This document shows, piece by piece, positions 1 to 64,000 of a DNA stretch of 64,000 bases (the first letter of the stretch is position 1; the number at the start of each line of letters is the position of its first letter). A program made the position numbers and the translations under genes. This DNA comes from Streptoalloteichus hindustanus (lineage in GTDB: Bacteria > Actinomycetota > Actinomycetes > Mycobacteriales > Pseudonocardiaceae), in contig NZ_FQVN01000005.1 of NCBI RefSeq assembly GCF_900129375.1, positions 124,001 to 188,000 on the forward strand, written 5' to 3'. The notes beneath the pieces were generated by a model. It saw nothing but the letters and a program-made list of their open reading frames with translations, did no database searches and was not told the origin of the DNA.

Positions 1-3000
1 GTGTGCCCCCTGACCGTCGCGACCTCCCTGGCCTGGCGGGGATCGGAGACGTCCCACAGCCGCGCAGTCTGGTCCCAGCTCGACGTGGCCAGGAGCCGGC
101 CGTCGCGGCTGAAGGTCGCGTGGCGCACGGTGTCCTGGTGCCCGGCGAGGGTCGCGACCGGCAGCGGCCGGCGCGGGTTGGTGACGTCGTGCAGGCGCAC
201 GGTGCGGTCGTCGCTCGTGGTGGCCAGGATTCTCCCGTCGGGGCTGAAGGCCACCGCGAAGACCGCCTCGGTGTGGGCGGCCAGGACCGGGCCGGTGATC
301 TCCCAGATCCGGGCGGTGTTGTCCGCGCTGGCGCTGACCAGGAAACGCCCGTCCCCGCCGAACACGAGCGAGGTGATCGCGTCGGTGTGCCCGGTCAGCA
401 CCGCGAGTGCGTTGGGGCGACGGGGATCGCGGATGTCCCAGAGCCGGACGGCCCGTTCGTCGCTGGCGGTGGCGATCATGCTCCCGTCGCGGCTCACGGT
501 CAGCGCGCGGATCACGTCGATGTGTCCGGACAATGTGGACACCGCCTGGACCTGGCGCGGGTTCTCGACGTTCCACAGCCGCACGGTGCGGTCCTGGCCC
601 GCCGTGGCGAGCAGCCGCCCGTCCGGCGTGAAGCTCGCGACGAGGTCCGCCTGGTCCCGGAGCCCGGACAGGACTCTCGGTGACTGTCCACTGGAGACGT
701 CCCAGAGCAGGATCACGCGATCCTTTCCCACTGTGGCCAGGAGATTCCCGTCGGGGCTGAACGTCGCGGCCAGCACGGCGTCGGTGTGGTCCCGCACCGT
801 GGCCAGCGGACGGGGGGAGCGGGGGTCGGCGAGGTCCCACAGGCGGACCGTCCGGTCGTGGCTGGCCGTCGCCAGCACCGGTCCCCGGGAGGAGAAGGAC
901 ACGGCCCGCACCGCGTCCCCGTGGTCGCGGATCACGCCCAACGAGGCCGGCGCGGACCGGTCGGCGACGTCCCACAGGTGCACGGCGCGATCGCGGCCCG
1001 CGGTGGCGAGCAGCCGGCCGTCCGCGCTGAACGCGGCGGCGAGCACGGTGTCGGTGTGGCCGGTGAGGGTGGCCAGCGCCTTCGGGCTCGACGGGTCGGA
1101 CAGGTCCCACAGGCGGGCGACGCGGTCCCGGCCGGTGCTGGCCAGCGTGCGGGCGTCCGGGCTCAGCGCCACCGACTCCACCAGCTCCGGCCCGCTTGTC
1201 AGGAAGGTCGCGTGGGGCGTGGCGTACGCGCCCAGCAGGCTGCTGCGCGCCTCCACGGTGGGGGCCAGCCGGTAGGCGGCGAGGCTGAGCTGCGCGGCCA
1301 GCTCGGGGTTGCTGGGACGCAGCTCGCTGGCCTCGATCGCGACCTTGCGGGAGATCGCGAGGTTGCGCTGCGCGGTCACGTCGTGCTGCGTGCGCACCGC
1401 GTAGACGGTGGCGGCCAGCGCCAGCAGGAACAGCACCGACAGCATGGCGACCAGGCGGCGCAGCCGCCGGACCTCCCGGTGTTCCTCCCGGTTGCTCGCG
1501 GTCAGGAAGTCCTGCTCGACCCTGGTCAGCTCCTCGGGGTGGTGGGTCGCCCAGTCGCTCATGACGGCCAGGGGCGCGCCCCGTTGGGTCAGCGCGCGGT
1601 CCCGACCCTGCTCCTCCCAGGTCTCGGCGGAGTCGATGAGCCGCTGCCGCACCCGCAGCCCGGCCCGGTCGGCCTCCAGCCAGCGCCGCAACCGGGGCCA
1701 CGCGGACAACAGGGCCTCGTGCGTGATCTCCACGGTGTCCTGGCCGAGGGTGAGCAGCCGGGCCGCGGTGAAGGACTCCATCGCGACCCGCAGCGCCGAC
1801 GCGTCGGCCGCCTCCGCCAGCAGCCGGTCGCGGTCGGCCCGTTGCCGGAGGACCTCGCCCTGCTCCCCGACCCGCACCAGGCGCAGCAGCAGGCGGCGCG
1901 CGGCCTGCTGGGCGTCGGTGTCCAGCCGGTTGAAACAGCGCTCGGCGGTGGCGGCCACCGCTCCGTGGATGCCCCCGGTCCGCTGGTAGGCCGCGACGGT
2001 CAGGTCGTGGTCCCGCCGCTGCTGCCAGGTGACGAGCAGCGCGTGGGACAGCAGGGGGAGCGCGCCGGGGTCGTAGCTCGTCCGCTCGTGCTCGGCGCCG
2101 GGGACCACGCCGAGGTCGCGCAGCATCAGCTCGACGAGCCCGTGTTCGAGGTTGACCCTGGCCACCCTGGCCGGGGCGATGATCGCCTCGACCAGCTCCG
2201 AGCGGCTCATCGCGCCGAGCGCGAACTGGTTCTGCTGGACCGCGCCGAGCAGCTCGGGGTGGGCCAGGCACCGGTCGTAGTAGTCGGCGCGGACGCCGAG
2301 CACCACCAGGGCCGACGCCTGGCCGGCCCGGTCGAGGGCCGCGGCCTCGCGCAGCGCCCGGACGAAGGCCAGCCGCTCCGCCTCGTCCTCGCACAGCGTG
2401 AACAGCTCCTCGAACTGGTCCACGACCAGGACGAGGCGGACGTCGGGCGGCCCCGGCGGCAGCGCCTCGCGCCAGGACCGGGGCGCCGGGCCCTCGCGCG
2501 CGGGGGCGTCGAGGGCCTGGGCCACGCCCCGCGCGAGCGCCGCCATCGGGTGCGCGGTCGGCGTCATGACCAGCGCCGGCCACCGCGCAGACCCGGTCAC
2601 CGGCAGCGCGCCCCGCGCGACGGCGGGCACCAGCCCCGCGCGCAGCAGTGACGACTTGCCCGCGCCGGAAACGCCGAAGACCACCAGCGGCATGCCGATC
2701 CGCACGCTGTCGACGGCCTGGCTCAACAACGCCGCCGTCGTGCGGTCCCTGCCGAAGAACCACCGCGCGTCCTCGGGGCCGAACGCCGCCAATCCCCGAT
2801 ACGGGCACGGGCCTTCTTCGGCGTCCTCGACAAAGGGGAGCAAAACGCCTTTCGCGTCGAGCACCTCCTCAAGTCGGCGGGCCAGGTCCGGCGACGCCGA
2901 CTTGCGGCCGTTCTCGATGTTGCTCAGATAACCCTTGCTGTAGTGGGTCCGCGCCGACAACTGCGCCAGCGACAGCCCGTGAGCGGTGCGCAGCCGGCGC

Positions 3001-3032
3001 AGCTCCTGACCAAACGCCGTCTCGGCCCCCAT
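1..3032 (-). CDS. XRE-STAND NTPase-WD40 repeat protein (C-terminus beyond window)
   Basis: A large signalling protein of the nSTAND/WD40 class, of which 1010 codons lie in the window and the 3' end runs off the left edge. Residues about 5-65 form an XRE helix-turn-helix (YSKGYLSNIENG). A CPYRGLAAF lead-in to the NTPase is followed by Walker A GVSGAGKSS at about 120-128 and a Walker B-like VVDQFEEL near 203. One hydrophobic segment near 530-545 (LFLLALAATVYAV) suggests membrane anchoring. From about residue 600 there are nine WD40 blades, each ending in an RLWD-like motif roughly every 44 residues. The ATG at 3030-3032 is chosen because the HTH starts directly after it. Such proteins are thought to be STAND switches that sense ligands through the propeller; the DNA-binding head suggests a transcriptional output. 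The ligand cannot be read from sequence. Confidence 0.9.
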   Translation of the reverse strand, partial: MGAETAFGQELRRLRTAHGLSLAQLSARTHYSKGYLSNIENGRKSASPDLARRLEEVLDAKGVLLPFVEDAEEGPCPYRGLAAFGPEDARWFFGRDRTTAALLSQAVDSVRIGMPLVVFGVSGAGKSSLLRAGLVPAVARGALPVTGSARWPALVMTPTAHPMAALARGVAQALDAPAREGPAPRSWREALPPGPPDVRLVLVVDQFEELFTLCEDEAERLAFVRALREAAALDRAGQASALVVLGVRADYYDRCLAHPELLGAVQQNQFALGAMSRSELVEAIIAPARVARVNLEHGLVELMLRDLGVVPGAEHERTSYDPGALPLLSHALLVTWQQRRDHDLTVAAYQRTGGIHGAVAATAERCFNRLDTDAQQAARRLLLRLVRVGEQGEVLRQRADRDRLLAEAADASALRVAMESFTAARLLTLGQDTVEITHEALLSAWPRLRRWLEADRAGLRVRQRLIDSAETWEEQGRDRALTQRGAPLAVMSDWATHHPEELTRVEQDFLTASNREEHREVRRLRRLVAMLSVLFLLALAATVYAVRTQHDVTAQRNLAISRKVAIEASELRPSNPELAAQLSLAAYRLAPTVEARSSLLGAYATPHATFLTSGPELVESVALSPDARTLASTGRDRVARLWDLSDPSSPKALATLTGHTDTVLAAAFSADGRLLATAGRDRAVHLWDVADRSAPASLGVIRDHGDAVRAVSFSSRGPVLATASHDRTVRLWDLADPRSPRPLATVRDHTDAVLAATFSPDGNLLATVGKDRVILLWDVSSGQSPRVLSGLRDQADLVASFTPDGRLLATAGQDRTVRLWNVENPRQVQAVSTLSGHIDVIRALTVSRDGSMIATASDERAVRLWDIRDPRRPNALAVLTGHTDAITSLVFGGDGRFLVSASADNTARIWEITGPVLAAHTEAVFAVAFSPDGRILATTSDDRTVRLHDVTNPRRPLPVATLAGHQDTVRHATFSRDGRLLATSSWDQTARLWDVSDPRQAREVATVRGH

Positions 3033-3605
3033 GGCGTTCTCCCTGCTCACAGGCCGTATCCCGACTCCAGCCGCCGGGGGATACGGGAAACCCCTCCCCG
3101 CCGCCGACGCGTTGCCGCAGCCTCGGAACCAGCGACCCGGCAAGCGTATGGCAGTCGCCGGAGAAACCGGGTCGACGGAAAGCGCCACAACCCCAGTGGG
3201 TGAGGAGCATCTGAAATGTCTTCCACATTCGGTGTCGCACGCGCACATCTGCCCTTCGGGTGCCTCGCCCACTCGCGCGGAGGCCGAGGTGCCACGGAAC
3301 CGTCGTGACGGCGGTCCTCGCCGCGGTGGCCACGTCTGGCGATACCAGCCGGGCGCGGCCACCGCCGTCGCGCGCCGACATCCGCCGGGGTGGGGTGGGA
3401 ACTCCCCGTGGAGGTGGCCGCTCACCGCCGGGCGATACCTCGTCGGCTACCGCCCCCAGCGTCGACGCGGCCGGGCGTGGGCGCGTTGAGGTCCGGCTGG
3501 CCGTGTCGACGCCTGCCCACAGGTATCCCGCGACCGGCCGGTGGGAGGCCGAGATCCGGACGGGGGTGGCTCGGGGTCTTGCGCCCGGACCGGCCGCTGT
3601 CTACG
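3033..3605. other. Intergenic region between divergent genes
   Basis: About 570 bases between the STAND-WD40 gene on the minus strand and the metallo-beta-lactamase-like gene on the plus strand. Open frames here have no ribosome binding site or recognisable domain and look like GC-rich shadows. The stretch must hold the promoters for both neighbours, but I could not place convincing -35/-10 elements. The only clear signal is the palindrome at its right end, listed separately. Confidence 0.5.
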
Positions 3606-3629
3606 TTGTTCTAAAGATCTTTGGAACAA
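3606..3629. promoter_or_regulatory. 24-bp near-perfect palindrome, probable ArsR-type operator
   Basis: The arms TTGTTCTAAAGA and TCTTTGGAACAA match at 11 of 12 positions, and the site is AT-rich in a GC-rich region. It sits 17 bases before the ATG of the metallo-beta-lactamase-like gene, overlapping where its promoter should be. The downstream ArsR-rhodanese regulator is the obvious candidate to bind it, repressing both genes. The pairing of site and regulator is inference. Confidence 0.75.
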
Positions 3630-3646
3630 TGAAAAGAAGGCGAGCC

Positions 3647-4468
3647 ATGCCGGTCTGGATCTGCGCGACCTGCGTCAACCACTACCCGGAGTCGGACACC
3701 CCGCCCGCGAGCTGCGTGATCTGTGACGACGAACGCCAGTGGGTGCCGTCGACCGGCCAGCGCTGGACCACCCTCGCGGAGCTGGGCGCGGCCGGGCACA
3801 CCCTGGAGGTCCGCGAGATCGAGCCCGGCCTGGTCGGGCTCGGGGTGGAGCCTGGGCTCGGCATCAACCAACGCGGCCTGCTGGTCAGGACGCCGAAGGG
3901 CAACCTGCTCTGGGACCCGCCGGGCTTCCTCGACGAGGCCGCCGTCCGCGCGGTCCGCGAGCTCGGCGGGCTGCACGCCGTCAGCTCCAGCCACCCGCAC
4001 ATGTACGGCGCGGCCGTCGAGTGGAGCCGCGCCTTCGACGTGCCGGTCCTGCTGGCCGAGGACGACCTGTCCTGGGTCACCCGGCCGGACCCGGCGATCC
4101 GGCCCTGGTCCGGCTCCCTCTCCGTGCTCCCCGGTGTCACCCTCGTCCAGTGCGGCGGGCACTTCCCCGGCAGCTCCGTCCTGCACTGGGCCGACGGCGC
4201 GGACGGCGCCGGAGCGCTGCTGACCGGCGACACCATCTACGTCACCCCGGGCCAGGACCGCGTGACCTTCCTGTGGAGCGCCCCGAACATGCTCCCGCTG
4301 CCCGAGCGGCTGGTCCGCCAGGTCGTCTCGGCCGTGCGCCCGTACGAGTTCGACCGCGTCTACGGCGGTTGGTGGACCTCCGTCCTCGACCGGGACGCCA
4401 AGCGCGTCGTGGAGCGCTGCGCGGACCGGTACGTCCAGTTCCTGCGGGGGGACGCGCCGGAGCGGTGA
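3647..4468 (+). CDS. Metallo-beta-lactamase-fold hydrolase with N-terminal zinc-ribbon
   Basis: 273 residues. The N-terminus has two Cys pairs, C6-x2-C9 and C23-x2-C26, typical of a small zinc or rubredoxin-like ribbon. The rest resembles the metallo-beta-lactamase fold: SSHPHMYG near 114-121 at the place of the HxHxDH motif (degenerate, keeping two His), GGHFPGS near 182-188 and LLTGDT near 205-210. The ATG at 3647 is preferred over longer frames because GAAAAGAAGG lies just upstream and homology-like sequence starts there. It is followed 43 bases later by an ArsR-rhodanese gene. That pairing suggests a role in sulfur or thiol chemistry, such as persulfide or thioester handling, but the substrate is unknown. 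Confidence 0.75.
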   Translation: MPVWICATCVNHYPESDTPPASCVICDDERQWVPSTGQRWTTLAELGAAGHTLEVREIEPGLVGLGVEPGLGINQRGLLVRTPKGNLLWDPPGFLDEAAVRAVRELGGLHAVSSSHPHMYGAAVEWSRAFDVPVLLAEDDLSWVTRPDPAIRPWSGSLSVLPGVTLVQCGGHFPGSSVLHWADGADGAGALLTGDTIYVTPGQDRVTFLWSAPNMLPLPERLVRQVVSAVRPYEFDRVYGGWWTSVLDRDAKRVVERCADRYVQFLRGDAPER

Positions 4469-4511
4469 CCCGCGGCGCGTTAGGTTGGGAGGCGAGGAAC
4501 GGAAGGACCAC

Positions 4512-5177
4512 ATGGGCGAGTTCGTCGAGGAGCCGATCTACGCGCAGCTCGCGCGCATCGGGAAGGCCATCGCCAGTCCGGTCCGGCTGCGCCTGCTCGA
4601 CCTGCTCGACCAGGGCGAGTGCACGGTCGAGCAGTTGGCAGAGGAGGCGGGGGTGTCGGTGAAGAACACCTCCGCGCAACTGCAACAGCTCCGCGCCGCT
4701 AACCTCGTGGCCAGCCGGAAGGAGGGGACCCGGGTCCACTACCGGCTGGCCGCCCCCGGGGTGTCGGCGTTCCTCGGCCAGCTCCAGGACCTCGCCGAGG
4801 AACGGCTGGCCGACCTGCGCCGGGCCGTGGCCGACCACCTCGGCGACCCCACCGTCATGGAGCCGGTGACCGTCGAGGAGCTCCAACGCCGCCTCGACGA
4901 CCCGAACCTGGTGGTCCTCGACATCCGCTCCGCCGACGAGTACGCCACCGGCCACGTTCCCGGCGCGATCTCCCTGCCCAGCACGGAGATCAGGGAGAAG
5001 CTGGACGAGCTGCCCCGGGGCGCCAAGATCGTGGCCTACTGCCAGGGCCCCTACTGCGTGGCCTCGCCGAAGGCCGTGCGCCTGATGCGGGAACTGGGCT
5101 ACGACGCCCGCCCCCTGGCCGGCGGCTTCACCCGCTGGCACCGGGTCGGGCAGCGCGCCCGCCGCGAGGCCGAGTGA
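4512..5177 (+). CDS. ArsR-family regulator fused to rhodanese domain
   Basis: 221 residues. Residues about 12-85 are an ArsR-type winged helix (SPVRLRLLDLLDQGECTVEQ, then VSVKNTSAQLQQL). Residues about 115-217 are a rhodanese domain with LDIRSADEYATGHVPGA and the active-site loop YCQGPYC, giving Cys177 and Cys182. The ATG at 4512 follows GGAAGGA at 4501-4507. Rhodanese domains carry sulfane sulfur on the loop Cys, so the protein is well built to sense persulfides or a related oxidant and release DNA. It likely controls itself and the preceding hydrolase through the palindrome at 3606-3629. Sensing mode is inferred; domains are clear. Confidence 0.88.
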   Translation: MGEFVEEPIYAQLARIGKAIASPVRLRLLDLLDQGECTVEQLAEEAGVSVKNTSAQLQQLRAANLVASRKEGTRVHYRLAAPGVSAFLGQLQDLAEERLADLRRAVADHLGDPTVMEPVTVEELQRRLDDPNLVVLDIRSADEYATGHVPGAISLPSTEIREKLDELPRGAKIVAYCQGPYCVASPKAVRLMRELGYDARPLAGGFTRWHRVGQRARREAE

Positions 5178-5344
5178 CTCCCGCCGCGAGAGCGCGAGCG
5201 CGATAGCGCGATTGGCGGAGTGTGTCCCGCCGAGTGACCACACATGATGGTCGGACCAGAACCCCGCGGGGGACACGGACGTGCGGCGCTGGCTGGGGGA
5301 GCGCTGCCCGGAGCGCGCGTCACGTCCCGACGGAGGGAGAGTCG

Positions 5345-6478
5345 ATGCGGTTCGTCCGTGGCACGCTGGCCGTTCTCACCGCCTTGGCCGCGCTGCTCCT
5401 CGCCACCCCGGCCAGCCCGGCCGTCGCGGTCGCCTCCGGCGCGGTGTTCAACAAGCCGACCGATCCGGCGCGGCAGTACGCCATCGTCCGGCACCTGCGG
5501 TCGCTGATCCAGGGCGCCGCCGCCGGTTCGGAGATCCACATCGCGATCTACCACTTCAGCGACACCGCCATCGCCGACGACCTGGTGGCGGCGCGGGACC
5601 GCGGGGTGAAGGTCCGCCTCGTCGTCGACCACTCGTCCGCGGACGGGGCCGCGGTCAGGAACTTGGTGAAGGCGCTGGGAACCGACCGCGCCAAGCCGTC
5701 CTGGGTGGTGCTGTGCACCAAGGGAGCGGCGTGCATCGGCAACGTCGGAACCCCCATCATGCACAACAAGTTCTTCCTCTTCTCCCACACCAACGGCTCG
5801 TCCAACGTCGTGGTGCAGGGTTCGGCCAACCTCACCAAGGACAACGCGGAGAAGTACTGGAACAACGCGGTCACGCTGGTCGGGGACACCGGGCTCTACA
5901 ACGGGTACCTGTCCTACTTCCGCGACCTCGCGGCCAAGAAGAAGGACGGGGACTACTACCGCACCGTCAGCGGCGACAACAGCAAGGCGTACTTCTTCCC
6001 CAGGGCCGGGAACGGCGCCTCGACCGACACGATCCACAACATGCTCGACGACAACGTCGCCTGCGAGGGCAACACCACCGTCGGCACCAAGTCCGGCCGC
6101 ACCATCATCCGGATCGGCATGTGGTACTTCAGCCGCGACGCGATCGCCCGCAAGCTCCGGGAACTGGCCGACCGCAAGTGCTGGGTCGAGGTCATCTACA
6201 CCACGATGGACGCCGGCAGCCGCGGTCACCTGAGCAACCACGACCGCATCGTGCTGCGGCAGATCGACGGCGCGCAGATCGTCCACTCCAAGTACATGCT
6301 GATCGAGGGCACCTACGCCGGTGTGAAGAACAGCAAGTGGGTCATGACCGGCAGCCACAACTACACCAACGCCGCCCTGCGGGAGAACGACGAGACGTTG
6401 CTGCGCATCCGCTCCGACGCCATCCACGACCAGTACCGCGCCAACTTCAACGCGATGCGCGCGTCCGCCGCCTCCTGA
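5345..6478 (+). CDS. Secreted phospholipase D-like protein
   Basis: 377 residues. A signal peptide is evident (MRFVRGT, a hydrophobic LAVLTALAALLLA core, then small residues to about residue 30), so it is predicted to be exported. Two HKD-type half-sites follow: HNKFFLFS near 139 with GSANLT, and HSKYMLIEG near 313 with TGSHNYT. Both keep the His and Lys, while the Asp position is replaced. Paired HKD halves form one active site in PLD-superfamily phosphodiesterases, acting on phospholipids or nucleic acids. The ATG at 5345 follows CGGAGGGAGAG and gives the signal peptide directly. It stands alone, 160 bases after the regulator upstream and facing a convergent gene. Lipase versus nuclease cannot be decided. 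Confidence 0.85.
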   Translation: MRFVRGTLAVLTALAALLLATPASPAVAVASGAVFNKPTDPARQYAIVRHLRSLIQGAAAGSEIHIAIYHFSDTAIADDLVAARDRGVKVRLVVDHSSADGAAVRNLVKALGTDRAKPSWVVLCTKGAACIGNVGTPIMHNKFFLFSHTNGSSNVVVQGSANLTKDNAEKYWNNAVTLVGDTGLYNGYLSYFRDLAAKKKDGDYYRTVSGDNSKAYFFPRAGNGASTDTIHNMLDDNVACEGNTTVGTKSGRTIIRIGMWYFSRDAIARKLRELADRKCWVEVIYTTMDAGSRGHLSNHDRIVLRQIDGAQIVHSKYMLIEGTYAGVKNSKWVMTGSHNYTNAALRENDETLLRIRSDAIHDQYRANFNAMRASAAS

Positions 6479-6557
6479 GCATCCCGGCCCGTCCGCCCGA
6501 GAACCGTTGGCGTGTCGGGGTTTCCCGTGAGGCGCCGGGATGCCCAGGAGAGCCGGG

Positions 6558-7721
6558 TCAGCGGCGGTTGTACCGGGCCAGGGCGCGGAACGACTCCTTC
6601 GGCTCGATGCGGTACGGCGAGGCGGGATCCTCGTAGCGCTCACGGGTCAGTTTGACCACGCTGTACGTGGTGAGGTCGAAGTCCAGTTCGCGCTTCGGGG
6701 AGTGGGGGCAGTCCGGGCTGATGAACGTGTAGACGTGCGCGCCGATGAGATCTTCGGCCTCGAAGATGGAGAGCATGCGCGCGATGTGGTCGGCCTGCGT
6801 CCGCTCGTCCCGGACGAAGCCCTCCTTGACCCGGGGCGGTTTCGCCTCCCAGTCGATCACGCCGTCCCAGCCCATGCCCCCGCGTTCGGGGGCGCCGGTG
6901 TAGGTGCAGCAACCGAACTCGAGGATGACGACCGGCTTCTTCCACTCCTGGTACCGCGCGAGGTCCTTGCGGTACTCCTCGTCGGTGCGGAAGAACTCGT
7001 AGTAGTCCACGCCGATGATGTCGAACAGCGACCAGTCGACCGGTTCGCTGTGCGCCGATCCGTAGGTGATCGGACCGTGGAAGTGCGCGCGGGCGACCGC
7101 GGCGGCGCGGCGGAGGAACTCGTCCAGGCGACGCCAGATGCCCGGGAACTCCGTCGGCGGCATCTTCTGGAGGTTCGCGATCCGGTCCAGGAAGGTGGCG
7201 CCGGGCACGATTCCCGGCACGAAGAGGAAGAACTCGCAGCCGACGACGAGCACGACGCGGTCCCCGCACCGCCGGCGCAGCCGCTCGACCGCCCGCGCGG
7301 TCTCGGCCAGGTGGTCGAGGATCTCCGGTTGCGGGTGGTCGTAGAGGCGCGGCTGCACGAACACCCGCATCCCCCGCTCCAACGCCGCCGTGGCCGTGTC
7401 GGTCAGGCGGCCGACGTCGCTGCCGAACACCACGAGCGAGTCGCACCGCAGGCCGTGCCGGATCGTGTTGATCTCCTGCTCCATCAGGGCCCGGCTCCAG
7501 AGCGGCCGGTCCAGGGGCGCGCCGGGCGCGTCCCGGATTCCCGTGGCGTAGGTGACCCCGGCGCGCCACCGCCGTCCGGACGCGCTCCCAGCGGACGCGC
7601 CCCCTGCGGACGTTTCTCCGGCGAACGCCGCGCCCCCGCCCAGGCCCGCGCCCGCCGCCACCAGTCCACCGACCGCCGCCGCCCGCAGGAACGTGGCGCG
7701 GTTCAGCTTCCCCTCCGTCAT
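6558..7721 (-). CDS. Exported glycosidase-fold protein
   Basis: 387 residues. The N-terminus carries an export signal: NRATFLRAAAVGG followed by a Gly/Ala-rich hydrophobic stretch to AFAGE near 35. It resembles a Tat signal but shows only one Arg of the pair, so the route is uncertain. The body reads like a TIM-barrel glycoside-hydrolase-like protein, with DIIGVDYYEFF and VVILEFGCCTYTG, where the Glu occupies the place of a barrel-end catalytic acid. Homologues are, from memory, often labelled abortive infection protein in actinomycete annotation without evidence for that role. It is divergent from a TetR gene whose candidate operator lies between them, so it may be the TetR target. Substrate unknown. 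Confidence 0.65.
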   Translation of the reverse strand: MTEGKLNRATFLRAAAVGGLVAAGAGLGGGAAFAGETSAGGASAGSASGRRWRAGVTYATGIRDAPGAPLDRPLWSRALMEQEINTIRHGLRCDSLVVFGSDVGRLTDTATAALERGMRVFVQPRLYDHPQPEILDHLAETARAVERLRRRCGDRVVLVVGCEFFLFVPGIVPGATFLDRIANLQKMPPTEFPGIWRRLDEFLRRAAAVARAHFHGPITYGSAHSEPVDWSLFDIIGVDYYEFFRTDEEYRKDLARYQEWKKPVVILEFGCCTYTGAPERGGMGWDGVIDWEAKPPRVKEGFVRDERTQADHIARMLSIFEAEDLIGAHVYTFISPDCPHSPKRELDFDLTTYSVVKLTRERYEDPASPYRIEPKESFRALARYNRR

Positions 7722-7733
7722 CGAGCCCCCTCG

Positions 7734-7749
7734 CTAGTGACGTGACTAG
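7734..7749. promoter_or_regulatory. Palindrome between divergent genes, probable TetR operator
   Basis: CTAGTGACGTGACTAG has perfect outer arms CTAGT/ACTAG around a six-base centre. It lies in the 38 bases between the glycosidase-fold gene and the TetR gene, so it could control both. Its closeness to the tetR start suggests a very short or leaderless transcript. Confidence 0.6.
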
Positions 7750-7759
7750 GATGCTGGTC

Positions 7760-8389
7760 ATGCAACCAGAAAACGAGTCGGCTGGCCAGGGTCGGCGGTC
7801 GTTCATCGAGGAGGCGCGGCGGGGGCAGATCGTCCGGGCCGCCATCGAGACCATCGCCGAGGACGGGTACGCCAAGGCGTCGTTCGCGCGGATCGCGCGG
7901 CGGGCCGGCATCAGCCCGGGCCTGATCACCTACCACTTCAGCCGGCGCGAGGAGCTGATCATGGAGGTGATGCTCAGCGTCCACGCGTCGATGGAACGGG
8001 TGCTGGCCCGCCGGGCCGAGGGCGCGGCCAGCTACGCGGCCGCGCTCCGCGCCCTCGTCGAGGGCTTCGTGCGGTACTGCGCGGACCACGTGCCCGAGAT
8101 GGTCGCCGTGGCGCAGATCGCCGCCGGGGCCGGTGACGCGGCGAAGGCGCGCGCGTGGGCGGAGCGGCAGCGGGAGGAGACGCTCGCCGATCTGGCGGAG
8201 ATGTTCCAGGAGGGGCAACAGGAGGGCGAGCTCCGGGAGTTCTCGCCCAGGGCGATGGCGGTGGCGGTGCTGGCCGCGCTGGAGGCCACCCCGGCGGAAC
8301 TGCTGGCCCGTCCGGACACCGACGTGGACGACTACGCCGCCGAGCTGGCCACCGCCTTCGAGCTCGCCGTCCGCCGTCCCACTCGCTGA
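7760..8389 (+). CDS. TetR-family transcriptional regulator
   Basis: 209 residues. The N-terminal HTH is clear: GQIVRAAIETIAEDGYAKAS, then IARRAGISPGLITYHF and SRREEL, with the usual helix spacing (about residues 17-62). The C-terminal part is an all-helical ligand domain of normal length, rich in Ala/Glu. In-frame starts exist at 7742 (GTG) and 7751 (ATG); 7760 leaves the palindrome at 7734-7749 wholly upstream and matches the usual distance to the HTH. It is divergent from the exported glycosidase-fold gene, the likely target. Effector unknown. Confidence 0.85.
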   Translation: MQPENESAGQGRRSFIEEARRGQIVRAAIETIAEDGYAKASFARIARRAGISPGLITYHFSRREELIMEVMLSVHASMERVLARRAEGAASYAAALRALVEGFVRYCADHVPEMVAVAQIAAGAGDAAKARAWAERQREETLADLAEMFQEGQQEGELREFSPRAMAVAVLAALEATPAELLARPDTDVDDYAAELATAFELAVRRPTR

Positions 8390-8450
8390 GTTCCCCGTCG
8401 CTCCCTGTCCCGTTGCTCCGCCAGCCCCGGAACGTCATCCGGGACACCGA

Positions 8451-8463
8451 GTCCACAGTGGAC
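8451..8463. repeat. Dispersed palindrome GTCCACAGTGGAC
   Basis: A perfect palindrome around a single central base, in the gap between the convergent tetR (7760-8389) and the MFS gene (8499-9776). Other perfect copies lie at 52590-52602 and 58506-58518, with many near copies elsewhere in gaps. It may act as part of a terminator here or be a genome-wide iterated site. Confidence 0.6.
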
Positions 8464-8498
8464 GCTGCCGGGGCTGGCAAAGTTGGTGCGCGGCGGTG

Positions 8499-9776
8499 TC
8501 AGCGCCCGGAAGCGGGCTCGGAAGCGGGTTCGGTCGGCATGTCCCTGCGGCGGCGGATGGGGGAGAGCAGCAGGATGACCACGGCCGGGATCTGCAGGCA
8601 GGAGATGATCCAGACTCCCGCCCGGAGCCCCGCGTAGGTGGCCAGCGCGCCACCCAGCAGCGCGCCGACGGGCAACGCGCCGAGGGAGAGGAACCGGCCG
8701 CTCGCGGTGACGCGGCCGAGCAGGTGCCGGGGGCAGTACGTCTGCCGGAAGCTGCCGATGATCACGTTGCTCACGGTGACCCCCGCGTTGAACACGAACG
8801 TGCCGGCCACGAAGAACACGAGGCCCGGCCCGGTGGTGGTCAGCGGCACCATCAACGCGAACGGCATGGCGACGAGCTCGGCGACCACCATGCTGCGCGC
8901 CGTGCCCAACCACCCGATCACGCGCCGGGCGAGGAGAGCGCCGACCACGCCGCCCACCCCGCCGCCCGAGATCAGCGCGCCGGCGATCGCCGAGTCGACG
9001 CCGACCTCACGCACCAGGAACACCACGACGATCGCGGTCAGCGCTCCGCCCATGAGGTTGGCGGAGGCCGCGTAGAGCGTGAACGGGCGGAGGTAGGGGT
9101 CGCGCACGATGAACCGCAGCCCGTCGCGGATCTCCCTGACGAGGTCCCCGCGCTGGCGCGGGGCGGGATCGACCGTTTCCGCCACGCGGACCCGCGCGAG
9201 GCACAACGCGCAGACGAAGAAGCTCACCGCGTTGGCGAGCAGCCCCGCGACCGGACCGAACAGCCGGGCCAGCAGACCGCCGAGTCCGGGGCCGAGGATC
9301 TGCGCGCTGGACTCGCTGCCCCGCACCTTGGCGTTGGCCTCGGCGAGGTGGTCGGGTGCGACGACCGCGGGGAGGAAGACCTCGTAGGCGGTCATGGCGA
9401 ACACCGCGCACACGCCCAGCCCCAGCGCGGTCAGCAGCAGGTGCGCGATGGTCAGCGCCCCCGCCCACGCCGCCAACGGCACGCTGGCGAGCAGGGTGGC
9501 CGACACGGCGTGGCAGGACAACATGATCCGCCGGCGGCGCAGCCGGTCCACCCACGCCCCGGCGGGCAGCCCGATGAGCAGCCACGGCAACCAGACCGCC
9601 GACTCCAGCACGGCGATCTGGAAGGTGGAGGCGTGCAGCGTCTCGATGGCCACCAGCGGCAACGCCACGGTGGTGACCGCCGTCCCGATCTGGCTCACGG
9701 TCTCCCCGAACCAGAGCAGCCGGAAGTTCCGGTGGCGTAACAGGGTTTGCCGGCGCGGCCGCGTGATCGTGCTCAC
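8499..9776 (-). CDS. MFS transporter, macrolide-efflux (MFS_3) type
   Basis: 425 residues with about twelve hydrophobic segments. It starts FRLLWFGETVSQIGTAVTT, typical of MFS_3 drug exporters, with the inter-helix motif GAWVDRLRRRR near residue 75. Such proteins are proton-driven drug exporters of the cytoplasmic membrane. It overlaps the upstream ArsR-type regulator gene by four bases (9773-9776), so the two are translationally coupled and co-regulated, presumably through the palindrome at 10364-10397. Codon 13 is TTA (9738-9740), a rare codon in these genomes that can make translation depend on the bldA tRNA. Substrate unknown. Confidence 0.88.
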   Translation of the reverse strand: MSTITRPRRQTLLRHRNFRLLWFGETVSQIGTAVTTVALPLVAIETLHASTFQIAVLESAVWLPWLLIGLPAGAWVDRLRRRRIMLSCHAVSATLLASVPLAAWAGALTIAHLLLTALGLGVCAVFAMTAYEVFLPAVVAPDHLAEANAKVRGSESSAQILGPGLGGLLARLFGPVAGLLANAVSFFVCALCLARVRVAETVDPAPRQRGDLVREIRDGLRFIVRDPYLRPFTLYAASANLMGGALTAIVVVFLVREVGVDSAIAGALISGGGVGGVVGALLARRVIGWLGTARSMVVAELVAMPFALMVPLTTTGPGLVFFVAGTFVFNAGVTVSNVIIGSFRQTYCPRHLLGRVTASGRFLSLGALPVGALLGGALATYAGLRAGVWIISCLQIPAVVILLLSPIRRRRDMPTEPASEPASGR

Positions 9777-10348
9777 GGCGCGGCCGTCCCGTCACCGCGG
9801 TGCGGGAACGCCTGGAGCTGGATGACGACCCTCTCGCCGTCCGCGTCGGGCTCGGTCTCCAGCCGGTTGAGGATCGCGGTGATCTCGGCGACGGCCGCCT
9901 GGAGCCGCTCCGGCGTCAGGCGGACGCGCCACCCGCTGAACTCGACGGCCTCCTGCCACTGGCGCGGCCAGTCGTCGAGGGAGAACGCGGCGGCCCGCAG
10001 GAAGTCCAGCTCCAGGCTCGCGCGCAGGTACCGCGCCAGCGGCTCGCGCGACTCCGGGTCGTCCACGAAGTCGTGCACGGTCAGCTCGGTGTACGCGTGC
10101 GCCGCGCGCCACCAGCGTTCGCGTTTCGTCCCGCGTTCGGCGTCCTCGACGATGAACCCGTGCTCGGCGAGCTGGCGGAGGTGCCAACTGATGTTGCCCC
10201 GGTCCTCGCCGAGCCGGGTGGCCAGCATCGCGCCGGTGGCCGGTCCGTCGACGCGGAGCAGGCCGAGGAGGCGCACCCGCAGGGGGTGGGCCAGGCCGCG
10301 CAGGCTGCGCGCGTCCAGTTTCTTCGCGCTGGGTGGTGACTCGCTCAC
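9773..10348 (-). CDS. ArsR-like winged-helix regulator of the adjacent MFS exporter
   Basis: 191 residues. The winged HTH is at residues about 10-80: RSLRGLAHPLRVRLLGLL, then LGEDRGNISWHLRQLAEHG and the wing VEDAERGTKRERWW. The C-terminal half (about 85-190) is a helical domain seen in ArsR/HTH_20 proteins that travel with MFS exporters. It is the first gene of a two-gene operon with the exporter, overlapping it by four bases. A perfect 34-bp palindrome lies 16 bases upstream of its ATG, the likely autoregulatory operator. The inducing drug or metabolite is unknown. Confidence 0.85.
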   Translation of the reverse strand: MSESPPSAKKLDARSLRGLAHPLRVRLLGLLRVDGPATGAMLATRLGEDRGNISWHLRQLAEHGFIVEDAERGTKRERWWRAAHAYTELTVHDFVDDPESREPLARYLRASLELDFLRAAAFSLDDWPRQWQEAVEFSGWRVRLTPERLQAAVAEITAILNRLETEPDADGERVVIQLQAFPHRGDGTAAP

Positions 10349-10363
10349 CTGGCGGACCCTAGC

Positions 10364-10397
10364 GTGAGAAGAACTCTTTGCAAAGAGTTCTTCTCAC
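10364..10397. promoter_or_regulatory. Perfect 34-bp palindrome, probable ArsR operator
   Basis: Each 17-base arm reads GTGAGAAGAACTCTTTG on its own strand, with no spacer and no mismatch. It is AT-rich in a GC-rich region and lies 16 bases before the ArsR-type gene at 10348, after the end of the upstream FAD monooxygenase gene (10425). A perfect palindrome with no loop and no T-run is more like a protein-binding site than a terminator, although it could also impede read-through. Confidence 0.75.
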
Positions 10398-10424
10398 TCC
10401 CCGCCGGTGTGGCGCCGGCGGAGG

Positions 10425-11486
10425 TCAGCTCGGCGGGCCGAAGGCGAGCGCGGCGCGCACGACCCAGTCGCGGGCGAGGGTGAACCGCCGGACCTGGCCC
10501 AGTCGGCCCACACGGGAGGAGATCGCGGCCATCCGTTGGGTGGGGCGGCGCCGGAGGTGGTCGTAGCGGCGCAGCGCGGTGGGCACGTCGGGTTCGGCGA
10601 TGAGGGACTCGCTCAGCGCCACCCCGTCGAGGATCGCCTGACAGGCCCCCTGGCCGAGGTCGGGTGTCATCGCGTGCGCCGCGTCGCCGACCAGCGCCAC
10701 CGTGCCGTGGACGAAGGTCGGCAGGGGCGTCAGGTGCCGGAGGTCGTGGTGCAGCGGCCGTTCTTCCCCGATCAGGTCGAGGACCCGGGGGATGGGGTCG
10801 TGCCAGCCGCCGAAGATCCGGCGCAGCGCGGGGAGATCGCCGTCGGGCGGCTGGTGCCCCTCCGGCGCGGCGACCATCGCGTACCAGTTGGTGCGGCCCG
10901 GTTCCTGGGGTGTGAGGCCGAACTTGGCTCCGGCTCCCCAGGTCTCGCCGCCCGCGTCGATGTCGAGCGACACCGTGCCACGCCACGCGGTGGCTCCGGA
11001 GTAGCGCAGCGGGTACCGGTCCCCGAAGATCTCCTGCCGCACTCCGCTGTGGATGCCGTCCGCTCCGACCACCACGTCGTGGTCGTCGCGGAGCGCCAAC
11101 GCGTCGCTGACCGGCGAGTCGAACCGCACGACGCCGTCGGGCAGCGCCGTGGTGAGCAGGGTGAGCAGCGTCGGGCGGGACAGCAGGTGCACCGGCTCGC
11201 CCTGACGGCGGGCCACGAGGTCGATGTCCAGCGTGGCGATCCGGGTGCCGTCCGGTCGGCGGATGGCGCCGTTGGGTTGCCGTCGCCCGAGCGCTCGGGC
11301 TCGCTCACCCAGCCCGAGCCGGTCCAACCCGCGCAGTGCGGAGGGCCAAATTCCAAGCCCTGTCCCGGTTTCCGGCAGACCCGCCGAGCGTTCGCGCACC
11401 GTGACCGTCCAACCCGCGCGGTGCAGTCCGATCGCTGTCGCGAGGCCGCCGATCCCGCCGCCGACGATGGCCGCTGTTCGTCCCAT
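10425..11486 (-). CDS. FAD-dependent aromatic monooxygenase
   Basis: 353 residues, the size of compact group A flavin monooxygenases. The FAD-binding Rossmann motif is at about 6-33 (AIVGGGIGGLATAIGLHRAG), the DG motif is VVVGADGIHS near 140, and the GD motif is ALVGDAAHAMTPDLGQG near 275. These enzymes use NAD(P)H, FAD and O2 to hydroxylate aromatic or polyketide-like substrates in the cytosol. It is divergent from a TetR gene with two palindromes in the 48-base gap, so it is probably TetR-controlled and substrate-inducible. Substrate unknown. Confidence 0.88.
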   Translation of the reverse strand: MGRTAAIVGGGIGGLATAIGLHRAGWTVTVRERSAGLPETGTGLGIWPSALRGLDRLGLGERARALGRRQPNGAIRRPDGTRIATLDIDLVARRQGEPVHLLSRPTLLTLLTTALPDGVVRFDSPVSDALALRDDHDVVVGADGIHSGVRQEIFGDRYPLRYSGATAWRGTVSLDIDAGGETWGAGAKFGLTPQEPGRTNWYAMVAAPEGHQPPDGDLPALRRIFGGWHDPIPRVLDLIGEERPLHHDLRHLTPLPTFVHGTVALVGDAAHAMTPDLGQGACQAILDGVALSESLIAEPDVPTALRRYDHLRRRPTQRMAAISSRVGRLGQVRRFTLARDWVVRAALAFGPPS

Positions 11487-11497
11487 GGCCGCAAGTT

Positions 11498-11532
11498 ACT
11501 ACATCTGTAGTGCGCCGGACTACGGATGTAGT
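11498..11532. promoter_or_regulatory. Pair of 14-bp palindromes, TetR operators
   Basis: ACTACATCTGTAGT (11498-11511) and ACTACGGATGTAGT (11519-11532) have identical outer arms ACTAC/GTAGT and are separated by seven bases, a 21-base or two-turn spacing. They fill the gap between the divergent monooxygenase and tetR genes. The ACTACA/TGTAGT arms are of the classic TetR type. The second site ends two bases before the tetR GTG, implying a leaderless message. Confidence 0.8.
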
Positions 11533-11534
11533 CT

Positions 11535-12191
11535 GTGTCGGTGTCCACCAGGCAGCGACAGGTCCTCGACGCCGCGATCGAGGTGCTCGGCGCGCAGGGG
11601 TTGCGGCGACTCACCCACCGCGCGGTCGACGAGCGGGCCGGTCTGCCCGCCGGCTCGACCTCCAACTGCTTCCGCACGCGGGAAGCGCTGCTCGGCGGTG
11701 TGATCGACCGGGTGCTGGAACTGGAGATCGACGGCTGGCGGCAGGTGACCGAACGACTGACGGTGTCCGATCGACCGACAGTGTCCGATCGACCGACAGT
11801 GTCCGATCGACTGGCGGTGTCCGATCGACTGGTAGTGCCCGATCGACCGACAGGGACCGACCAGGACGCCTTCGTGTCGACCCTGGGATGCCTGGTGCGC
11901 GATCTGGCCACCCGCCACCGCGCCCTCACGCTGGCCAGGCACGCCGTGTTCACCGAGGCCGCCACGAACCCGGCGCTCCGGCGGCGGGTGGTCGAGGGGA
12001 AGCGGAAGCTCACGGCATGGGCCACGCCCATCGTCGCCGCGCTCGGCCTTCCCGACCCGGCCAGGCAGCTGACGCTCCTGCTGGCCCTGATCGAGGGTCT
12101 GCTGACCAACCAACTCGCCGATCCGGAGCCGGACTTCGATCCCGAGGCCGCGATTGCCGCTCTGCTGCGTGGAATGCGAACCGCGACGTGA
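11535..12191 (+). CDS. TetR-family regulator with in-frame hexapeptide repeat
   Basis: 218 residues. The HTH is at about 5-50 (RQRQVLDAAIEVLGAQGL, then RAVDERAGLPAGSTSNCF). At residues 77-106 there is an unusual stretch of five tandem hexapeptides, VSDRPT or close variants, encoded by five 18-base repeats at 11763-11852. They fall between the first helices of the ligand domain, where a loop would be expected. The rest is an ordinary helical TetR ligand domain. GTG at 11535 is used; a second GTG at 11541 is possible. It probably represses itself and the divergent monooxygenase gene through the two palindromes just upstream. Confidence 0.85.
   Translation: MSVSTRQRQVLDAAIEVLGAQGLRRLTHRAVDERAGLPAGSTSNCFRTREALLGGVIDRVLELEIDGWRQVTERLTVSDRPTVSDRPTVSDRLAVSDRLVVPDRPTGTDQDAFVSTLGCLVRDLATRHRALTLARHAVFTEAATNPALRRRVVEGKRKLTAWATPIVAALGLPDPARQLTLLLALIEGLLTNQLADPEPDFDPEAAIAALLRGMRTAT
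11763..11852 (+). repeat. Five tandem 18-bp repeats inside tetR
   Basis: Units start at 11763, 11781, 11799, 11817 and 11835. Units 1 and 2 are identical (GTGTCCGATCGACCGACA); the others differ by one to four bases. All are in frame and encode V-S-D-R-x-x hexapeptides. This is a coding minisatellite, so copy number may vary between strains without breaking the frame. Confidence 0.95.
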
Positions 12192-12291
12192 CGGATTGGC
12201 AGCGCGGAGCGGGAAATCGGGGCGGCCCGACGGTGCCAGTGGGTCGAGACCGGTTAACGCGGGAGCGGAAACCGAGTGGCCGAGCGGATTT

Positions 12292-12729
12292 CTACCGGGT
12301 TTCCGCGTCCGGGGCGATGTGGGCGGGGGTGTCCTGGCGGTAGCGGGCGTCGTAGCGGGCCCGTGCCCGCGCGTTCGCCTCCGCATGCGCTTCTTCCCTC
12401 GCGGCCTGGCGAATCCCGTGCGCGGTTCCCGGGGCGTGGCCGTGCTTGGCCGCCCGGTGCTCGCAGCTCTCCACCATGTAGGAGAAGGAGAAGTAGTAGC
12501 CGACCAGGACGGCCAGCCCCATCATGCCCAGCCGGACCCAGAGCGGACCCGGCACGAGCAGGCACGCGAGGGTGAACGGGCTGATCACGACGGTGCTGCG
12601 CGCGGTGTGCCGCCACACCCAGCTGGGGCAGGTGACGTCGTGCAGGACCCACTCGTTCAGCCGCGCCGGCAGGCGGCCGCCGACCGCGTACCAGAGCCAC
12701 TGGATCGGGTTCGGTCGGGCGGCCCCCAC
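12292..12729 (-). CDS. DUF5313-type membrane protein
   Basis: 145 residues. It begins NPIQWLWYAVGGRLPARLNEWVL-like sequence followed by HDVTCP, the pattern I associate with DUF5313 in actinomycetes. Two hydrophobic segments lie near residues 48-62 and 67-83. The C-terminal 60 residues are charged and Ala/Arg/Glu-rich (EEAHAEANARARARYDARYR), likely a cytoplasmic helix. The function of the family is unknown. It is divergent from the OhrR-like marR gene, with a palindrome at 12778-12791 in the gap, but there is no other evidence of shared control. Confidence 0.7.
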   Translation of the reverse strand: MGAARPNPIQWLWYAVGGRLPARLNEWVLHDVTCPSWVWRHTARSTVVISPFTLACLLVPGPLWVRLGMMGLAVLVGYYFSFSYMVESCEHRAAKHGHAPGTAHGIRQAAREEAHAEANARARARYDARYRQDTPAHIAPDAETR

Positions 12730-12777
12730 GAGACACCCACCTCTCTCGCTCGCGGTCTCGTCGCCAGTAGACTAACA

Positions 12778-12791
12778 GTTAATGCACTAAC
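12778..12791. promoter_or_regulatory. Imperfect palindrome, candidate MarR/OhrR operator
   Basis: GTTAATGCACTAAC has six of seven arm positions paired and lies in an AT-rich patch 19 bases before the marR ATG. Flanking CTAAC and CTAATG half-sites extend the pattern. MarR/OhrR proteins usually bind AT-rich inverted repeats overlapping their own promoter. Confidence 0.5.
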
Positions 12792-12810
12792 TAATGATGT
12801 GAGGGAGCGC

Positions 12811-13266
12811 ATGCCGCGGATCGACCTGGGGGAGGACCCCCTCGCGCTGGACCGGCAGGTCTGCTTCGCCCTGTCCGTCGCCTCCCGGGCGGTGATCGGG
12901 ATCTACCGCCCCCTGCTGGAGCCGCACGGCCTGACGCACCCCCAGTACCTGGTCATGCTCGCGCTGTGGGACCGGTCGCCGCGCTCGGTGCGCGACCTGT
13001 GCCAGACCCTGCGCGCCGAGCCCGCGACGCTGTCGCCGATGCTCAAGCGGCTGGAGTCCATCGGCTACCTCACCCGGAGCCGGAACCGGGCCGACGAGCG
13101 GGAACTGCTGGTCGAGCTGACGGCGGCGGGCCGGGAACTGCGGCGCGAGGCGGAGAAGATCCCCTACGAGGTGGTGGAGAAGCTCGGGATGGAGGTGGCC
13201 GAGCTCCAGGAGCTGCACGCCGTGCTGACCCGGGTCATCGCCGCCGCGACCGCCGGGGAGTCCTGA
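12811..13266 (+). CDS. MarR-family regulator, OhrR-like
   Basis: 151 residues. The N-terminal LDRQVCFALSVASRAV aligns in my memory with OhrR, where the Cys of the CFAL motif is the peroxide-sensing thiol; here it is Cys17. Then come HPQYLVMLALWD, the recognition region RAEPATLSPMLKRLESIGY and the wing SRNRADERELLVELT. OhrR proteins release DNA when that Cys is oxidised by organic hydroperoxides. An ohr peroxidase gene, the normal neighbour, is not present here; the next gene is GyrI-like. The ATG at 12811 follows GTGAGGGAGCGC. A long in-frame extension upstream is not used. Confidence 0.8.
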   Translation: MPRIDLGEDPLALDRQVCFALSVASRAVIGIYRPLLEPHGLTHPQYLVMLALWDRSPRSVRDLCQTLRAEPATLSPMLKRLESIGYLTRSRNRADERELLVELTAAGRELRREAEKIPYEVVEKLGMEVAELQELHAVLTRVIAAATAGES

Positions 13267-13401
13267 CGACGCGCGAGTGACCCTCCTTTGTGGACGGTTC
13301 GGTCACGTGGTGTTCCTCGGCTCTCCCGCGAGTCGTGGTCGCGTCGCCGGTCGGACAACGGTTGACTGTGCCGTGTCCGGCCGATCGAGAGAGGGCTGAT
13401 C

Positions 13402-13881
13402 ATGACCGACGGCGCCTTGCGACTGGAGCCGCTGCCCGCGCTCCGACTCGCCCAGCTCAGCGGCGAGGTCGACGAGACCCACGAGATCCCCGCCATGGTC
13501 GATGACCTGCTCGGGGCGTTGAACACCCGGCTGACCGCGGCCGGCGTGCCGCTGGACGGCCGGGTCGTCCGCACCTACTACGGCCGGCCCGACGGCTCGA
13601 AGATCGACGTCGCGGTCGGGACCCTGCTGGACCCGGGCGCGCAACCGGTGGCGGGTCTGGAACTCGCCGAACTGCCCGGTGAGGACCGGGCGGCGGTGGT
13701 GGCCTACCAAGGCCCGGTCGAGGACGTCGAGGGCGCGTGGAACGCGCTCGACGTCGCGCTCGCGGAGCGCGGTCTGGAAGCTCGTGGCCCGTACCGCCAG
13801 GTTCACCTGGAGGACGAGGAGGGCCGCCGGGTGGTCGAGCTCCAGTGCCCGGTGCGGGAGGCCGGCAGCGCCTGCCCCTGA
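13402..13881 (+). CDS. GyrI-like / AraC effector-binding domain protein
   Basis: 159 residues, a stand-alone effector-binding domain. Visible features are LEPLPALRLAQLSGEVDE at the start (first strand), a middle TYYGRPDGSKIDVAVGTLL, and a closing strand GPYRQVHLEDEEG. This fold, called GyrI-like or SOUL-related, binds small hydrophobic ligands and occurs fused to AraC/MerR regulators or alone; some members are small-molecule hydrolases. The ATG at 13402 is preceded by GAGAGAGGGCTGATC. It lies 135 bases after marR on the same strand and could be its target. Ligand unknown. Confidence 0.75.
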   Translation: MTDGALRLEPLPALRLAQLSGEVDETHEIPAMVDDLLGALNTRLTAAGVPLDGRVVRTYYGRPDGSKIDVAVGTLLDPGAQPVAGLELAELPGEDRAAVVAYQGPVEDVEGAWNALDVALAERGLEARGPYRQVHLEDEEGRRVVELQCPVREAGSACP

Positions 13882-13964
13882 CCGGCGGGCCGCCTGACGA
13901 CCAGGAGCCCGGTGCTCTCCTGGTCCCTCGGCCTGTTCGGTGGGGCAGGCGCGTCGTCGTCCGG

Positions 13965-14951
13965 TCAGGCCTCGCTGAGGAACACCGGGGAGTTGGCTCC
14001 GGGAACCAGGAGTCGCGGCATCGCCGCGCCGTCCGCCGGGACCGACCAGACGTCGTTGGTGCCGTCCTCGCGTTGCAGCGCGTAGGCGAGGGTGGTGTTG
14101 TCGAGCCAGGCGGGTTGGTCGTCGACGCTGCGGGTCTCGCTCAGCGCCGTGGCCCGCAGCGACGCCAGGTCCAGTGTGGACAGACGCCAGCCGCGCCCGG
14201 GGTCGCCGTCGACCGCGGCCTTGAAGGCGACGCGGGTGCCGTCGGGAGAGAGGGACGGGCACTCGACGTTGTCGGCGAGGGTGCGGACGGTGCGGGCCGC
14301 GAGGTCCCCCTCGACGAGGTAGCGGTGGCCGTTGGTGGACATGGTGGCGTAGAAGCGGTTGTCGTCGTCGGCGAAGGTCACGCCCCAGAAGTTCACGTCC
14401 TCGGCCCGGTAGGGCTGGCCGTCCCTGGCCACCGTGAACTCCTCCAGCGACTTCACGATCTGGCCGGAGCGGGTGTCGAGGATGCCGGTCTGGGTGGAGA
14501 ACCCGCCCGTCGCGTAGGAGTGGCCGTCGACGAACAGCGTCCACGCGACCAGTCGGCCGCTGGGGGAGACCCGGGCGCGGTTGGGAATCCCGGCGAGGTC
14601 GACGGATCGCTGCTCGCGCAGGTCGCGGTCGAGGACGACGAGTTGGGTCGTGCGCAGCGCCTCGACGGGGCGGAGGCACACGACGACGTGCGCCGCCGCG
14701 TGGGCGCGGTCGCACCGCACGGCGGTGACCGTCCGCGGACCGCCGGGGTCCTGGGCGGACACGACGGAGAGCTGGCCGTTGGTGAGCACCTGGAGCCGGG
14801 GGCCCTCCGCGAGGTTGGCCTGGGTCGGCGGGGTGGCGTCGGTTCCGCCGGCCCCGGCGGCCATCCGGACGGAGACGACGGCGACGCCGGTGAGCGCGAC
14901 GGCGGCGAGCGCCGCGACCAGCAGGCGGGCGCGGTGGCTGAGTGCGGTCAC
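13965..14951 (-). CDS. Membrane-anchored TolB/PD40-like beta-propeller protein
   Basis: 328 residues. The N-terminus has one hydrophobic segment (LLVAALAAVALTGVAVVSV, about 8-26), giving a membrane anchor or uncleaved signal. The rest is a beta-propeller of the WD40-like Pd type: repeated short strands with ARVSPSGRLVAWTLF, CPSLSPDGTRVAFKA and DDQPAWLDNTTLAYAL. The domain should sit outside the membrane. The GTG start overlaps the MFS stop codon by four bases (14948-14951), so it is translated from the same message. It is the last gene of the phosphoesterase-MFS-propeller group. Partner and function unknown. Confidence 0.75.
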   Translation of the reverse strand: MTALSHRARLLVAALAAVALTGVAVVSVRMAAGAGGTDATPPTQANLAEGPRLQVLTNGQLSVVSAQDPGGPRTVTAVRCDRAHAAAHVVVCLRPVEALRTTQLVVLDRDLREQRSVDLAGIPNRARVSPSGRLVAWTLFVDGHSYATGGFSTQTGILDTRSGQIVKSLEEFTVARDGQPYRAEDVNFWGVTFADDDNRFYATMSTNGHRYLVEGDLAARTVRTLADNVECPSLSPDGTRVAFKAAVDGDPGRGWRLSTLDLASLRATALSETRSVDDQPAWLDNTTLAYALQREDGTNDVWSVPADGAAMPRLLVPGANSPVFLSEA

Positions 14952-16219
14952 GAGGGGTTCTCCACGGGCTCGGCGGGGGTGGGGTGGTTCCGGCGGATCA
15001 GCAGGAGGGCGGTGGCGCCGATGGCGACCACCACGGCGAGCGCCGCGAGCCGGCTGGCGGTCTCGGGCCCCCAGAGCTGCCAGGCGAGTCCGAACAGGAC
15101 GGACGAGCCCAGGTACGCGACCGCCTGTCCGCTTTGGACGATCGCGATGCCGGTGGTGCGCGTCCCCTCGGGGACCAGCGTCCCGGTCAGCGCCATCAGG
15201 ACTCCGTCGGTGGCGGCGTAGAAGGCGCCGTACAGGCCGAGGACCAGGACGATCAGCGGCCAGCCGGACAGGGGGCCGAACAACAACAGGTAGACGACGA
15301 CCAGCGCGCCGTACCCGCCCAGCATCACCGGCACCCGGCCGACGCGATCCGCCAGTGCTCCCAACGGGGCGGCGAGCAGGAGGTAGGCGAGGCTCGTGCC
15401 GACCGCGAGCAGCGGGAACCACGCCAGCGCGAGATCTTCGCGGCGCTGCAACAACAGGTACACGAAGCCGTCGCCCACGGTGGTCAGGCCGAGCAGGCAC
15501 GCGGCGGGGAGCAGCCGCCGCACGCCGGAGTCCCGCAGCAGACCCACGACGGCGCGGGGTGGGACAGTCCCCTGGGGCGGACGCGCACCGGCGTGGTCGC
15601 GCACGAACAGCACCAGGATGAGCACACCCATGGCCGCGACGCAGAAGCTGGTGACGAAGACGGGGGCGAAGGCGCCGCCGGCCGCGGCGAGCACGGCCAA
15701 CGCGACGAGCGGGCCGGCGAAGGCGCCCATGCTGTCCATCGCGCGGTGCACGCCGAACGCGCGACCGAGGTCGGACGGGGGCGTGCACAACGTGATCAAC
15801 GCGTCCCGGGGGGCGGTGCGCAGGCCCTTCCCCGCTCTGTCCACCGTGATCACGAGGCCGATGGCCGACGCCGAGCTCCCGGCGGCCAGCAGGCCGAGTT
15901 TGGCGGCGGCGGAGAGCCCGTAACCCAGGCCCGCCACGGTCTTGCGCCGGCGGGTCCGGTCGGCGACGTACCCGCCGACCAGTCGCAGCAGCGCGGTGGC
16001 TCCGGTGTGGACGCCGTCGAGCACGCCGTAGGCGAGCGGGCTGAGGTGGAGGCCGACGACGAGGTAGAGGGGGAGGACGGCGGCGACCATCTCGGCGGAG
16101 ATGTCGGTGACCAGGCTGACGGTGCCGAGCGCGAGCACGTTGCCGCTGAGCGCCGCCCAGCCGCGTCGACCGCCCTCGCCGGCGCCGGTCTTCGGTCTGC
16201 CGATCATGGCCAGGTACAT
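14948..16219 (-). CDS. MFS transporter
   Basis: 423 residues, about twelve transmembrane segments. The loop 2-3 motif is GGYVADRTRRRK near 85, and DRAGKGLRTAPRDALI near 130 is a strongly conserved signature of a distinct MFS subgroup. The first segment, VSLVTDISAEMVAAVLPLY, is typical too. Its stop overlaps the start of the propeller gene by four bases, and the exported phosphoesterase gene lies upstream across a 67-base gap. Nutrient uptake linked to phosphate release is one possible reading of that context. Substrate not predictable. Confidence 0.85.
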   Translation of the reverse strand: MYLAMIGRPKTGAGEGGRRGWAALSGNVLALGTVSLVTDISAEMVAAVLPLYLVVGLHLSPLAYGVLDGVHTGATALLRLVGGYVADRTRRRKTVAGLGYGLSAAAKLGLLAAGSSASAIGLVITVDRAGKGLRTAPRDALITLCTPPSDLGRAFGVHRAMDSMGAFAGPLVALAVLAAAGGAFAPVFVTSFCVAAMGVLILVLFVRDHAGARPPQGTVPPRAVVGLLRDSGVRRLLPAACLLGLTTVGDGFVYLLLQRREDLALAWFPLLAVGTSLAYLLLAAPLGALADRVGRVPVMLGGYGALVVVYLLLFGPLSGWPLIVLVLGLYGAFYAATDGVLMALTGTLVPEGTRTTGIAIVQSGQAVAYLGSSVLFGLAWQLWGPETASRLAALAVVVAIGATALLLIRRNHPTPAEPVENPS

Positions 16220-16286
16220 GCGGACAACACCTTCCGTGGGGGCCGCCGCGCCCGCGAGGAGCGCGGCGGCCGGTCCGGGGACGGGG

Positions 16287-17678
16287 TCAGTGGCAGCTGG
16301 TGGTGCCGCTGTCGGTGTAGGTCTTGCCCGCGACGGGCTTGAACTCCCACGTGTAGCTGTTGGAGTGCAGGGTCAGCTTGAGCACGCCGTGGGTGGTGTT
16401 GTTGCGGGCCTGGCTGTTCGGGTGGATGGTGCCGAAGGAGTACAGGCCCGCGCCGCCCGTGCCGGCCACGAAGTGCCGGATGCCGCGGGCGGTGTCGAGC
16501 GCGCCGCTCGGGTTGATCGGCGCGAACCGCTCGTACTGGTGGTTGTGGCCCGCGACGATGACGTCGGCGTTGTTGTCGTAGAGCGCCTGGACCAGCGGCC
16601 CGACCGCGGTGTTGGGGCCGTGGGTGGAGCCCGAGGTGAACCGCGGGTGGTGCCAGTAGGCCACGGTGCACGGCTTGGTGCTGGCGGCGAGGTCGGCGCG
16701 CAGCCACTGCTCCTGCGGCGACCCGGCCCCGCAGCCGCCGACGGCCGAGCAGTTGGAGTTCAGCGCGACGACGTGCCAGTTGCCGAGGTCGTAGGAGTAG
16801 TAGCCCTTGGCGGGATCACCCGCGTTGGCGCCGAAGTAGTTGAAGTAACCCGAGGCGCCGGGGGTGTGGTAGTCGTGGTTGCCGGGCGAGGGGCGGGTGC
16901 GCGCCTTGTGCCGGCCCCACGTGGGGTTGTAGTAGTTGGTGAAGTCCGAGGCCGTGCCGTCCGGGTAGGCGTTGTCGCCGGCGGTGAACACGGTTCCGGA
17001 GATGCCGTCGAGCAGGTTGGCGGTCGCGGAGTCGGCCGACCCCGAGGTGGCGATGTCGCCCGCGCCGACCAGAACCGGGTCGCCGCTGGGGGGAGGGGTG
17101 GTACCGGTGGTGACGACGAGCTGCGGCGCGGTGGCGCCGGTCTCCCGGGAGTCGTAGTCGGCGCCGTTGCTGCTGGCGGAGGTGACGCCGATGCTGAAGG
17201 TCCCGTTGCCCGTCACGTAGGACGTCACGTCGATCTCGTACCAGGTGTTGCGCGCGACGCTGCCCAGCGAGCCGAGGGTGGCGCCGTCGATGGCGGGCTG
17301 GTTGTTCCAGGTGACGCCGGTCTCGGACCACGTCGTGTTGGACATCGACCGGAAGGTGCCGCCGTTGTCGCTCTCGGCCCCGGCGACGTCGTCGGTGTGG
17401 ACGCGCAGCTTGGCGCTGCTCACCGTCTCGGTGAGGCCGGAGACGGTGAACTTGAGGAACGTGCGCTTGATCGGCGAGTTGTCCACGCCGAGCTGGCCGG
17501 AGGTGCCGTAGTTGGTGCTGGCGGCGCTGTTGTCGACGTGGGTGTCGGCCACGGCGGTGAAGGTGGTGGTCGCCGCCGCGGCGACCGGCGCGATGCCGGC
17601 CGACGTGAGGACGGCGACGGTGGTGGCGCTGACGAGGCTGATCACGGCCGCCGAGACGGCGGCCTTCCGTCTGCTCAT
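16287..17678 (-). CDS. Exported metallophosphoesterase with DNRLRE-type domain
   Basis: 463 residues. A signal peptide spans about 1-35 (VISLVSATTVAVLTSAGIAPVAAA). Residues about 38-195 form a DNRLRE/carbohydrate-binding-like beta domain (ADTHVDNSAASTNYGTSGQL, then KRTFLKFTVSGL). After a short proline linker, residues about 200-463 are a purple-acid-phosphatase-like metallophosphoesterase with the metal ligands GAGDIA, GDNAYP, GNHDYH, YWHHPRF and AGHNHQYER all present. The enzyme is therefore probably active outside the cell on phosphomonoesters or diesters. It leads a same-strand group with the MFS and propeller genes. The exact substrate is unknown. Confidence 0.88.
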   Translation of the reverse strand: MSRRKAAVSAAVISLVSATTVAVLTSAGIAPVAAAATTTFTAVADTHVDNSAASTNYGTSGQLGVDNSPIKRTFLKFTVSGLTETVSSAKLRVHTDDVAGAESDNGGTFRSMSNTTWSETGVTWNNQPAIDGATLGSLGSVARNTWYEIDVTSYVTGNGTFSIGVTSASSNGADYDSRETGATAPQLVVTTGTTPPPSGDPVLVGAGDIATSGSADSATANLLDGISGTVFTAGDNAYPDGTASDFTNYYNPTWGRHKARTRPSPGNHDYHTPGASGYFNYFGANAGDPAKGYYSYDLGNWHVVALNSNCSAVGGCGAGSPQEQWLRADLAASTKPCTVAYWHHPRFTSGSTHGPNTAVGPLVQALYDNNADVIVAGHNHQYERFAPINPSGALDTARGIRHFVAGTGGAGLYSFGTIHPNSQARNNTTHGVLKLTLHSNSYTWEFKPVAGKTYTDSGTTSCH

Positions 17679-18249
17679 GGGATTTCCCTTCGCGTTCGGC
17701 GCCCTGGTCAGGGCGTGGGGAACGCTAGGGATCGGCGCGCGTCGGCGGGTGATGTGGCGCGGATCACTGGGTGACGGGGAGATGAACGAATACCCCCGTT
17801 GTGGGCCGTTCGGCGCAGTCGACTGGGACGAGCGGTTGAGTCCGTTGGTCGGGGTGTCCTCAGTGGTCGCCGGACCTCCCCCTTCGGACTGTCCATTGTG
17901 GATGTACCTGGTGGGACTCCGTCGTCGCCGGATGATGGGACTACCGGAGCTTTCGCCGTGTGGTGTGGACCAACGGCCGTCGAGGTTTCACTGTGACGGC
18001 GGCAGGAACGTCCATTGTGGAGTGTTGAGAGGAGGTCCGCTGACGCCTCCTGCCGGCCGGTCGACAACGCCGGCCGGGCCGGCCGGTGGAACGAGTCCGG
18101 TGGATCACGGGAGGCGGCTGATCTCGGAGCTGATGGCGGCGTTCAGCGCCGCGCTTGCGGTCCGGGCCAGGCAGGTCCGCCGCGATCCCGTCCAGTGGCG
18201 GAGGAAGCCACGGGCCGGCGCCGGCCTGGCCCGGGGCCACCAGGTCGTG
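17679..18249. other. Gene-poor upstream region
   Basis: About 570 bases upstream of the phosphoesterase gene with no supportable gene. It contains two degenerate members of the GTCCACWGTGGAC family (GTCCATTGTGGA near 17888 and near 18009) and should hold the promoter of the phosphoesterase gene. Open frames here lack ribosome binding sites and domain-like sequence. The decayed transposase listed next begins at its right edge. Confidence 0.5.
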
Positions 18250-18500
18250 CCCTCGTCAGCCGCGTGATCGGCGTGGCCAGATCCACCGCGCCCTGACAGG
18301 ACAGGGCGGCCCTGTCCTACCGGGCCGCCACCGCCTGATTCCACTCCAACCGGTGGAAACACCGCTTCACCGCGTTCCGCCGCTGGGGGACCACCAGGTG
18401 TCGAAGGGGGATGGTCGTCCACCCGCCCGACCCGGTGTGCCTTCTGGTCGGCCTGCTCCAGGATCGTGGCCCGGACATCCCGCCGTCGCGGAGACTCCCT
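18250..18500 (-). pseudogene. IS5-family transposase remnant
   Basis: Only the C-terminal part of an IS5-type DDE transposase can be read, and in more than one frame. VRATILEQADQKAHRVGR corresponds to the segment before the last acidic residue. After a frameshift, RNAVKRCFHRLEWNQAVAAR matches the usual RNxVERCFxRLKxxRxVATR block containing the catalytic Glu position (here Lys). An in-frame stop follows, then DRAALSCQGAVDLATPI, the closing helix. The gene is plainly dead, and no terminal inverted repeats or target duplication were found. Confidence 0.7.
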
Positions 18501-18677
18501 CTTCGGGGACACGCCGTAGGACCGATGACGGCCGGCCGATCGTCTACCGCCATGGGGATTTCTGGGCGACAACCCGCGCGGAGGCGGCCGATCGCCGCGC
18601 CGGAGACCACGCGTCCCGCGCGGATCTCCTGTGGCACGGCGATCGGCCCGACTGAACGAGATCGACCGAAGAACGCC

Positions 18678-20273
18678 CTACCCGAAGTCGCGGCGGCGGA
18701 GCGCGAGGAGTCCGCCGCCGACGAGAAGGGTCGACAGGGCGAGCATCACCAGTGCCGGCGTCGCGGTGAAGGCGGCTCCGCCCACGGTGTTGGGGACGTG
18801 GTGGAACGGTTCGAGGGGAGTTCCGCCCCACAGCCCGTACAGCGGCCCGCCGATCCGCCCCAGCACCGCCGAGGCCACCCACACCGCCCAGGAGATCGCG
18901 ACGGCGGCCCGGGGCAGGAGGCCGTAGGCGAACACGCAGACCGCGCCCACGAGCCAGGCGGCCGGCAGGGTGCCCAGGGTTCCGGCGAGAATCCGGGGCA
19001 CGTCGGACGGAGCACCCACGAGCACCGCGAAGGAGCCGCCGAAGACGAGTCCGGTGACGGTCAGGAGCGCCGCCGTGCCCAGGCTGGTCACCACCAGGTG
19101 CCCGAACGCCCATCGGACCCGGGTCGTCGGGGTGGCCTGCACGACCTCGGCGCGCCCGCTGGTCTCCTCGACCCGCAGGCGCCGCACCATGAGGACCGGG
19201 TAGAGCGCCACCAGGTGACCGAAGATCAGGATGAGCGGCCACAGCATGCTGTCGACCGGCGCCCCCGCCCGTCCCCCGAAACCCTCCACCAGACGGGCGG
19301 CCGACGCGCCGGGCGTGTTGAGGATCTGGTGCCCCAGCGTGCTGAGCCCGCCGGCGGCGGCCGCGAAGACCGCGATGCCCGCCACCCACTTCGCCAGCAG
19401 GCCGCGGTGGAGCCGCCAGGACAGGCTGACCGGGCCGCGCAGGTGCGGTGCGCCCGCCGGCCCGGGGCGGGCGGGGAGCAGACCCGCGCCGAGGTCCCGC
19501 CGGCCGACCAGGCCGTGGGCGAGGGCCGCCAGGGCGACGGCCACCGAGATCGGCGCCGCGAGCACCCACCACCGGTCGTCGCGGTACGCCTCCACCAGGT
19601 GGCTCCAACCGATGGGGGAGAGGTACTTCATCCACAGCTGGCCGCTGGCGTCGCCGGCGTAGCGCAGGAGGTAGGAGGCGCCGAGGACGGACAGGCCGAT
19701 CACCCGGGCGGTGTGGGCGTTGCCCGCGAGCTGGGCGGCGACGGCGGCGACCCCGGCGAACACCCAGCCGGCGGCGGTGATCGCCGCGCCGTAGGCGGCC
19801 GACCCCACCGGCTCCAGCCCGTTCGCGACGAGGGCCAGCGCGGTCAGCGCTCCGCCGACGAGGCTGGTCCCACCGGCCACCAGCAGGGCCGCGGCCAGGG
19901 CGGCGTGCCGACCGACCCCGCCGGCGCGCAACAGCTCGGCCCGGCCGGTGTCCTCCTCGGCGCGGGTGTGCCGGACGACGCACATCAGGGCCGCGAGTCC
20001 ATTGAGGACATACAGGAACCCGCCGCTGCGCCAGCGGGACAGGACGCCCAGGTCGGGTTCGACGGTGCCACCGCCCAAGCCCTGGAAGAAGGCGTTGCGG
20101 CTGATCACCTGGGTGTAGGCCGCCTTCAGCTCGGGGGTGCCCATGTTCCGGTTGACGTAGGCGACCATCACCAGCGCCAGGCAGACGAGCAGGAGGAACC
20201 ACCACGGCGCGATGGCCCGCTCACGGCGCAGGGCGAGTCGCGCCAGACGGCCGGTCCCGGCGAGGCCGTTCAC
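18678..20273 (-). CDS. ABC exporter permease, tetronasin-resistance type
   Basis: 531 residues, about twelve hydrophobic segments in two similar halves. This is the double-length permease found in polyketide and ionophore resistance exporters. The first half has [18 protein letters not shown] and the second half the matching [18 protein letters not shown], revealing the internal duplication. It works with the ATPase encoded just upstream; the GTG start overlaps the ATPase stop by four bases (20270-20273). The operon is headed by a TetR gene, suggesting inducible drug or metabolite efflux. Substrate unknown. Confidence 0.88.
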
Positions 20274-21184
20274 CGGGACACCCCCGCGTGCCGCGCGCCG
20301 CTCTCCGCGTAGTGCCGGAGGAACAGCTCCTCCAGCGTCGGCGGCCGGCTGACGAGACCGCGGACCCCGATCTCGCCGAGCAGGCGCAGGGTCGGGGCGA
20401 GGGCGTCGGTCTCCACCTCGAAGCTCACGCGCCCGTCCTCGGCGCGCAGGTCGTGCACTCCGGGCAGGTCCGCGAGCCCGGCCGCCGGGCCGGTGAGCTC
20501 GGCCTGGACGAAGGTGCGGGTCAGGTGCCGCAGGTCGGCGAGGCTGCCGGAGTCGACCGTCCGGCCGCGACGGACGATGGTCACGCGGTCGCACAGCTCC
20601 TCGACCTCGCCGAGGACGTGGCTGGACAGCAGCACGGTGCGGCCCCGGCGTCGCTGCTCCTCGCGGACGACCTCGCGGAACACCACCTCCATCAGCGGGT
20701 CGAGCCCCGAGGTGGGCTCGTCGAGGATCAGCAGCTCGACGTCGGAGGCGAGCGCGGCGACCAGCGCCACCTTCTGCCGGTTCCCCTTGGAGTAGGCGCG
20801 GCAACGGGTCCTCGGGTCGAGCTCGAAGCGGTCGATCAGCTCCTGCCGCCGGGTCCGGCTGCCCCCGCCGCGCCGCCGCGTCAACAGGTCGATGACCTCG
20901 CCGCCGGTCAGGGTGGGCCAGAGCGTGACGTCGCCGGGGACGTACGCCAGCCGGCGGTGCAGCGCGGTCGCGTCCTGCCACGGGTCGCCGCCCAGTAACC
21001 GGACGGTGCCCGCGTCCGGGCGGAGCAGACCCAGCAGGACGCGCAGCGTCGTGCTCTTGCCCGCGCCGTTGGTGCCGAGGAACCCGTGCGCCTCGCCGGC
21101 GCGCACCGTGAGGTCGAGCCCGTCCAGGGCGGTGGTCCGGCCGAACCGCTTGACCAGGCCCCGTGCCGAGATCGCGTCAGTCAT
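20270..21184 (-). CDS. ABC exporter ATP-binding protein
   Basis: 304 residues. Walker A is GTNGAGKST (about 37-45), the signature is YSKGNRQK (a variant of LSGGQ common in this exporter class), Walker B is [12 protein letters not shown] and the switch His lies in [13 protein letters not shown]. The C-terminal 90 residues are the extension typical of drug-export ATPases ([12 protein letters not shown]). It powers the permease encoded by the overlapping downstream gene. The ATG overlaps the end of the TetR gene by eight bases, so the three form one translationally coupled operon. Confidence 0.93.
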
Positions 21185-21839
21185 CGTGGTCCTTCTCGTC
21201 TTGGTCGGGAGAACCCGGGACCCGGGGCAGGCGCGCGCGGAGGGCGGCCGCCTCCTCCGGGCTCAGGTACGGGTGGGAGTAGAGGTCCAGCAGCGCGCGG
21301 GCCAGCAGGTCGCTGCCCTCGGGGCTGAACGCGTCGACCCCGAGCGCGCGGGACACGTGGTCGCGCAGCAGTCCGACGGACAGCGCCATCGCCGCGCCCA
21401 CGGCCGCCCTGGCCTGGCGCGACACCTCGGGCGGGTCGGCGCGACCGCGGTCGACCTCCGCGAGCCACTGCGCGCTCAGCTCGACGAGCTTGTCGAACAC
21501 CGCCGTGGCCCGTCCCTCGACCAACGCCCGGGAGAGGTAGCGCTGGTACGGCCCGAAGACCGCCCCCGCGACCCCCACGTAGTTCACCCCGCCGGGCGCG
21601 GCGTCGGTCCGGACCTCGTCGTTGATCCTGCTCAGGGCGCGGACCAGGTGGGCGTCGCAGGCGTCGCGCAGCGCCTCCTTCGAGCCGAAGTGGTGCCGCA
21701 CCAGTCCCGACGACACCCCCGCGGTCTCGGCGATCCCCCGGACCGTGGCCCGGTCGAAGCCGTGCTCGCCGAAGTGCAGCATCGCCGCCTCCCGGATCCG
21801 GGCGCGGGCGGTGAAGTCCTCGGGGTCCTGTCCAGCCAT
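21177..21839 (-). CDS. TetR-family regulator heading the ABC exporter operon
   Basis: About 220 residues from ATG 21839; a GTG at 21863 would add eight. The HTH is at about 9-55 ([20 protein letters not shown], then [16 protein letters not shown] and GSKEAL). A helical ligand domain of ordinary size follows. Its stop overlaps the ATPase start by eight bases, so regulator and exporter are made together. An imperfect palindrome at 21896-21911 upstream would let it repress its own operon, with release by the exported compound. Confidence 0.88.
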
Positions 21840-21895
21840 GTCCACGGGCAGCCGCCTATCCACGCGTAAAGCCAGTTGTACGCATGGATCAGATG

Positions 21896-21911
21896 CTACA
21901 CGCGTGTGTAG
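21896..21911. promoter_or_regulatory. Palindrome upstream of tetR-ABC operon
   Basis: CTACACGCGTGTGTAG has six-base arms CTACAC/GTGTAG around GCGT. It resembles TetR operators elsewhere in this window (ACTACAC/GTGTAGT). It lies 57 bases before the tetR ATG. Confidence 0.6.
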
Positions 21912-21937
21912 TCACTCGGGAGTGGTCCCCAGGGCGG

Positions 21938-21990
21938 GTGAGTCAGGCGGGGACGGGTGAGTCAGCCAGGGTGGATGAGTCAGGTGGGCG
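21938..21990 (+). repeat. Three short imperfect direct repeats
   Basis: The core TGAGTCAG occurs at 21939, 21958 and 21976, with similar G-rich flanks, giving a period of 18-19 bases. It sits at the broken 5' edge of the truncated reductase, so slippage or deletion at these repeats may have contributed to the truncation. Confidence 0.6.
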
Positions 21991-22653
21991 TCGCGCGCCG
22001 AGCACGTCGGCGGGCACGGCGTGGACCTCCAGTTCGGCGTCCGGCTGGCCGAGGTCGTCAGGAACGGCGATGAGGTGGTGGCGACCGCCGAGGACGGGCG
22101 GGTCTGGCGGGCGGACCTCGCCGTCGCCGCGCTCGGGATGGTTCCGGAGACCGAGCTGGCCGAGCGCGCCGGACTGGACGTGGCGGACGGCGTCGTCGTC
22201 GACCAGCGCTGCCACACCTCGGCGCCCGGGATCTCCGCCGCGGGCGACGTCACCGTCCAACCCCATCCGCTGCGGGGCGACCGGTACCGGATCGAGCACC
22301 TGGGCAACGCCCAGGACCAGGCGGTCGCCGCCGTCCGCAACCTGCTCGGCGTCCCGACCCCGTACACGCCCGTCCCGTGGTCCGCCTCCGAGCAGTACGG
22401 CGTGCGGCTCCAGCTCTGCGGCTGGCCGGCGGCGGCCGACGCCTACGGCGAGCGGGGCTGCGTCGTCCGCGGTGATATGTCCACTTTGGACTCCCCCGCG
22501 CTGTTCTGGAACCGGGACCGGCTCGTCGGCACCGCCTGCGTCGGCCGCCCCGCCGAGTTCGAGGAGCTGCGCCGGATCGTGGCGAACCACCCGCACGCGG
22601 ACCTCGATCTCCTCGCCGACCCCGCGACGGGCCTGGCGGTGGTCGGCCGCTGA
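21979..22653 (+). pseudogene. 5'-truncated FAD/NAD(P)-dependent ferredoxin reductase
   Basis: Only the C-terminal half of a pyridine-nucleotide oxidoreductase of the rubredoxin/ferredoxin reductase type remains. The readable part includes the end of the NAD-binding domain (HGVDLQFGVRLAEVV), the strand ALGMVPETELAERAGL, the FAD-contact motif APGISAAGDV and the reductase C-terminal domain to the stop at 22653. In-frame homologous-looking sequence runs back to 21979, where TGA at 21976 closes it. The first GxGxxG FAD motif is absent. About 220 codons survive of about 400 expected. A GTG at 22021 could still give a 210-residue product, but it could not bind FAD normally. Confidence 0.75.
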
Positions 22654-22752
22654 CGCTCTTCTCATCGGGGCGGTGTCCTGGACCAGGTCGATGTCTGTCC
22701 TTTGTGGACTTACCTGTTGCCCGGGGCGGTAGTCGCGTGGTCGGATGGGTTG

Positions 22753-23193
22753 ATGGGCATCAGGATCCGGGACGCTGTCGCCGACGACCTGCCGGCCGTG
22801 ATCTCGACCGACTCGGTCGCCGCCGCTGACGACGGAACCCGGGGGAGCGAGATCCGCGAGTGGGTGGCGCGCGGCGCGGCCCGGGTCGCCGAGACCGAGG
22901 GTGAGATCGTCGGGTACTGCGTCATGGAGGACACGTTCTTCGGGCACGGGTTCGTGTCCATGCTGATGGTCGCCGCGCACGTCCGCGGCCGGGGAGTCGG
23001 GGCCGGCCTGCTGGACGACGCCCGTCGGCGCCGGAGGACCGCGAAGTTGTTCACCTCGACGAACCTGTCCAACCACCCGATGCGGCGGCTGCTGGCCCGC
23101 TCGGGCTGGCGGTCGGCCGGCGTCGTGTACGGGCTGGACGAAGGTGACCCGGAGCTGGTCTTCCTCGCCCCGGCGGGCCCGGCGGGGGAGTGA
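22753..23193 (+). CDS. GNAT-family N-acetyltransferase
   Basis: 146 residues, a single GNAT domain. The acetyl-CoA pyrophosphate loop is VRGRGVGAGLLDDA (about 82-95), preceded by the strand VSMLMVAAHV and followed by STNLSNHPMRRLLARSGW, the usual end of the fold. It transfers an acetyl group from acetyl-CoA to an amine; the substrate cannot be told. ATG 22753 is chosen, with an in-frame TTG directly before it. It converges on the LuxR gene with almost no gap, and no partner is evident. Confidence 0.85.
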   Translation: MGIRIRDAVADDLPAVISTDSVAAADDGTRGSEIREWVARGAARVAETEGEIVGYCVMEDTFFGHGFVSMLMVAAHVRGRGVGAGLLDDARRRRRTAKLFTSTNLSNHPMRRLLARSGWRSAGVVYGLDEGDPELVFLAPAGPAGE

Positions 23194-23195
23194 GG

Positions 23196-24188
23196 TCAGC
23201 CGGCCACGGCGGTGATCAGCTCGTCGCGCCCGGACGCGCCGGTCTTGCGGAACACCGCCTTCAGGTGGTCGTTCACGGTGTGCACAGACAGCTTGCGCCG
23301 CCGTGCGATCTGCTTCGGCGCCACCCCGTCGCACAGATCGGTGATGACCTGCTGCTCCCGCTTGCTGATGCCGTACCAGTCGCACAGCACCGGGAGGAGC
23401 TGTGGGCCGGCCGCCGCGTGGATGACGACCGCCACGTCGCCGACGCCGTCCTCGTCCAGCGGCTGCCCCTGGTAGCTGACCCACCGGCCGTGGATGACGG
23501 TGGGGCCCCACGCCGTCGGGGTCGGGACGCGCGGGTCCCGTGCGCTTTTCCTGGCCTGCGTTGACATCCCGAGGAGGAAGGCCTCGGAGGCCCACCGGGG
23601 CAGCTCCTGGCAGCTCCGCTCCCGCGTCAACCACTGGACCGCCTGCGGGGTGATCGCGCGAAGCCGGTGGTCCGGGCCGAGGATCATCACGCCCGCGGGC
23701 AGCGAGGGAGCGACCGGCGCGAGCGGACCGGCCGTGACGTACCCGCGGAGGGCGGCGATCAGACAGCTCCCCAGCTCCGCCACCCGGTGCGCGTCGGCGC
23801 GGTCGAAGGGCCGGCGGCCCGGGGCGCGAGCCAGGCCCAGCGCGCCCCAGACGCCTCGGTCGTCCCGCAGCGCGAGTCGAAGCTCGCTGCCGACGCCGTG
23901 GTCGGCGAGGAGCTGGTGGCCCTGCCCCAGAACGCCGACCGGGCTCGGCCGTCGGGCCAGCTCCGCGATGGGCAGGGGGTCCTCGCCCAGGTAGTGCTCG
24001 CGCAGTATCTCCCGGCCGAAGTCCGGGTCGTAGCCGTGCCAGAAGCTGAACGAGCCCAGCGTGCTCCCGCTGGTCGGCGAGGTGCCGAGGAGGCGGAGCG
24101 CGTCGTGCGGCACCTCGGTCGCGATCGCGTCGGACACCAGTTCGGCCACCTCGCCGGAGGTGGCGCCCTGACGTGCCGCTTCGGGCAT
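23196..24188 (-). CDS. LuxR-type transcriptional regulator
   Basis: About 330 residues. The last 60 are a LuxR/GerE helix-turn-helix: ISKREQQVITDLCDG, KQIARRRKLSVHTVNDHL and KAVFRKTGASGRDELI. The N-terminal 180 residues look like a GAF/PAS-type sensor (LRLALRDDRGVWGALGLARA), and a second sensor-like strand set has GVMILGPDHRLRAITPQA. There is no receiver Asp pattern, so it is probably a one-component sensor. The start is uncertain: ATG 24188 has AGGAG touching it, while GTG 24225 is also in frame. It is divergent from padR across a 117-153 base gap. Signal and targets unknown. Confidence 0.8.
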   Translation of the reverse strand: MPEAARQGATSGEVAELVSDAIATEVPHDALRLLGTSPTSGSTLGSFSFWHGYDPDFGREILREHYLGEDPLPIAELARRPSPVGVLGQGHQLLADHGVGSELRLALRDDRGVWGALGLARAPGRRPFDRADAHRVAELGSCLIAALRGYVTAGPLAPVAPSLPAGVMILGPDHRLRAITPQAVQWLTRERSCQELPRWASEAFLLGMSTQARKSARDPRVPTPTAWGPTVIHGRWVSYQGQPLDEDGVGDVAVVIHAAAGPQLLPVLCDWYGISKREQQVITDLCDGVAPKQIARRRKLSVHTVNDHLKAVFRKTGASGRDELITAVAG

Positions 24189-24304
24189 CTCCTGTGGCAG
24201 CAGTCGCCGCGCCGGCTGAGGCACGTGCGGGAGTCTCGTGCGACCGTCCTCCCGCGGGCAAGGGGATATCCCGGCTCTCTTGTCCGGGCCTACTCGCGTC
24301 CGTA

Positions 24305-24320
24305 TACTCGCCGACGAGTA
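24305..24320. promoter_or_regulatory. Palindrome upstream of padR
   Basis: TACTCGCCGACGAGTA has perfect six-base arms TACTCG/CGAGTA. A further half-site CTACTCGCG lies about 15 bases upstream. It is 21 bases before the padR ATG, the standard place for PadR autoregulation. Confidence 0.7.
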
Positions 24321-24341
24321 ATCGCAGACGAGGTGAGAGTG

Positions 24342-24983
24342 ATGACCCAGCGACGCAAGGTGGGCAACCTGCTCGCGCTCGCCGTGCTCGCGACCGTCGT
24401 GCAGCGGCCGATGCACCCGTACGAGATGGCCTCCGTGTTGCGCGCGCGCGGCAAGGAGGACGACATGGAGATCAAGTGGGGCTCCCTCTACACGGTGGTG
24501 CGGAACCTGACCAAGCACGGGTTCCTGGCGGTCGTGGACAGCACGCGCGAGGGCGCCCGGCCGGAGCGGACGGTCTACCGGATCACCGACCTCGGTCGCG
24601 CCGAGCTGGTGGACTGGGCCCGCGAGCTGGTCTCCACCCCGGTGCCCGAGCGCCCGAGGTTCAAGGCCGGCCTCTCGGTGCTCGCGGCGCTCGCGCCGGA
24701 GGAGGCGGCGGCCCTGCTCCGGCAGCGGCTCGACGCGTTGACGGCGGCCAACGCCGCTTCCCGCGCCGAGCTGGCGCGACACAGTGACGTGCCCCGGTTG
24801 TTCCTGGTCGAGGGCGAGTACGAGCTCGCCGTCCGGGAGGCGGAGGCGGCCTGGGTCCGCGCCCTGCTCGACGAGCTCGACTCCGGCACGTTCCCCGGCC
24901 TCGCGCAGTGGCGGCACTGGCACGCCACCGGCGAGGTGCCGGTGGAGTTGGCCGAGATCGCGGAACGGGGGAGCACGACATGA
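24342..24983 (+). CDS. PadR-family transcriptional regulator
   Basis: 213 residues. The PadR winged helix spans about 5-95: NLLALAVLATVVQRPMHPYE, then KWGSLYTVVRNLTKHGFL and the wing ERTVYRITDLGRAEL. The C-terminal part is the helical dimerisation domain (Vir_C type) with FLVEGEYELAVREAEAAW. The ATG at 24342 follows GAGGTGAGAG. It is followed by a terminator-like hairpin and then an FAD monooxygenase gene on the same strand. PadR proteins often repress a neighbouring detoxification or efflux gene, so the monooxygenase is the likely target. Confidence 0.9.
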   Translation: MTQRRKVGNLLALAVLATVVQRPMHPYEMASVLRARGKEDDMEIKWGSLYTVVRNLTKHGFLAVVDSTREGARPERTVYRITDLGRAELVDWARELVSTPVPERPRFKAGLSVLAALAPEEAAALLRQRLDALTAANAASRAELARHSDVPRLFLVEGEYELAVREAEAAWVRALLDELDSGTFPGLAQWRHWHATGEVPVELAEIAERGSTT

Positions 24984-24986
24984 GAC

Positions 24987-25026
24987 GGGCCCCGGTGCGG
25001 GTGCGGCAACACCCCCACCGGGGCCC
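24987..25026 (+). terminator. Hairpin after padR
   Basis: GGGCCCCGGTG pairs perfectly with CACCGGGGCCC over 11 bases, with a possible inner stem GGGTG/CACCC. It starts four bases after the padR stop. There is no clear T-run, as is usual in GC-rich actinomycetes. It suggests that the downstream monooxygenase is transcribed from its own promoter or by attenuated read-through. Confidence 0.6.
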
Positions 25027-25190
25027 TGGGCCTCGAACCGAAACCGCGGTGGGCGAGTCCGGCCACGAGGTGGCGACCGCAAGGATAGTCGGACTCCCTC
25101 CCGGGGACGGTTCGGAGCGCACGGAATCCGAACCAGCAGGTCGACGCCGGGTTATCCCGGCTCGACCACGTCCCAGAGGAGACGACAACC

Positions 25191-26408
25191 ATGACGAAGG
25201 TGCGCACCGCGCTGGTCATCGGCGGTGGTGTCGCCGGACCGGTCGCGGCCCTCGCGCTGCACCGCGCGGGCATCGAGGCGTCCGTCCACGAGGCGTACCC
25301 CAGCACGTCGGACGGGATCGGCGGCACGCTCGCGCTCGCGCCCAACGGGCTGGCCGCGCTGGAGGTGGTCGACGCGCGGGACGCCGTGGTCGACATCGCC
25401 ACGCCGATCAGCAGGACGAGAATGTCCTTCGGTGGCAAGGACATCGAGCTGCCGAGCCTGCCCGGCCTGCCCCCGTTGCAGCTCCTGGACCGCCCGGACC
25501 TGCACCGCGCGCTCCACGACGTCGCGGTGGCGCGGGGGATCCGGATCGAGCACGGAAAGCGGCTGGTGGCTGTCGACGAGAACCGGACCGGCGTGACCGC
25601 CCGGTTCGCGGACGGCAGCACGGCGACCGCGGACGTCCTCATCGGAGCCGACGGCATCCACTCCACCGTCCGCCGCATCATCGACCCGGTGGCCCCCGGA
25701 CCCGGCTACACCGGCATGCTGGGCTTCGGGGCGGAGGTGGACCGACCGGTCCCGGTCGAACCCGGCACGATGGTCTTCGCCTTCGGCGAGCGCGCGTACT
25801 ACCTGTACTGGAGCCTGCCCAACGGCCGCGCCGGGTGGGGCGCCAACCTGCCGCAGGACCGGCCGATGAGCCTCACCGAGGCCCGGGCGGTCCCGGCGGA
25901 GGAGTGGCTGCGCCGGCTCCGCGCCGCCTACGGCGACGACGTCCCCGGCGGCGACCTGGTCCGGCACATCGACCCGGACCAACTCCAGGTCACTGGCTCC
26001 CTGCACATCATGCCGAGCGTGCCCCACTGGCACCGCGGCCGCATGGTCCTGGTCGGCGACGCGGTGCACGCGCCGTCCAACAGCTCGGGCCAGGGCGCCT
26101 CCCTGGCCATCGAGAGCGCGGTCGAACTGGCCCGCTGCCTCCGCGACCTGCCCGACCCCCGGTCGGCCTTCACCACCTACGAACGACTCCGCCGTCCCCG
26201 CGTCGAGGGAATCGCCGCCCGAGCCGCGAAAATTAACCACGTCAAGGCCCCCGGCCGCGTGACCCGCGCCCTGATGCCCCTGGTCATGCGTCTGATGACC
26301 CGAACGGTCATGAAGCCGGAGAAGACCCTCGGCCCCGAACAGCGCTACCGCATCAACTGGGACACCCCCCTCCACCCGCACACCAACCTCGCCCACCAAA
26401 CCAACTGA
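25191..26408 (+). CDS. FAD-dependent monooxygenase, PadR-linked
   Basis: 405 residues. It has the FAD motif ALVIGGGVAGPVAALALHRA at about 7-26, the DG motif VLIGADGIHSTVRR near 150 and the GD motif MVLVGDAVHAPSNSSGQGAS near 290. This is the class of TetX-like or aromatic-ring monooxygenases that hydroxylate a small substrate with NAD(P)H and O2. The ATG follows GAGGAGACGACAACC. It lies downstream of padR on the same strand, so substrate-triggered release of PadR is a plausible control. It ends at a 14-bp hairpin terminator. Inactivation of an antibiotic is possible but not shown. Confidence 0.88.
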   Translation: MTKVRTALVIGGGVAGPVAALALHRAGIEASVHEAYPSTSDGIGGTLALAPNGLAALEVVDARDAVVDIATPISRTRMSFGGKDIELPSLPGLPPLQLLDRPDLHRALHDVAVARGIRIEHGKRLVAVDENRTGVTARFADGSTATADVLIGADGIHSTVRRIIDPVAPGPGYTGMLGFGAEVDRPVPVEPGTMVFAFGERAYYLYWSLPNGRAGWGANLPQDRPMSLTEARAVPAEEWLRRLRAAYGDDVPGGDLVRHIDPDQLQVTGSLHIMPSVPHWHRGRMVLVGDAVHAPSNSSGQGASLAIESAVELARCLRDLPDPRSAFTTYERLRRPRVEGIAARAAKINHVKAPGRVTRALMPLVMRLMTRTVMKPEKTLGPEQRYRINWDTPLHPHTNLAHQTN

Positions 26409-26434
26409 CGACCCCACCCTGACCCCAGCGAAAC

Positions 26435-26472
26435 GCGAAGGCGTGGCGACCACCAGGCCGCCACGCCTTCGC
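26435..26472. terminator. Strong hairpin terminator
   Basis: GCGAAGGCGTGGCG pairs perfectly with CGCCACGCCTTCGC (14-bp stem, 10-base loop). It lies 27 bases after the FAD monooxygenase stop, in the gap before the convergent TIR gene, so it can serve both strands. Confidence 0.8.
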
Positions 26473-26607
26473 CATCGTCCCGAGCTCAGGCCCCGTATGT
26501 GTACGAGGCACATCTACCGCCGCCGATCGAGGTGACCGGATGGCGGAGTGCACCTTGCGGGTGTGCCAGTGCTCAGCAGCGCTCGGCTCAGCGGTTCTGG
26601 CTGCTGA

Positions 26608-29600
26608 CTACTCGTCGTGGTCGTCCTCGGCACTCCTGTCCCAGTACCTGCCCTCTTGCTGCAGGGATGCGGCGTGGTCGCGGAGGACTTGAGCGGTGTG
26701 CGGCCATCCGGCCTCGACCTTGTCGGCCCAGGCCAGGTACTTCGCCGCGGACTCCCGTTCCTGCTCTCCGCCGTCGTACAGCCCTCGGGTCGTGACTCCG
26801 ATGTTGTTGATCAGACCCATCCTGAACCCGCTCCGCAGTTCGTCGGCGTCTTCAAGATCAAGCACGTCCCGGACCGCCTCGGCGGGCCAGGCTCCGTCCT
26901 CCCCGTCGGGTCCTGCGGATATCAGTGCGCCGATGGCCTGATCGCCTGTACGCCGCAGGCCGGCCTCGTTCAGGAGTCCACGCGCCTGGCGCACCCAGTC
27001 GAGAAGGCGAACTCGGTCCACCCCGTCCCCGGTCTGTCCGGGCACGCATCGCAGGCGTTCGCCGGTCATGAAGAAACCCATCGCGCTGGGATTCACTTTC
27101 TCAGTCGGGAGATAACGGAACTGGTGTAGCTCGACGAACGCGACCGCGTCGTCGGCGATCAACTCCAGCAGTGCGCGCGGCTGCCGGTTGTGGAGCAAGC
27201 TCGCGAACGCCATCTCCCACATCGCCACTTGGCGCAGGCTGTGCCCGCTGGCGTGCATGTAGGTCAGGAGGCTTTCGACTGCGTATGCGGTGTGGGAGGT
27301 GATCTGGTCTGGTGTCTTCAGGAGACTGTGGAAAGCGGCCGTGATGAGTTCGGCTGGGGGATGCCAAACTTCTTGATCACCGTGCAGCGCAACGGACATC
27401 GCGTCGACGACGGCGTTGCCCCGGCCTCGGGAGATGAGCTCGACGAGATATTCTTCGGTCCGCGCGGTGGGCAGCGGAAACGCCGGAGTGAGAGCCCAGA
27501 AGCGGTCGCGCACGTCCAGACCTTCCCGATCAAGCTGCTCGAACGCCCAGTCCACGGGCAAGGCGAGGAGGAACGCGGCCCGACTGACGTGGTCTTCGGG
27601 GAGTGCGTTGGCCGCGTCAGCAGCCCAGTCGCGGCCACCCTCTTGAGCCCGGCAGCGAATCCACCCCTCCGCGAGTGGGGACCCGAGCCGAGCGAACACC
27701 TCGCCCTGGACCGAGTCCCCGGCGATCTGCGCGAGAGTCCACCCCACGAGGTCGCCCCGCTCGCTTGCCTCCGCGAGACGGGCCACACCGTCGACGCCGT
27801 GGCGAGCCAACTCCCCGGCGAGGGTTTCCCGCTGGAGCGATTCGACGGCGAAGCGGTGGGCTTCGAAGTCGGTCCGGTCGACTCCAGGGAGATCCGGACG
27901 CCAGGTGAACAACCAGGCATGCCTTGTCGGGTCGGAAGCCGGTTCGATTCTGGCCAGGAAGGACGACAAGCGGTCGATGTCCTCGTGTGCGAGGTGTCGC
28001 TCGTCGGCGCTGCCCCGCGCCCTACCCGTGATTCTGATCCCCTGGTCCCACAGTTCCCGCGTTTCTTCCGGACCCAAACCGCCGAATTCGGCGGTTTCGA
28101 GGGAGGAGAGGAGCAGTTCCCGGCGGATCGCTGGGAGCCCGGTGATCTGGGGGAGGTACTCCGTCCAGCGGCGAGGCTTCGCGGCCAGATCAGCCAACAC
28201 AGCGCGGAAGACCTCTTCCTGGTACGCCTCGACGCTGTCTGAGGCCGGCGCGCAGTCGTCACCGGTCCAGGTGTGCCGCACCCTCGGTCGCACGGGGTAC
28301 ATGAGCCTGTGCAGATCGGTCAGGTCGTTCAGCAGTCGCCACCCCACCTCCGGGTATCGAGTCCGCACCTGGTTGATGATCGTTGCGCGACGATCCAGTG
28401 GGATCGGACTCAGTGGCAGATGGGTGAGCAGGTTCGCCAGGGACCGGGACGGGCGGTTGCTCAGCCGCCCGCCGGGGTCGATTTCGGCCAGCTTGGCCAG
28501 CAGGAGCGTCGCAACCGTGCTGTGCTCCCGTGCCCACGCGATAGTCTCCAGTGCCCAGAGCAGCCCGGTATGCGCGGAATGCCAAGACAGTGACCAGCCT
28601 CCGGTGTCCTCGAACATGACTCGAAGCAGCGGGTCTTCACCGCGGAGTCCAGTCCTGACGGCGGAGAGGAAGACCCGAGGGGCAGCCTCGGCGAACAATG
28701 GGAGGACGTCGCTGAGGGAGCGCCAGAGCAGACCGCTCTGATCATCGTTCGCTCGCCTCAGAAGTTGGTGGACAACGTGTGCGGCGTGGTTCTCGGCCGC
28801 GTCACCGGCTACGGTCGCCGTTCCCGCATCGGCGAGGCGAGCCAGCCCGTGGGCGAGCCCCTGTCGCAGATCAGAAGACCAGGTCCGTCCGACACCGTTG
28901 ATCCTGGCGGTGGGCACGTCTCGGGCAGGGAGCGAGAGCACCGGATCGAGTTCACCCAGGACCTCCAGCGCGGCTTCGCTGAACTGGCGAATGTTCGTGA
29001 TGCTCACCTGGGCCATCAGTTGGGACGACGCATCGTACGGGTCAGCGAGTTGCCAGCGTGAGCCGCTGCGGTGGACCAGGGGGTCTCCGGAAACCGCGCT
29101 CGACTCCGCGAAATGCTCGACGGACGAGTAGTCGTGGCCGGTGATCCGTCCGATGACGTCGTGGTCGGCTTGGTTGGCGGTGGACCATCTGCTGACCAGC
29201 GCGAGCGGCACGGTGATGGCTGAGGTTGGGGCCTGTGTCCACGGCGGGCGAGGCGCGTTCGGGCTGAGCCTGCGAGTCAGGGCGCGAGGGCTACGGCGAA
29301 CGAGTCCCGCGTACTCGTTGGCTCGGTGCGGCGGCACGCCTTGGGCGAGGAAGGCGTCATGTGCCTTGTCCCTGGGCACTCGCGGCAACACCAGATCGCC
29401 AGAACGGCGGACGAACCCGTCCCGGGCGATGACCACGTGCCGGGTGCTCTGGGCGTGACTGACGGGGACGTCGTCGCTCACCACGACCGCGGGGAAGGAA
29501 GGGGGGATCTTCGCCGCGTGCTCCCACCCCGCCTTGGATGTCACCAACACCGCGCGGTGATGCGGGTTGTGGCGATCCAGGACAGTGGCCACGAACGCGG

Positions 29601-30235
29601 CCACCTCGTCCGTGGTCTGTCCCTGGACGGCCAGGTTCCCCGGTGGTCCTGCCAGCCAGGACCGCATCCGCTCCACAATGTCCTCACGACCGAGCAGGAC
29701 GAGATCCGCGGGGAGCTCGGAACTGGTCAGCGAGGTGCGCTCGCGGTTCCAGGTCGCCAGGTCCCCGATGCCCTCCCGAACGTCGATCCCCAGGTCCGGG
29801 ACGGCTTCGATCAGCCGGTCGACCAGGCCGGGGAGCATGTGCGCGTCGCGATAGGTGAGCCGGACGTACTGGCAGTTGGCCAACTTGGCGAGATCCGGGG
29901 GCAACTCGTCCACCCGGTGCATGCGCCCCGCGTGCCCGAGGACGGGGATCACCGGCTTGCCCGCGGCGAGCGCTGCGGCGATCTCCTTCCGCACGACGTC
30001 GTGCGGTTCGAACAGCCGGTGGCCGAACTCGGTCAACCACCGCTCCCCGATCACGGCGATCATCGCGGAGCAGTTCTCGACCGCCCCCCCACATGATCGG
30101 TTCGTAGTCGTGCCCCAGGTCGATGGACCTGCTCGACCGGAAGACCCGATCCCTGCCGAAGACCCCACCGAGTTCCGCGTCCAGCCAGGCAGCCTTCTCC
30201 TCGCCGTCGCCGACCCGGAAGTTGATGAACAGCAC
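26608..30235 (-). CDS. TIR protein with inactive STAND-like core, frameshifted in the TIR domain
   Basis: Two frames together encode one protein. The upstream frame, from GTG 30235 (TTG 30271 possible), gives LFINFRVGDGEEKAAWLDAEL and DRVFRSSRSIDLGHDYEPI, the first half of a TIR domain. The downstream frame continues ENCSAMIAVIGERWL and VRKEIAAALAAGKPVIPVL, with the expected catalytic Glu. The switch falls in a run of seven Gs (30084-30090); removing one G joins them into 1208 codons. After the TIR (about 1-140) comes an NTPase-like region whose P-loop is degenerate (LAVQGQTTDEV), then some 900 mostly helical residues. TIR domains of this kind can cleave NAD+ in immunity. It may be a sequencing error, a slip-prone switch or a mutation. 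The gene 30370-31371 upstream is its likely partner. Confidence 0.7.
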
Positions 30236-30369
30236 GCCGACGAGGGTGCCCCGGCGCCACCAGGGGCTCAACGGGTTTCCCGTTTCCTCTTTCCTGTCAT
30301 CGATCTCCTGACCGGGCGGATGGTCAAGCGGGCCGGACGAGCAGGGGCACGTGTGGTACAGGTCGGTGG

Positions 30370-31371
30370 TTAAAGTTTCCTTGCCTGGCAGGCGTTCGAC
30401 CTGTGTGCGGAATCGTGGGACCAAGTCCCGGCCGGGATCGTGGGTTCCAGCGTCCGTCCCCAGCGCGCCCCGTAGCCCAGACCGGGGACGAGTCGGCGGA
30501 ACCGCAGGTGGATCTCACCCGCACGGTCTACCGGGTACGGGCTGCCGTGATGGGCCGGAACGGAGCCGGCGCGTTGATGCGCGCCGCGCAGCGTCCACAC
30601 GTGCGGCGGCTTCCGGTGATTTCCAAAGCGCACCCGCAGGTCGAACAGCTCGCATGGGTGTTCGGGCGCGTACACCAGGTACGGCTGCATGGTGTGCGTG
30701 TTCGGGAGTCGGAACCGCACCGCGAAGACGTGCGACTCCCCTTGGGACAGCGGCTCCGCCGGGACGAGCGCGCAGCCGGGATGATCGTTCACGGCCGCGC
30801 CGCGGTCGAGGAGTGTGCCGCCGTAGAGGACGTCGACGTCCAGGTCGCGCTGCCCCTCCAGGAGTGGGGGCGCGAAGCGCAGTTCGTACACGCCGTCCTG
30901 GTTCGCGATGACGCGGTGTTGCACGAGGATTTCGGGCTGCTGGCGATCCAGCACCACCGCCACTCGCAGTTCCGCGGTGTGCCAGCAACTTGTTCGGGAG
31001 CGCGCGATGATCGCCGCCAGTTCGGCCAGTTGGTCGATGGCGTCGTCCACCCAGCGGCGCACGGTGCGCGAGTCTCGGTCGACCTTGGTCGCGACCCAGT
31101 GGACCCGGTCCTGGTAGAGCGGTAGGCGGGCTTCGGTGATGAGGGCGAACGCCGCCATCGTCGCCAGGTGAAGGTCTTCCGGCAGTTGTTCGGCCAGTTC
31201 GGTGAGCCGGGCCGCAAGCTTCTGGCGGATTGCCATCGGGCCGTCGTCCCCCACGATCCCACACGTCGCGCGCAGCGCTGGGCCGACCCGCTCCTCCAGT
31301 CGACCGGCGAACACGCCGCGTCCCTTGCGGAGCGATCTCAGTTCGCGGACGAGGTCCAGGTGCGGGTTCAT
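30370..31371 (-). CDS. Conserved protein of unknown function, partner of TIR gene
   Basis: 333 residues with no domain I can name. Residues about 1-150 are helical and charged (LDLVRELRSLRKGRGVFAGR, then QKLAARLTELAEQLPEDLHL and SRTVRRWVDDAIDQLAELAA). Residues about 150-333 are strand-rich (ELRVAVVLDRQQPEILVQH and LVYAPEHPCELFDLRVRFGN). The N-terminal block looks like a recurring module found upstream of TIR or STAND genes in actinomycetes, though that is memory and not a search. The ATG at 31371 follows GGGGAGGCGAGCCG. It is on the same strand, 135 bases before the TIR gene, suggesting a two-gene unit. It is divergent from the AfsR-like regulator. Confidence 0.65.
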   Translation of the reverse strand: MNPHLDLVRELRSLRKGRGVFAGRLEERVGPALRATCGIVGDDGPMAIRQKLAARLTELAEQLPEDLHLATMAAFALITEARLPLYQDRVHWVATKVDRDSRTVRRWVDDAIDQLAELAAIIARSRTSCWHTAELRVAVVLDRQQPEILVQHRVIANQDGVYELRFAPPLLEGQRDLDVDVLYGGTLLDRGAAVNDHPGCALVPAEPLSQGESHVFAVRFRLPNTHTMQPYLVYAPEHPCELFDLRVRFGNHRKPPHVWTLRGAHQRAGSVPAHHGSPYPVDRAGEIHLRFRRLVPGLGYGARWGRTLEPTIPAGTWSHDSAHRSNACQARKL

Positions 31372-31851
31372 CGGCTCGCCTCCCCTGCGTTTCCGGTTTT
31401 CGGAGAGCGTGCGGTGGGGGAGTGGACCAGAAGTGGATACAACGTCGATACCCCCTGCGCCCGGCTGGGGACGGCGTGTCATCCGGGGTATATGCCCTGA
31501 TCAGCGCAGTGCCGATGGGGTCGCGGGCAGTTCGGCTTGGCCGACGTGAACCGCGTGGCGGTGGTCACGGCACCGATGAGTGTCTTCGCGAACCCGTCGC
31601 CGGTACGCGGGGATCGACAGATCCGCTGGGCCGAGTCGGGGAACTCCCGCGGGCCGTCGTTTCGTCTCGCCAATGTCGCCGGTCGTCGAGAACGAGAAGC
31701 CACGGAACAGACGGCGCGGCGGGACTTCGAAGTCCACGCCGCGCCCGGACTGTGCCAACCGGGAGGGGAAGGACCGTGATCCAGAGACACACGGATGGAC
31801 GATTGCGCGACCTCTTTGGCGAACATCAAGATCCCGAACCGGGAGGGCTGA
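31372..31851. other. Intergenic region between divergent genes
   Basis: 480 bases separating the TIR partner gene (minus) from the AfsR-like regulator (plus). No supportable gene. The regulator's ribosome binding site GGGAGGG is visible at 31841-31847. Promoters for both directions must lie here, but I could not identify them with confidence, and I saw no strong palindrome. Confidence 0.5.
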
Positions 31852-34788
31852 ATGGAATTTCGGATGCTGGGGCCGCTGGAGGCATGGCACGAGGGCGCCC
31901 TGGTGCCGCTGGGGGATCAGCAGCAACGCTTCGTCCTCGTCGTGCTCCTTCTTCACGCGAACAAACCGGTGCCCGTCGAGCGGCTGACCGAGATCGTGTG
32001 GGGTGACAATCCAAAGCGCCGAAGGCTCGTGCACGGCTACATCAGTAAGTTGCGCATTGCGTTCCGGATTGCCGATGACGTGTCGATTGACCGGACGCCG
32101 ACCGGCTACCTGCTTCGGCTTTCCGAGGACCAGATGGACACCGCGCGGTTCGAGCAGCTACGCGCGGACGCCGTGCGCGAGCGCGACCAGCACCGGGCCA
32201 TTGAGCTGTTGCGGTCCGCGGTGGACCTGTGGCGCGGCCGGTTCCTGGAGGACATCGACATCGACCGGGTGGGCGGTACCGAGGTGATGTCGTTGGACGA
32301 CAGTTACCTCGACGCCGTCGGAGACCTGGCCGAGTTGGAACTGGCCGTGGGTGACCACCGGTCCGCGCGGGACAGGTTGCGCCGCGTGGTCCGGGCCGAT
32401 CCGGCCCGCTACCGACACGCTGGGTTGCTCATGCGCGCGCTGCTCGCCAGTGGTGACCGCGTGGAAGCGATCCGGGTCTTCCAGGTCACCAGGGCCGCTC
32501 TCGCCGAACTCGACATGGAGCCGGGAGCGGTGCTGCGAAACCTCCTGGCGCGAGCGGAACACGGCGACCCGGCCAGTTCCCTGCCGTTTCGGCCGGGCGG
32601 TTTCACCGGCCGCGTCCAGGAGATCGACATGATCGCGGCCGCGGCCGACGCGGGACGTCGGGCGGTGTGGGTGAGTGGTGCTCCGGGCGTGGGCAAGACG
32701 GGTTTGGCCACCGAGGCGGCGCACCGGTTGCGGGACCGGTTTCCGGACGGGCAGTTCCTGGTGCGACTCAACGGGTTCACCCCGAACGTCCCCGCGACCA
32801 GCGTTGGGGACGCACTCACCCAGCTCCTGCCGGAGCTGGGAATGCCCGCTGAGCAGATCCCCGCGTCCGATGGACAGCGGATCGCGCTGTACCGGCGGCT
32901 GCTGTACGGCACCAGAAGAGTGTTCGTGCTGGACAACGCGGCGTCGCCGGAGCAAGTGCGCCCGCTGTTGCCGGAGGCTCCGGGCTGCCTCGCCATCGTC
33001 ACCAGCAGACGGGTGGGCGAGCCGGACACCGGCGAGCACATCCGGCTCGCTCCGCTGTCGCCGGACGAGGCGATCGAGTTGTTCCGCGAGCTGGCTGGCC
33101 CAGACCGCGTTCGAGGCAAATCCGCCGAAGTGGCGGCGGTCGTCAAGCGATGTGGTTATCTGCCAATGCCAGTCCGTGTGGCGGCCGCGCTGTTCCGCAG
33201 GCACGATCGATGGCCGCTGGACCACCTCCTCCGCCTGCTGGAGGAGAGCGGGCCCTGGCACGCGGACACCGACGATGTGGCGGGAGCCGCGGCGGTGCGG
33301 GTCTCCTACCTGCAGCTCGACGAGTCGCAACGGATCATGTTCCGCCTGTTCGGCCACCTCCCGGGGCCGGACCTCGACGTGGCCGGCGCGGCCGCGCTCG
33401 TGGGCTGCGACGTCGCCGAGGCCCGGCGGCTGCTCGACGACCTGCACGAGGTGTGCCTGCTGGAGGAGGTCGCACCAGAGCGGTACCAGATGTTGGATCC
33501 GCTCAAGGAGTTCGCCGCAGCGGAGCCGTCGCCAACCACGCTGACCGAGCGGGCGGACGCCCTGCTCCGGCTGCTCAACTTCTACCTCGTCTCCTTGTCG
33601 GGCGCGGTGGGCGTGGCGTACCCGTTCGACCGCGCCCAGTTACCCACACCGAACTGTTCTTGCCCGGTGTCGCTGACGTTCGCCAACGCGGACGCCGCCC
33701 TGGCGTGGATCGGCACCGAACGGGACAACCTGGTAGCCGCCATCCGCCACGCCGCCGCACACGGCCTGCCGGAGCACGCGTGGCGGCTCGCGGTGCTGAT
33801 CTGGCGCTACTTCAACACGACCAGTCAGTTGGAGGACTGGATCGAGACCATGGAGCGGGCCCGGGAAATCGTGTTCGCCGACCAGGGCAACGAGTACGGC
33901 CAGGCGCACATCCTGCTTCGGCTGGCCACGGCACACAATCGGCTCGGGCGGCTCACCGAGGCGCGAGACCTGGCGGAGCAGGCGCTACCCCGCTGGACGC
34001 GGCTGGGAGACGTGCGTGGCGAGGCGGCCACGTTGTGCGCGATCGCCATCCCCACCACGCAGATGGGCAGGCATGACGAGGCGATCGCGCATTTCACCGC
34101 CGCGCTGAGGAAGTACGAGCAGTGCGGGGACCTGCGCGGTCAGGCCCACGCGTTGAGCATGCTCGGCTATCTCAACGAGCTGCGCGGCAATCTCGACGAG
34201 GCGCTGCGCCAACACCTGGCCGCAGTGCCCATGCTGCGCGAGATTGACCACGTGCAGGGGGTCGCGCACGCGCTGAACAACCTCGGCTCGGTTCAACACC
34301 AGATGGGGCTTCTGGACGACGCGTTGGCCAGCCACAGGGAGGCGTGGGAGCTGGCCGAGGAGGTGGGCGACGAGTGCGTGGTGGCCTACGCGCTCAACAA
34401 CATCGGCAACGTGCACCGGTCGCTGGGCCAGTTCGCGGAGGCCGTGGACCACCAGGAACGGGCCAGGGCGGTGGCGGCCACCATGTCCGACGCCGACCTG
34501 CGCACCCGGCTGCACCGGGACCGCGGCGCGACCGCCCAGGCCATGGGCAACCACGCGGAGGCGCTGCGTGCCTACCAGTCGGCGCTCGGGCTCGCGACCA
34601 GCACCGGCAACCGAGCCCACGAGGCCCGCGCCCACCGTAGCGTCGCGCGGACCCTGCACGCGATGGGCAGGCACGCCGACGCTGCCCCGCACTGGCGGGC
34701 GGCCGAGGACCAGTTCGCCGCGCTCGACCTGCCGGAGGCGGGCGAGGTCCGGGCAGAACGCGTGTCTCTGACGTGTGCCTGCCGTTGA
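31852..34788 (+). CDS. AfsR/SARP-type regulator (OmpR-like HTH, BTAD, NB-ARC, TPR)
   Basis: 978 residues, close to AfsR-like proteins. In order: an OmpR-type winged helix (about 1-92, MEFRMLGPLEAWHEGALVPL and VHGYISKLRIAF), a bacterial transcriptional activation domain (about 98-245), an NB-ARC/STAND ATPase with Walker A GAPGVGKTG (about 275-283) and Walker B RRVFVLDNAA (about 357), and TPR repeats from about 670 (AHALSMLGYLNELRGNLDEA, AHALNNLGSVQHQMGLLDDA, AYALNNIGNVHRSLGQFAEA). Such proteins activate secondary-metabolism or adaptive genes when ATP and a ligand trigger oligomerisation. Leu597 is encoded by TTA (33640-33642), so translation may depend on the bldA tRNA. The ATG follows GGGAGGGCTGA. 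Target unknown. Confidence 0.93.
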   Translation: MEFRMLGPLEAWHEGALVPLGDQQQRFVLVVLLLHANKPVPVERLTEIVWGDNPKRRRLVHGYISKLRIAFRIADDVSIDRTPTGYLLRLSEDQMDTARFEQLRADAVRERDQHRAIELLRSAVDLWRGRFLEDIDIDRVGGTEVMSLDDSYLDAVGDLAELELAVGDHRSARDRLRRVVRADPARYRHAGLLMRALLASGDRVEAIRVFQVTRAALAELDMEPGAVLRNLLARAEHGDPASSLPFRPGGFTGRVQEIDMIAAAADAGRRAVWVSGAPGVGKTGLATEAAHRLRDRFPDGQFLVRLNGFTPNVPATSVGDALTQLLPELGMPAEQIPASDGQRIALYRRLLYGTRRVFVLDNAASPEQVRPLLPEAPGCLAIVTSRRVGEPDTGEHIRLAPLSPDEAIELFRELAGPDRVRGKSAEVAAVVKRCGYLPMPVRVAAALFRRHDRWPLDHLLRLLEESGPWHADTDDVAGAAAVRVSYLQLDESQRIMFRLFGHLPGPDLDVAGAAALVGCDVAEARRLLDDLHEVCLLEEVAPERYQMLDPLKEFAAAEPSPTTLTERADALLRLLNFYLVSLSGAVGVAYPFDRAQLPTPNCSCPVSLTFANADAALAWIGTERDNLVAAIRHAAAHGLPEHAWRLAVLIWRYFNTTSQLEDWIETMERAREIVFADQGNEYGQAHILLRLATAHNRLGRLTEARDLAEQALPRWTRLGDVRGEAATLCAIAIPTTQMGRHDEAIAHFTAALRKYEQCGDLRGQAHALSMLGYLNELRGNLDEALRQHLAAVPMLREIDHVQGVAHALNNLGSVQHQMGLLDDALASHREAWELAEEVGDECVVAYALNNIGNVHRSLGQFAEAVDHQERARAVAATMSDADLRTRLHRDRGATAQAMGNHAEALRAYQSALGLATSTGNRAHEARAHRSVARTLHAMGRHADAAPHWRAAEDQFAALDLPEAGEVRAERVSLTCACR

Positions 34789-34795
34789 CGCCGAA

Positions 34796-34824
34796 CACGG
34801 CGGACGCGAGCGGCGTCCGCCGTG
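34796..34824. terminator. Bidirectional hairpin terminator
   Basis: CACGGCGGACGC pairs perfectly with GCGTCCGCCGTG (12-bp stem, 5-base loop). It lies in the 58-base gap between the AfsR-like gene and the convergent XRE-TPR gene. Confidence 0.8.
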
Positions 34825-34846
34825 ACCGCCCGGCCTTCCCGGCCCG

Positions 34847-36046
34847 TCAGCGTCTGTTCAGCACGCGGGCCAGTTCCGGGGAGATTTCCCGGACCGTGCG
34901 GTGCTGACGCCACCGGCCGAGGGTTCTGGCCAGGGCTCGGAGGTCCACGCGGATGGTCGCGGAGTCGACGTGCGCCGCGTCGTCGAGCGTCTCCGCCAAC
35001 GTCAGGCAGCTCTGGTCGACCTCGCCCGCCAGCGCGTACGCCAGTGACCTGCGGGTTCCGAACCGGGCTCTGGTGCGACGAGACGCTGCTGGTAATCGAG
35101 CCATCTCCCGGTCGAGGACGGCTGCCGCCTGGTCCGCCCACCCGAGATCGCACAGCGCCCAACCCCTGGCCAGCTCCACCGGGTCCGGCGCGGTCGAGCC
35201 GAGCACCGGATAGGCACGAGTGTCTACAGTGGACGAACCGAGGAGCTCGACGGCGCGGTCCAGCGCTCGTTCGGCGGAGTCCCGGTCACCCGCCAGGGCG
35301 TGCCCCTGGGCCTCCCGGCGGGCGGCCAGGGCGAGAGTGCGCGAGCTGGCCCACTCGGTCCGCTGGGCCTGTTGGGCCAGGGCGATCGTGCTGACGGGGT
35401 CCTGCCGGTAGAGCGCGAGCCCGGCCTCCCGGACGAACGCGTAACTCCCGATGTCCCGGTCGCCGCCCGCGGTCGCCAGCGTCGACGCGTGGCGAGTCCA
35501 CCACAGCGCGGTCAGCTCGTCGCCCGCCTCCTGGTTCATCCACCCGATGTACTCGGCGATTCGCGCGGCGAGCAGCAGCAGACGCGACCTGATCGGGTCG
35601 GGGTTCTCCCCGGCGAGCGCGCACACGGTGCGCGCCAGGGCGGTCAGCGGGTCCAGAACCACCACCGGGCTCGTCCGCATGCCGAGTGAGCGCAGGTGCT
35701 CGAACGAGGCGCGCATCCCGACGACCACCTGCTCGTCAGGAACCGGTCGCGGCCCGCCCGCGAGCGTCATGCCGAGAACCGTGCCCGCGACGAGCACCTG
35801 GCGGCGGTCGAGCGTGGGCCCGACCGGGGCTCGGTCGCGCGCCGAGCGGGCGGCCTGGATGAGCGCGCCGCCCGCGTCCAGTGCTCGGTCGCAGAGGCGG
35901 GCCAGGGCCTCGTGCGGTGCCTTGAGGCCGTTCTCGATCTTGCTGAGATGTCCCTTGCTGTAGTGGACCCGCTTGGCCAACTGGTCCAGGGACAACCCCG
36001 CGGCGGCGCGGTGTTCGCGCAGCAGTTCACCAAATGATTCGGCCAC
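34847..36046 (-). CDS. XRE-type regulator with TPR-like C-terminal domain
   Basis: 399 residues. The HTH is at about 5-62: FGELLREHRAAAGLSLDQL, KRVHYSKGHLSKIENGLKAP and ALARLCDRAL. The rest is all-helical and built like TPR repeats (EAGDELTALWWTRHASTLAT, YRQDPVSTIALAQQAQRTEW, ALAGDRDSAERALDRAVELL, WALCDLGWADQAAAVLDREM). This is the architecture of peptide-receptor regulators of the RRNPP type in Firmicutes, and of many orphan actinomycete regulators. A small secreted-peptide gene lies directly upstream on the same strand, separated by a hairpin, so a peptide ligand is an attractive hypothesis. No direct evidence for ligand or target. Confidence 0.85.
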   Translation of the reverse strand: MAESFGELLREHRAAAGLSLDQLAKRVHYSKGHLSKIENGLKAPHEALARLCDRALDAGGALIQAARSARDRAPVGPTLDRRQVLVAGTVLGMTLAGGPRPVPDEQVVVGMRASFEHLRSLGMRTSPVVVLDPLTALARTVCALAGENPDPIRSRLLLLAARIAEYIGWMNQEAGDELTALWWTRHASTLATAGGDRDIGSYAFVREAGLALYRQDPVSTIALAQQAQRTEWASSRTLALAARREAQGHALAGDRDSAERALDRAVELLGSSTVDTRAYPVLGSTAPDPVELARGWALCDLGWADQAAAVLDREMARLPAASRRTRARFGTRRSLAYALAGEVDQSCLTLAETLDDAAHVDSATIRVDLRALARTLGRWRQHRTVREISPELARVLNRR

Positions 36047-36105
36047 CTGTGCCTCCTGCTCAGACGGGCGTCGAGTACATCACTTCCGATGGTCGGGCGC
36101 AATCG

Positions 36106-36140
36106 CCCGGTCGCTCGTGAAATGCTCACGAGCGACCGGG
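36106..36140 (-). terminator. Hairpin between peptide gene and XRE-TPR gene
   Basis: CCCGGTCGCTCGTGA pairs perfectly with TCACGAGCGACCGGG (15-bp stem, 5-base loop). It begins 19 bases after the small-peptide stop. It would end most peptide transcripts while letting some read through into the regulator gene. Confidence 0.8.
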
Positions 36141-36158
36141 AAAGCGTTTCCGGAACAA

Positions 36159-36332
36159 TCACCCGTGCCAGGGGTTGCCGTCGGGGTCGGACGTCGTCGA
36201 GATGCTCGTTCTGGCGGTCAGGGCGTCGTTCCCCGGAGCCGCGGTGGTCCTCACCGGTCCGGGGGTCGTCGCGTACAACATGGCCAGCAGGCAGGCGGTG
36301 GTGGTCAGGAAAGTGGACTGGGACCTGCACAT
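36159..36332 (-). CDS. Small secreted-type peptide, candidate signal for adjacent regulator
   Basis: 57 residues: MCRSQSTFLTTTACLLAMLY is a basic then hydrophobic start like a signal peptide, followed by a Thr/Ala-rich middle and the C-terminus SDPDGNPWHG. A strong GGAGGG lies six bases before the ATG, and a 15-bp hairpin terminator follows the stop, both supporting a real gene. It is on the same strand as, and 112 bases upstream of, the XRE-TPR regulator. By analogy with RRNPP systems, the exported C-terminus could be trimmed into a signalling peptide. An alternative is a small lipoprotein-like or RiPP precursor. No homologue is recognised. Confidence 0.6.
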   Translation of the reverse strand: MCRSQSTFLTTTACLLAMLYATTPGPVRTTAAPGNDALTARTSISTTSDPDGNPWHG

Positions 36333-36573
36333 GGCGAACCCTCCAGCGGAAATCGGCGATTGATCGCGGGGATTGTCCGGCAATTTCCGTCCCCACAACG
36401 AGGATTCAACAGGCGCGGTGGCCCAGCAAGGCGTTGCCCGTTTCCCGACGGTGCGGGCAACAGGACGTGGCGGCATCCACATCTCGTCCACTTCTGGTCG
36501 ACACCCGTCCGCCACGCTGCGCCGGTACGTCGAACAGCCGGCCGAGGGGCCGGCGCGAACATGGAGGTTTTCA

Positions 36574-37470
36574 GTGAGCGAGGTTGCGACCTACGACGTC
36601 GCCGTGTCCTTCGCCGAGGAGCAGCGCTCCACCGTGGCCGAGGTGGTCGAGGCGTGCCGGCAGCGTGGGCTGCGGGTGCTGCACGGGCCCGAGCAGACCC
36701 ACGAGTGGTGGGCGCACAAGGGCGGGGGCGACCTGCCGGAGGCGCGGGTCCGGTTCTTCCTCCCGTTCGTGTCCGCGGTGGACGACTTCACCGCGGACAT
36801 GCTGCGCGCGGCCAAGGCGGGCGACGAGCACGTGCTGCCGGTGCTGGTCGACGACGTGGCGGTGCCCACGGCCCTGCTGCACCCGCACGTGGCCTACCTC
36901 CGCGTCAGCGGGCGCCGGACCGACCAGCTCATCGAGACGCTGATCGTCCGGATCGAGGCGGCGGAGGCGGCCGGGTGGGAGCGCGCGCCGGTCACCGAGG
37001 TGGTGACCAGGGCCAAGGGGCTCGCCCCGGTGGCGGTGATGCCCAGCACCTTCAGCCGTTACCTGGAGCAGGACGCTGTCCTGCGCTATCTGGGCGAGCA
37101 GTTCGTCGCGGCGGTGCCGGGGCTGAGCCAGCGCGGGCTCGTCGGCACCGTCCACATCGGGGACTCGCGGATCACCGTGCGGGTCGAGCGGGCGGGCGAC
37201 ACCGTGTACGCGCTGGACATCCAGCGCGGCGGCATCGGTGGCGACGAGACGGTCAACTTCGTGCTCGGAAGGCACGCCGCGGGCAGCGCGTGCAGCAACG
37301 GCTGGGTGCGGCCGGTGTACGACACCGAGACGGGTGCGGCCGTGCTCGAACTGCACGACCTGTCGTTGCTCGGCCTCGGCGCCACCGAGCCGCGCACCTA
37401 CCACCGCGAGGAGCTGTTCACGGCCCTCTGGCAGCGGATCGACACGGTGCTGGCGTCGACCGTTCGCTGA
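36574..37470 (+). CDS. TIR-like domain protein with unknown C-terminal domain
   Basis: 298 residues. Residues about 5-130 follow the TIR pattern: YDVAVSFAEEQRSTVAEVVE (first strand and helix), GLRVLHGPEQTHEWW, ARVRFFLPFVSAVDDFTADM and HVLPVLVDDVAVPTALLHPH. At the place where active TIRs have a WTxxE-type Glu, it reads DFTADML, so the catalytic Glu appears missing. Residues about 150-298 are a strand-rich domain I do not recognise (VGTVHIGDSRITVRVERAGD, VYALDIQRGG). The GTG at 36574 follows GGAGG at 36563-36567. It may be a ligand-binding or scaffold TIR in the surrounding conflict island. Confidence 0.7.
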   Translation: MSEVATYDVAVSFAEEQRSTVAEVVEACRQRGLRVLHGPEQTHEWWAHKGGGDLPEARVRFFLPFVSAVDDFTADMLRAAKAGDEHVLPVLVDDVAVPTALLHPHVAYLRVSGRRTDQLIETLIVRIEAAEAAGWERAPVTEVVTRAKGLAPVAVMPSTFSRYLEQDAVLRYLGEQFVAAVPGLSQRGLVGTVHIGDSRITVRVERAGDTVYALDIQRGGIGGDETVNFVLGRHAAGSACSNGWVRPVYDTETGAAVLELHDLSLLGLGATEPRTYHREELFTALWQRIDTVLASTVR

Positions 37471-37475
37471 GCCCG

Positions 37476-37522
37476 CAAGGGGATGCGCCCCTCACCTCCG
37501 AGGTGAGGGGCGCATCCCCTTG
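37476..37522. terminator. 22-bp perfect-stem bidirectional terminator
   Basis: The stem begins CAAGGGGATGCGCCCC and ends with the exact complement around a CCG loop, 22 base pairs without mismatch. It fills the gap between the TIR-like gene and the convergent HerA-like operon end, ten bases before the latter's stop. With TTG at its edge and no longer T-run, it is a typical strong actinomycete terminator. Confidence 0.9.
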
Positions 37523-37531
37523 TGCCCGTTG

Positions 37532-40500
37532 TCAGTGCGGGCGGCTGCCGTGGGCCCGGTCGAGCACCTCCTCCAGTCGCAGCGGGTGGGGCGGGTGGTG
37601 GCTCAGGCACAGCGGCGCGCTCATCCGGCGGAACCCGAACGTCTCCCCGGTGACGTAGAACTGCCCGCGCTCCAACCGCGAGATGTCTCCGACGGAGCTG
37701 CCCTTGGCCCTGGCCATCTCGGTCGCCGCGGCGATCTGCGCCGGGCTGTTCAGCCTGCCGAAGAACTGCGTTGTGGCGTTGCCGACGATCTGGTTGTGCA
37801 CGCCTTTCGGCGCCTGGGTGGCGAGCAACAGGCCCAGCCCGTACTTGCGCGCCTGCGAGGCGAGCAGGATCGTGCTCTGCGTACTCGCCGTCCGGGTCCC
37901 CGACGGCGCGATCGTCTGAGCTTCGTCCATCACCAGCAGCCCGCCGAGTGGCCGGTCCACGGCGGGATTGCGCCTGATCCAGGCGAAGACCTCCAGCTGG
38001 AGCTGGCTGACGAACCCCTGTCTCTGCTCCTCGGACGGCAGTCCGACGAAGCTGACGACCGAGATCCGCGCCCGCTTGCCCGGCCGCGGGGTGAGCAGCA
38101 CACCCGGGTCGGTTGTCTCACCCGAGCCGCCCAGGAGGGGGTCGTTGACCATCGCGGCCCGCAGCGTCTCGGCCAGGTCGGCCGCCGTCACGGAAGCGGT
38201 GCCGAGCGTGCTCACCCCCTCCGGCAGTTCGGCGAGGAGGTCGACGAACCGGGTCAGGTCGCGTTCTCCCCTGCGTGCGTAGTAGGCCAGGGCCTCACGC
38301 AGCACCGCCTGGCCGCGTGCGGCGGCCTTGGTGTCACCGGCCACCCGGGCGTGCGGGATCAGGCGGGCCACGGCTGCCTCGACCGAGGCGGAGAACTCGT
38401 CGACGTCCTCGCGTACCTCGGCGAAGTCCGGCAGCGGGTGGAAGCTGAGTGGCCGCCCACCCGCCCGCCCCGGGGTCCACACCACCACCTCGGTGGTGGC
38501 CATGTACTCGGCGGCCCGATTGGCGTCACCCGGCCGCCAGCCCGCGGGCGGCTCCGGCCACGCGTCGCCCAGTCTCGCCAGGTCGTTGTTCGGGTCCAGC
38601 ACGATCGCCGAGACTCCCCGCAACGCGCACTCCTCAACAATCCTGCGCAGCAGCACGGTCTTTCCACTCCCGGAACCGGCGAAGACAACAGCGTGCTTGC
38701 GCAGCGCCTCCAGCTCGATGCGGATCTCGTCCTCCAGCCCGAGCGCGATCTCTCCGGGGGAGAGCGGCGACGCCTGCGGTGACGGTGATGGTGACGGCGG
38801 CGGCCTCGTCTCCTGGTGCCCTGTCCTGGCCCGTCCCGACTCGGGCAGGATCTCCCGCAGGAAGGTGTTGCGGCTGGCCGGTTTCCGTGCCACCAGCCAG
38901 GCCAGCAACTGGTGGGTCTGCTCGGACAGCATTTCCCTGAGCGCGCTGAACGTCCGGAGGTCGTCGTCTGACACCTCGACGCGCTGCCCGCCCGCTCGCT
39001 CCAGCTCGGCGACCTCGTCCCTGGTCTTCTGACCCGTCCACCCCTGCTCGCCGTTGCGGATCAGGACCAGGTGCCGGTCTCGCGCGCCGGGGCGGATTCC
39101 CGCAGCGGCACAGGCACCGCGCATCCTGCGCAACACCCGGTTGCCGTGACTGCAGGCGATGAGCCGGAATCCCCAGCGCTCGACGGTGTCCAGCGTCTCG
39201 TTCACGGTGCGGCGCAGACCGGCGTGCAGGCGCTTGTCTCCGTCGGGCAGCGGCTCCGGGCGCCACGTCAGGTCGTCGTTGCCGACCTCGGTGATCCAGG
39301 ACTTCAACCCCGCCAGCAGCAGCGCGGGCATGACCTCGTCCTCGTTGTGCTGCTTCAGCTCGGCGGCCGAGATGTCGGCCTTCTCCCGCAACCGCGCGAA
39401 CCGGGCGTCGAGCTCCGCGAAGTAGTCCGGCTCCGGGCCGACCGGTGCGGGTGCGGGCGCGGGCACCTCGACGGTCTGCTCGTCGAAGGAGCTCAGCTCC
39501 CGGATCTCGCCGTACATGCAGGACTCCGCGTGCGCGTGGATGCGCTTGAGCAGCTCTCGTGGGGTGCGAGCAGCCCAGGCACCGGCGAACGCGCTCGGCG
39601 CCACCGGCCAGGTCGGGTGGGGCGGAGTGAACCCGATGCGCTCGTAGATCACCCGGAGCCACCGCTCGACCAACGTCCGGCCGATCGAGGGTTCCACGAT
39701 GGAGCCCAGGATCGGTGTCTCGTTGAATCGGTCATGCACCGTGTCGCTGACGACCGAGTGCAGTTGCTTCCAGGTGTTTGGCAGACACGCGACAACGGTG
39801 AGAGTTCGTCTTGTGGTGTCGCGCAGCTGCATCAACCCGTCGGCGATGAGTGCGAGCTCCCGCGCGAGCTCGGTGCCCGTCACCTGTTCGTCAATGGCTT
39901 CCTGCGCCATGTTCACGAGGGTGTCCAGCTGATCGATGGCGACGACACAGGGGCCGGTCAGCGCGAGGACGCGCGAGATATCGCGTACCAGCGTCCGCGA
40001 CGGCTTCGGTCTGGTGTGAATGCCCCAGTGTCCCCAGTGCCTGCGCGCGTCACCTGTCTCCGTCAGCCCCTGCAGGTATGCCAGTCCGACGTCGGGGTGC
40101 TCGGACCCGTACAACGCCAGCGCCCGGATCGTGTCGGCACACTCGACCGCGATCCGTCCGTCCACTTTGCGCAGATGGTTGATGAAGGTGCGTAGGTGGT
40201 CTGGAGTCAGCGGTGCTTCGTTCACGATCGTTCGCGAGACTTCCTCGGGCACATCGGCTGCTGCGGACAACTGTCGCAGCAACACGGTGAGCTGGAGTTC
40301 GCCGTCGTCGTTGGCGCGACGCAACTCGCTGCGCATGGCATCGGCGACGTCGTCCCAGAACGCCTTGCCCGAGGTCAGCTCGATCAGGAAGAAGTACCCG
40401 CCCTCCGCCTGCACCCTGCGGCGCACCGAGCCCAGCAGGTGGGTCTTCCCGACGCCCTTCTGTCCCTGGAGCACCAGCCCGACGGGACTGGCGTCGGGAC

Positions 40501-40654
40501 TGGCTTTGGCGTCCGTGATCCCAGCATGGACGCGGTCCTCAGCGTTGCTGTGCAGCCCCTCCACGTGGGAGGGCGACGCGTGCCAGACATCGTCCGGGGT
40601 CTCGGCGGAGTTGAAGCGGAGCGCGGCGAGTGCCCTGCGTAGCTGCTCACTCAT
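37532..40654 (-). CDS. Double ATPase: N-terminal AAA/STAND-like plus C-terminal HerA/FtsK-like
   Basis: 1040 residues with two complete P-loop modules. The first has Walker A QGQKGVGKTHLL at about 63-74 and Walker B CVVAIDQLDTL near 240. The second has Walker A FAGSGSGKTVLLRR at about 655-668, DPNNDLARLGD soon after, Walker B GGLLVMDEAQTI near 905 and LLLATQAPKGVHNQIVGNA, the sensor block of HerA/VirB4/FtsK translocases. A Pro/Ser-rich linker (PPPSPSPSPQASPLSP) precedes the second module. Such a chain could load and pump DNA, with the first ATPase as regulator or sensor. It is the last gene of the four-gene TIR operon, overlapping its upstream neighbour by four bases. Confidence 0.88.
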   Translation of the reverse strand: MSEQLRRALAALRFNSAETPDDVWHASPSHVEGLHSNAEDRVHAGITDAKASPDASPVGLVLQGQKGVGKTHLLGSVRRRVQAEGGYFFLIELTSGKAFWDDVADAMRSELRRANDDGELQLTVLLRQLSAAADVPEEVSRTIVNEAPLTPDHLRTFINHLRKVDGRIAVECADTIRALALYGSEHPDVGLAYLQGLTETGDARRHWGHWGIHTRPKPSRTLVRDISRVLALTGPCVVAIDQLDTLVNMAQEAIDEQVTGTELARELALIADGLMQLRDTTRRTLTVVACLPNTWKQLHSVVSDTVHDRFNETPILGSIVEPSIGRTLVERWLRVIYERIGFTPPHPTWPVAPSAFAGAWAARTPRELLKRIHAHAESCMYGEIRELSSFDEQTVEVPAPAPAPVGPEPDYFAELDARFARLREKADISAAELKQHNEDEVMPALLLAGLKSWITEVGNDDLTWRPEPLPDGDKRLHAGLRRTVNETLDTVERWGFRLIACSHGNRVLRRMRGACAAAGIRPGARDRHLVLIRNGEQGWTGQKTRDEVAELERAGGQRVEVSDDDLRTFSALREMLSEQTHQLLAWLVARKPASRNTFLREILPESGRARTGHQETRPPPSPSPSPQASPLSPGEIALGLEDEIRIELEALRKHAVVFAGSGSGKTVLLRRIVEECALRGVSAIVLDPNNDLARLGDAWPEPPAGWRPGDANRAAEYMATTEVVVWTPGRAGGRPLSFHPLPDFAEVREDVDEFSASVEAAVARLIPHARVAGDTKAAARGQAVLREALAYYARRGERDLTRFVDLLAELPEGVSTLGTASVTAADLAETLRAAMVNDPLLGGSGETTDPGVLLTPRPGKRARISVVSFVGLPSEEQRQGFVSQLQLEVFAWIRRNPAVDRPLGGLLVMDEAQTIAPSGTRTASTQSTILLASQARKYGLGLLLATQAPKGVHNQIVGNATTQFFGRLNSPAQIAAATEMARAKGSSVGDISRLERGQFYVTGETFGFRRMSAPLCLSHHPPHPLRLEEVLDRAHGSRPH

Positions 40655-41256
40655 GATTCCTCGATCGCCAGGAGGTGCTTGTCCTCGCTACCGATCCGGA
40701 TCGCGGCGGCGTGATCAGCATCGGTCAGCACCTTGCGGTTGGAGTCCGGGGCCAGGTGAACTTTGCCCGTCTTGATCATTCCCAGCAGCACTTTGTCCAC
40801 CTCATCCTTGTCCGCGCCGTTGAGCCGGGGACGCAGCTTGGCCAGGCGGACCCAGTCCTGCGGCTTGACCGACAGATCCAGGTAGACCGCGCGGATCAAC
40901 GACTCCAGGTCACCGGAGCGGATCGCCTCGACGAGGGTGCCGCGCTGCTGGTGGTATCGGACGATGCGCCGTAACAGCTCGGCGTACGCGCGTGCCAGGG
41001 GGCCCGACCTCGACGGCGGCTCGCCCTCGACCAGATCCTGGACGCACCACGAGATTCCCTCTTCGGTGATCTGGTGCACGTACGGCCTGGTCTCCGTCCG
41101 CGTCCGGAGCAGACCGTCCCTGTTCAGCCGGTCGCGGCCGTCCGGGCTGAGCTTGATCTTGTGCTGGTTCGCCAGCTCGGTGTTGGGCACCTCCCTGTTC
41201 GCCAACATCAGCACCATCAGGGCCGCTCGTTCGCTGGGTCCGTATATCGCCGGCAT
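40651..41256 (-). CDS. Winged-helix-like protein of the TIR operon
   Basis: 201 residues. The first 75 read like a winged helix: SERAALMVLMLANREVPNTE, HKIKLSPDGRDRLNRDGLL and the wing TRPYVHQITEEGISW. The remainder is helical and charged, without a known motif (LDLSVKPQDWVRLAKLRPRL). ATG 41256 is chosen because GAGAGGTGGCGAA precedes it. It overlaps the HerA-like gene by four bases, so the two products are made together and may form a complex; many HerA systems have a small adaptor. Codon 95 is TTA (40972-40974). DNA binding or adaptor role is inference. Confidence 0.7.
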   Translation of the reverse strand: MPAIYGPSERAALMVLMLANREVPNTELANQHKIKLSPDGRDRLNRDGLLRTRTETRPYVHQITEEGISWCVQDLVEGEPPSRSGPLARAYAELLRRIVRYHQQRGTLVEAIRSGDLESLIRAVYLDLSVKPQDWVRLAKLRPRLNGADKDEVDKVLLGMIKTGKVHLAPDSNRKVLTDADHAAAIRIGSEDKHLLAIEES

Positions 41257-41267
41257 TTCGCCACCTC

Positions 41268-42896
41268 TCAGTCGTTGGACAGGTGAATTCGACGATCGAT
41301 CCGGTTGACCAGGGCGTCGATCTCGGCCCGCAGGTCCGCCGGCACAGCGCACGGGTCGCCGTTCCCGTGCACCCTGCTCAGCACCTCGAGGTCCACCGAC
41401 CGGTCACGCAGCAGGGCGAGCTCGCCGTCGTCCAGTGCTGCGGCCATAGCACGCACGGTTTGCTCGATGAGCACGAAACGCGCGGCGTAGGGCATCTCGT
41501 TCGGCACGTTGCGGAGCGCGGATGCCGCGCTCCGCAAGGCTTCCCGGTCCGCGTCAGCTTCGGTGGGTGGGGTCCCCGTGATGAGACCGTGCAGGTCCTG
41601 CGCCACGTCCACGGGCCGCGTACCCGGTTCGAACTCCAGATGGTGCAGGTTGCGCAGGAAGCCCGGTAGCCGCTCGCGTTCGGTGCCGCGAGTCAACACG
41701 CAGAACAACTGCCGCTGGTCGCCGTCCGGGCCGAACGCGTGCCGCAGGAAGCGTTCGGCCTCGATGAGCTGCCAACGACTCACCTCGCCGTCCACCACGA
41801 GGCACAGGTGCTTGGCGGGCTCGCGGGTCTGGTCGAGGAGTCCCGGGTCCCCGGACAGCGACCGGTCGACCCGCACACCGAGCGCGCGCAGTTCGGTGAC
41901 GAGCTCCGACGCGGGGCCCAACAGAGACCGGGGACTGGACACCAGCAGGTCCAGGTCGAACTCCCGGCGGTGGGTGCGGGCCGCCGCCACGTAGGCGTCC
42001 CGGTTGTCGGCGAGCAGGTCGGTGCGGTCGAACTGCTGCGCGATCACCGCCGCGATCGTCTCCAGCGCGAACGAGATCTGGTCGGCCGACGGAACTCGCT
42101 CCTCCCGGACGGGCAGATGCTCGCCGAAGCTCCAGTAGGAGATGTAGGGCAGCGTGAGATGCCGCAACATCAGATCTTCCGGCACGCTCTTCACCAGCCA
42201 GTTGCGGAACAGCGGCGAGACCACCTCAGCGCACCTGCGTTGCCACTTCTCGGCCCGCTCGTACTCCACCCGGTTGTCCAACCGGGACAGGACCGGGAGC
42301 ACCATGTGCCGCGGCCGGTCGTAGGGCATCTGGTCCCTGGCCCGGTCGGCACGCCGCGCGATGTCCACGACGTCCCTGAGGTTCTGGTCGTTGGCGGTGA
42401 ACACGACGACCAGTCGGTCCGGCAGATGCGCGGTGCAGATGCTGGCGATGTCCGAAATACCGGTCCGGCTGTCGATCAGCACGAAGTCGTAGTTCGCGGT
42501 CCACTCCTCGCGACACCGCTCCAGGAACGCCGCGAACCCCTGCTCGTACAGGTTCTCCCAGTCGATCGACTGCATGCGTTTCACGTAGGAGTCGTCCGTC
42601 TTCCCCGCGGCCAGCAGGGCGAGGGGGCCGCCGTCGACGTCGAGGGGGACGGCGTGCTCGCTGGGGCCCTCGGCACCCGCGAGGAAGTCGTGAGCGAGGT
42701 CGACCACGCCGCCGTCGGGCTGCCTGGGCAGCACCGGAGCGAAGTAGTGGTGCAGGCCGGGGGCCTCCAGGTCCCAGTCGATGGTGAGCACCCGGTATCC
42801 CCAGCGCGCCAGCAGCACGGCGATGTTGGCCATGGTGAACGTGCGCCCGACGCCGCCCTTGTAGGAGTAGAACGTGATCACGGTCCCGGGGGTCAT
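41268..42896 (-). CDS. MinD/ParA-like ATPase (KGGVGRT) fused to a TIR-like region
   Basis: 542 residues. The deviant Walker A is YSYKGGVGRTFTMANIA (Lys13 to Thr19): the MinD signature Lys is kept, but the P-loop Lys is Arg. YRVLTIDWDLEAPGLHHYF and YDFVLIDSRTGISD are the switch and Walker B-type strands. Residues about 310-430 (FDLDLLVSSPRSLLGPASEL, then HLCLVVDGEVSRWQLIEAER) follow a TIR-like strand-helix order without the catalytic Glu. The KGGVGR family has, from memory, been noted in predicted bacterial conflict systems. Its start overlaps the upstream TIR stop by four bases, and the next gene begins 11 bases after its stop. It may gate the TIR effector in an ATP-dependent way. Confidence 0.85.
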   Translation of the reverse strand: MTPGTVITFYSYKGGVGRTFTMANIAVLLARWGYRVLTIDWDLEAPGLHHYFAPVLPRQPDGGVVDLAHDFLAGAEGPSEHAVPLDVDGGPLALLAAGKTDDSYVKRMQSIDWENLYEQGFAAFLERCREEWTANYDFVLIDSRTGISDIASICTAHLPDRLVVVFTANDQNLRDVVDIARRADRARDQMPYDRPRHMVLPVLSRLDNRVEYERAEKWQRRCAEVVSPLFRNWLVKSVPEDLMLRHLTLPYISYWSFGEHLPVREERVPSADQISFALETIAAVIAQQFDRTDLLADNRDAYVAAARTHRREFDLDLLVSSPRSLLGPASELVTELRALGVRVDRSLSGDPGLLDQTREPAKHLCLVVDGEVSRWQLIEAERFLRHAFGPDGDQRQLFCVLTRGTERERLPGFLRNLHHLEFEPGTRPVDVAQDLHGLITGTPPTEADADREALRSAASALRNVPNEMPYAARFVLIEQTVRAMAAALDDGELALLRDRSVDLEVLSRVHGNGDPCAVPADLRAEIDALVNRIDRRIHLSND

Positions 42897-43486
42897 TCGA
42901 ACCTCGGTAACTTCGGAGGTGGGAGGAGCACCGGATCGGGTTTTTCGATGATCGGCCAGTCAGGCCGCCACTCGGGCACCTGCTGCAACAGTTGGACGAG
43001 GTCACACGCCAGCTCGGTGACCTTTCGGTGAAATTTGACGTAGTCGCGAGTGTCTTGATATACGGGGTCTGGTTGGGAAAACTCTTTGAAGTCCCACCAG
43101 GAGCGTTCTCTGGCCTCCATTGGAAAGTTATCGGAGTCGGAATATAATATGGGATAGATGAGTCCTTGTGGGATTTTGAGTCCTGCCAGTCCGAGTGCCC
43201 TTTCTCTCGCCTGCATACTGCGCCACTCTGCCATGCACCAAGGGGAAACGAAGTACTGGGGGGTGAGTAGCTGGACCATGATCTTGCTGTGCCTTAGGGC
43301 ATACTGAAGGTTGGACGGCCAGTGCACGGCACGTGGCATCGTCTGATCGACGTATACCCTCGGTGCCGGTGCGATTTGGTCGGCGAGGCATTCGCGAAGC
43401 TTCTTGAAGAAGTGGTTCAGCAGCCATCTCTGCACGCTGCCGTGTCGGCTGTAGCTGATGAACAAGTCGTACTTGTAGTCGGACAC
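42893..43486 (-). CDS. TIR-domain effector with intact catalytic Glu
   Basis: 197 residues. The TIR domain runs from YKYDLFISYSRHG (box 1) through APRVYVDQTM and HSKIMVQLLTPQYFVSPWCM to AEW; Glu87 in the WCxxE motif is the NAD+-cleaving residue of active TIRs. The tail after about 150 is helical and ends in PPPKLPRFE. GTG 43486 is chosen because box 1 follows at once; a longer in-frame start would add a cysteine-rich stretch unlike a TIR. Base composition is much poorer in GC than the neighbours, with AT-rich codons (ATA, TTA, TAT), pointing to recent transfer. At least two TTA codons are present. It is the first gene of the four-gene operon and its likely toxic effector. Confidence 0.85.
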   Translation of the reverse strand: MSDYKYDLFISYSRHGSVQRWLLNHFFKKLRECLADQIAPAPRVYVDQTMPRAVHWPSNLQYALRHSKIMVQLLTPQYFVSPWCMAEWRSMQARERALGLAGLKIPQGLIYPILYSDSDNFPMEARERSWWDFKEFSQPDPVYQDTRDYVKFHRKVTELACDLVQLLQQVPEWRPDWPIIEKPDPVLLPPPKLPRFE

Positions 43487-43818
43487 GGCCTTGATGGTAG
43501 ATGCCGACCGTCGGTGGGAACAGGCAAAAAAGTGGACAATTATTGCGGTACTGGCCAAATAGTGGACAAAAACGGGAAACCTGGCTGGTGTGGCGGAGCG
43601 TCGTCCCCGTCAGGCGTCACTAGCACGAGAGCTCGCGGAGCGGAGTTGACAACACTGAGACCACCGCAGCGAGACGGCTGTTGTCCGCCTCCACGAGGAG
43701 GTAGGCGGGCACTGGGCGAGCAGCCGCTGTCCCACCTCGCCGGTGCGCGGGACGAATGGACATCTGCTCCGGACGATCAAAGATCCACAGGGGACTGACC
43801 AACCGGTGGGATGGTGGC
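43487..43818. other. Intergenic region between TIR operon and NmrA-like gene
   Basis: 332 bases between divergent genes. The left part is AT-rich and holds the 30-base-spaced repeats listed separately. The right part, from about 43600, returns to high GC and probably holds the promoter of the NmrA-like gene. No supportable gene was seen. Confidence 0.5.
43531..43569. promoter_or_regulatory. Two direct repeats 30 bp apart upstream of TIR operon
   Basis: AGTGGACAA occurs at 43531-43539 and at 43561-43569, with A-rich flanks, so the centres are exactly 30 bases apart, about three helical turns. They lie 45-83 bases before the TIR start in an AT-rich patch. On the operon strand each reads TTGTCCACT, which could be a -35-like element or an operator half-site. 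Confidence 0.55.
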
Positions 43819-44646
43819 ATGTCTCAATCACCAATCCTGGTCACCGGCGGAACGGGCAAGACCGGACGTCGGGTGGCGGCCAGGCTGCGAGCGCTCGACG
43901 TGCCGGTGCGGGTGGCGTCCCGTTCGGCTCCGGTGCGTTTCGACTGGGCGGACGAGGCGACGTGGGGGCCGGCCCTGTCCGGCGTCGGCGCCGTCTACCT
44001 CGTCGACTCGAACACCGCCAACGCCCCCGACGAGCTGCGTGCCTTCCTGGGGCATGCCGAGAAGCACGACGTCGGACGAGTGGTCCTGCTGTCGGCGCGG
44101 ACCTGGCCCGAGATCACCGGGGAAGCCTGGCTCGCCACCGAGAACGCGGTGCGGGAGGCGAACATCGACTGGACCATCCTGCGGCCGACGTGGTTCCACC
44201 AGAACTTCGTGGAGGAGCCGCTGTTGGCCGCCGCCCTCGACGAGGGGGAGCTCCGGCTGCCCACCGGTGAGGGGCGGGAGCCGTTCATCGACGCCGAGGA
44301 CATCGCGGAGGTGGCCGTCGCCGCGCTCACCGGCGAGGGGCATGCCGGCAAGTGCTACGAGCTGTCCGGCCCGAGCGCGCTGACCTGGGGCGAGGCCGTG
44401 GCGGAGATCGCCAGGGCGACCGGAAGGGACATCCGCTACACCGCGGTCAGCGACGAGCAGTTCCTTGAGGAGATCGTGGCGCGCGGCTGGCCGGCCGAGG
44501 GCGCGGGCCTCCTCCTGGCCATGTTCACGCACATCCGGGAGGGGCGGAGCGAGGCGCTGTCCGACGGAGTGCGCCAAGTCCTCGGCCGCGAGCCGGTCGA
44601 CTTCGCGACCTACGCCCGGCGACTGGCTGAGGCCAACGGCGCCTGA
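43819..44646 (+). CDS. NmrA-like NAD(P)-binding reductase (paralogue 1)
   Basis: 275 residues. The nucleotide-binding motif ILVTGGTGKTGRRVAARL is at about 6-23, followed by VRVASRSAPVRFDWADEATW, with WTILRPTWFHQNF near 130 in place of a YxxxK catalytic pair. This is the atypical SDR/NmrA group, acting as NAD(P)H-dependent oxidoreductases or redox sensors. It closely resembles 56000-56833 in this window. The ATG at 43819 is used; the ribosome binding site is weak (GGTGGG). It ends before a 14-bp hairpin. Substrate unknown. Confidence 0.85.
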   Translation: MSQSPILVTGGTGKTGRRVAARLRALDVPVRVASRSAPVRFDWADEATWGPALSGVGAVYLVDSNTANAPDELRAFLGHAEKHDVGRVVLLSARTWPEITGEAWLATENAVREANIDWTILRPTWFHQNFVEEPLLAAALDEGELRLPTGEGREPFIDAEDIAEVAVAALTGEGHAGKCYELSGPSALTWGEAVAEIARATGRDIRYTAVSDEQFLEEIVARGWPAEGAGLLLAMFTHIREGRSEALSDGVRQVLGREPVDFATYARRLAEANGA

Positions 44647-44663
44647 TCACCACCAGTGCACAG

Positions 44664-44700
44664 TGGACTGTCCCGTGCCCGACGGACACGGGACAGTCCA
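44664..44700 (+). terminator. Hairpin terminator after NmrA-like gene
   Basis: TGGACTGTCCCGTG pairs perfectly with CACGGGACAGTCCA (14-bp stem, 9-base loop), followed by TTCTGGATTTCTGG. The stem includes sequence related to the dispersed GTCCAC palindrome. Confidence 0.8.
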
Positions 44701-44856
44701 TTCTGGATTTCTGGGTTCGGTGGCGCTCAGTGGGTGGCCACCGAGGCGCTCAGCGGGTCGCGCAGCACCCACCTCAGGGTTGATGAGGAGTTCGAGCTCG
44801 GGCTCCAGCGTGTTCTTGAGTCGGAAACGGTTTGGCTGGCGTGCTTTGCTGGGATC

Positions 44857-45696
44857 GTGGACTGGGTGCGGGAGTTCTATTCCACGACCGGGTCGTGGTG
44901 GGCGAGGGCCGATGCCAGACTCGGTGAGCGGGACTGGCGTCGGGTCGGGTTGTTGCGTGAACACGCTGGGGGCGAACCGAAGCGGGTGCTGGAGCTCGGG
45001 TCGGGCTACGGCACGACCGCCGTCGCGACCGCGAAGGCGGGCCACGAGGTCACGGCGGTGGAGATCAGCGACCGGGCCGACCACCTCGGTGACTTCGCGG
45101 ACGACGTTCGCCCGGGTTCGCTCACGGTCCACAAGGCGGACTTCTTCGAGGTGGATCTGCCGGGGTCGTTCGACGTCGTCTGCTACTGGAACGGCTTCGG
45201 GGTTGGCACGGACGCTGACCAACGTCGTCTGCTGACCCGGATCGCCGCCGAGTGGTTGCGGCCCGGCGGCCTCGCGCTCGTCGACGTCTTCAACCCACTG
45301 GTCTGGGCCCGGTGGGATGGCGACGAGGAGCACAAACTCCCGGATGTCGCCGCCGGCTACGACCACGAGTTGTGGCAGCGAACCGCTTTCGACCCGGTGA
45401 CGTGCACGGCGATCGACACGTGGTGGGAGGCGGCGAACCCCGAGCGGAAGATCAGCCAGGCCCTGCGGTGCTACACGCCGGCCGACCTGTCGCTCCTGCT
45501 CGCCGGCACGGGTCTGGCGCTGACCGGGATCACGGTCGGCGACCGCGCGTTCCCGCCCGCACCCCACCCCGGTCTGCGTGCGCTCCTCCAGGAACACCAC
45601 GAGTACCTGGCGGTTCTCCGGCCGCTGCCCCGACGACCTCTGGCAGACAACGACGTTCGGCTCAGGGGAGAGGTTGGCCGTGACGGAGGTCGTTGA
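44857..45696 (+). CDS. Class I SAM-dependent methyltransferase
   Basis: 279 residues. The SAM-binding motif I is RVLELGSGYGTTAVATAKAG (about 48-67), with the acidic end of strand 2 in VTAVEISDRA, a motif II-like FDVVCYWNGFG, and LRPGGLALVDVF as motif III. It starts DWVREFYSTTGSWW, a common opening for this subgroup, which favours GTG 44857 over longer frames. It methylates an unknown small molecule or protein. The next gene overlaps it by 17 bases, implying coupling. Confidence 0.85.
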   Translation: MDWVREFYSTTGSWWARADARLGERDWRRVGLLREHAGGEPKRVLELGSGYGTTAVATAKAGHEVTAVEISDRADHLGDFADDVRPGSLTVHKADFFEVDLPGSFDVVCYWNGFGVGTDADQRRLLTRIAAEWLRPGGLALVDVFNPLVWARWDGDEEHKLPDVAAGYDHELWQRTAFDPVTCTAIDTWWEAANPERKISQALRCYTPADLSLLLAGTGLALTGITVGDRAFPPAPHPGLRALLQEHHEYLAVLRPLPRRPLADNDVRLRGEVGRDGGR

Positions 45697-46084
45697 GACG
45701 CCGGAGGGTTGGCTGGTGCGGGGCGAGGAGCTCCGGATCACCGAGCTGCGCTTCGACTGGGCCGTCACTCTGGTGATCAGCGGCACCACCGGGACGTACG
45801 AAGTTCGGCTGGAGCGGGAAGTTCGCCTCGGGGCCCGACATGGAGAGGTGCGGACCATCGATCCGGAAGGCGAACCGGCGTCGCTTGCGCCCTTGTTGGG
45901 GCTGCTCCGCGCCGAGGTCGAGGAGATCAGGGTGTTCTCCGACGGTCGTCTCCGTCTCGCGTTCCCCGGAGGCACCGTGCTCGAAGTGCGTCCGGACAAC
46001 GACTTCGAGGCGTGGACTCTGACAGGCACGTCGGGATTGCTCTTCGTGGCGGTCCCGGGCGGCGGGGTGGCGGTCTGGTCCTGA
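45680..46084 (+). CDS. Small strand-rich protein of unknown function
   Basis: 134 residues, overlapping the methyltransferase gene end by 17 bases. It alternates short strands (WLVRGEELRITELRFDWAV, TYEVRLEREVRL, SDGRLRLAFPGGTVLEV, FEAWTLTGTSGLLFV) with the look of a DUF6188-type immunity-like or accessory protein; that family label is a low-confidence impression. GTG 45680 follows GGGGAGAGGTTGGCC. Translational coupling suggests a role with the methyltransferase. It ends 33 bases before a convergent gene. Confidence 0.6.
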   Translation: MTEVVETPEGWLVRGEELRITELRFDWAVTLVISGTTGTYEVRLEREVRLGARHGEVRTIDPEGEPASLAPLLGLLRAEVEEIRVFSDGRLRLAFPGGTVLEVRPDNDFEAWTLTGTSGLLFVAVPGGGVAVWS

Positions 46085-46116
46085 AAGCCCTGGGGCTGGC
46101 GGAAACCCGGTTGGGG

Positions 46117-46779
46117 TCAGGGGACGGGGTTTGCCCGGGGTTCGGGATTCATCCGTGGCCGGACAAGCACTCGGGCGATGAGGAAGCCGGTCGCGAGCAG
46201 GAAGACCAGGGCTCCGTTGGCGCCGGCGGAACGGGGATCGCCCGAGCCACGGCTCACCTCCTGCACCACGAGGGTCAGCGCCAGGACGGCTTCCAGGGAC
46301 AGGATCACCGTCAGCGTCGTCCGGGACAGGGCGGCGAGCCGTCGGGGAGTGCACCGGTCGAGAACCACGGCGGTCAGCGCGCCGAACGGGCGGCGCGCCA
46401 CGAGCGACCACAGCCGGAGCGCCAGGACGCCCAACGCGACGATGACCAGGTCCAACGCCAACTTCACCACGAGCGGACCCTGTCTGGTGGCTGCGTCCAC
46501 GACGGCTCCGAGCGCGGCACTGAAGATCAACAGGGGTAACAGGGCGAGAACCCAGCCTCCGGCCACCTTGCTGACGCGGAGCGGTGGCGACGGCTTCCCG
46601 GTGGCCTGGGCGGAGACAGGCAGGGGAGTGGCCGGTGGAGCGGTCTGGCCCAGGTGGAAGTGGAGATCACCGTGGATGGCGCCGGCCTGCACGGTGGGAC
46701 CCGACACGGAGCCGCTGATCGTGTTCTGCGACTCGGGGTGGGGGTTTGACTCCGATGGCTGGCCTGACGGCTGGAGCAC
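46117..46779 (-). CDS. Integral membrane protein, unknown
   Basis: 220 residues. The soluble N-terminus contains TISGSVSGPTVQAGAIHGDL then HFHLGQ, a beta-helix-like tag common before actinomycete TPR, STAND or membrane proteins. Four hydrophobic segments follow (VLALLPLLIFSAALGAVV, ALDLVIVALGVLALRLW, TVILSLEAVLALTLVV, ALVFLLATGFLIARVLV). GTG 46779 is chosen because GGGAGGAGATC precedes it. No function is recognised. Confidence 0.7.
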   Translation of the reverse strand: MLQPSGQPSESNPHPESQNTISGSVSGPTVQAGAIHGDLHFHLGQTAPPATPLPVSAQATGKPSPPLRVSKVAGGWVLALLPLLIFSAALGAVVDAATRQGPLVVKLALDLVIVALGVLALRLWSLVARRPFGALTAVVLDRCTPRRLAALSRTTLTVILSLEAVLALTLVVQEVSRGSGDPRSAGANGALVFLLATGFLIARVLVRPRMNPEPRANPVP

Positions 46780-46934
46780 GCGTGATCTCCTCCCGGGCCG
46801 GAGACAGTCTCCGGATGGTAGCCCCCAGATCACCCGCCACCGCCCAGAACGGGCAACTTTCCGCGCCGTCCCGGGACCGGACACTGCCGGGGGCCGAGGG
46901 AAACCCGGGCCAGGGCCAGGCGAATCCAGGGCAG

Positions 46935-48017
46935 TCAGCTCACGGCGACCACGCATCGCGGCCGTGTGCGGACGAAGTAGGACCGGGCCGCGACGGCCAA
47001 GGCGAGGCCGTATCCGCAGAACGCGACCATCCCGCACCAGGCAACCAGGAGAACGTCCTCAGTGGACTGGAAGTCTCCCTGTCGGATGGTGACGAGCCCG
47101 AGGGCGTTGAGGGTGAGGTAGCCGAGCCCGAGCACGCCGTACGGAGCGAGAGTCGCGGCCCCCAACAACGCCGGGGTGAGCGGGAGCCACCGGGGAACCG
47201 GCCTGCCGGTCAGGAGCGGCGCCCACCGGGGGAAGACCTGGCCCCACGGGTGGACGAGGCCGTGGAGGAGGAAGACGCCGAGCGCGGCGAGCAGCGCCGT
47301 GGGGTCGAGGCCCCAGGACTCCAGAACGGTCCACGTCCCCCCGCCGCCCTGTCGTTCCGCCGAGGGGATCATGTCCGCGCCCGTGACGCCGGCGAAGGTC
47401 CCGCCCCACGCCCACACGGTCTTCATCGCGATGTAGGGGAGAAACGCCGCCGACCCGATGTACGCGGCCAGACGCACGCCGCGCGGAGCCGCAGTCGGTT
47501 CGCGCCTGACCCGCGCCGACGACGGTCCGTGTGTCGTACCGCAGCGAGGACACGTCCCCCGGGTTCGGTGGCGGTAGCCACGCGCCGTGCCCGCGAGGAG
47601 GACGGCGCCGGTCGCGGCCAACGCCTGATGAGCGGTCCCGAGCCAACTGTCGACGTCGTGCGCGACCAACAGGGTGACCACCTGCATGAGCAGGCCGAAG
47701 GCGCCCAGGCCGCACACCACGACCAAGCCCCACAGCACGGAGAGCAGGCCGGTCCTGGGCACCCGCCGCCCCCAGGGGAGGAAGGTGGCCGTGGCGGCCG
47801 TCGCGGCGAGCACGGCCACCGCGACGACGGCCCAGTCCGCGACGAACAGGCCCGGGGCGAGGCTGGCGGAGAGGACCGGGGCTCCGGACGCGATCGCGAC
47901 CAGACCGAAGGTCCCGTACACCGCCGCCCACCCGGCCGTGGCCTGCCCCACCCAGTCCGGCCACGACCGCTGACGCGGGGAGGAGGGTGTCGGCGCGCGT
48001 CGGGCGGTCTCGGTCAT
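46935..48017 (-). CDS. Polytopic membrane protein, unknown
   Basis: 360 residues with about eight hydrophobic segments and short loops (WAAVYGTFGLVAIASG, WAVVAVAVLAATAATATFL, LSVLWGLVVVCGLGAFGLL, LLAALGVFLLHGLVH and others). A single CPRCG pair near 165 may be half of a zinc site. ATG 48017 is used. It is followed by the shorter membrane protein on the same strand, 155 bases on. No transporter or enzyme signature is visible. Confidence 0.75.
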   Translation of the reverse strand: MTETARRAPTPSSPRQRSWPDWVGQATAGWAAVYGTFGLVAIASGAPVLSASLAPGLFVADWAVVAVAVLAATAATATFLPWGRRVPRTGLLSVLWGLVVVCGLGAFGLLMQVVTLLVAHDVDSWLGTAHQALAATGAVLLAGTARGYRHRTRGTCPRCGTTHGPSSARVRREPTAAPRGVRLAAYIGSAAFLPYIAMKTVWAWGGTFAGVTGADMIPSAERQGGGGTWTVLESWGLDPTALLAALGVFLLHGLVHPWGQVFPRWAPLLTGRPVPRWLPLTPALLGAATLAPYGVLGLGYLTLNALGLVTIRQGDFQSTEDVLLVAWCGMVAFCGYGLALAVAARSYFVRTRPRCVVAVS

Positions 48018-48099
48018 GCCGTGACCCTCACACGCGTCCGACGGCCCCACGCCCCTCTCCCGAGTGATCACCCTCCCCCGGACGGGGGAAGGACGACGA

Positions 48100-48855
48100 T
48101 CAGAGCGGGAGCAGGTCGGGCCGCTTCGGGCTGATCGTGTCGCCGGAGGACTCGCCGCGCAGGCGCCGCCTGATCCACGGCAGGACGTGCTCGCGGCCCC
48201 ACCTGAGGTTCTCCGCGCGCTGCTGCCGCCGGCTGACCACGGCGTGCGGGCCGAGGTCGGCGGAGGAGAGTTCGTGCGGCACGCCGAGGACGTCGAGGAC
48301 GGCGATCGCGACCTCGGTGTGCCCGAGCGAGTTCAGGTGGAGCCGGTCGGCGGCCCACAGCCGGCGGTCGCGAAGCTGGCGCATGGCCCACAGGTCCACC
48401 ACGCGCGCGCCGTGCCGGGCGGCGATGACCCGGGTGTGCTCGTTGAAGATGGCGGTCCGACCGCGCAGCTTGCGGAACACCGGGTCGGCGGCGCCGTCCA
48501 CGCCGGTGAACAGCAGCACGGTCGCGCCGGTCCCGGCCAGTCGCGCCACGGCCCGCTCGTAGCGGTCGGCCAGCGCGTCGATGTCGACCTTGGGGCGCAG
48601 CAGGTCGTTCCCGCCGGCGTAGAGGGTGACCAGGTCCGGGGCCAGCCTCAGCGCCGGTTCGAGCTGGTCGGCGAGGACCTGGTCGAGCAGTCGGCCCCGG
48701 ATCGCGAGGTTGGCGTAGCGGAACTCCGCGTCGGCGGCGGCGAGCTGCTCGGCCACGCGGTCGGCCCAGCCCCGGACGCCGTTCGGGCGGGTCGGGTCGT
48801 CGTCGCCGACGCCCTCGGTGAAGGAGTCACCGAGGGCCACAAAACGCTTGCGCAT
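48100..48855 (-). CDS. SGNH/GDSL-type esterase
   Basis: 251 residues. Block I is FVALGDSFTEGVG (catalytic Ser), block II has the oxyanion Gly in YANLAIRGR, block III is YAGGNDLLRP, and block V is DRLHLNSLGH (catalytic Asp/His pair). These are cytosolic or exported esterases or deacylases; no signal peptide is visible here, so it is likely cytosolic. ATG 48855 puts block I at residues 5-12, as usual. It stands alone beside the membrane protein gene. Substrate unknown. Confidence 0.9.
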   Translation of the reverse strand: MRKRFVALGDSFTEGVGDDDPTRPNGVRGWADRVAEQLAAADAEFRYANLAIRGRLLDQVLADQLEPALRLAPDLVTLYAGGNDLLRPKVDIDALADRYERAVARLAGTGATVLLFTGVDGAADPVFRKLRGRTAIFNEHTRVIAARHGARVVDLWAMRQLRDRRLWAADRLHLNSLGHTEVAIAVLDVLGVPHELSSADLGPHAVVSRRQQRAENLRWGREHVLPWIRRRLRGESSGDTISPKRPDLLPL

Positions 48856-49097
48856 GCTCCGCACTCTAGGCGGACCCGGATCGATCACCGTCGCCGGTGA
48901 CCGGGCCGGCGCCGGGGACCGGGGCGCTGAAGCGCGGCGAAGTGCCTGGTGGGACGGTGTCGGCCGCGTTCGGGGCAGGGGGCGGGAACTACCTCGGGCA
49001 ACATGAACTGCTGCCCCGATAGTTTCAGTGCCGATCGAAAGTAATTACGCTCAGCGCGCGCGCCGTGGCGACGAACGCGACGTCCTCGAACCCGGCC

Positions 49098-49661
49098 TCA
49101 GGGCCCTGGCGGTTTGCGAATGCCGTGCTCGAGAGTGCGGATGACCACGGCGGCGACGCCGTGACGAGGCATCATGCCGTTGGCGGCGTCCTCGCAGCCC
49201 GTGTACACGAGGCTCCAGAGCGCGTGCCGGATCCAGAACGGACTGAGCTCCGGGTCGAACACGCCCTCGGCCTGGCCGCGTCGGATGAGGTCGAGCACCG
49301 GGTCGTCCGGCGCGACCGGATGGGTCGACGGGCCCGTCGACTCCAGGACGCGCGGGTCGCCGAACAGGAACATCAGCCGGTCGCCGACGTCGACGAACGC
49401 GGTCACCACCCGGCGCAGCGCCTCCAGCGGCGGCCCCTCGTGCGGCGCGGCGTCCTGGACGGACCTGGTCAGGACCTCGACGGAGTCGTCGACCGTCTCC
49501 CTGATGAGCGCTTCCCGGTCGGGGAAGTAGCGGTGCAGCGTGGTCCGCCCGACGTTGGCGGCCTCCGCGATCGCGGGAAGCGTCGCGCCGCGGTCGCGCG
49601 CGAGGACCGAGGCCGCCGCACGCAGGATGGCGTGCCGCGTCCGACTGCGTGCTCCACTCAC
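49098..49661 (-). CDS. TetR-family regulator divergent from ABC exporter
   Basis: 187 residues. The HTH is at about 7-50 (RTRHAILRAAASVLARDRG, then IAEAANVGRTTLHRYF and PDREAL). The ligand domain is short and helical. It faces the DrrA-like ATPase gene across a 98-base gap that contains overlapping palindromes at 49694-49717, so it probably represses both itself and the exporter. Ligand unknown. Confidence 0.87.
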   Translation of the reverse strand: MSGARSRTRHAILRAAASVLARDRGATLPAIAEAANVGRTTLHRYFPDREALIRETVDDSVEVLTRSVQDAAPHEGPPLEALRRVVTAFVDVGDRLMFLFGDPRVLESTGPSTHPVAPDDPVLDLIRRGQAEGVFDPELSPFWIRHALWSLVYTGCEDAANGMMPRHGVAAVVIRTLEHGIRKPPGP

Positions 49662-49693
49662 CCGATCAACCTAGCCAAGGGCCTCTCACGATT

Positions 49694-49717
49694 CAAAGTG
49701 GAACTTTGACGTTCCAC
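49694..49717. promoter_or_regulatory. Overlapping palindromes between tetR and ABC operon
   Basis: CAAAGTGGAACTTTG (49694-49708, perfect arms CAAAGT/ACTTTG) overlaps GTGGAACTTTGACGTTCCAC (49698-49717, perfect arms GTGGAAC/GTTCCAC). They lie in the gap between divergent tetR and ABC genes, as expected for a shared operator. Confidence 0.75.
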
Positions 49718-49759
49718 ATGGGTACTCTGGCACGCCGATCACCGAGGGGAAGGGCGGAC

Positions 49760-50713
49760 ATGATCCACACTGAGGGACTCGCCAGGGAGTTCCGGGTACG
49801 CCGACAGACCGTGACGGCGGTCGCGGGCATCGACCTCCACGTCGAGCCCGGCGAGCTGGTCGCGCTACTCGGCCCGAACGGCGCGGGCAAGACGACGCTC
49901 CTGCGCATGCTCACGACCCTGCTCCCGCCGACGTCGGGCAGCGCGACGGTCGCGGGCTGCGACATCCACAGCGACGCCGGCGGGGTGCGGGCCCGGATCG
50001 GCTACATCGGGCAGAAGAACAGCGCCGGCGAGAACTTCCGGGTCCGCGACGAGCTCGTCACGCAGGGCCGCAGCTACGGCCTGACCAGGGCGCGGGCGCG
50101 CGAGCGGGCCGACGAGGTGTTGGCCCAGCTGGAGCTGGAACCGCTGGCCCAGCGCAAGCCCGGGACGCTCTCCGGCGGCCAGCGCCGGCGGGTCGACATC
50201 GCGTTGGGCCTGATCCACCGGCCCGGCCTGCTGTTCCTCGACGAGCCCTCCACCGGGCTGGACCCGCAGAGCCGCGCCAGCATCTGGGAGCACATCCTGC
50301 GGCTGCGGCGGGAGCAGAACATGACCGTCGTGCTGACCACGCACTACCTGGAGGAGGCCGACCGGATGGCCGAGCGGGTGGTGGTGGTCGACCACGGCCG
50401 CGTCATCGCCGACGGCACGGCCGAGCAGCTCAAGAACGACCTGGCCGGCGACCACCTCACGATCACCACCGAGAACGAGCCGGACGCCGGCGCCGCCGCG
50501 ACCGCGGCCGCCCGGTTCTCCGACGAGGTCGCCGTCGACGGCCTGACCGTGCGCCTGCGCGTTCCCCGCGCCGTGCGGGCGATGCCCGAGTACCTGCGCG
50601 CGCTGGAGGCGGCGGGGGTCAAGGCGGTCACCGCGGACATCACCCAGCCCACCCTGGACGACGTGTTCCTCGCGCTCACCGGCCGGAGCCTGCGGGACGA
50701 CCAGGCCGCCTGA
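49760..50713 (+). CDS. DrrA-like ABC exporter ATPase
   Basis: 317 residues. Walker A is LGPNGAGKTTLL (about 38-49), the signature is TLSGGQRRRVDIA, Walker B is LLFLDEPSTGLDP and the switch His lies in TTHYLEEAD. IGYIGQKNSAGENF is the Q-loop region typical of daunorubicin-resistance-type exporters, and the tail (TLDDVFLALTGRSL) is the DrrA-type C-terminal domain. It drives the permease encoded 27 bases downstream. The ATG follows GAGGGGAAGGGCGGAC. Regulated by the divergent TetR. Confidence 0.92.
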   Translation: MIHTEGLAREFRVRRQTVTAVAGIDLHVEPGELVALLGPNGAGKTTLLRMLTTLLPPTSGSATVAGCDIHSDAGGVRARIGYIGQKNSAGENFRVRDELVTQGRSYGLTRARARERADEVLAQLELEPLAQRKPGTLSGGQRRRVDIALGLIHRPGLLFLDEPSTGLDPQSRASIWEHILRLRREQNMTVVLTTHYLEEADRMAERVVVVDHGRVIADGTAEQLKNDLAGDHLTITTENEPDAGAAATAAARFSDEVAVDGLTVRLRVPRAVRAMPEYLRALEAAGVKAVTADITQPTLDDVFLALTGRSLRDDQAA

Positions 50714-50740
50714 CCCCACCGAACGAGAAAGCAGGCACCC

Positions 50741-51490
50741 ATGTTCCGCGACACCGCCACGGTGTTCTCCCGCGAGTTCGTCCCCGTCCTCCGCGAACCG
50801 CTGAACCTCGTCTTCTCGATGGGGCAACCGCTGTTGTTCCTCTTCCTGTTCGGATCACTGCTCTCCGGGAGCCCCGGGCTGGCCGCCGGCGAGTCGGCGT
50901 GGCAGTGGTTCGTCCCGGGCATCCTGGTGATGCTGTGCCTGACCGGCCCGCTGGCGGCCGGCTACTCGCTGCTCGTCGAGCTGATGGGCGGCTCGATGGA
51001 ACGGCTCCTGGTCACCCCGTTGAACCGCACCGCGATGCTGGTCGGCCGGACCCTCAAGGAGTTCGTGATCCTGCTGGTCCAGGCGGTGCTGACCATCGCG
51101 CTGGCGGTGCCGCTCGGGTTCCGGCTGTACCCGCTGGGCGTGCTCGCCGGGTTGGCGCTGCTGGTCGTGCTCGGCGTCGGGCTGGGCGCGCTGTCGTTCG
51201 TGCTGGCGATCAAGTCCCAGCCCAGCGGGCAGCTGTTCTGGGTCGTCACCCAGATGCTGTTGTTCCCGATGATGCTGCTGTCGGGGATGTTGCTGCCGAT
51301 GGACTACGGCCCGGCGTGGCTCCGGATCGCCGGCGACGTGAACCCGGTGACGCACGTGGTCGAGGCCGAGCGCGCCCTGTTCGCCGGCCGGTTCGCCGAC
51401 ATCTCGGTGCTGTACGGCTCGGTCGCCGTGGTCGTGATCGCCGTGCTGGGCCTGTGGCTGGGCACGCGGGCGATGCGGCGCGGGGTCTGA
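50741..51490 (+). CDS. ABC-2 type permease, DrrB-like
   Basis: 249 residues with six hydrophobic segments, the size of DrrB-type permeases. It opens with FSREFVPVLREPLNLVFSMG, the amphipathic entry helix of ABC-2 permeases, and has PMMLLSGMLLPMDYGPAWLR, the conserved LxG...P region before the last helices. It pairs with the ATPase encoded just upstream to export a drug or metabolite. Substrate unknown. Confidence 0.9.
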   Translation: MFRDTATVFSREFVPVLREPLNLVFSMGQPLLFLFLFGSLLSGSPGLAAGESAWQWFVPGILVMLCLTGPLAAGYSLLVELMGGSMERLLVTPLNRTAMLVGRTLKEFVILLVQAVLTIALAVPLGFRLYPLGVLAGLALLVVLGVGLGALSFVLAIKSQPSGQLFWVVTQMLLFPMMLLSGMLLPMDYGPAWLRIAGDVNPVTHVVEAERALFAGRFADISVLYGSVAVVVIAVLGLWLGTRAMRRGV

Positions 51491-51729
51491 TCTGTCCCAA
51501 GTTCAGCCCCGCGGCTGTGGCCGGCCGGTCCTCCGGTGTCGTGTGATCGACTGCCGGAGGCCGGTCGGCGCGGTCGGTGATGCGACTTGTCAGGCGTGGA
51601 CGGGAAATCTCCGCGCGAGGTGAGCCCGGACCTCCGGGCGAGGCACGCCCCGGAACCCGAACCCGAACCCGAGTCCGGGGGCAGGGCCGGGAGCGCGCCG
51701 CGCCTGGTGAGTCGACGTCGACAGCGGGC

Positions 51730-52521
51730 CTAGGCCGTGGTGCCGATCCTGCCCAGGAGGAGTTTCGCCAGGTCCTCCGGGGCTTCGAGGTGGATCTCGT
51801 GCGTGGTGGGGAAGGTGGTGAACGAGACCAGGGGGTTCTGCGCGGACACGGCCGCCAGGTCGCGGACCAGGCCGCGGCGGTGGGCCGCGAACGCCTCGAC
51901 CACCTCCGGGGAGAGCTCGTCGTCCTCCTCGTCCTCGTCGTGTTCGGCGCAGACGACCAGGAGCGGGCACCGGGCGGCGCGGTAGACCTCCACGAGGTCG
52001 AAGCCCTCGAAGGTGCCGAGGTACTGCTCCAACGCCGGGTCGGGCTCCTCCTCGGCGTCGAGCTCGGCGAAGAACGCGGTCACCGCGGCGTGCGCGGCGA
52101 GGGCCTCGTCCGGGTCGAGGCCGGCGTAGTCGTGCGGGCCCTTCGGGTCCTGGTGGCCGTCCAGGTTCACGGCGAGCGGGCAGTCCGCGTGGCTCCGCGC
52201 CCAGAGCGTGGCCACCATCCCGCCGAGGGAGTGCCCGATGACGGCGGGGCGGGTCAGGCCGAGGTGGTTGACGACCGACTCGACGTCGGCGAGGGCCTCG
52301 TCCCACCCCCAGGGGGCGGGGTCGGAACCGCCGTGGCCGCGCAGGTCCATCGTGACCACGCGCAGACCGGCGTTCAGCAGGAGGGGAGCGACCTGGTGCC
52401 AGTCCTGGCTGTCCCGGCCGCGACCGTGCAGGAGCAGCGCGGCGGGGCCGTCGCCGCCCGAGTCGCGCACGGCGACGTGGACGCCGTCGGGGGTCCTGAT
52501 CAGATGTTCCGACACCCGCAC
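51730..52521 (-). CDS. Alpha/beta hydrolase
   Basis: About 263 residues. The oxyanion strand is LLLHGRGRDSQDW, the nucleophile elbow is VIGHSLGGM (Ser near 112), an acid sits in LLVVCAEHDEDEED near 205, and the catalytic His is probably in TTFPTTHEIH near the end. This is a complete alpha/beta hydrolase of the esterase/epoxide-hydrolase/haloperoxidase-like class. GTG 52521 is chosen; GTG 52515 is also possible. A degenerate run of Asp/Glu (HDEDEEDDELSP) sits after the acid strand. Substrate unknown. Confidence 0.85.
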   Translation of the reverse strand: MRVSEHLIRTPDGVHVAVRDSGGDGPAALLLHGRGRDSQDWHQVAPLLLNAGLRVVTMDLRGHGGSDPAPWGWDEALADVESVVNHLGLTRPAVIGHSLGGMVATLWARSHADCPLAVNLDGHQDPKGPHDYAGLDPDEALAAHAAVTAFFAELDAEEEPDPALEQYLGTFEGFDLVEVYRAARCPLLVVCAEHDEDEEDDELSPEVVEAFAAHRRGLVRDLAAVSAQNPLVSFTTFPTTHEIHLEAPEDLAKLLLGRIGTTA

Positions 52522-52589
52522 ATGATCTTCACTTCCCCGGGCGGAGCCCAACAGGTTTTCCCGTGGGGGAGTCCTGGCCGGGATGGGCA

Positions 52590-52602
52590 GTCCACTGTGG
52601 AC
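52590..52602. repeat. Dispersed palindrome GTCCACTGTGGAC
   Basis: A perfect copy in the gap between the hydrolase and the TetR gene (both minus strand). Part of the family described at 8451-8463. Confidence 0.6.
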
Positions 52603-52633
52603 CGTTCGGGTCGATGCTCTCCCAGGAGCCGGG

Positions 52634-53290
52634 CTAGGGCCTGTCGGTGGCCCGGGACGGTCCGTACGCGCTGAGGAAGACCCGCACGCCGCCGGCGACC
52701 AGCCGGTCGATCTCGGCGTCGTCGAGCGGCGCCGCGCCGTACCAGGAGCGGTGGTTGACGCGGACGGTGACCAGCAGGCCCAGGAACTCGGCGGCCTCGT
52801 CCGGGTCGGGGATGGTGAGCAGGCCCCGCCGGCCGAACTCGGCCAGGCGGTCGGCGAGGGCGCGGTGGGCGGGCCGCTCCTCGGTGGGGGTCCGGAGCAG
52901 GGCGGGGAAGTGGTGCGCCTCGGCGATCATCAGGCGCATGACGGCGGCGCGCTCGGCGGAGCGGGCGACCTCGGTGGCGAACGCGCGGCCGAAGGAGACC
53001 AGGGCCGGTTCCAGGTCCGCCTCGTCGGCGACATCACCCAGGGTGTGGTCCAGCAGGTCCCGGAAGGCCACGGCCTGGGCGGCGGCGGTCTCCTCGACGG
53101 TGGAGAGGAACAGGCGTTCCTTGTCGCCGAAGTAGTCGTAGATCGTGCGCTTGGAGACGCTGGCCGCGCGGGCGATGGCGTCGACGCTGGCGCGCGCGTA
53201 GCCCTCGCGCACGAAGACGTCGAGCGCCGCGCGGACGATGGCGGCGCGCTTGGCGGGCGAGCCCTGGCGGAGGGCGGGGGTGTCGGGCAC
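52634..53290 (-). CDS. TetR-family regulator of adjacent DHA2 exporter
   Basis: 218 residues. The HTH is at about 12-58 (KRAAIVRAALDVFVREGYAR, then IARAASVSKRTIYDYF and GDKERLFL). A helical ligand domain of the AcrR/TetR_C type follows. GTG 53290 follows GGGAAGGACGTCGCCA. It is divergent from the MFS exporter gene, with a textbook TetR palindrome between them, so it is very likely the exporter's repressor. Confidence 0.9.
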   Translation of the reverse strand: MPDTPALRQGSPAKRAAIVRAALDVFVREGYARASVDAIARAASVSKRTIYDYFGDKERLFLSTVEETAAAQAVAFRDLLDHTLGDVADEADLEPALVSFGRAFATEVARSAERAAVMRLMIAEAHHFPALLRTPTEERPAHRALADRLAEFGRRGLLTIPDPDEAAEFLGLLVTVRVNHRSWYGAAPLDDAEIDRLVAGGVRVFLSAYGPSRATDRP

Positions 53291-53335
53291 TGGCGACGTC
53301 CTTCCCGAGGTCTCCCTACAGCCTGCACCGGCGGA

Positions 53336-53355
53336 ACTACACTGTACGGTGTAGT
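53336..53355. promoter_or_regulatory. TetR operator between tetR and MFS exporter
   Basis: ACTACACTGTACGGTGTAGT pairs at nine of ten arm positions. The ACTACAC/GTGTAGT arms match the type seen for other TetR genes in this window. It lies nine bases before the exporter ATG and 46 bases before the tetR GTG. Confidence 0.85.
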
Positions 53356-53364
53356 GTAGGCGGC

Positions 53365-54774
53365 ATGGTGGGCACCACACCCGGCGCCGCCGGGTCTCGT
53401 CTGGACCCTGACGTGCTCGAACTCGGTGTCGCCGTCGTGGTCGGGTCCATCGCGGCGCTGCTGGACATGACGATGGTCACCGTCGCGCTGGCCGAGCTGG
53501 CCCGCGGTTTCGACGCGTCCGTGACTTCGGTGCAGTGGGTCAGCGCCGCCTACCTGCTGGCCGTCGCGGTGGTCATCCCGGTCACCGGCCGGCTGGTCGA
53601 GCGGTTCGGCGCCAGGAGAACGTGGTCGTTCGCGCTCGTGGCCTTCCTCGTCGGCTCGGTGCTGTGCGGCCTCGCCTGGTCGATCGGCAGTCTGATCGCC
53701 TTCCGGGCCGTCCAGGGCCTCGGCGGCGGCATGATGGCGCCCCTGAGCATGATGATCATGGCGCGCGCGGTCCCGCCCGAGCAGCGGGGCCGGGTCATGG
53801 CGGTCGTCGCGGTTCCCGGGCAGCTCGCCCCGATCGTCGGGCCGCTGCTGGGCGGCCTGGCCGTCGACAGCGTCGGCTGGCGGTGGATCTTCTTCGTGAA
53901 CGTGCCGGTCTGCCTGGTCGCCCTGCTGCTCGCGCGCCGGGTGCCCGACGGCCCCGTGTCCGAGCGGGGCGCGCGCTGGCTGGACCTGACGGGTCTGCTG
54001 CTGTTGTGCCCCGCGCTGGCGCTGGTCGTCTACGGGCTGTCCGCCACCCGGGGTCGGCTGCCGTTGCTGGTCGTCGGGGCGGTCCTGCTCGTCGCGTTCG
54101 CGGCGCACGCGCTGCGCGCCCGGGCGGTCGCCCCGCTGCTGGACCTGCGGCTGTTCGCCCACCGGCCGTTCGCCGCGGCCAGCGCCCTCAACTTCCTCTC
54201 CCGGTTCTCGATCTTCGGCGTGCTGTTCCTGATGCCGTTGTACTTCCAGCAGGCCCGCGGGCACAGCGCGCTGGTGGCCGGCCTGCTCCTGGCGCCGCAG
54301 AGCCTCGGCACCATGCTCGCCCTGCCCCAGGTCGGCCGGCTCGCCGACCGGTTCGGCGCGCGCCTCGTCGTCCTCGTCGGCGCCGCGATCACCGCGGTGG
54401 CCGCGCTCGCGTACACGAGGGTGGGCGCCGACACCAGCGACCTGGTCCTGGGCCTGTCGCTCCTGTTGAGCGGCGTCGGGGTGGCGGCGGTGACGGTTCC
54501 GGTGTCGGCCGCCGCCTACGAGGGGCTGCCGCCCACCTCGATCCCCGGCGCGACCAGTGCCGTCATCACGGTGCAGACCGTGGGCGCCTCGGTGGGCGCG
54601 GCGGTGCTCGCGTCGATCCTGCACGGCCGGATGGCCCAGCACCCCGGCAACCCGGCGGACGCCTTCGCGGACACCTTCGTCTGGGTCCTGGTCCTCACCC
54701 TGTTGACGGTGGTCCCGACACTGCTCCTTCCGTTGCGGCGCGGGGAGAAGGGGAAGCCAGTCCCGAGCCGATGA
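53365..54774 (+). CDS. MFS drug exporter, DHA2 (EmrB/QacA) family
   Basis: 469 residues, about fourteen hydrophobic segments. DHA2 marks: LLDMTMVTVALAELARGF in the first helix, GRLVERFGARR as the loop motif, FRAVQGLGGGMMAPLSMMI (motif C region) and GWRWIFFVNVPVCL. These exporters pump drugs out with protons. It is controlled by the divergent TetR through the operator at 53336-53355, and the very short leader suggests tight repression. Substrate unknown. Confidence 0.92.
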   Translation: MVGTTPGAAGSRLDPDVLELGVAVVVGSIAALLDMTMVTVALAELARGFDASVTSVQWVSAAYLLAVAVVIPVTGRLVERFGARRTWSFALVAFLVGSVLCGLAWSIGSLIAFRAVQGLGGGMMAPLSMMIMARAVPPEQRGRVMAVVAVPGQLAPIVGPLLGGLAVDSVGWRWIFFVNVPVCLVALLLARRVPDGPVSERGARWLDLTGLLLLCPALALVVYGLSATRGRLPLLVVGAVLLVAFAAHALRARAVAPLLDLRLFAHRPFAAASALNFLSRFSIFGVLFLMPLYFQQARGHSALVAGLLLAPQSLGTMLALPQVGRLADRFGARLVVLVGAAITAVAALAYTRVGADTSDLVLGLSLLLSGVGVAAVTVPVSAAAYEGLPPTSIPGATSAVITVQTVGASVGAAVLASILHGRMAQHPGNPADAFADTFVWVLVLTLLTVVPTLLLPLRRGEKGKPVPSR

Positions 54775-54942
54775 CTGTCCACATAGGACCGCGTTGGTGA
54801 CGTGCGGCCAGGCGCGGAGCAACGCGATTCCCTCGCGAAGACGCTCCGCCGACTCCTGGATTCGCTCGGCGATACGGCGGAGTAACCAGCCGAACAGCCG
54901 CTTCAGTCCACTGAGGACAGGCGTCGTCTGTCCCTCGGGGAC

Positions 54943-55908
54943 TCAGGTGGCGTGGCTGAGCGGAGAGAGCGCGGTTTCCTTGTCGTAGCGCGGCTTCCGC
55001 TGCTCCGGGGAGGCGGCCGCGCGGTGCGCGCTCGGGCTGACGCCCCGCACCCGCTTGAACGCGGCGCTGAAGCTGAACGCGTCCGCGTAGCCCACCCGGC
55101 GCGCCACCTCCGCGACGGTCGCCGTGGTCTCGACCAACATGTCGGCGGCCAGGGCCATCCGCCACTCGGTCAGGTAGGTCAACGGCGGTTCGCCGACCAG
55201 CTCGGTGAACCGCTTCGCCAACGTCGTGCGGGACGCCGCGGCCTCCGCGGCCAGGTCGGCGAGCGTCCACGGCCGGCCCGGGGCCTCGTGCATGGCGCGC
55301 AGCACCGGGCCGACGACGTCGTCGCCCAACGCCCGGTACCAGGCGGGCGGTCGCGCCTCGGGGGAGTCGAGCCAGTCCCGCAGCGCGCACACCAGCAACC
55401 AGTCCAACATGCGGTCCAGCACGATCTGCCGACCCGGTCGGCCCTCGGTGAGCTGGAACTCCAGGTAGTCCCGCATCGGCCCGCAGCCGTCCTCGTCCGG
55501 CACGACGACGACCGGCGGGAGCACCCGCAGCAGGCGGTGCGGCACCTCGCGCCGCACCTGGTACGCCCCGACCATCAGCACGGTGGGGTTGGCCAGGTCG
55601 CCCGCCGGCACCCCGGTGCGAAGGCCGTCGGAGCGCACGTCCCGCAGGAGTTCCGGCCGCGCGGCCGACCCGGGCTCGTCGACGAAGACGAACGGCTCAG
55701 GGCCGCGCACGATCGCCGCCCCGCCCTCCCGCACGAGTTGTGGCGCCCGCGACCCCTGGATGATCCAGCCCTGTCCCCGCAACGGAGCGCACAGGGTCAG
55801 CGTCGCGCTGTGCACGAACCGCAGCGCCCACGGCGGCGACAGCACGGACCGGCCGAAGAGCGCGCCGTCGGCGCGCACTCCCCGCAGCAGATCGTCGAAC
55901 GGGTCCAT
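54943..55908 (-). CDS. AraC-family regulator with cupin-type sensor
   Basis: 321 residues. Residues about 1-200 are a cupin_6-like sensor (FDDLLRGVRADGALFGRSVL, then FVHSATLTLCAPLRGQGWII). Residues about 210-310 hold the two AraC HTHs: WTLADLAAEAAASRTTLAKRF and ATVAEVARRVGYADAFSFSAAF then KRVRGVSPSAHR. ATG 55908 is chosen to give the conserved MDPFDDLL opening. It is divergent from the NmrA-like gene (91-base gap), a frequent pairing, so the reductase is the probable target. Effector unknown. Confidence 0.9.
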   Translation of the reverse strand: MDPFDDLLRGVRADGALFGRSVLSPPWALRFVHSATLTLCAPLRGQGWIIQGSRAPQLVREGGAAIVRGPEPFVFVDEPGSAARPELLRDVRSDGLRTGVPAGDLANPTVLMVGAYQVRREVPHRLLRVLPPVVVVPDEDGCGPMRDYLEFQLTEGRPGRQIVLDRMLDWLLVCALRDWLDSPEARPPAWYRALGDDVVGPVLRAMHEAPGRPWTLADLAAEAAASRTTLAKRFTELVGEPPLTYLTEWRMALAADMLVETTATVAEVARRVGYADAFSFSAAFKRVRGVSPSAHRAAASPEQRKPRYDKETALSPLSHAT

Positions 55909-55999
55909 GCCCGCCAGCCTAGAACGCCAGGACGATCGCGGATGCGCACCGGACGATCGACCATGGTGGACGACACGAGCCCCGGGTTGACTCGGGGCC

Positions 56000-56833
56000 A
56001 TGACGACACGGGGGAACCAGATCCTGGTGCTGGCCGCCACGGGCAAGACCGGGCGCCGGCTGGTGCGGCGACTGCGCGCGGAGGGTCAGGCGGTCCGGGC
56101 CGCCTCCCGCTCCGGCGAGGTGCGCTTCGACTGGACCGACCGGGACACCTGGGCGGCCGCGCTGGACGGGGTGACGGCGGTCTACCTGGTGGCCCCGGAC
56201 GACCCCGCGCCGGTGCGCGACTTCGTGGCGCAGGCGGTGGCCGCGGGGGTCCGCCGGTTCGTGGTGCTCTCCGGCCGGGGAATGGACCGCGTCGGCCCGG
56301 AGTTCGGCGCGGGCATGGCGGCGGCGGAGGAGGCGGTGCGCGCCTCCGGCGTGGAGTGGACGATCGTGCGGCCCAACCACTTCTTCCAGAACTTCGACGA
56401 GGACCTGTGGCACGCCCCGCTGCGGGCCGGCCGCCTCGCCCTGCCCATCGGCGACGTGCCCGAGCCGTTCGTCGACGTCGAGGACGTGGTGGAGGTCGCG
56501 GCGGCCCTGCTCACCCGGGACGGGCACGCCGGGCAGATCTACGACCTGTCCGGGCCCCGCGCGCTGCGCTGGGCCGAGGCGGTGGAGCTGATGGCCGGCG
56601 CCGCCGGCCGGCCGATCCGCTTCGAGGAGCTGACGCCGGAGCAGTACCGGGCCGAGCTGCTCGCCGAGGGCTGGCCGGAGGCCGTCACGGTGGCCTTCAA
56701 CGCGATGTTCGCCCTGCACCGCACCGGGCACACCAGCCAGCCCGCCGACGGGGTGCGGCGCGTGCTCGGCCGGGAGGCCACCGACTTCGCCGACTACGTC
56801 GCGCGGACGGCGGCGACCGGCGCCTGGTCCTGA
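56000..56833 (+). CDS. NmrA-like NAD(P)-binding reductase (paralogue 2)
   Basis: 277 residues, the same family as 43819-44646. The binding motif ILVLAATGKTGRRLVRRL (Ala replacing the first Gly of the other copy) is at about 8-25, with VRAASRSGEVRFDWTDRDTW, then WTIVRPNHFFQNF, and a shared C-terminal GVRRVLGREATDFADY. It is divergent from the AraC gene and probably under its control. It ends shortly before a 16-bp hairpin. Substrate unknown. Confidence 0.87.
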   Translation: MTTRGNQILVLAATGKTGRRLVRRLRAEGQAVRAASRSGEVRFDWTDRDTWAAALDGVTAVYLVAPDDPAPVRDFVAQAVAAGVRRFVVLSGRGMDRVGPEFGAGMAAAEEAVRASGVEWTIVRPNHFFQNFDEDLWHAPLRAGRLALPIGDVPEPFVDVEDVVEVAAALLTRDGHAGQIYDLSGPRALRWAEAVELMAGAAGRPIRFEELTPEQYRAELLAEGWPEAVTVAFNAMFALHRTGHTSQPADGVRRVLGREATDFADYVARTAATGAWS

Positions 56834-56900
56834 GCACGTCGCACCGGCGGCAGCCGTCCGGAGCCGAGACCACTTTCCTCAACGGGGGTGAAAACCGAGC

Positions 56901-56935
56901 CGGGGTCCACAGTGCACTATGCACTGTGGACCCCG
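56901..56935 (+). terminator. 16-bp perfect-stem hairpin
   Basis: CGGGGTCCACAGTGCA pairs perfectly with TGCACTGTGGACCCCG around a CTA loop. It lies about 70 bases after the NmrA-like stop and embeds the dispersed GTCCAC/GTGGAC arms, showing that some copies of that palindrome work within terminator-like hairpins. Confidence 0.8.
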
Positions 56936-57052
56936 CTCGGCGACCCGGGGGGCGGTGGGCGGTGATTCCGTCGACGACTGTTCCGGTGGCCCTGTCCACT
57001 GTGTCTGGTTGGTCCCGGTGGGCGCGGGCGGTGGCTGCCGCGTCATGCTCGG

Positions 57053-57901
57053 TCACTCCTCCTCGACGACCAGGCCGGGCAGCTCCGCCACCGCGTCCGC
57101 GAGCGAGCTCAGGTAGTCCCCGCCGATCAGCTCGGCCGGCTCGCCCGGAACCTCGTCCGCGCCCAGGATGGGGTCGGGAAGGCCGACGTCGAAGGGCTGG
57201 AGGAGGTCGTCGGCGGCGCCGGTGAGCGCGGCCAGGACGGCGCTCAGGCTGTCGGAGGGGGACTCGGCGGGGTTCTCCGGCGGGTCTCCCCAGTTGGCGA
57301 GGAAGTGCTGTCGCATGTCCTCGACGGTGAGGGAGCCGAAGTCCGGCGGGACGACGGCGGTGGCCGCCGTCCAGGCGCCGTTGATCGGGAAGGCCAGGTC
57401 CTGGAGGGCCTGGTGGGACGCGGTGATGGCGTCGGCGTTCTGCTGCGCGGCGTCGGCCTGCGCGTCCGCCGCGTCGTCGTTGCCGGCCTCCAGCGCGCCG
57501 TCGTGGCGCTCCAGTGCCCGAACCAGAGCGTAGAAGTTGTCCGCGAGGATCGCGTGCTGCACGCTGAACAGGACGATCGTCCGCTGGGGCTCCTCGGTGG
57601 GCAGCGCGTTCTCGTCGAGCGCCGCCGAGCTCACCCACACCTCGTCGAAGTCGTCGCGGGGCGGGTCGTTGGCCAGCTTCTGCACGATCGTGGAAAAGAG
57701 GGCGACCAGTCCGGCCACCCCCGACACCGCGCCGGCGGCGGCAGCCAACGCCGGTTCCCCGGCGGCCGTTGCGGTGGCCGCGGTGGCGGCGGCGGCCGCG
57801 GCCACCGCGGCCGCGGCCTTGCGGGCGTCGTCGGCGGTCTTCGCCACCTTCTGCTTGAGCGACTGCTTCTTCTGCGGCGGAACCTTCTTCCGGGGCGGCA
57901 T
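57053..57901 (-). CDS. Alanine-rich protein of unknown function
   Basis: 282 residues. A Lys-rich start (PPRKKVPPQKKQSLKQK) leads into a long Ala/Thr stretch (ARKAAAAVAAAAAATAATAT, about 26-50), then a hydrophobic AVSGVAGLVALFSTIV. The remainder is acidic and helical (NFYALVRALERHDGALEAGN, AADAQADAAQQNADAITASH) and ends in acidic residues. The basic head and Ala-rich region recall DNA-associated or membrane-active proteins, but I recognise no family. ATG 57901 is used. It stands alone, with no clear partner. Confidence 0.65.
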   Translation of the reverse strand: MPPRKKVPPQKKQSLKQKVAKTADDARKAAAAVAAAAAATAATATAAGEPALAAAAGAVSGVAGLVALFSTIVQKLANDPPRDDFDEVWVSSAALDENALPTEEPQRTIVLFSVQHAILADNFYALVRALERHDGALEAGNDDAADAQADAAQQNADAITASHQALQDLAFPINGAWTAATAVVPPDFGSLTVEDMRQHFLANWGDPPENPAESPSDSLSAVLAALTGAADDLLQPFDVGLPDPILGADEVPGEPAELIGGDYLSSLADAVAELPGLVVEEE

Positions 57902-58199
57902 AACCAGTCCCTTCTCGGGTGACAGCCACACAGCGGACGCACACGGGCAGGGGAGAGGAGACGCCCCGGGTCGGCCGCCGGCCCCGCGCGGCGGGTCGTC
58001 GGTTCTCCGAACCGCGTCGGCTCCGCTCCACGCCGTGTCCTGCCAGCCTGATACTTCGGCCCTCCCCTCGCATGTCGACACCGAGCGCGGCAGTCCCGGC
58101 GATGTCGGAGGCACGCGCTGATCTGGTCGGCGAGCGGGGCTGGGCGGTGTCGGTGGGCCGCATGCCGGTGCGGGTGCACCAGTGCGGCGCCCCCCTTCC
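57902..58199. other. Intergenic region, no gene seen
   Basis: About 300 bases upstream of the alanine-rich gene, bounded on the right by the IS5-type remnant. I saw no supportable gene, palindrome or repeat here. It should contain the promoter of the alanine-rich gene. Confidence 0.4.
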
Positions 58200-58224
58200 G
58201 CGTCGCGACAGGGGGGCGTGGTGG

Positions 58225-58440
58225 AAGCGCAGGGATTTGGCCGCCGAGAGCCGTTCTGACTGATTGTCGGTGGCTTGCCAGTGGTGACCCGGCTTGTCGT
58301 ACCGGGTAGCCACGGTGCGGAACCGGCGACGGAAACCTCGCTCGATCTGGTTGCGCCGCCTGAACCGCGCAGAGTCGCACGACGACGCCCATCCCCCTGC
58401 CGATCCCGTGCGCAGCCGGTTGTTGGCCTGACCCCCGGCA
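58225..58440 (-). pseudogene. IS5-family transposase remnant (second)
   Basis: A C-terminal fragment of an IS5-type DDE transposase. QANNRLRTGSAGG, then FRRRNQIERGFRRRFRTVAT and RYDKPGHHW match the family's RRNxxERxFxxLxxxRxxATRYDK block, including the catalytic Glu position. The N-terminal two-thirds is missing, and just upstream a different frame reads IVIPE, the preceding motif, so a frameshift is also present. It differs from the remnant at 18250-18500, so two insertions have decayed independently. Confidence 0.7.
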
Positions 58441-58505
58441 CTCGGGGATCACGATCTCGATCTTCCGGAAGTGCGGCGGCCCCGGACCGGGGGTTCACCA
58501 GCTCG

Positions 58506-58518
58506 GTCCACTGTGGAC
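58506..58518. repeat. Dispersed palindrome GTCCACTGTGGAC
   Basis: A perfect copy in the gap between the IS5-type remnant and the end of the MFS gene (58716). Part of the family described at 8451-8463. Confidence 0.6.
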
Positions 58519-58715
58519 ATAGTGTCCGGTTGGCGGGCCGTTCGCGGTGCGGGTCCGCATCGACCGAGGTTGGCTGGAGGAAGCACCAGGTAGCGGAACA
58601 GCGGGTGCGGGGCTGTTCCGCCACCTGTGCTCGCCGTACCGGGTCGAGAGGCGCGACTGACCCAACCCGTTACGGACAGCGGTGGTGCGGGCGCGGGTGC
58701 GACCGTGGCCCTGCC

Positions 58716-60239
58716 TCAGGCGGTGTGCGCCGCGTGCTTGCCGACCGGCTCCGGCTCCGACTCGTGTGAGGCCCGACGCACCAGGAGGAGCACGATCACA
58801 CCGGTCACCAGGGCGCAGACTCCGCTGAGCAGGAAGACACTGTCCAAACCGGACGTGTAGGCGTCCCGGATCGCCTGCGAGGCGGGAGTCCTGGCTGCGG
58901 CGGGCAGCGTGGCGAGCACGTCGTCGCTCTGACCGCCCGCCACCATCTCCGTCGTGGTGTCCAGGTCGGTGAAGTGCCCGCTGTTGCCCAGGATGGGGCG
59001 GATCGAGGCGCTGAGCACACTGGTCATGATCGGGATACCGAGGGCGAAACCCAACTGGCGCAACGTGTTCACCGCGCCGCCCGCCATTCCCGCCTTGCTG
59101 GCCGGTGCCGCGGCCGCCGCGGCGGAGGCCAGCGTGGGGGAGGAGAGCCCGACGCCGGCGCCGGCGACCAGCAGACCGGGCAGCAGGGCGGTCCAGCTCG
59201 ACTCCGGGGTGACGAGCATGTCGAGCAGGCTGCCCACCCCGATCAGCAGCAGGCCGATGCCGATCGGCCACCGGGGCGCGATCCGGTTCATGACCCTGCC
59301 GAAGATGCCGGAGACGAAGAACGCGGTGAGGCCCAGGGGCGTGAGCACCAGACCGGCCTGGACGGCGGACATGTGCAGCACCGTCTGCGCCCAGATCGAG
59401 ACGAACACCAGGGCGGCGAAAGCGGTTCCGCTGAGCACCAGCGCGCCCAGCATCAGCGCGCCGAACGAGGACGTCCGCACCACGGCGAGGTCGACCATGG
59501 GATGGGCCGCCCGGCGCTCGACCAGCACGAACACCACCAGTGCGACGATCGCGCCGGCGAACATGACCAGCGGCGTGGGCGAGCTCCAGCCGTCCTCGCC
59601 CACCCGGATCAGCCCGTAGATGACCAGGGTCGCGGCCGCCGTGAAGGTGATGGTCCCCGGGACGTCGAGCCGGCCGCCGCGCGGGTCGCGCGACTCGCGG
59701 ACGTACCGCCAGGCCAACAGCAGCGCCACCGCCGCGACCGGCAGGTTGATCAGGAAGATCCACCGCCACCCGACGTACTGGGTGAGCGCGCCGCCCAGGA
59801 TCGGCCCGGCCGCCGCCGAGATGCCGTTGACCGCGCCCCACACGCCGAACGCGATGCTGCGCTCCTTGCCCTCGTAGGTGTTGGCCAACAGGGCGATGTT
59901 GGTGGACAGCATGGTGGCGGCGCCGAAGCCCTGCACGCCCCTGGCCGCGATGAGGAACGCGCTGTCGGTGGCCAGGCCGCAGGCCAGGGAGGCGAGCGCG
60001 AAGACCACGAGGCCGACCAGGTAGACCTTCCGCCGCCCGACGAGGTCCGACACCGAGCCGGCGGCCATCAACAGCGCGGCGAGCACCAGGACGTACAGGT
60101 CAACCGTCCACTGCAGCGCGGACAGGGACGAGTTGAGACTGGTCGTCATGGCGGGGATGGCCACGCTGACGATCGTGATGTCGACCAGCAGCATCAGCGT
60201 GGCCAGACAGACTGTCAGCAGGGGAGCCCATTTGCGCAT
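58716..60239 (-). CDS. MFS drug exporter, DHA2 (EmrB/QacA) family
   Basis: 507 residues, about fourteen hydrophobic segments. It opens MRKWAPLLTVCLATLMLLVD, has SDLVGRRKVYLVGLVVFALA as the loop motif, ARGVQGFGAATMLSTNIALL and GWRWIFLINLPVAAVALLL as DHA2 marks, and an extended C-terminal loop region typical of 500-residue members. ATG 60239 follows GGAGAGATCG. It is divergent from an Lrp-type regulator, which probably controls it. Neighbouring P450 and methyltransferase genes suggest export of a modified small molecule. Confidence 0.92.
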   Translation of the reverse strand: MRKWAPLLTVCLATLMLLVDITIVSVAIPAMTTSLNSSLSALQWTVDLYVLVLAALLMAAGSVSDLVGRRKVYLVGLVVFALASLACGLATDSAFLIAARGVQGFGAATMLSTNIALLANTYEGKERSIAFGVWGAVNGISAAAGPILGGALTQYVGWRWIFLINLPVAAVALLLAWRYVRESRDPRGGRLDVPGTITFTAAATLVIYGLIRVGEDGWSSPTPLVMFAGAIVALVVFVLVERRAAHPMVDLAVVRTSSFGALMLGALVLSGTAFAALVFVSIWAQTVLHMSAVQAGLVLTPLGLTAFFVSGIFGRVMNRIAPRWPIGIGLLLIGVGSLLDMLVTPESSWTALLPGLLVAGAGVGLSSPTLASAAAAAAPASKAGMAGGAVNTLRQLGFALGIPIMTSVLSASIRPILGNSGHFTDLDTTTEMVAGGQSDDVLATLPAAARTPASQAIRDAYTSGLDSVFLLSGVCALVTGVIVLLLVRRASHESEPEPVGKHAAHTA

Positions 60240-60366
60240 CGATCTCTCCGGATGTCTGGGTGCCAGCCGTCCTCGGCTCGCGGGCACCAGGGTTCCGCGC
60301 CCCGCCATCGGGAGACGTCGACCACGCTGATTGCGGCGGATTCCGACACGCGCCTACCGTGGGCTG

Positions 60367-61353
60367 GTGGATCGACTCACGCTCGACGAGCTCGACCGGC
60401 AGCTGGTGCACGCCCTCCAGGCGGACGGGCGGGCCCCCTTCAGCCGCGTCGCGGCCGTGCTCGGCGCGTCCGACCGCACCGTCGCGCGTCGGTACCAACG
60501 GCTCCGGTCGACGGGCGCGCTCCGCGTCGTGGGGCTGCCCGACGGGCGACGCCTGGGCCAGGTGGACTGGGTCGTCCGACTGCAGTGCGCGCCCGACGGC
60601 GCGACCTCGGTCGCCTCGGCACTGTCCACAACGGACGACATCTCGTGGGTCGGCTTCACCTCCGGCGGCACCGAGATCACCTGCATGACCCGCACCCGCA
60701 GCCGCGCGGACCAGGACAGCCTGCTGCTCCAGAAGCTGCCGAGGTCGTCGTGGATCACCTCGGTGACGGCGCAGTGCGTGCTGCGGGTGGTCGCGGGAAA
60801 CGGCGGCTGGCGCGGGCGCACCGCGGCGTTGACCGCAGAGCAGGTCGAGCGCCTGCGGGAGAGCGCGCCGGTGGTGGCGGCGAGCGCGGAGCCGCCCACG
60901 CTCACCGCCACCGACCAGCAGTTGCTGCGGATCCTGGCCAAGGACGGGCGAACCAGCTATCCCGTGCTGGCCGAGGCCGTGCGCAGCTCGGAGTCCACGG
61001 TCCGCAGGCGGGTGGAGGAGCTGGTCAGGGAGCACGTGATCCACTTCGTGGTCGAGATCGACCCGCTCCTGTTCGGCTACACCAGCGAGGCGATGCTCTG
61101 GCTCACCGTCGCGCCCCGCCACCTGGGCACGGTGGCCACCGCGCTGTCCCAGCACGAGGAGATCGCCTTCGCGGCGGCGACCACGGGGCCGACCAACATC
61201 GTGGCGATCAGCGTCTGCCGGGACGCCGACGCCTTCTACGACTACCTCGCCGACCGGATCGGGTCACTGCCCGGCGTGCTCCAGGCCGAGACCGCGCCGA
61301 TCGTCCGCCGCACGAAGCGGGCGGGTCCCCTCCTGATGCCCAGCCCGCGCTAG
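60367..61353 (+). CDS. Lrp/AsnC-type regulator with two HTH domains
   Basis: 328 residues, twice the usual Lrp size. The first HTH is at about 5-55 (LTLDELDRQLVHALQADG, then AAVLGASDRTVARRYQRL). The second is at about 178-225 (LTATDQQLLRILAKDGRTSY, then AEAVRSSESTVRRRVEELV). Each is followed by a ligand-type domain (second: MLWLTVAPRHLGTVATAL). GTG 60367 is chosen; there is no clear ribosome binding site, so the message may be leaderless. It is divergent from the DHA2 exporter across a 127-base gap and is its probable regulator. Effector unknown. Confidence 0.87.
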   Translation: MDRLTLDELDRQLVHALQADGRAPFSRVAAVLGASDRTVARRYQRLRSTGALRVVGLPDGRRLGQVDWVVRLQCAPDGATSVASALSTTDDISWVGFTSGGTEITCMTRTRSRADQDSLLLQKLPRSSWITSVTAQCVLRVVAGNGGWRGRTAALTAEQVERLRESAPVVAASAEPPTLTATDQQLLRILAKDGRTSYPVLAEAVRSSESTVRRRVEELVREHVIHFVVEIDPLLFGYTSEAMLWLTVAPRHLGTVATALSQHEEIAFAAATTGPTNIVAISVCRDADAFYDYLADRIGSLPGVLQAETAPIVRRTKRAGPLLMPSPR

Positions 61354-61380
61354 ACGCGGGTGTGGCGGCGTCGTCGACCC

Positions 61381-62595
61381 TCACCACGTCAGCGGCAGGG
61401 TGTGCGGGCCGCGCACCAGCATGTCGACCTTCCAGCCGACGTCCCCGGCCAGCTCCGTCGTCGGCGGCAGCTTCGCCAGCAACACGCGCAACGCCTCCTG
61501 GAGTTCGACCCTGGCCAGGGAAGCGCCGAGGCAGTGGTGCACACCGTGCCCGAACCCCATGTGGTGGTTCTGCTCCCGGTCGAAGCGGACCTCGTGCGGC
61601 GCGGGGAACCGCGCGGCGTCCCGGTTGGCGGCGCCCACGGCCACCAGCACCGGTTCTCCCGCCCGCACCAGCACCCCGCCCAGTTCCAGGTCCTCCCTGG
61701 GATAGCGCGGGAAGTCCGCGCCGAAGAAGGGGATGAGCCGCATGAGCTCCTCGACGGCGGCCGGCACCAGCTCCGGTCGCGCGCGGAGCTCCCGGAACCG
61801 GTCCGGGTGCTCAAGCAGGACGAGGAGGAAGTTGGGGATCTGCGTCGCGGTGGTCTCGTAGCCCGCGACGAGGATGCCGACACCCATGTCGACCAGCTCG
61901 GCTTCGGACAACCGGTCGCCCTGGTCCCGGGCCTGGACCAACGTGCTCAGGACGTTGTCGGTGTCGGCATCGGGGGTCCGGCGGTGCCGCTCCACCAGCT
62001 CCGCCATGTAGTCGCGGAGCTGGCGAAGGCTCTCGGCGGCCTCCGCCGCGGTGAGCTTGCTCGTGGACAGCACCGCGTCGCTGAGCGTTCGGAACCGGTC
62101 CCGGTCGGCGGCGGGAACCCCGAGCAGCTCGCAGATCACCGCGGCGGGCAGGGGCAGTGCGAAGTGGTCGACGAGATCGGCGGGTGGGCCGGCCCGGAGC
62201 AGGTCGGCGAAGCACGACTCGGCCAGCTCCCGGATCCGGGGCCGCAGCCGCTCGGCCCGGCGCATCGTGAACGCGCCCGTGACCAGCCGGCGCAGGCGGG
62301 CGTGGTTGGGCGCGTCCTGGGTGAGGACGCCGTCGGTGAGCACGCCGTCGGAGTCGACGACGCGGGGCGCGTCTCCGGTGTTCGGTGGCAGCCGGCCGAA
62401 CCTCGCGTCCCCGAGCACGAAACGCGCGTCGTCGTACCGGGTGACGAGCCAGCCCAACTCTCCTTTCGGCATCCTGATCCGGACCACACCCGGGCCCTGC
62501 TGCACGGCGAGGTACGTCGCATGCAGGCCCAGCCGGTCGGTGGGATCGAACGGATAGGGGATCGGACCGGGCTCGCCGGTGAGGTCGGATGGCAT
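61381..62595 (-). CDS. Cytochrome P450
   Basis: 404 residues, normal for a soluble bacterial P450. The I-helix is VAGYETTATQ, the K-helix ExxR is EELMR, and the heme loop is FGHGVHHCLGASLARVEL, with Cys near 352 as the iron ligand. RYDDARFVLGDARFGR at the N-terminus is typical of CYP105/CYP107-like actinomycete enzymes. It oxidises an unknown small molecule using O2 and electrons from a ferredoxin; no ferredoxin gene is adjacent. ATG 62595 follows AAAGGGGCCACACC. It is divergent from the methyltransferase gene. Confidence 0.93.
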   Translation of the reverse strand: MPSDLTGEPGPIPYPFDPTDRLGLHATYLAVQQGPGVVRIRMPKGELGWLVTRYDDARFVLGDARFGRLPPNTGDAPRVVDSDGVLTDGVLTQDAPNHARLRRLVTGAFTMRRAERLRPRIRELAESCFADLLRAGPPADLVDHFALPLPAAVICELLGVPAADRDRFRTLSDAVLSTSKLTAAEAAESLRQLRDYMAELVERHRRTPDADTDNVLSTLVQARDQGDRLSEAELVDMGVGILVAGYETTATQIPNFLLVLLEHPDRFRELRARPELVPAAVEELMRLIPFFGADFPRYPREDLELGGVLVRAGEPVLVAVGAANRDAARFPAPHEVRFDREQNHHMGFGHGVHHCLGASLARVELQEALRVLLAKLPPTTELAGDVGWKVDMLVRGPHTLPLTW

Positions 62596-62801
62596 GGTGT
62601 GGCCCCTTTCCCGATCAGGTCGACTGATTCGCGACGGAAGGCGCGTGTCGGGCGCCACCGCTCACGTGACTCCGAGCGCGCGCCGTGTTTCATAACTAGC
62701 CTGGCTACGCACTCGTTGTCCAGAGGGCACTTCGAGTTCGGCTCCCGGCGGCGCTCGGGTGGGGGTGGCAGAGGGCAGGGCGGGGGAGTATCACCGATCC
62801 C

Positions 62802-63623
62802 ATGGGAGCTTCAGGCGAGAAGGTCGATCTCACCGGGGTTCAGTCCACGATGCTCGTCACGCTGTACCTGCGGGCGGTGGAGAGTCGCGAGCCGAACTCG
62901 ATCCTGCGGGACCACCGCGCGGCCGAACTGGTGTCCAGGATCGACTACGACTTCGGGAAACTGCGGCACGCGGCCGGCAACCGCTTCCTGGTCGCGTTGC
63001 GCGCCAGGCAGCTCGACGACTGGGCCGCCGACTTCCTCCGCCGCCACCCGGACGCGACCGTGGTCCAGCTCGGGTGCGGGCTGGACAGCCGGGCCTTCCG
63101 GCTCGACCCGCCTGCCCGGGTGCGCTGGTTCGACCTCGACCAACCCGACGTCATCGCGTTGCACCGCAGGCTCTACCCCGAGTCCGACCGGTACCGCACG
63201 ATCGCCGCGTCCGTCACCGATCCCGACTGGCTGGACCAGATCCCCTCGGACCGCCCGACGCTGGTCATCGCCGAGGGCCTGCTGATGTACCTCGCCGAGC
63301 GCGACATCCAACGACTGCTGTGCCGACTCACCGACCGCTTCCCGCACGGCGAGCTGCTGTTCGACGGGGTGGCACCCTGGATGTCGGCCATCTCGCGACG
63401 CGTGCCCCAGCGCCTGCGCGGGGGATACCCGTCGCTGTCCACCCCGACCCGGGACGGCCGTCAGCTCGAACGAGGAAACCCTCGACTCAGGTACCGCGAC
63501 GAGGTGTCGCTCGTGGGGCAGTACCCGAGGATTCCGGTGCCCTCCTACCGTGCCGTCTACTGGCTGCTGAGCAGGTTCCGCGCGACGAGGAACGCGATGC
63601 GCCTGTTCCGGTTCGAGTTCTGA
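62802..63623 (+). CDS. TcmP/LCM-type O-methyltransferase
   Basis: 273 residues of the leucine-carboxyl-methyltransferase-like family, which includes polyketide O-methyltransferases such as TcmP. The SAM motif is TVVQLGCGLDSRAFRLD (about 86-102), then VRWFDLDQPDVIALHRRL, and LVIAEGLLMYLAERDIQRLL is the characteristic LCM block. ATG 62802 is used. It faces the P450 gene across about 200 bases, and both could tailor the same metabolite, though no core biosynthetic gene is in the window. Confidence 0.88.
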   Translation: MGASGEKVDLTGVQSTMLVTLYLRAVESREPNSILRDHRAAELVSRIDYDFGKLRHAAGNRFLVALRARQLDDWAADFLRRHPDATVVQLGCGLDSRAFRLDPPARVRWFDLDQPDVIALHRRLYPESDRYRTIAASVTDPDWLDQIPSDRPTLVIAEGLLMYLAERDIQRLLCRLTDRFPHGELLFDGVAPWMSAISRRVPQRLRGGYPSLSTPTRDGRQLERGNPRLRYRDEVSLVGQYPRIPVPSYRAVYWLLSRFRATRNAMRLFRFEF

Positions 63624-63651
63624 GTTCTCAGCAGAGACCTCCCGCGCTGGT

Positions 63652-64000
63652 TCACGTGGCCGACGACTGTGTTGCCCCGTCGCGGTTTTCGGCGGTGACC
63701 GCCGCCGTTTTCCTCCTGCTCGGCCGATAGCGGGACACCGCCACCCCGGCCAGACACAGCGCGCCGCCGGCCAGCGTGAGCGCGCCGGGGACTTCGTCCA
63801 GCGCCAGCCAGGACATCAGCACCACCAAAACCGGCACGACGTAGGTCGTGGCCCCCATGCGGCCGGCCGAGGTGCGGGCCAGGGCGAAGGCCCACGTCGT
63901 GAAGGCCAGGGCGGTGGGGAAGACGCCCAGGTAGAGCATGTTCGCCGTCGCGGGCCACGGCGCCCGCGCCACCTCCGACACGAGCGATCCGGCGAAGGGC
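63652..64000 (-). CDS. EamA/DMT-family transporter (N-terminus beyond window)
   Basis: The last 116 residues of a drug/metabolite transporter. ANMLYLGVFPTALAFTTWAF, GRMGATTYVVPVLVVLMSW and TLAGGALCLAGVAVSRY are the last hydrophobic segments of the second EamA repeat. The frame stays open to the right edge, so the start is outside. It probably exports or imports an amino acid or related metabolite. Substrate unknown. Confidence 0.85.
   Translation of the reverse strand, partial: PFAGSLVSEVARAPWPATANMLYLGVFPTALAFTTWAFALARTSAGRMGATTYVVPVLVVLMSWLALDEVPGALTLAGGALCLAGVAVSRYRPSRRKTAAVTAENRDGATQSSAT

Follow-up and report, generated by a model that had tools for sequence, protein, structure and literature searches.

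According to PMC10075063, quorum-sensing systems of the RRNPP type are described from Firmicutes, whereas small molecules are given as the typical quorum signals of Actinomycetota. PMC10936776 presents large SARPs, AfsR among them, as activators of antibiotic production; there, the activity of AfsR is reported to be restrained in vitro by its own NB-ARC and TPR domains, it is called elusive whether the TPR sensor binds an inducer, and MalT is cited as sensing maltotriose. The nearest described arrangement to the one reported here is that of the FxSxx-COOH peptides and the AP-ATPase-TPR proteins, for which a role as toxin or signal has been proposed (PMC7159879).

The locus reported here lies in a window of 64,000 nucleotides of Streptoalloteichus hindustanus DNA (the whole stretch analysed, to which all coordinates refer; Table 1). 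A preliminary description of positions 34847-36332 had likened it to the RRNPP layout. The likeness holds in that a leader-bearing propeptide with a conserved C-terminal end is encoded beside an intracellular TPR protein, here an XRE regulator with an HTH and, in its model, a TPR-like superhelix. However, the layout is not simply an RRNPP receptor-propeptide pair, because the constant neighbour of the peptide is a convergent AfsR-like SARP, encoded outside 34847-36332. Unlike in the RRNPP systems, the constant partner is thus an NB-ARC STAND-class SARP, found mostly in Pseudonocardiaceae genera, and the genes of the peptide and of its receptor candidate converge. This SARP has the domain order of AfsR and the large Streptomyces SARPs (DNA-binding/BTAD, NB-ARC, TPR), but falls below the AfsR equivalog cut-off and has a dedicated peptide with a Sec-like leader. 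It is like MalT in combining a TPR sensor with a STAND transcription activator, and unlike MalT in that its proposed inducer is a peptide. With the FxSxx-COOH systems the locus shares a variable small precursor, a short conserved C-terminal motif and an AP-ATPase with TPRs (PMC7159879); it differs by its Sec-type leader, by the SARP DNA-binding domain carried on the NB-ARC-TPR protein, and by tails of the type [GDS][NH]xWx[GDN] in place of the FxSxx motif. The neighbour clusters listed or annotated here included no recognisable radical-SAM/SPASM or metallopeptidase gene.

Table 1. Features of the peptide locus, in window coordinates.
Feature	Position	Strand	Remarks
AfsR-like SARP gene (DNA-binding/BTAD, NB-ARC, TPR superhelix)	31852..34788	plus	978 residues; proposed peptide receptor
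XRE-TPR regulator gene, NsdA family	34847..36046	minus	accessory regulator in the favoured explanation
Perfect inverted repeat	36106..36140		candidate terminator without U-run; between peptide and XRE genes
Propeptide gene	36159..36332	minus	57 codons from ATG; Sec-like leader; C-terminus GNPWHG
Ribosome-binding site GGAGGG (forward-strand CCCTCC)	36339..36344	minus	5' of the peptide ORF
Conserved peptide-promoter operator with -35-like region	36425..36464	minus	best matrix window, score 48.5
TIR-like protein gene	36574..37470	plus	divergent from the peptide gene; upstream region common to both
AAA/HerA-like ATPase gene	37532..40654	minus	neighbour in 33/57 peptide loci

The product of the peptide gene is MCRSQSTFLTTTACLLAMLYATTPGPVRTTAAPGNDALTARTSISTTSDPDGNPWHG. 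The 57-codon frame with a strong GGAGGG, ending with the ten residues SDPDGNPWHG, was borne out as first described, and the aligned relatives have a GGAGG-like site at the equivalent spot before the peptide start. We aligned 81 propeptides of 54 to 62 residues, the start codons of which were chosen by a script; this set, together with its upstream regions, comprises the 83 peptide loci minus L114 and L073, the latter left out as the script found no start codon within the length range. The mean pairwise identity is 83% over the last six residues versus 39% over the remainder, and the tail codons differ synonymously; together, this suggests that the C-terminal peptide is under purifying selection. 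The key role that had been given to the C-terminal residues is consistent with these figures, the conserved part being the last six. A lysine or arginine occurs at residues 2-8 in 80 of the 81 propeptides, as in a Sec-like leader. The hydrophobic leader seen earlier is present in the window's copy but weak, its best 15-residue mean hydrophobicity (1.58 versus a median of 2.31) being the lowest of the 81 measured. The window's peptide has no Pfam or NCBIfam match at E 0.001. The tails observed on leader-bearing ORFs with the motif at SARP and XRE loci fit the pattern given above.

We searched 390 family genomes for a codon-degenerate pattern of GNPWHG plus T[AG][AG]. It occurs in 62 of them, once in each, whereas the reversed-pattern control matched none of the same 390. 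Among these 62 matches, 57 are genuine propeptide genes, the window's own included. The others were dropped as chance motif matches: L078, L080 and L096 have TGG in the stop position, L076 is a repeat protein and L108 is a 27-residue ORF without leader. In 396 phylum-wide genomes, the sole match to G[NH]PWHG followed by TGA was the window's own; an XRE search of 60 genomes yielded 22 loci, again with the window's own, and a first look at them found a small ORF ending in GNPWHG in at least three others. The open-access literature had no NPWHG or GNPWHG among the GNPW matches listed, nor a title on this module among the matches listed for SARP/AfsR/NsdA, actinobacterial peptide signalling and FxSxx. 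The peptide is real, and probably a new signalling peptide.

Which regulator goes with the peptide was read from both sides. The SARP gene adjoins 56 of the 57 GNPWHG genes, on the opposite strand and convergently, and the SARPs of the 55 relatives (one of them, L081, partial) are 59.9-73.5% identical to the window's. The exception is L114 (genome G167), which was retained among the 57: its genome has no SARP at E 1e-200, and its peptide gene may be an orphan signal or belong to a decaying module. The XRE gene adjoins 33 of the 57 genes, and the other 24 have no adjacent XRE; in the genomes of these 24, an XRE homologue was found at E 1e-45 in seven and in none of the remaining 17. Seen from the XRE, a search of the 390 genomes with a threshold of E 1e-80 found 71 loci, spread over 69 of the genomes, namely 52 close orthologues (at least 64% identical, the window's own included) and 19 distant ones. 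The preliminary description had proposed to look for a small ORF beside homologous regulators, and had named its absence as a refutation; the peptide is present beside all 52 close orthologues, with the GNPWHG tail in 33 and variant tails in 19 (GNPWHD in seven, GNPWYG in six, GHPWHD in two, and GNPWQD, GNPWFG, GNVWHG and DNPWHG in one each). Eight of the 19 distant XRE loci have an adjacent SARP, and seven of these eight have a peptide (tails GHPWID, GHDWMD, GHPWSN, GHEWIG, GHDWSG, GHSWIG and GHSWID). The XRE relatives that lack a SARP have no peptide (0/11).

The loci found via the XRE, with the tail ignored, thus have the peptide in 26 of 27 cases with a SARP and in none of the 11 without. 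Over all 94 loci with a SARP or an XRE, the peptide occurs in 82 of the 83 with a SARP and in 0/11 without (Fisher p 1.7e-13, a value inflated because 56 loci were found via the tail and the loci are related). Judged by these gene neighbourhoods, the constant partner of the peptide is the convergent AfsR-like SARP and not the XRE, which we dropped as an obligate partner. The peptide gene does lie upstream of the XRE gene on the same strand, as had been stated, with 112 nt between the peptide stop and the XRE start codon, but the partnership read from this order did not hold, and the two are not inherited as an RRNPP pair would be.

A search by SARP alignment alone, from two seed patterns, gave the same association. 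With the best 80 of 334 relatives kept, it yielded 79 loci, of which 54 are at least 47.7% identical and 25 at most 39%. Leaving out L222, which lies at a contig edge, 52 of the 53 testable orthologues among the best 80 of 334 have the peptide, and 51 of these 52 carry a C-terminal [GD][NH]xWx[GDN] on a leader-bearing ORF; the peptide of L232, an SHGWVG variant, was found by leader scan. The tail motif occurs beside none of the 25 paralogues kept among the best 80 of 334, one of which (L256) has just 743 nt of downstream sequence. This test and that in the 390 genomes are not mutually independent, since the genomes overlap. Within the best 80 of 334 relatives, the 54 orthologue loci are mostly from eight genera of the Pseudonocardiaceae (Amycolatopsis, Lentzea, Actinokineospora, Saccharothrix, Kutzneria, Goodfellowiella, Labedaea and Actinophytocola); exceptions are records entitled Nocardia sp. 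NRRL S-836 and Streptomyces sp. SID13031, and a fragment entitled as a Melainabacteria MAG. Two further sets, of 60 and 74 genomes, were searched with the SARP; with a match at E 1e-200 in 26 and 6 of them, they added five SARPs new to the XRE and tail searches. Four of the five have a peptide (GHPWHG in L165, GHIWID in L166, GNPWHD in L270 and GHSWGD in L272); L165, L166 and L272 are L195, L223 and L217 of the 79-locus search. No XRE lies within the retrieved stretch of L270, and L217 has a 43% XRE-like match about 1.7 kb off. The fifth, L271, encodes a SARP (69% identical) with no peptide recognised, and L163 (the same locus as L227) is likewise a SARP orthologue without recognisable peptide; these two, together with the peptide without SARP at L114, count against the explanation that we favour. 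In the 1,500-nt flanks of the 11 SARP paralogues of the window's own genome, we found no peptide with this tail, and no convincing candidate among the small leader-bearing ORFs near them.

The window's SARP has BTAD, NB-ARC and TPR matches above the Pfam cut-offs and a Trans_reg_C match of 22.6 bits, under the cut-off of 26.2, so that a single chain carries the domain set of a large SARP. It matches the AfsR chains 8k60 and 8jke over positions 3-865, and scores 361.2 bits against the AfsR equivalog NF053617, the cut-off of which is 1430. Its AlphaFold2 model (54 sequences; mean pLDDT 87.4) aligns with AfsR in the DNA-binding part (Z 22.5, this and all other Z values coming from a second aligner and not from plain Foldseek). 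Some 350 residues of the TPR part can be superposed on the pheromone-bound Rap receptors 8rsv (Z 29.3), 4i9c (29.1) and 4gyo (28.6), and the same part aligns with MalT (29.5), NprR (27.3) and, bound to an RxxGP degron, APPBP2 (31.6). The TPR folds predicted for the SARP and the XRE are compatible with peptide binding, but fold likeness falls short of showing it, because TPR superhelices of unrelated function (APC subunits, LGN) align well too. Polar residues conserved in the TPR part of the SARP, for instance N626, H806, N810 and R856, are pocket candidates.

The XRE, the gene of which converges with that of the SARP at a distance of 58 nt, has HTH_31 and HTH_3 matches above the Pfam cut-offs. 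It belongs to the NsdA family of regulators (150.6 bits against NCBIfam NsdA_fam_reg, NF053720, cut-off 75), but is not NsdA itself (30.1 bits against 830). The main text of the NsdAsr paper (PMC12243394) does not contain 'ligand', 'TPR', 'tetratricopeptide' or 'peptide signal'. The TPR-like repeats ascribed to the XRE in the preliminary description appear in its AlphaFold2 model (57 sequences; mean pLDDT 88.8) as a helical superhelix following the HTH; the Pfam scan had no TPR model among the matches listed. The XRE model aligns with MalT (Z 19.4), AimR (18.1), Rap (17.9) and NprR (15.7). Foldseek against the PDB gave no row at E 0.001 or better, the top row being PlcR with PapR at E 1.4e-3.

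These alignments, the peptide gene beside every close XRE orthologue and the resemblance of the peptide operator to sites upstream of SARP-less XRE genes (see below) would suit a pair in which the XRE-TPR protein itself is the peptide receptor, as in an actinobacterial counterpart of the RRNPP systems, with the SARP acting downstream or in parallel. We consider this unlikely, in view of the 24 peptide genes without an adjacent XRE, 17 of them in genomes with no XRE homologue at E 1e-45, and of the peptide-free XRE relatives that lack a SARP. The changes of the tail, moreover, follow the TPR part of the SARP more than that of the XRE. This last point comes from a tree of the 52 loci that have both proteins, with tail changes on 11 branches, compared by 20,000 branch-matched permutation draws matched for type and amount of change, the changes of each region being taken relative to its own total. 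On the tail-change branches, the SARP TPR part changed in excess of the SARP DNA-binding domain (ratio 1.60, p 0.002), of the XRE TPR part (1.19, p 0.046) and of the NB-ARC domain (1.31, p 0.054). An equal excess is seen in the SARP's arm region (residues 421-565), and the signal is thus shared by more than the TPR part. A column-by-column analysis of the co-variation of the tail with the SARP and the XRE had found no convincing column among 1,113. We therefore grade as moderate the evidence that, in these alignments, the tail and the SARP TPR part change together beyond expectation, as the permutation test was chosen after the column test had failed; the domain-level excess itself is modest. 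On balance, a STAND-class activator appears the likelier receptor than the XRE.

The upstream region of the peptide gene has a conserved operator, in which GTTKCCC half-sites face GGGMAAC half-sites; next come a CCTTGT-like -35 and, after another 18-20 nt or so, GAATC. It lies 70-97 nt 5' of the start codon across the 81 regions, and the arrangement is kept both with and without an adjacent XRE gene. The matrix that scores it was trained on the same 81 regions, so its scores are partly circular; two regions score below 15 (L146, 4.3; L158, 8.0) and seven more below 30. The strict tandem of half-sites also occurs upstream of 6 of the 11 XRE genes without SARP, preceding the XRE start by about 35 nt in L153 and L156 and by about 450 nt in L155, L156, L160, L162 and L164. 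An assignment to the SARP type was dropped, as the same half-sites precede SARP-less XRE genes, and no SARP-type 11-bp direct repeat was seen by eye in the operator. From these site comparisons, the operator is probably of the XRE type, a point that weighs against the explanation favoured here. Since it remains where no close XRE was found, another reader must exist there, perhaps the SARP. In the window's own genome, GGKMAACRGKMAMC had three matches, the peptide promoter among them, versus five for the reversed control, so that no wider operator regulon can be claimed. Between the peptide and XRE genes, the private 15-bp terminator of the preliminary description is indeed a perfect repeat (arms 36106-36120 and 36126-36140 of 15 nt each, 100% complementary, with a 5-nt loop), and the RNA of 36095-36158 folds at -35.3 kcal/mol (z -5.14 versus shuffles). 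As the hairpin has no U-run, its role as a terminator is plausible at most.

From the retention of the GNPWHG peptide beside one sensor-type activator across numerous soil-dwelling relatives of antibiotic producers, which suggests a previously undescribed signalling system, we propose the following pathway. The peptide gene would encode a secreted pro-pheromone, the signal peptide of which, to judge from the leader, would be cleaved on export. An extracellular protease would release a short conserved C-terminal peptide, about DGNPWHG, which an oligopeptide importer would take back up. Inside the cell, the peptide would bind the convergent SARP at its TPR sensor and, by analogy with STAND proteins, lift the autoinhibition by NB-ARC, whereupon the SARP would activate transcription. 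The XRE-TPR regulator would be an accessory layer, probably acting at the peptide operator and tying the module to the TIR-like gene. The case for a peptide signal, as read from the sequences, is strong; that for the SARP as its receptor is good but circumstantial. Taken together, a secreted, C-terminally processed and re-imported pheromone that binds the SARP TPR sensor, with the XRE as accessory, is the explanation towards which we lean. The wider proposal, that a dedicated pheromone induces a STAND-class AfsR-like SARP, as a form of peptide quorum sensing in Actinomycetota with the tail variants as lineage-specific dialects and with wiring to TIR conflict genes, stands in our estimate a little short of an even chance.

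SARPs commonly control product genes, and the peptide might accordingly be a SARP-controlled effector, antimicrobial or modified, with a W-H core, instead of a ligand. The conserved C-terminal peptides beside AP-ATPase-TPR proteins, proposed in PMC7159879 to be toxins or signals, leave room for such a role. We find it quite unlikely, given that the conserved neighbour clusters listed or annotated included no gene recognisable as that of a peptide-modifying enzyme, and that the changes in the SARP TPR part coincide with those in the tail, which an effector would not need. More doubtful again is a dual-receptor scheme, in which the peptide would bind the SARP, an activator, and also the XRE, which would repress the same promoter until relieved by the peptide: both regulators adjoin the peptide gene in 59 loci, both models have TPR folds like those of peptide receptors and the promoter has an XRE-like operator, but the peptide genes without an adjacent XRE speak against a general scheme of this kind. 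Finally, a non-signalling surface or regulatory small protein, for instance a SARP-regulated product like AfsS, a small protein (PMC2267785) the gene of which is activated by AfsR via a promoter box (PMC10936776), is very improbable in view of the Sec-like leader in nearly all copies and of a strong conservation limited to the six C-terminal residues, a pattern that a structural small protein would rarely show.

Returning to the pheromone-SARP explanation, the XRE seems to go with the TIR gene, and the peptide with the SARP, both pairs being joined in the window. This grouping follows from the TIR-like homologue being present in the retrieved stretch of 47 of 60 loci with both XRE and SARP versus 1 of 23 with the SARP only, and from the TIR-like genes that come after SARP-less XREs: among the 6 of 11 SARP-less XRE loci whose neighbours were read, four (L155, L156, L162 and L164) have a TIR-like gene within about 40 nt of the XRE. 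The one scanned, that of L155, has a TIR_2 match above the cut-off and is followed by a gene with an nSTAND3 match below the cut-off; the window's own TIR-like gene matches TIR_2 with 18.7 bits (E 0.0026), short of the cut-off of 28. The SARP-less pairs are likely XRE-controlled TIR conflict operons, and in the window the XRE probably tunes both the peptide promoter and the neighbouring TIR-like gene. The ATPase of the window has HerA-like parts and a weak similarity to MADS mad8.

Elsewhere in the window, positions 30060-30290 (minus strand) encode a TIR-like N-terminus, VLFINFRVGDGEEKAAWLDAELGG, out of frame with a 1186-residue ORF at 26608-30168, as if the TIR-like start had been frameshifted from that ORF; a 62-residue piece of this region had no Pfam match. 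Just upstream, at 30275-30288, is a tandem site that resembles the operator, GTTTCCCGTTTCCT. Divergent from the SARP gene of L069 (L069:8126-9617) are two genes that recur in XRE-less loci, one vWA-like by eye with no Pfam match, the other with a DUF746 match below the cut-off; the pair are possible SARP targets.

For this branch of the SARPs, a conserved cognate peptide would offer a direct and cheap test of the TPR-inducer question, and the tail dialects permit cross-talk experiments. If the proposal is true, a peptide signal would be added to a phylum for which small molecules are the quorum signals typically described. Silent genes of Amycolatopsis and related producers might then be switched on trial with a defined peptide only six or seven residues long.

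At one of the 25 distant paralogues, in Saccharothrix luteola (L234), we noticed a gene for an unrelated secreted peptide ending in KWYIFPWW, about 90 nt past the gene of a 35%-identical paralogue and convergent with it. This single case may hint that other large SARPs have peptides of their own.
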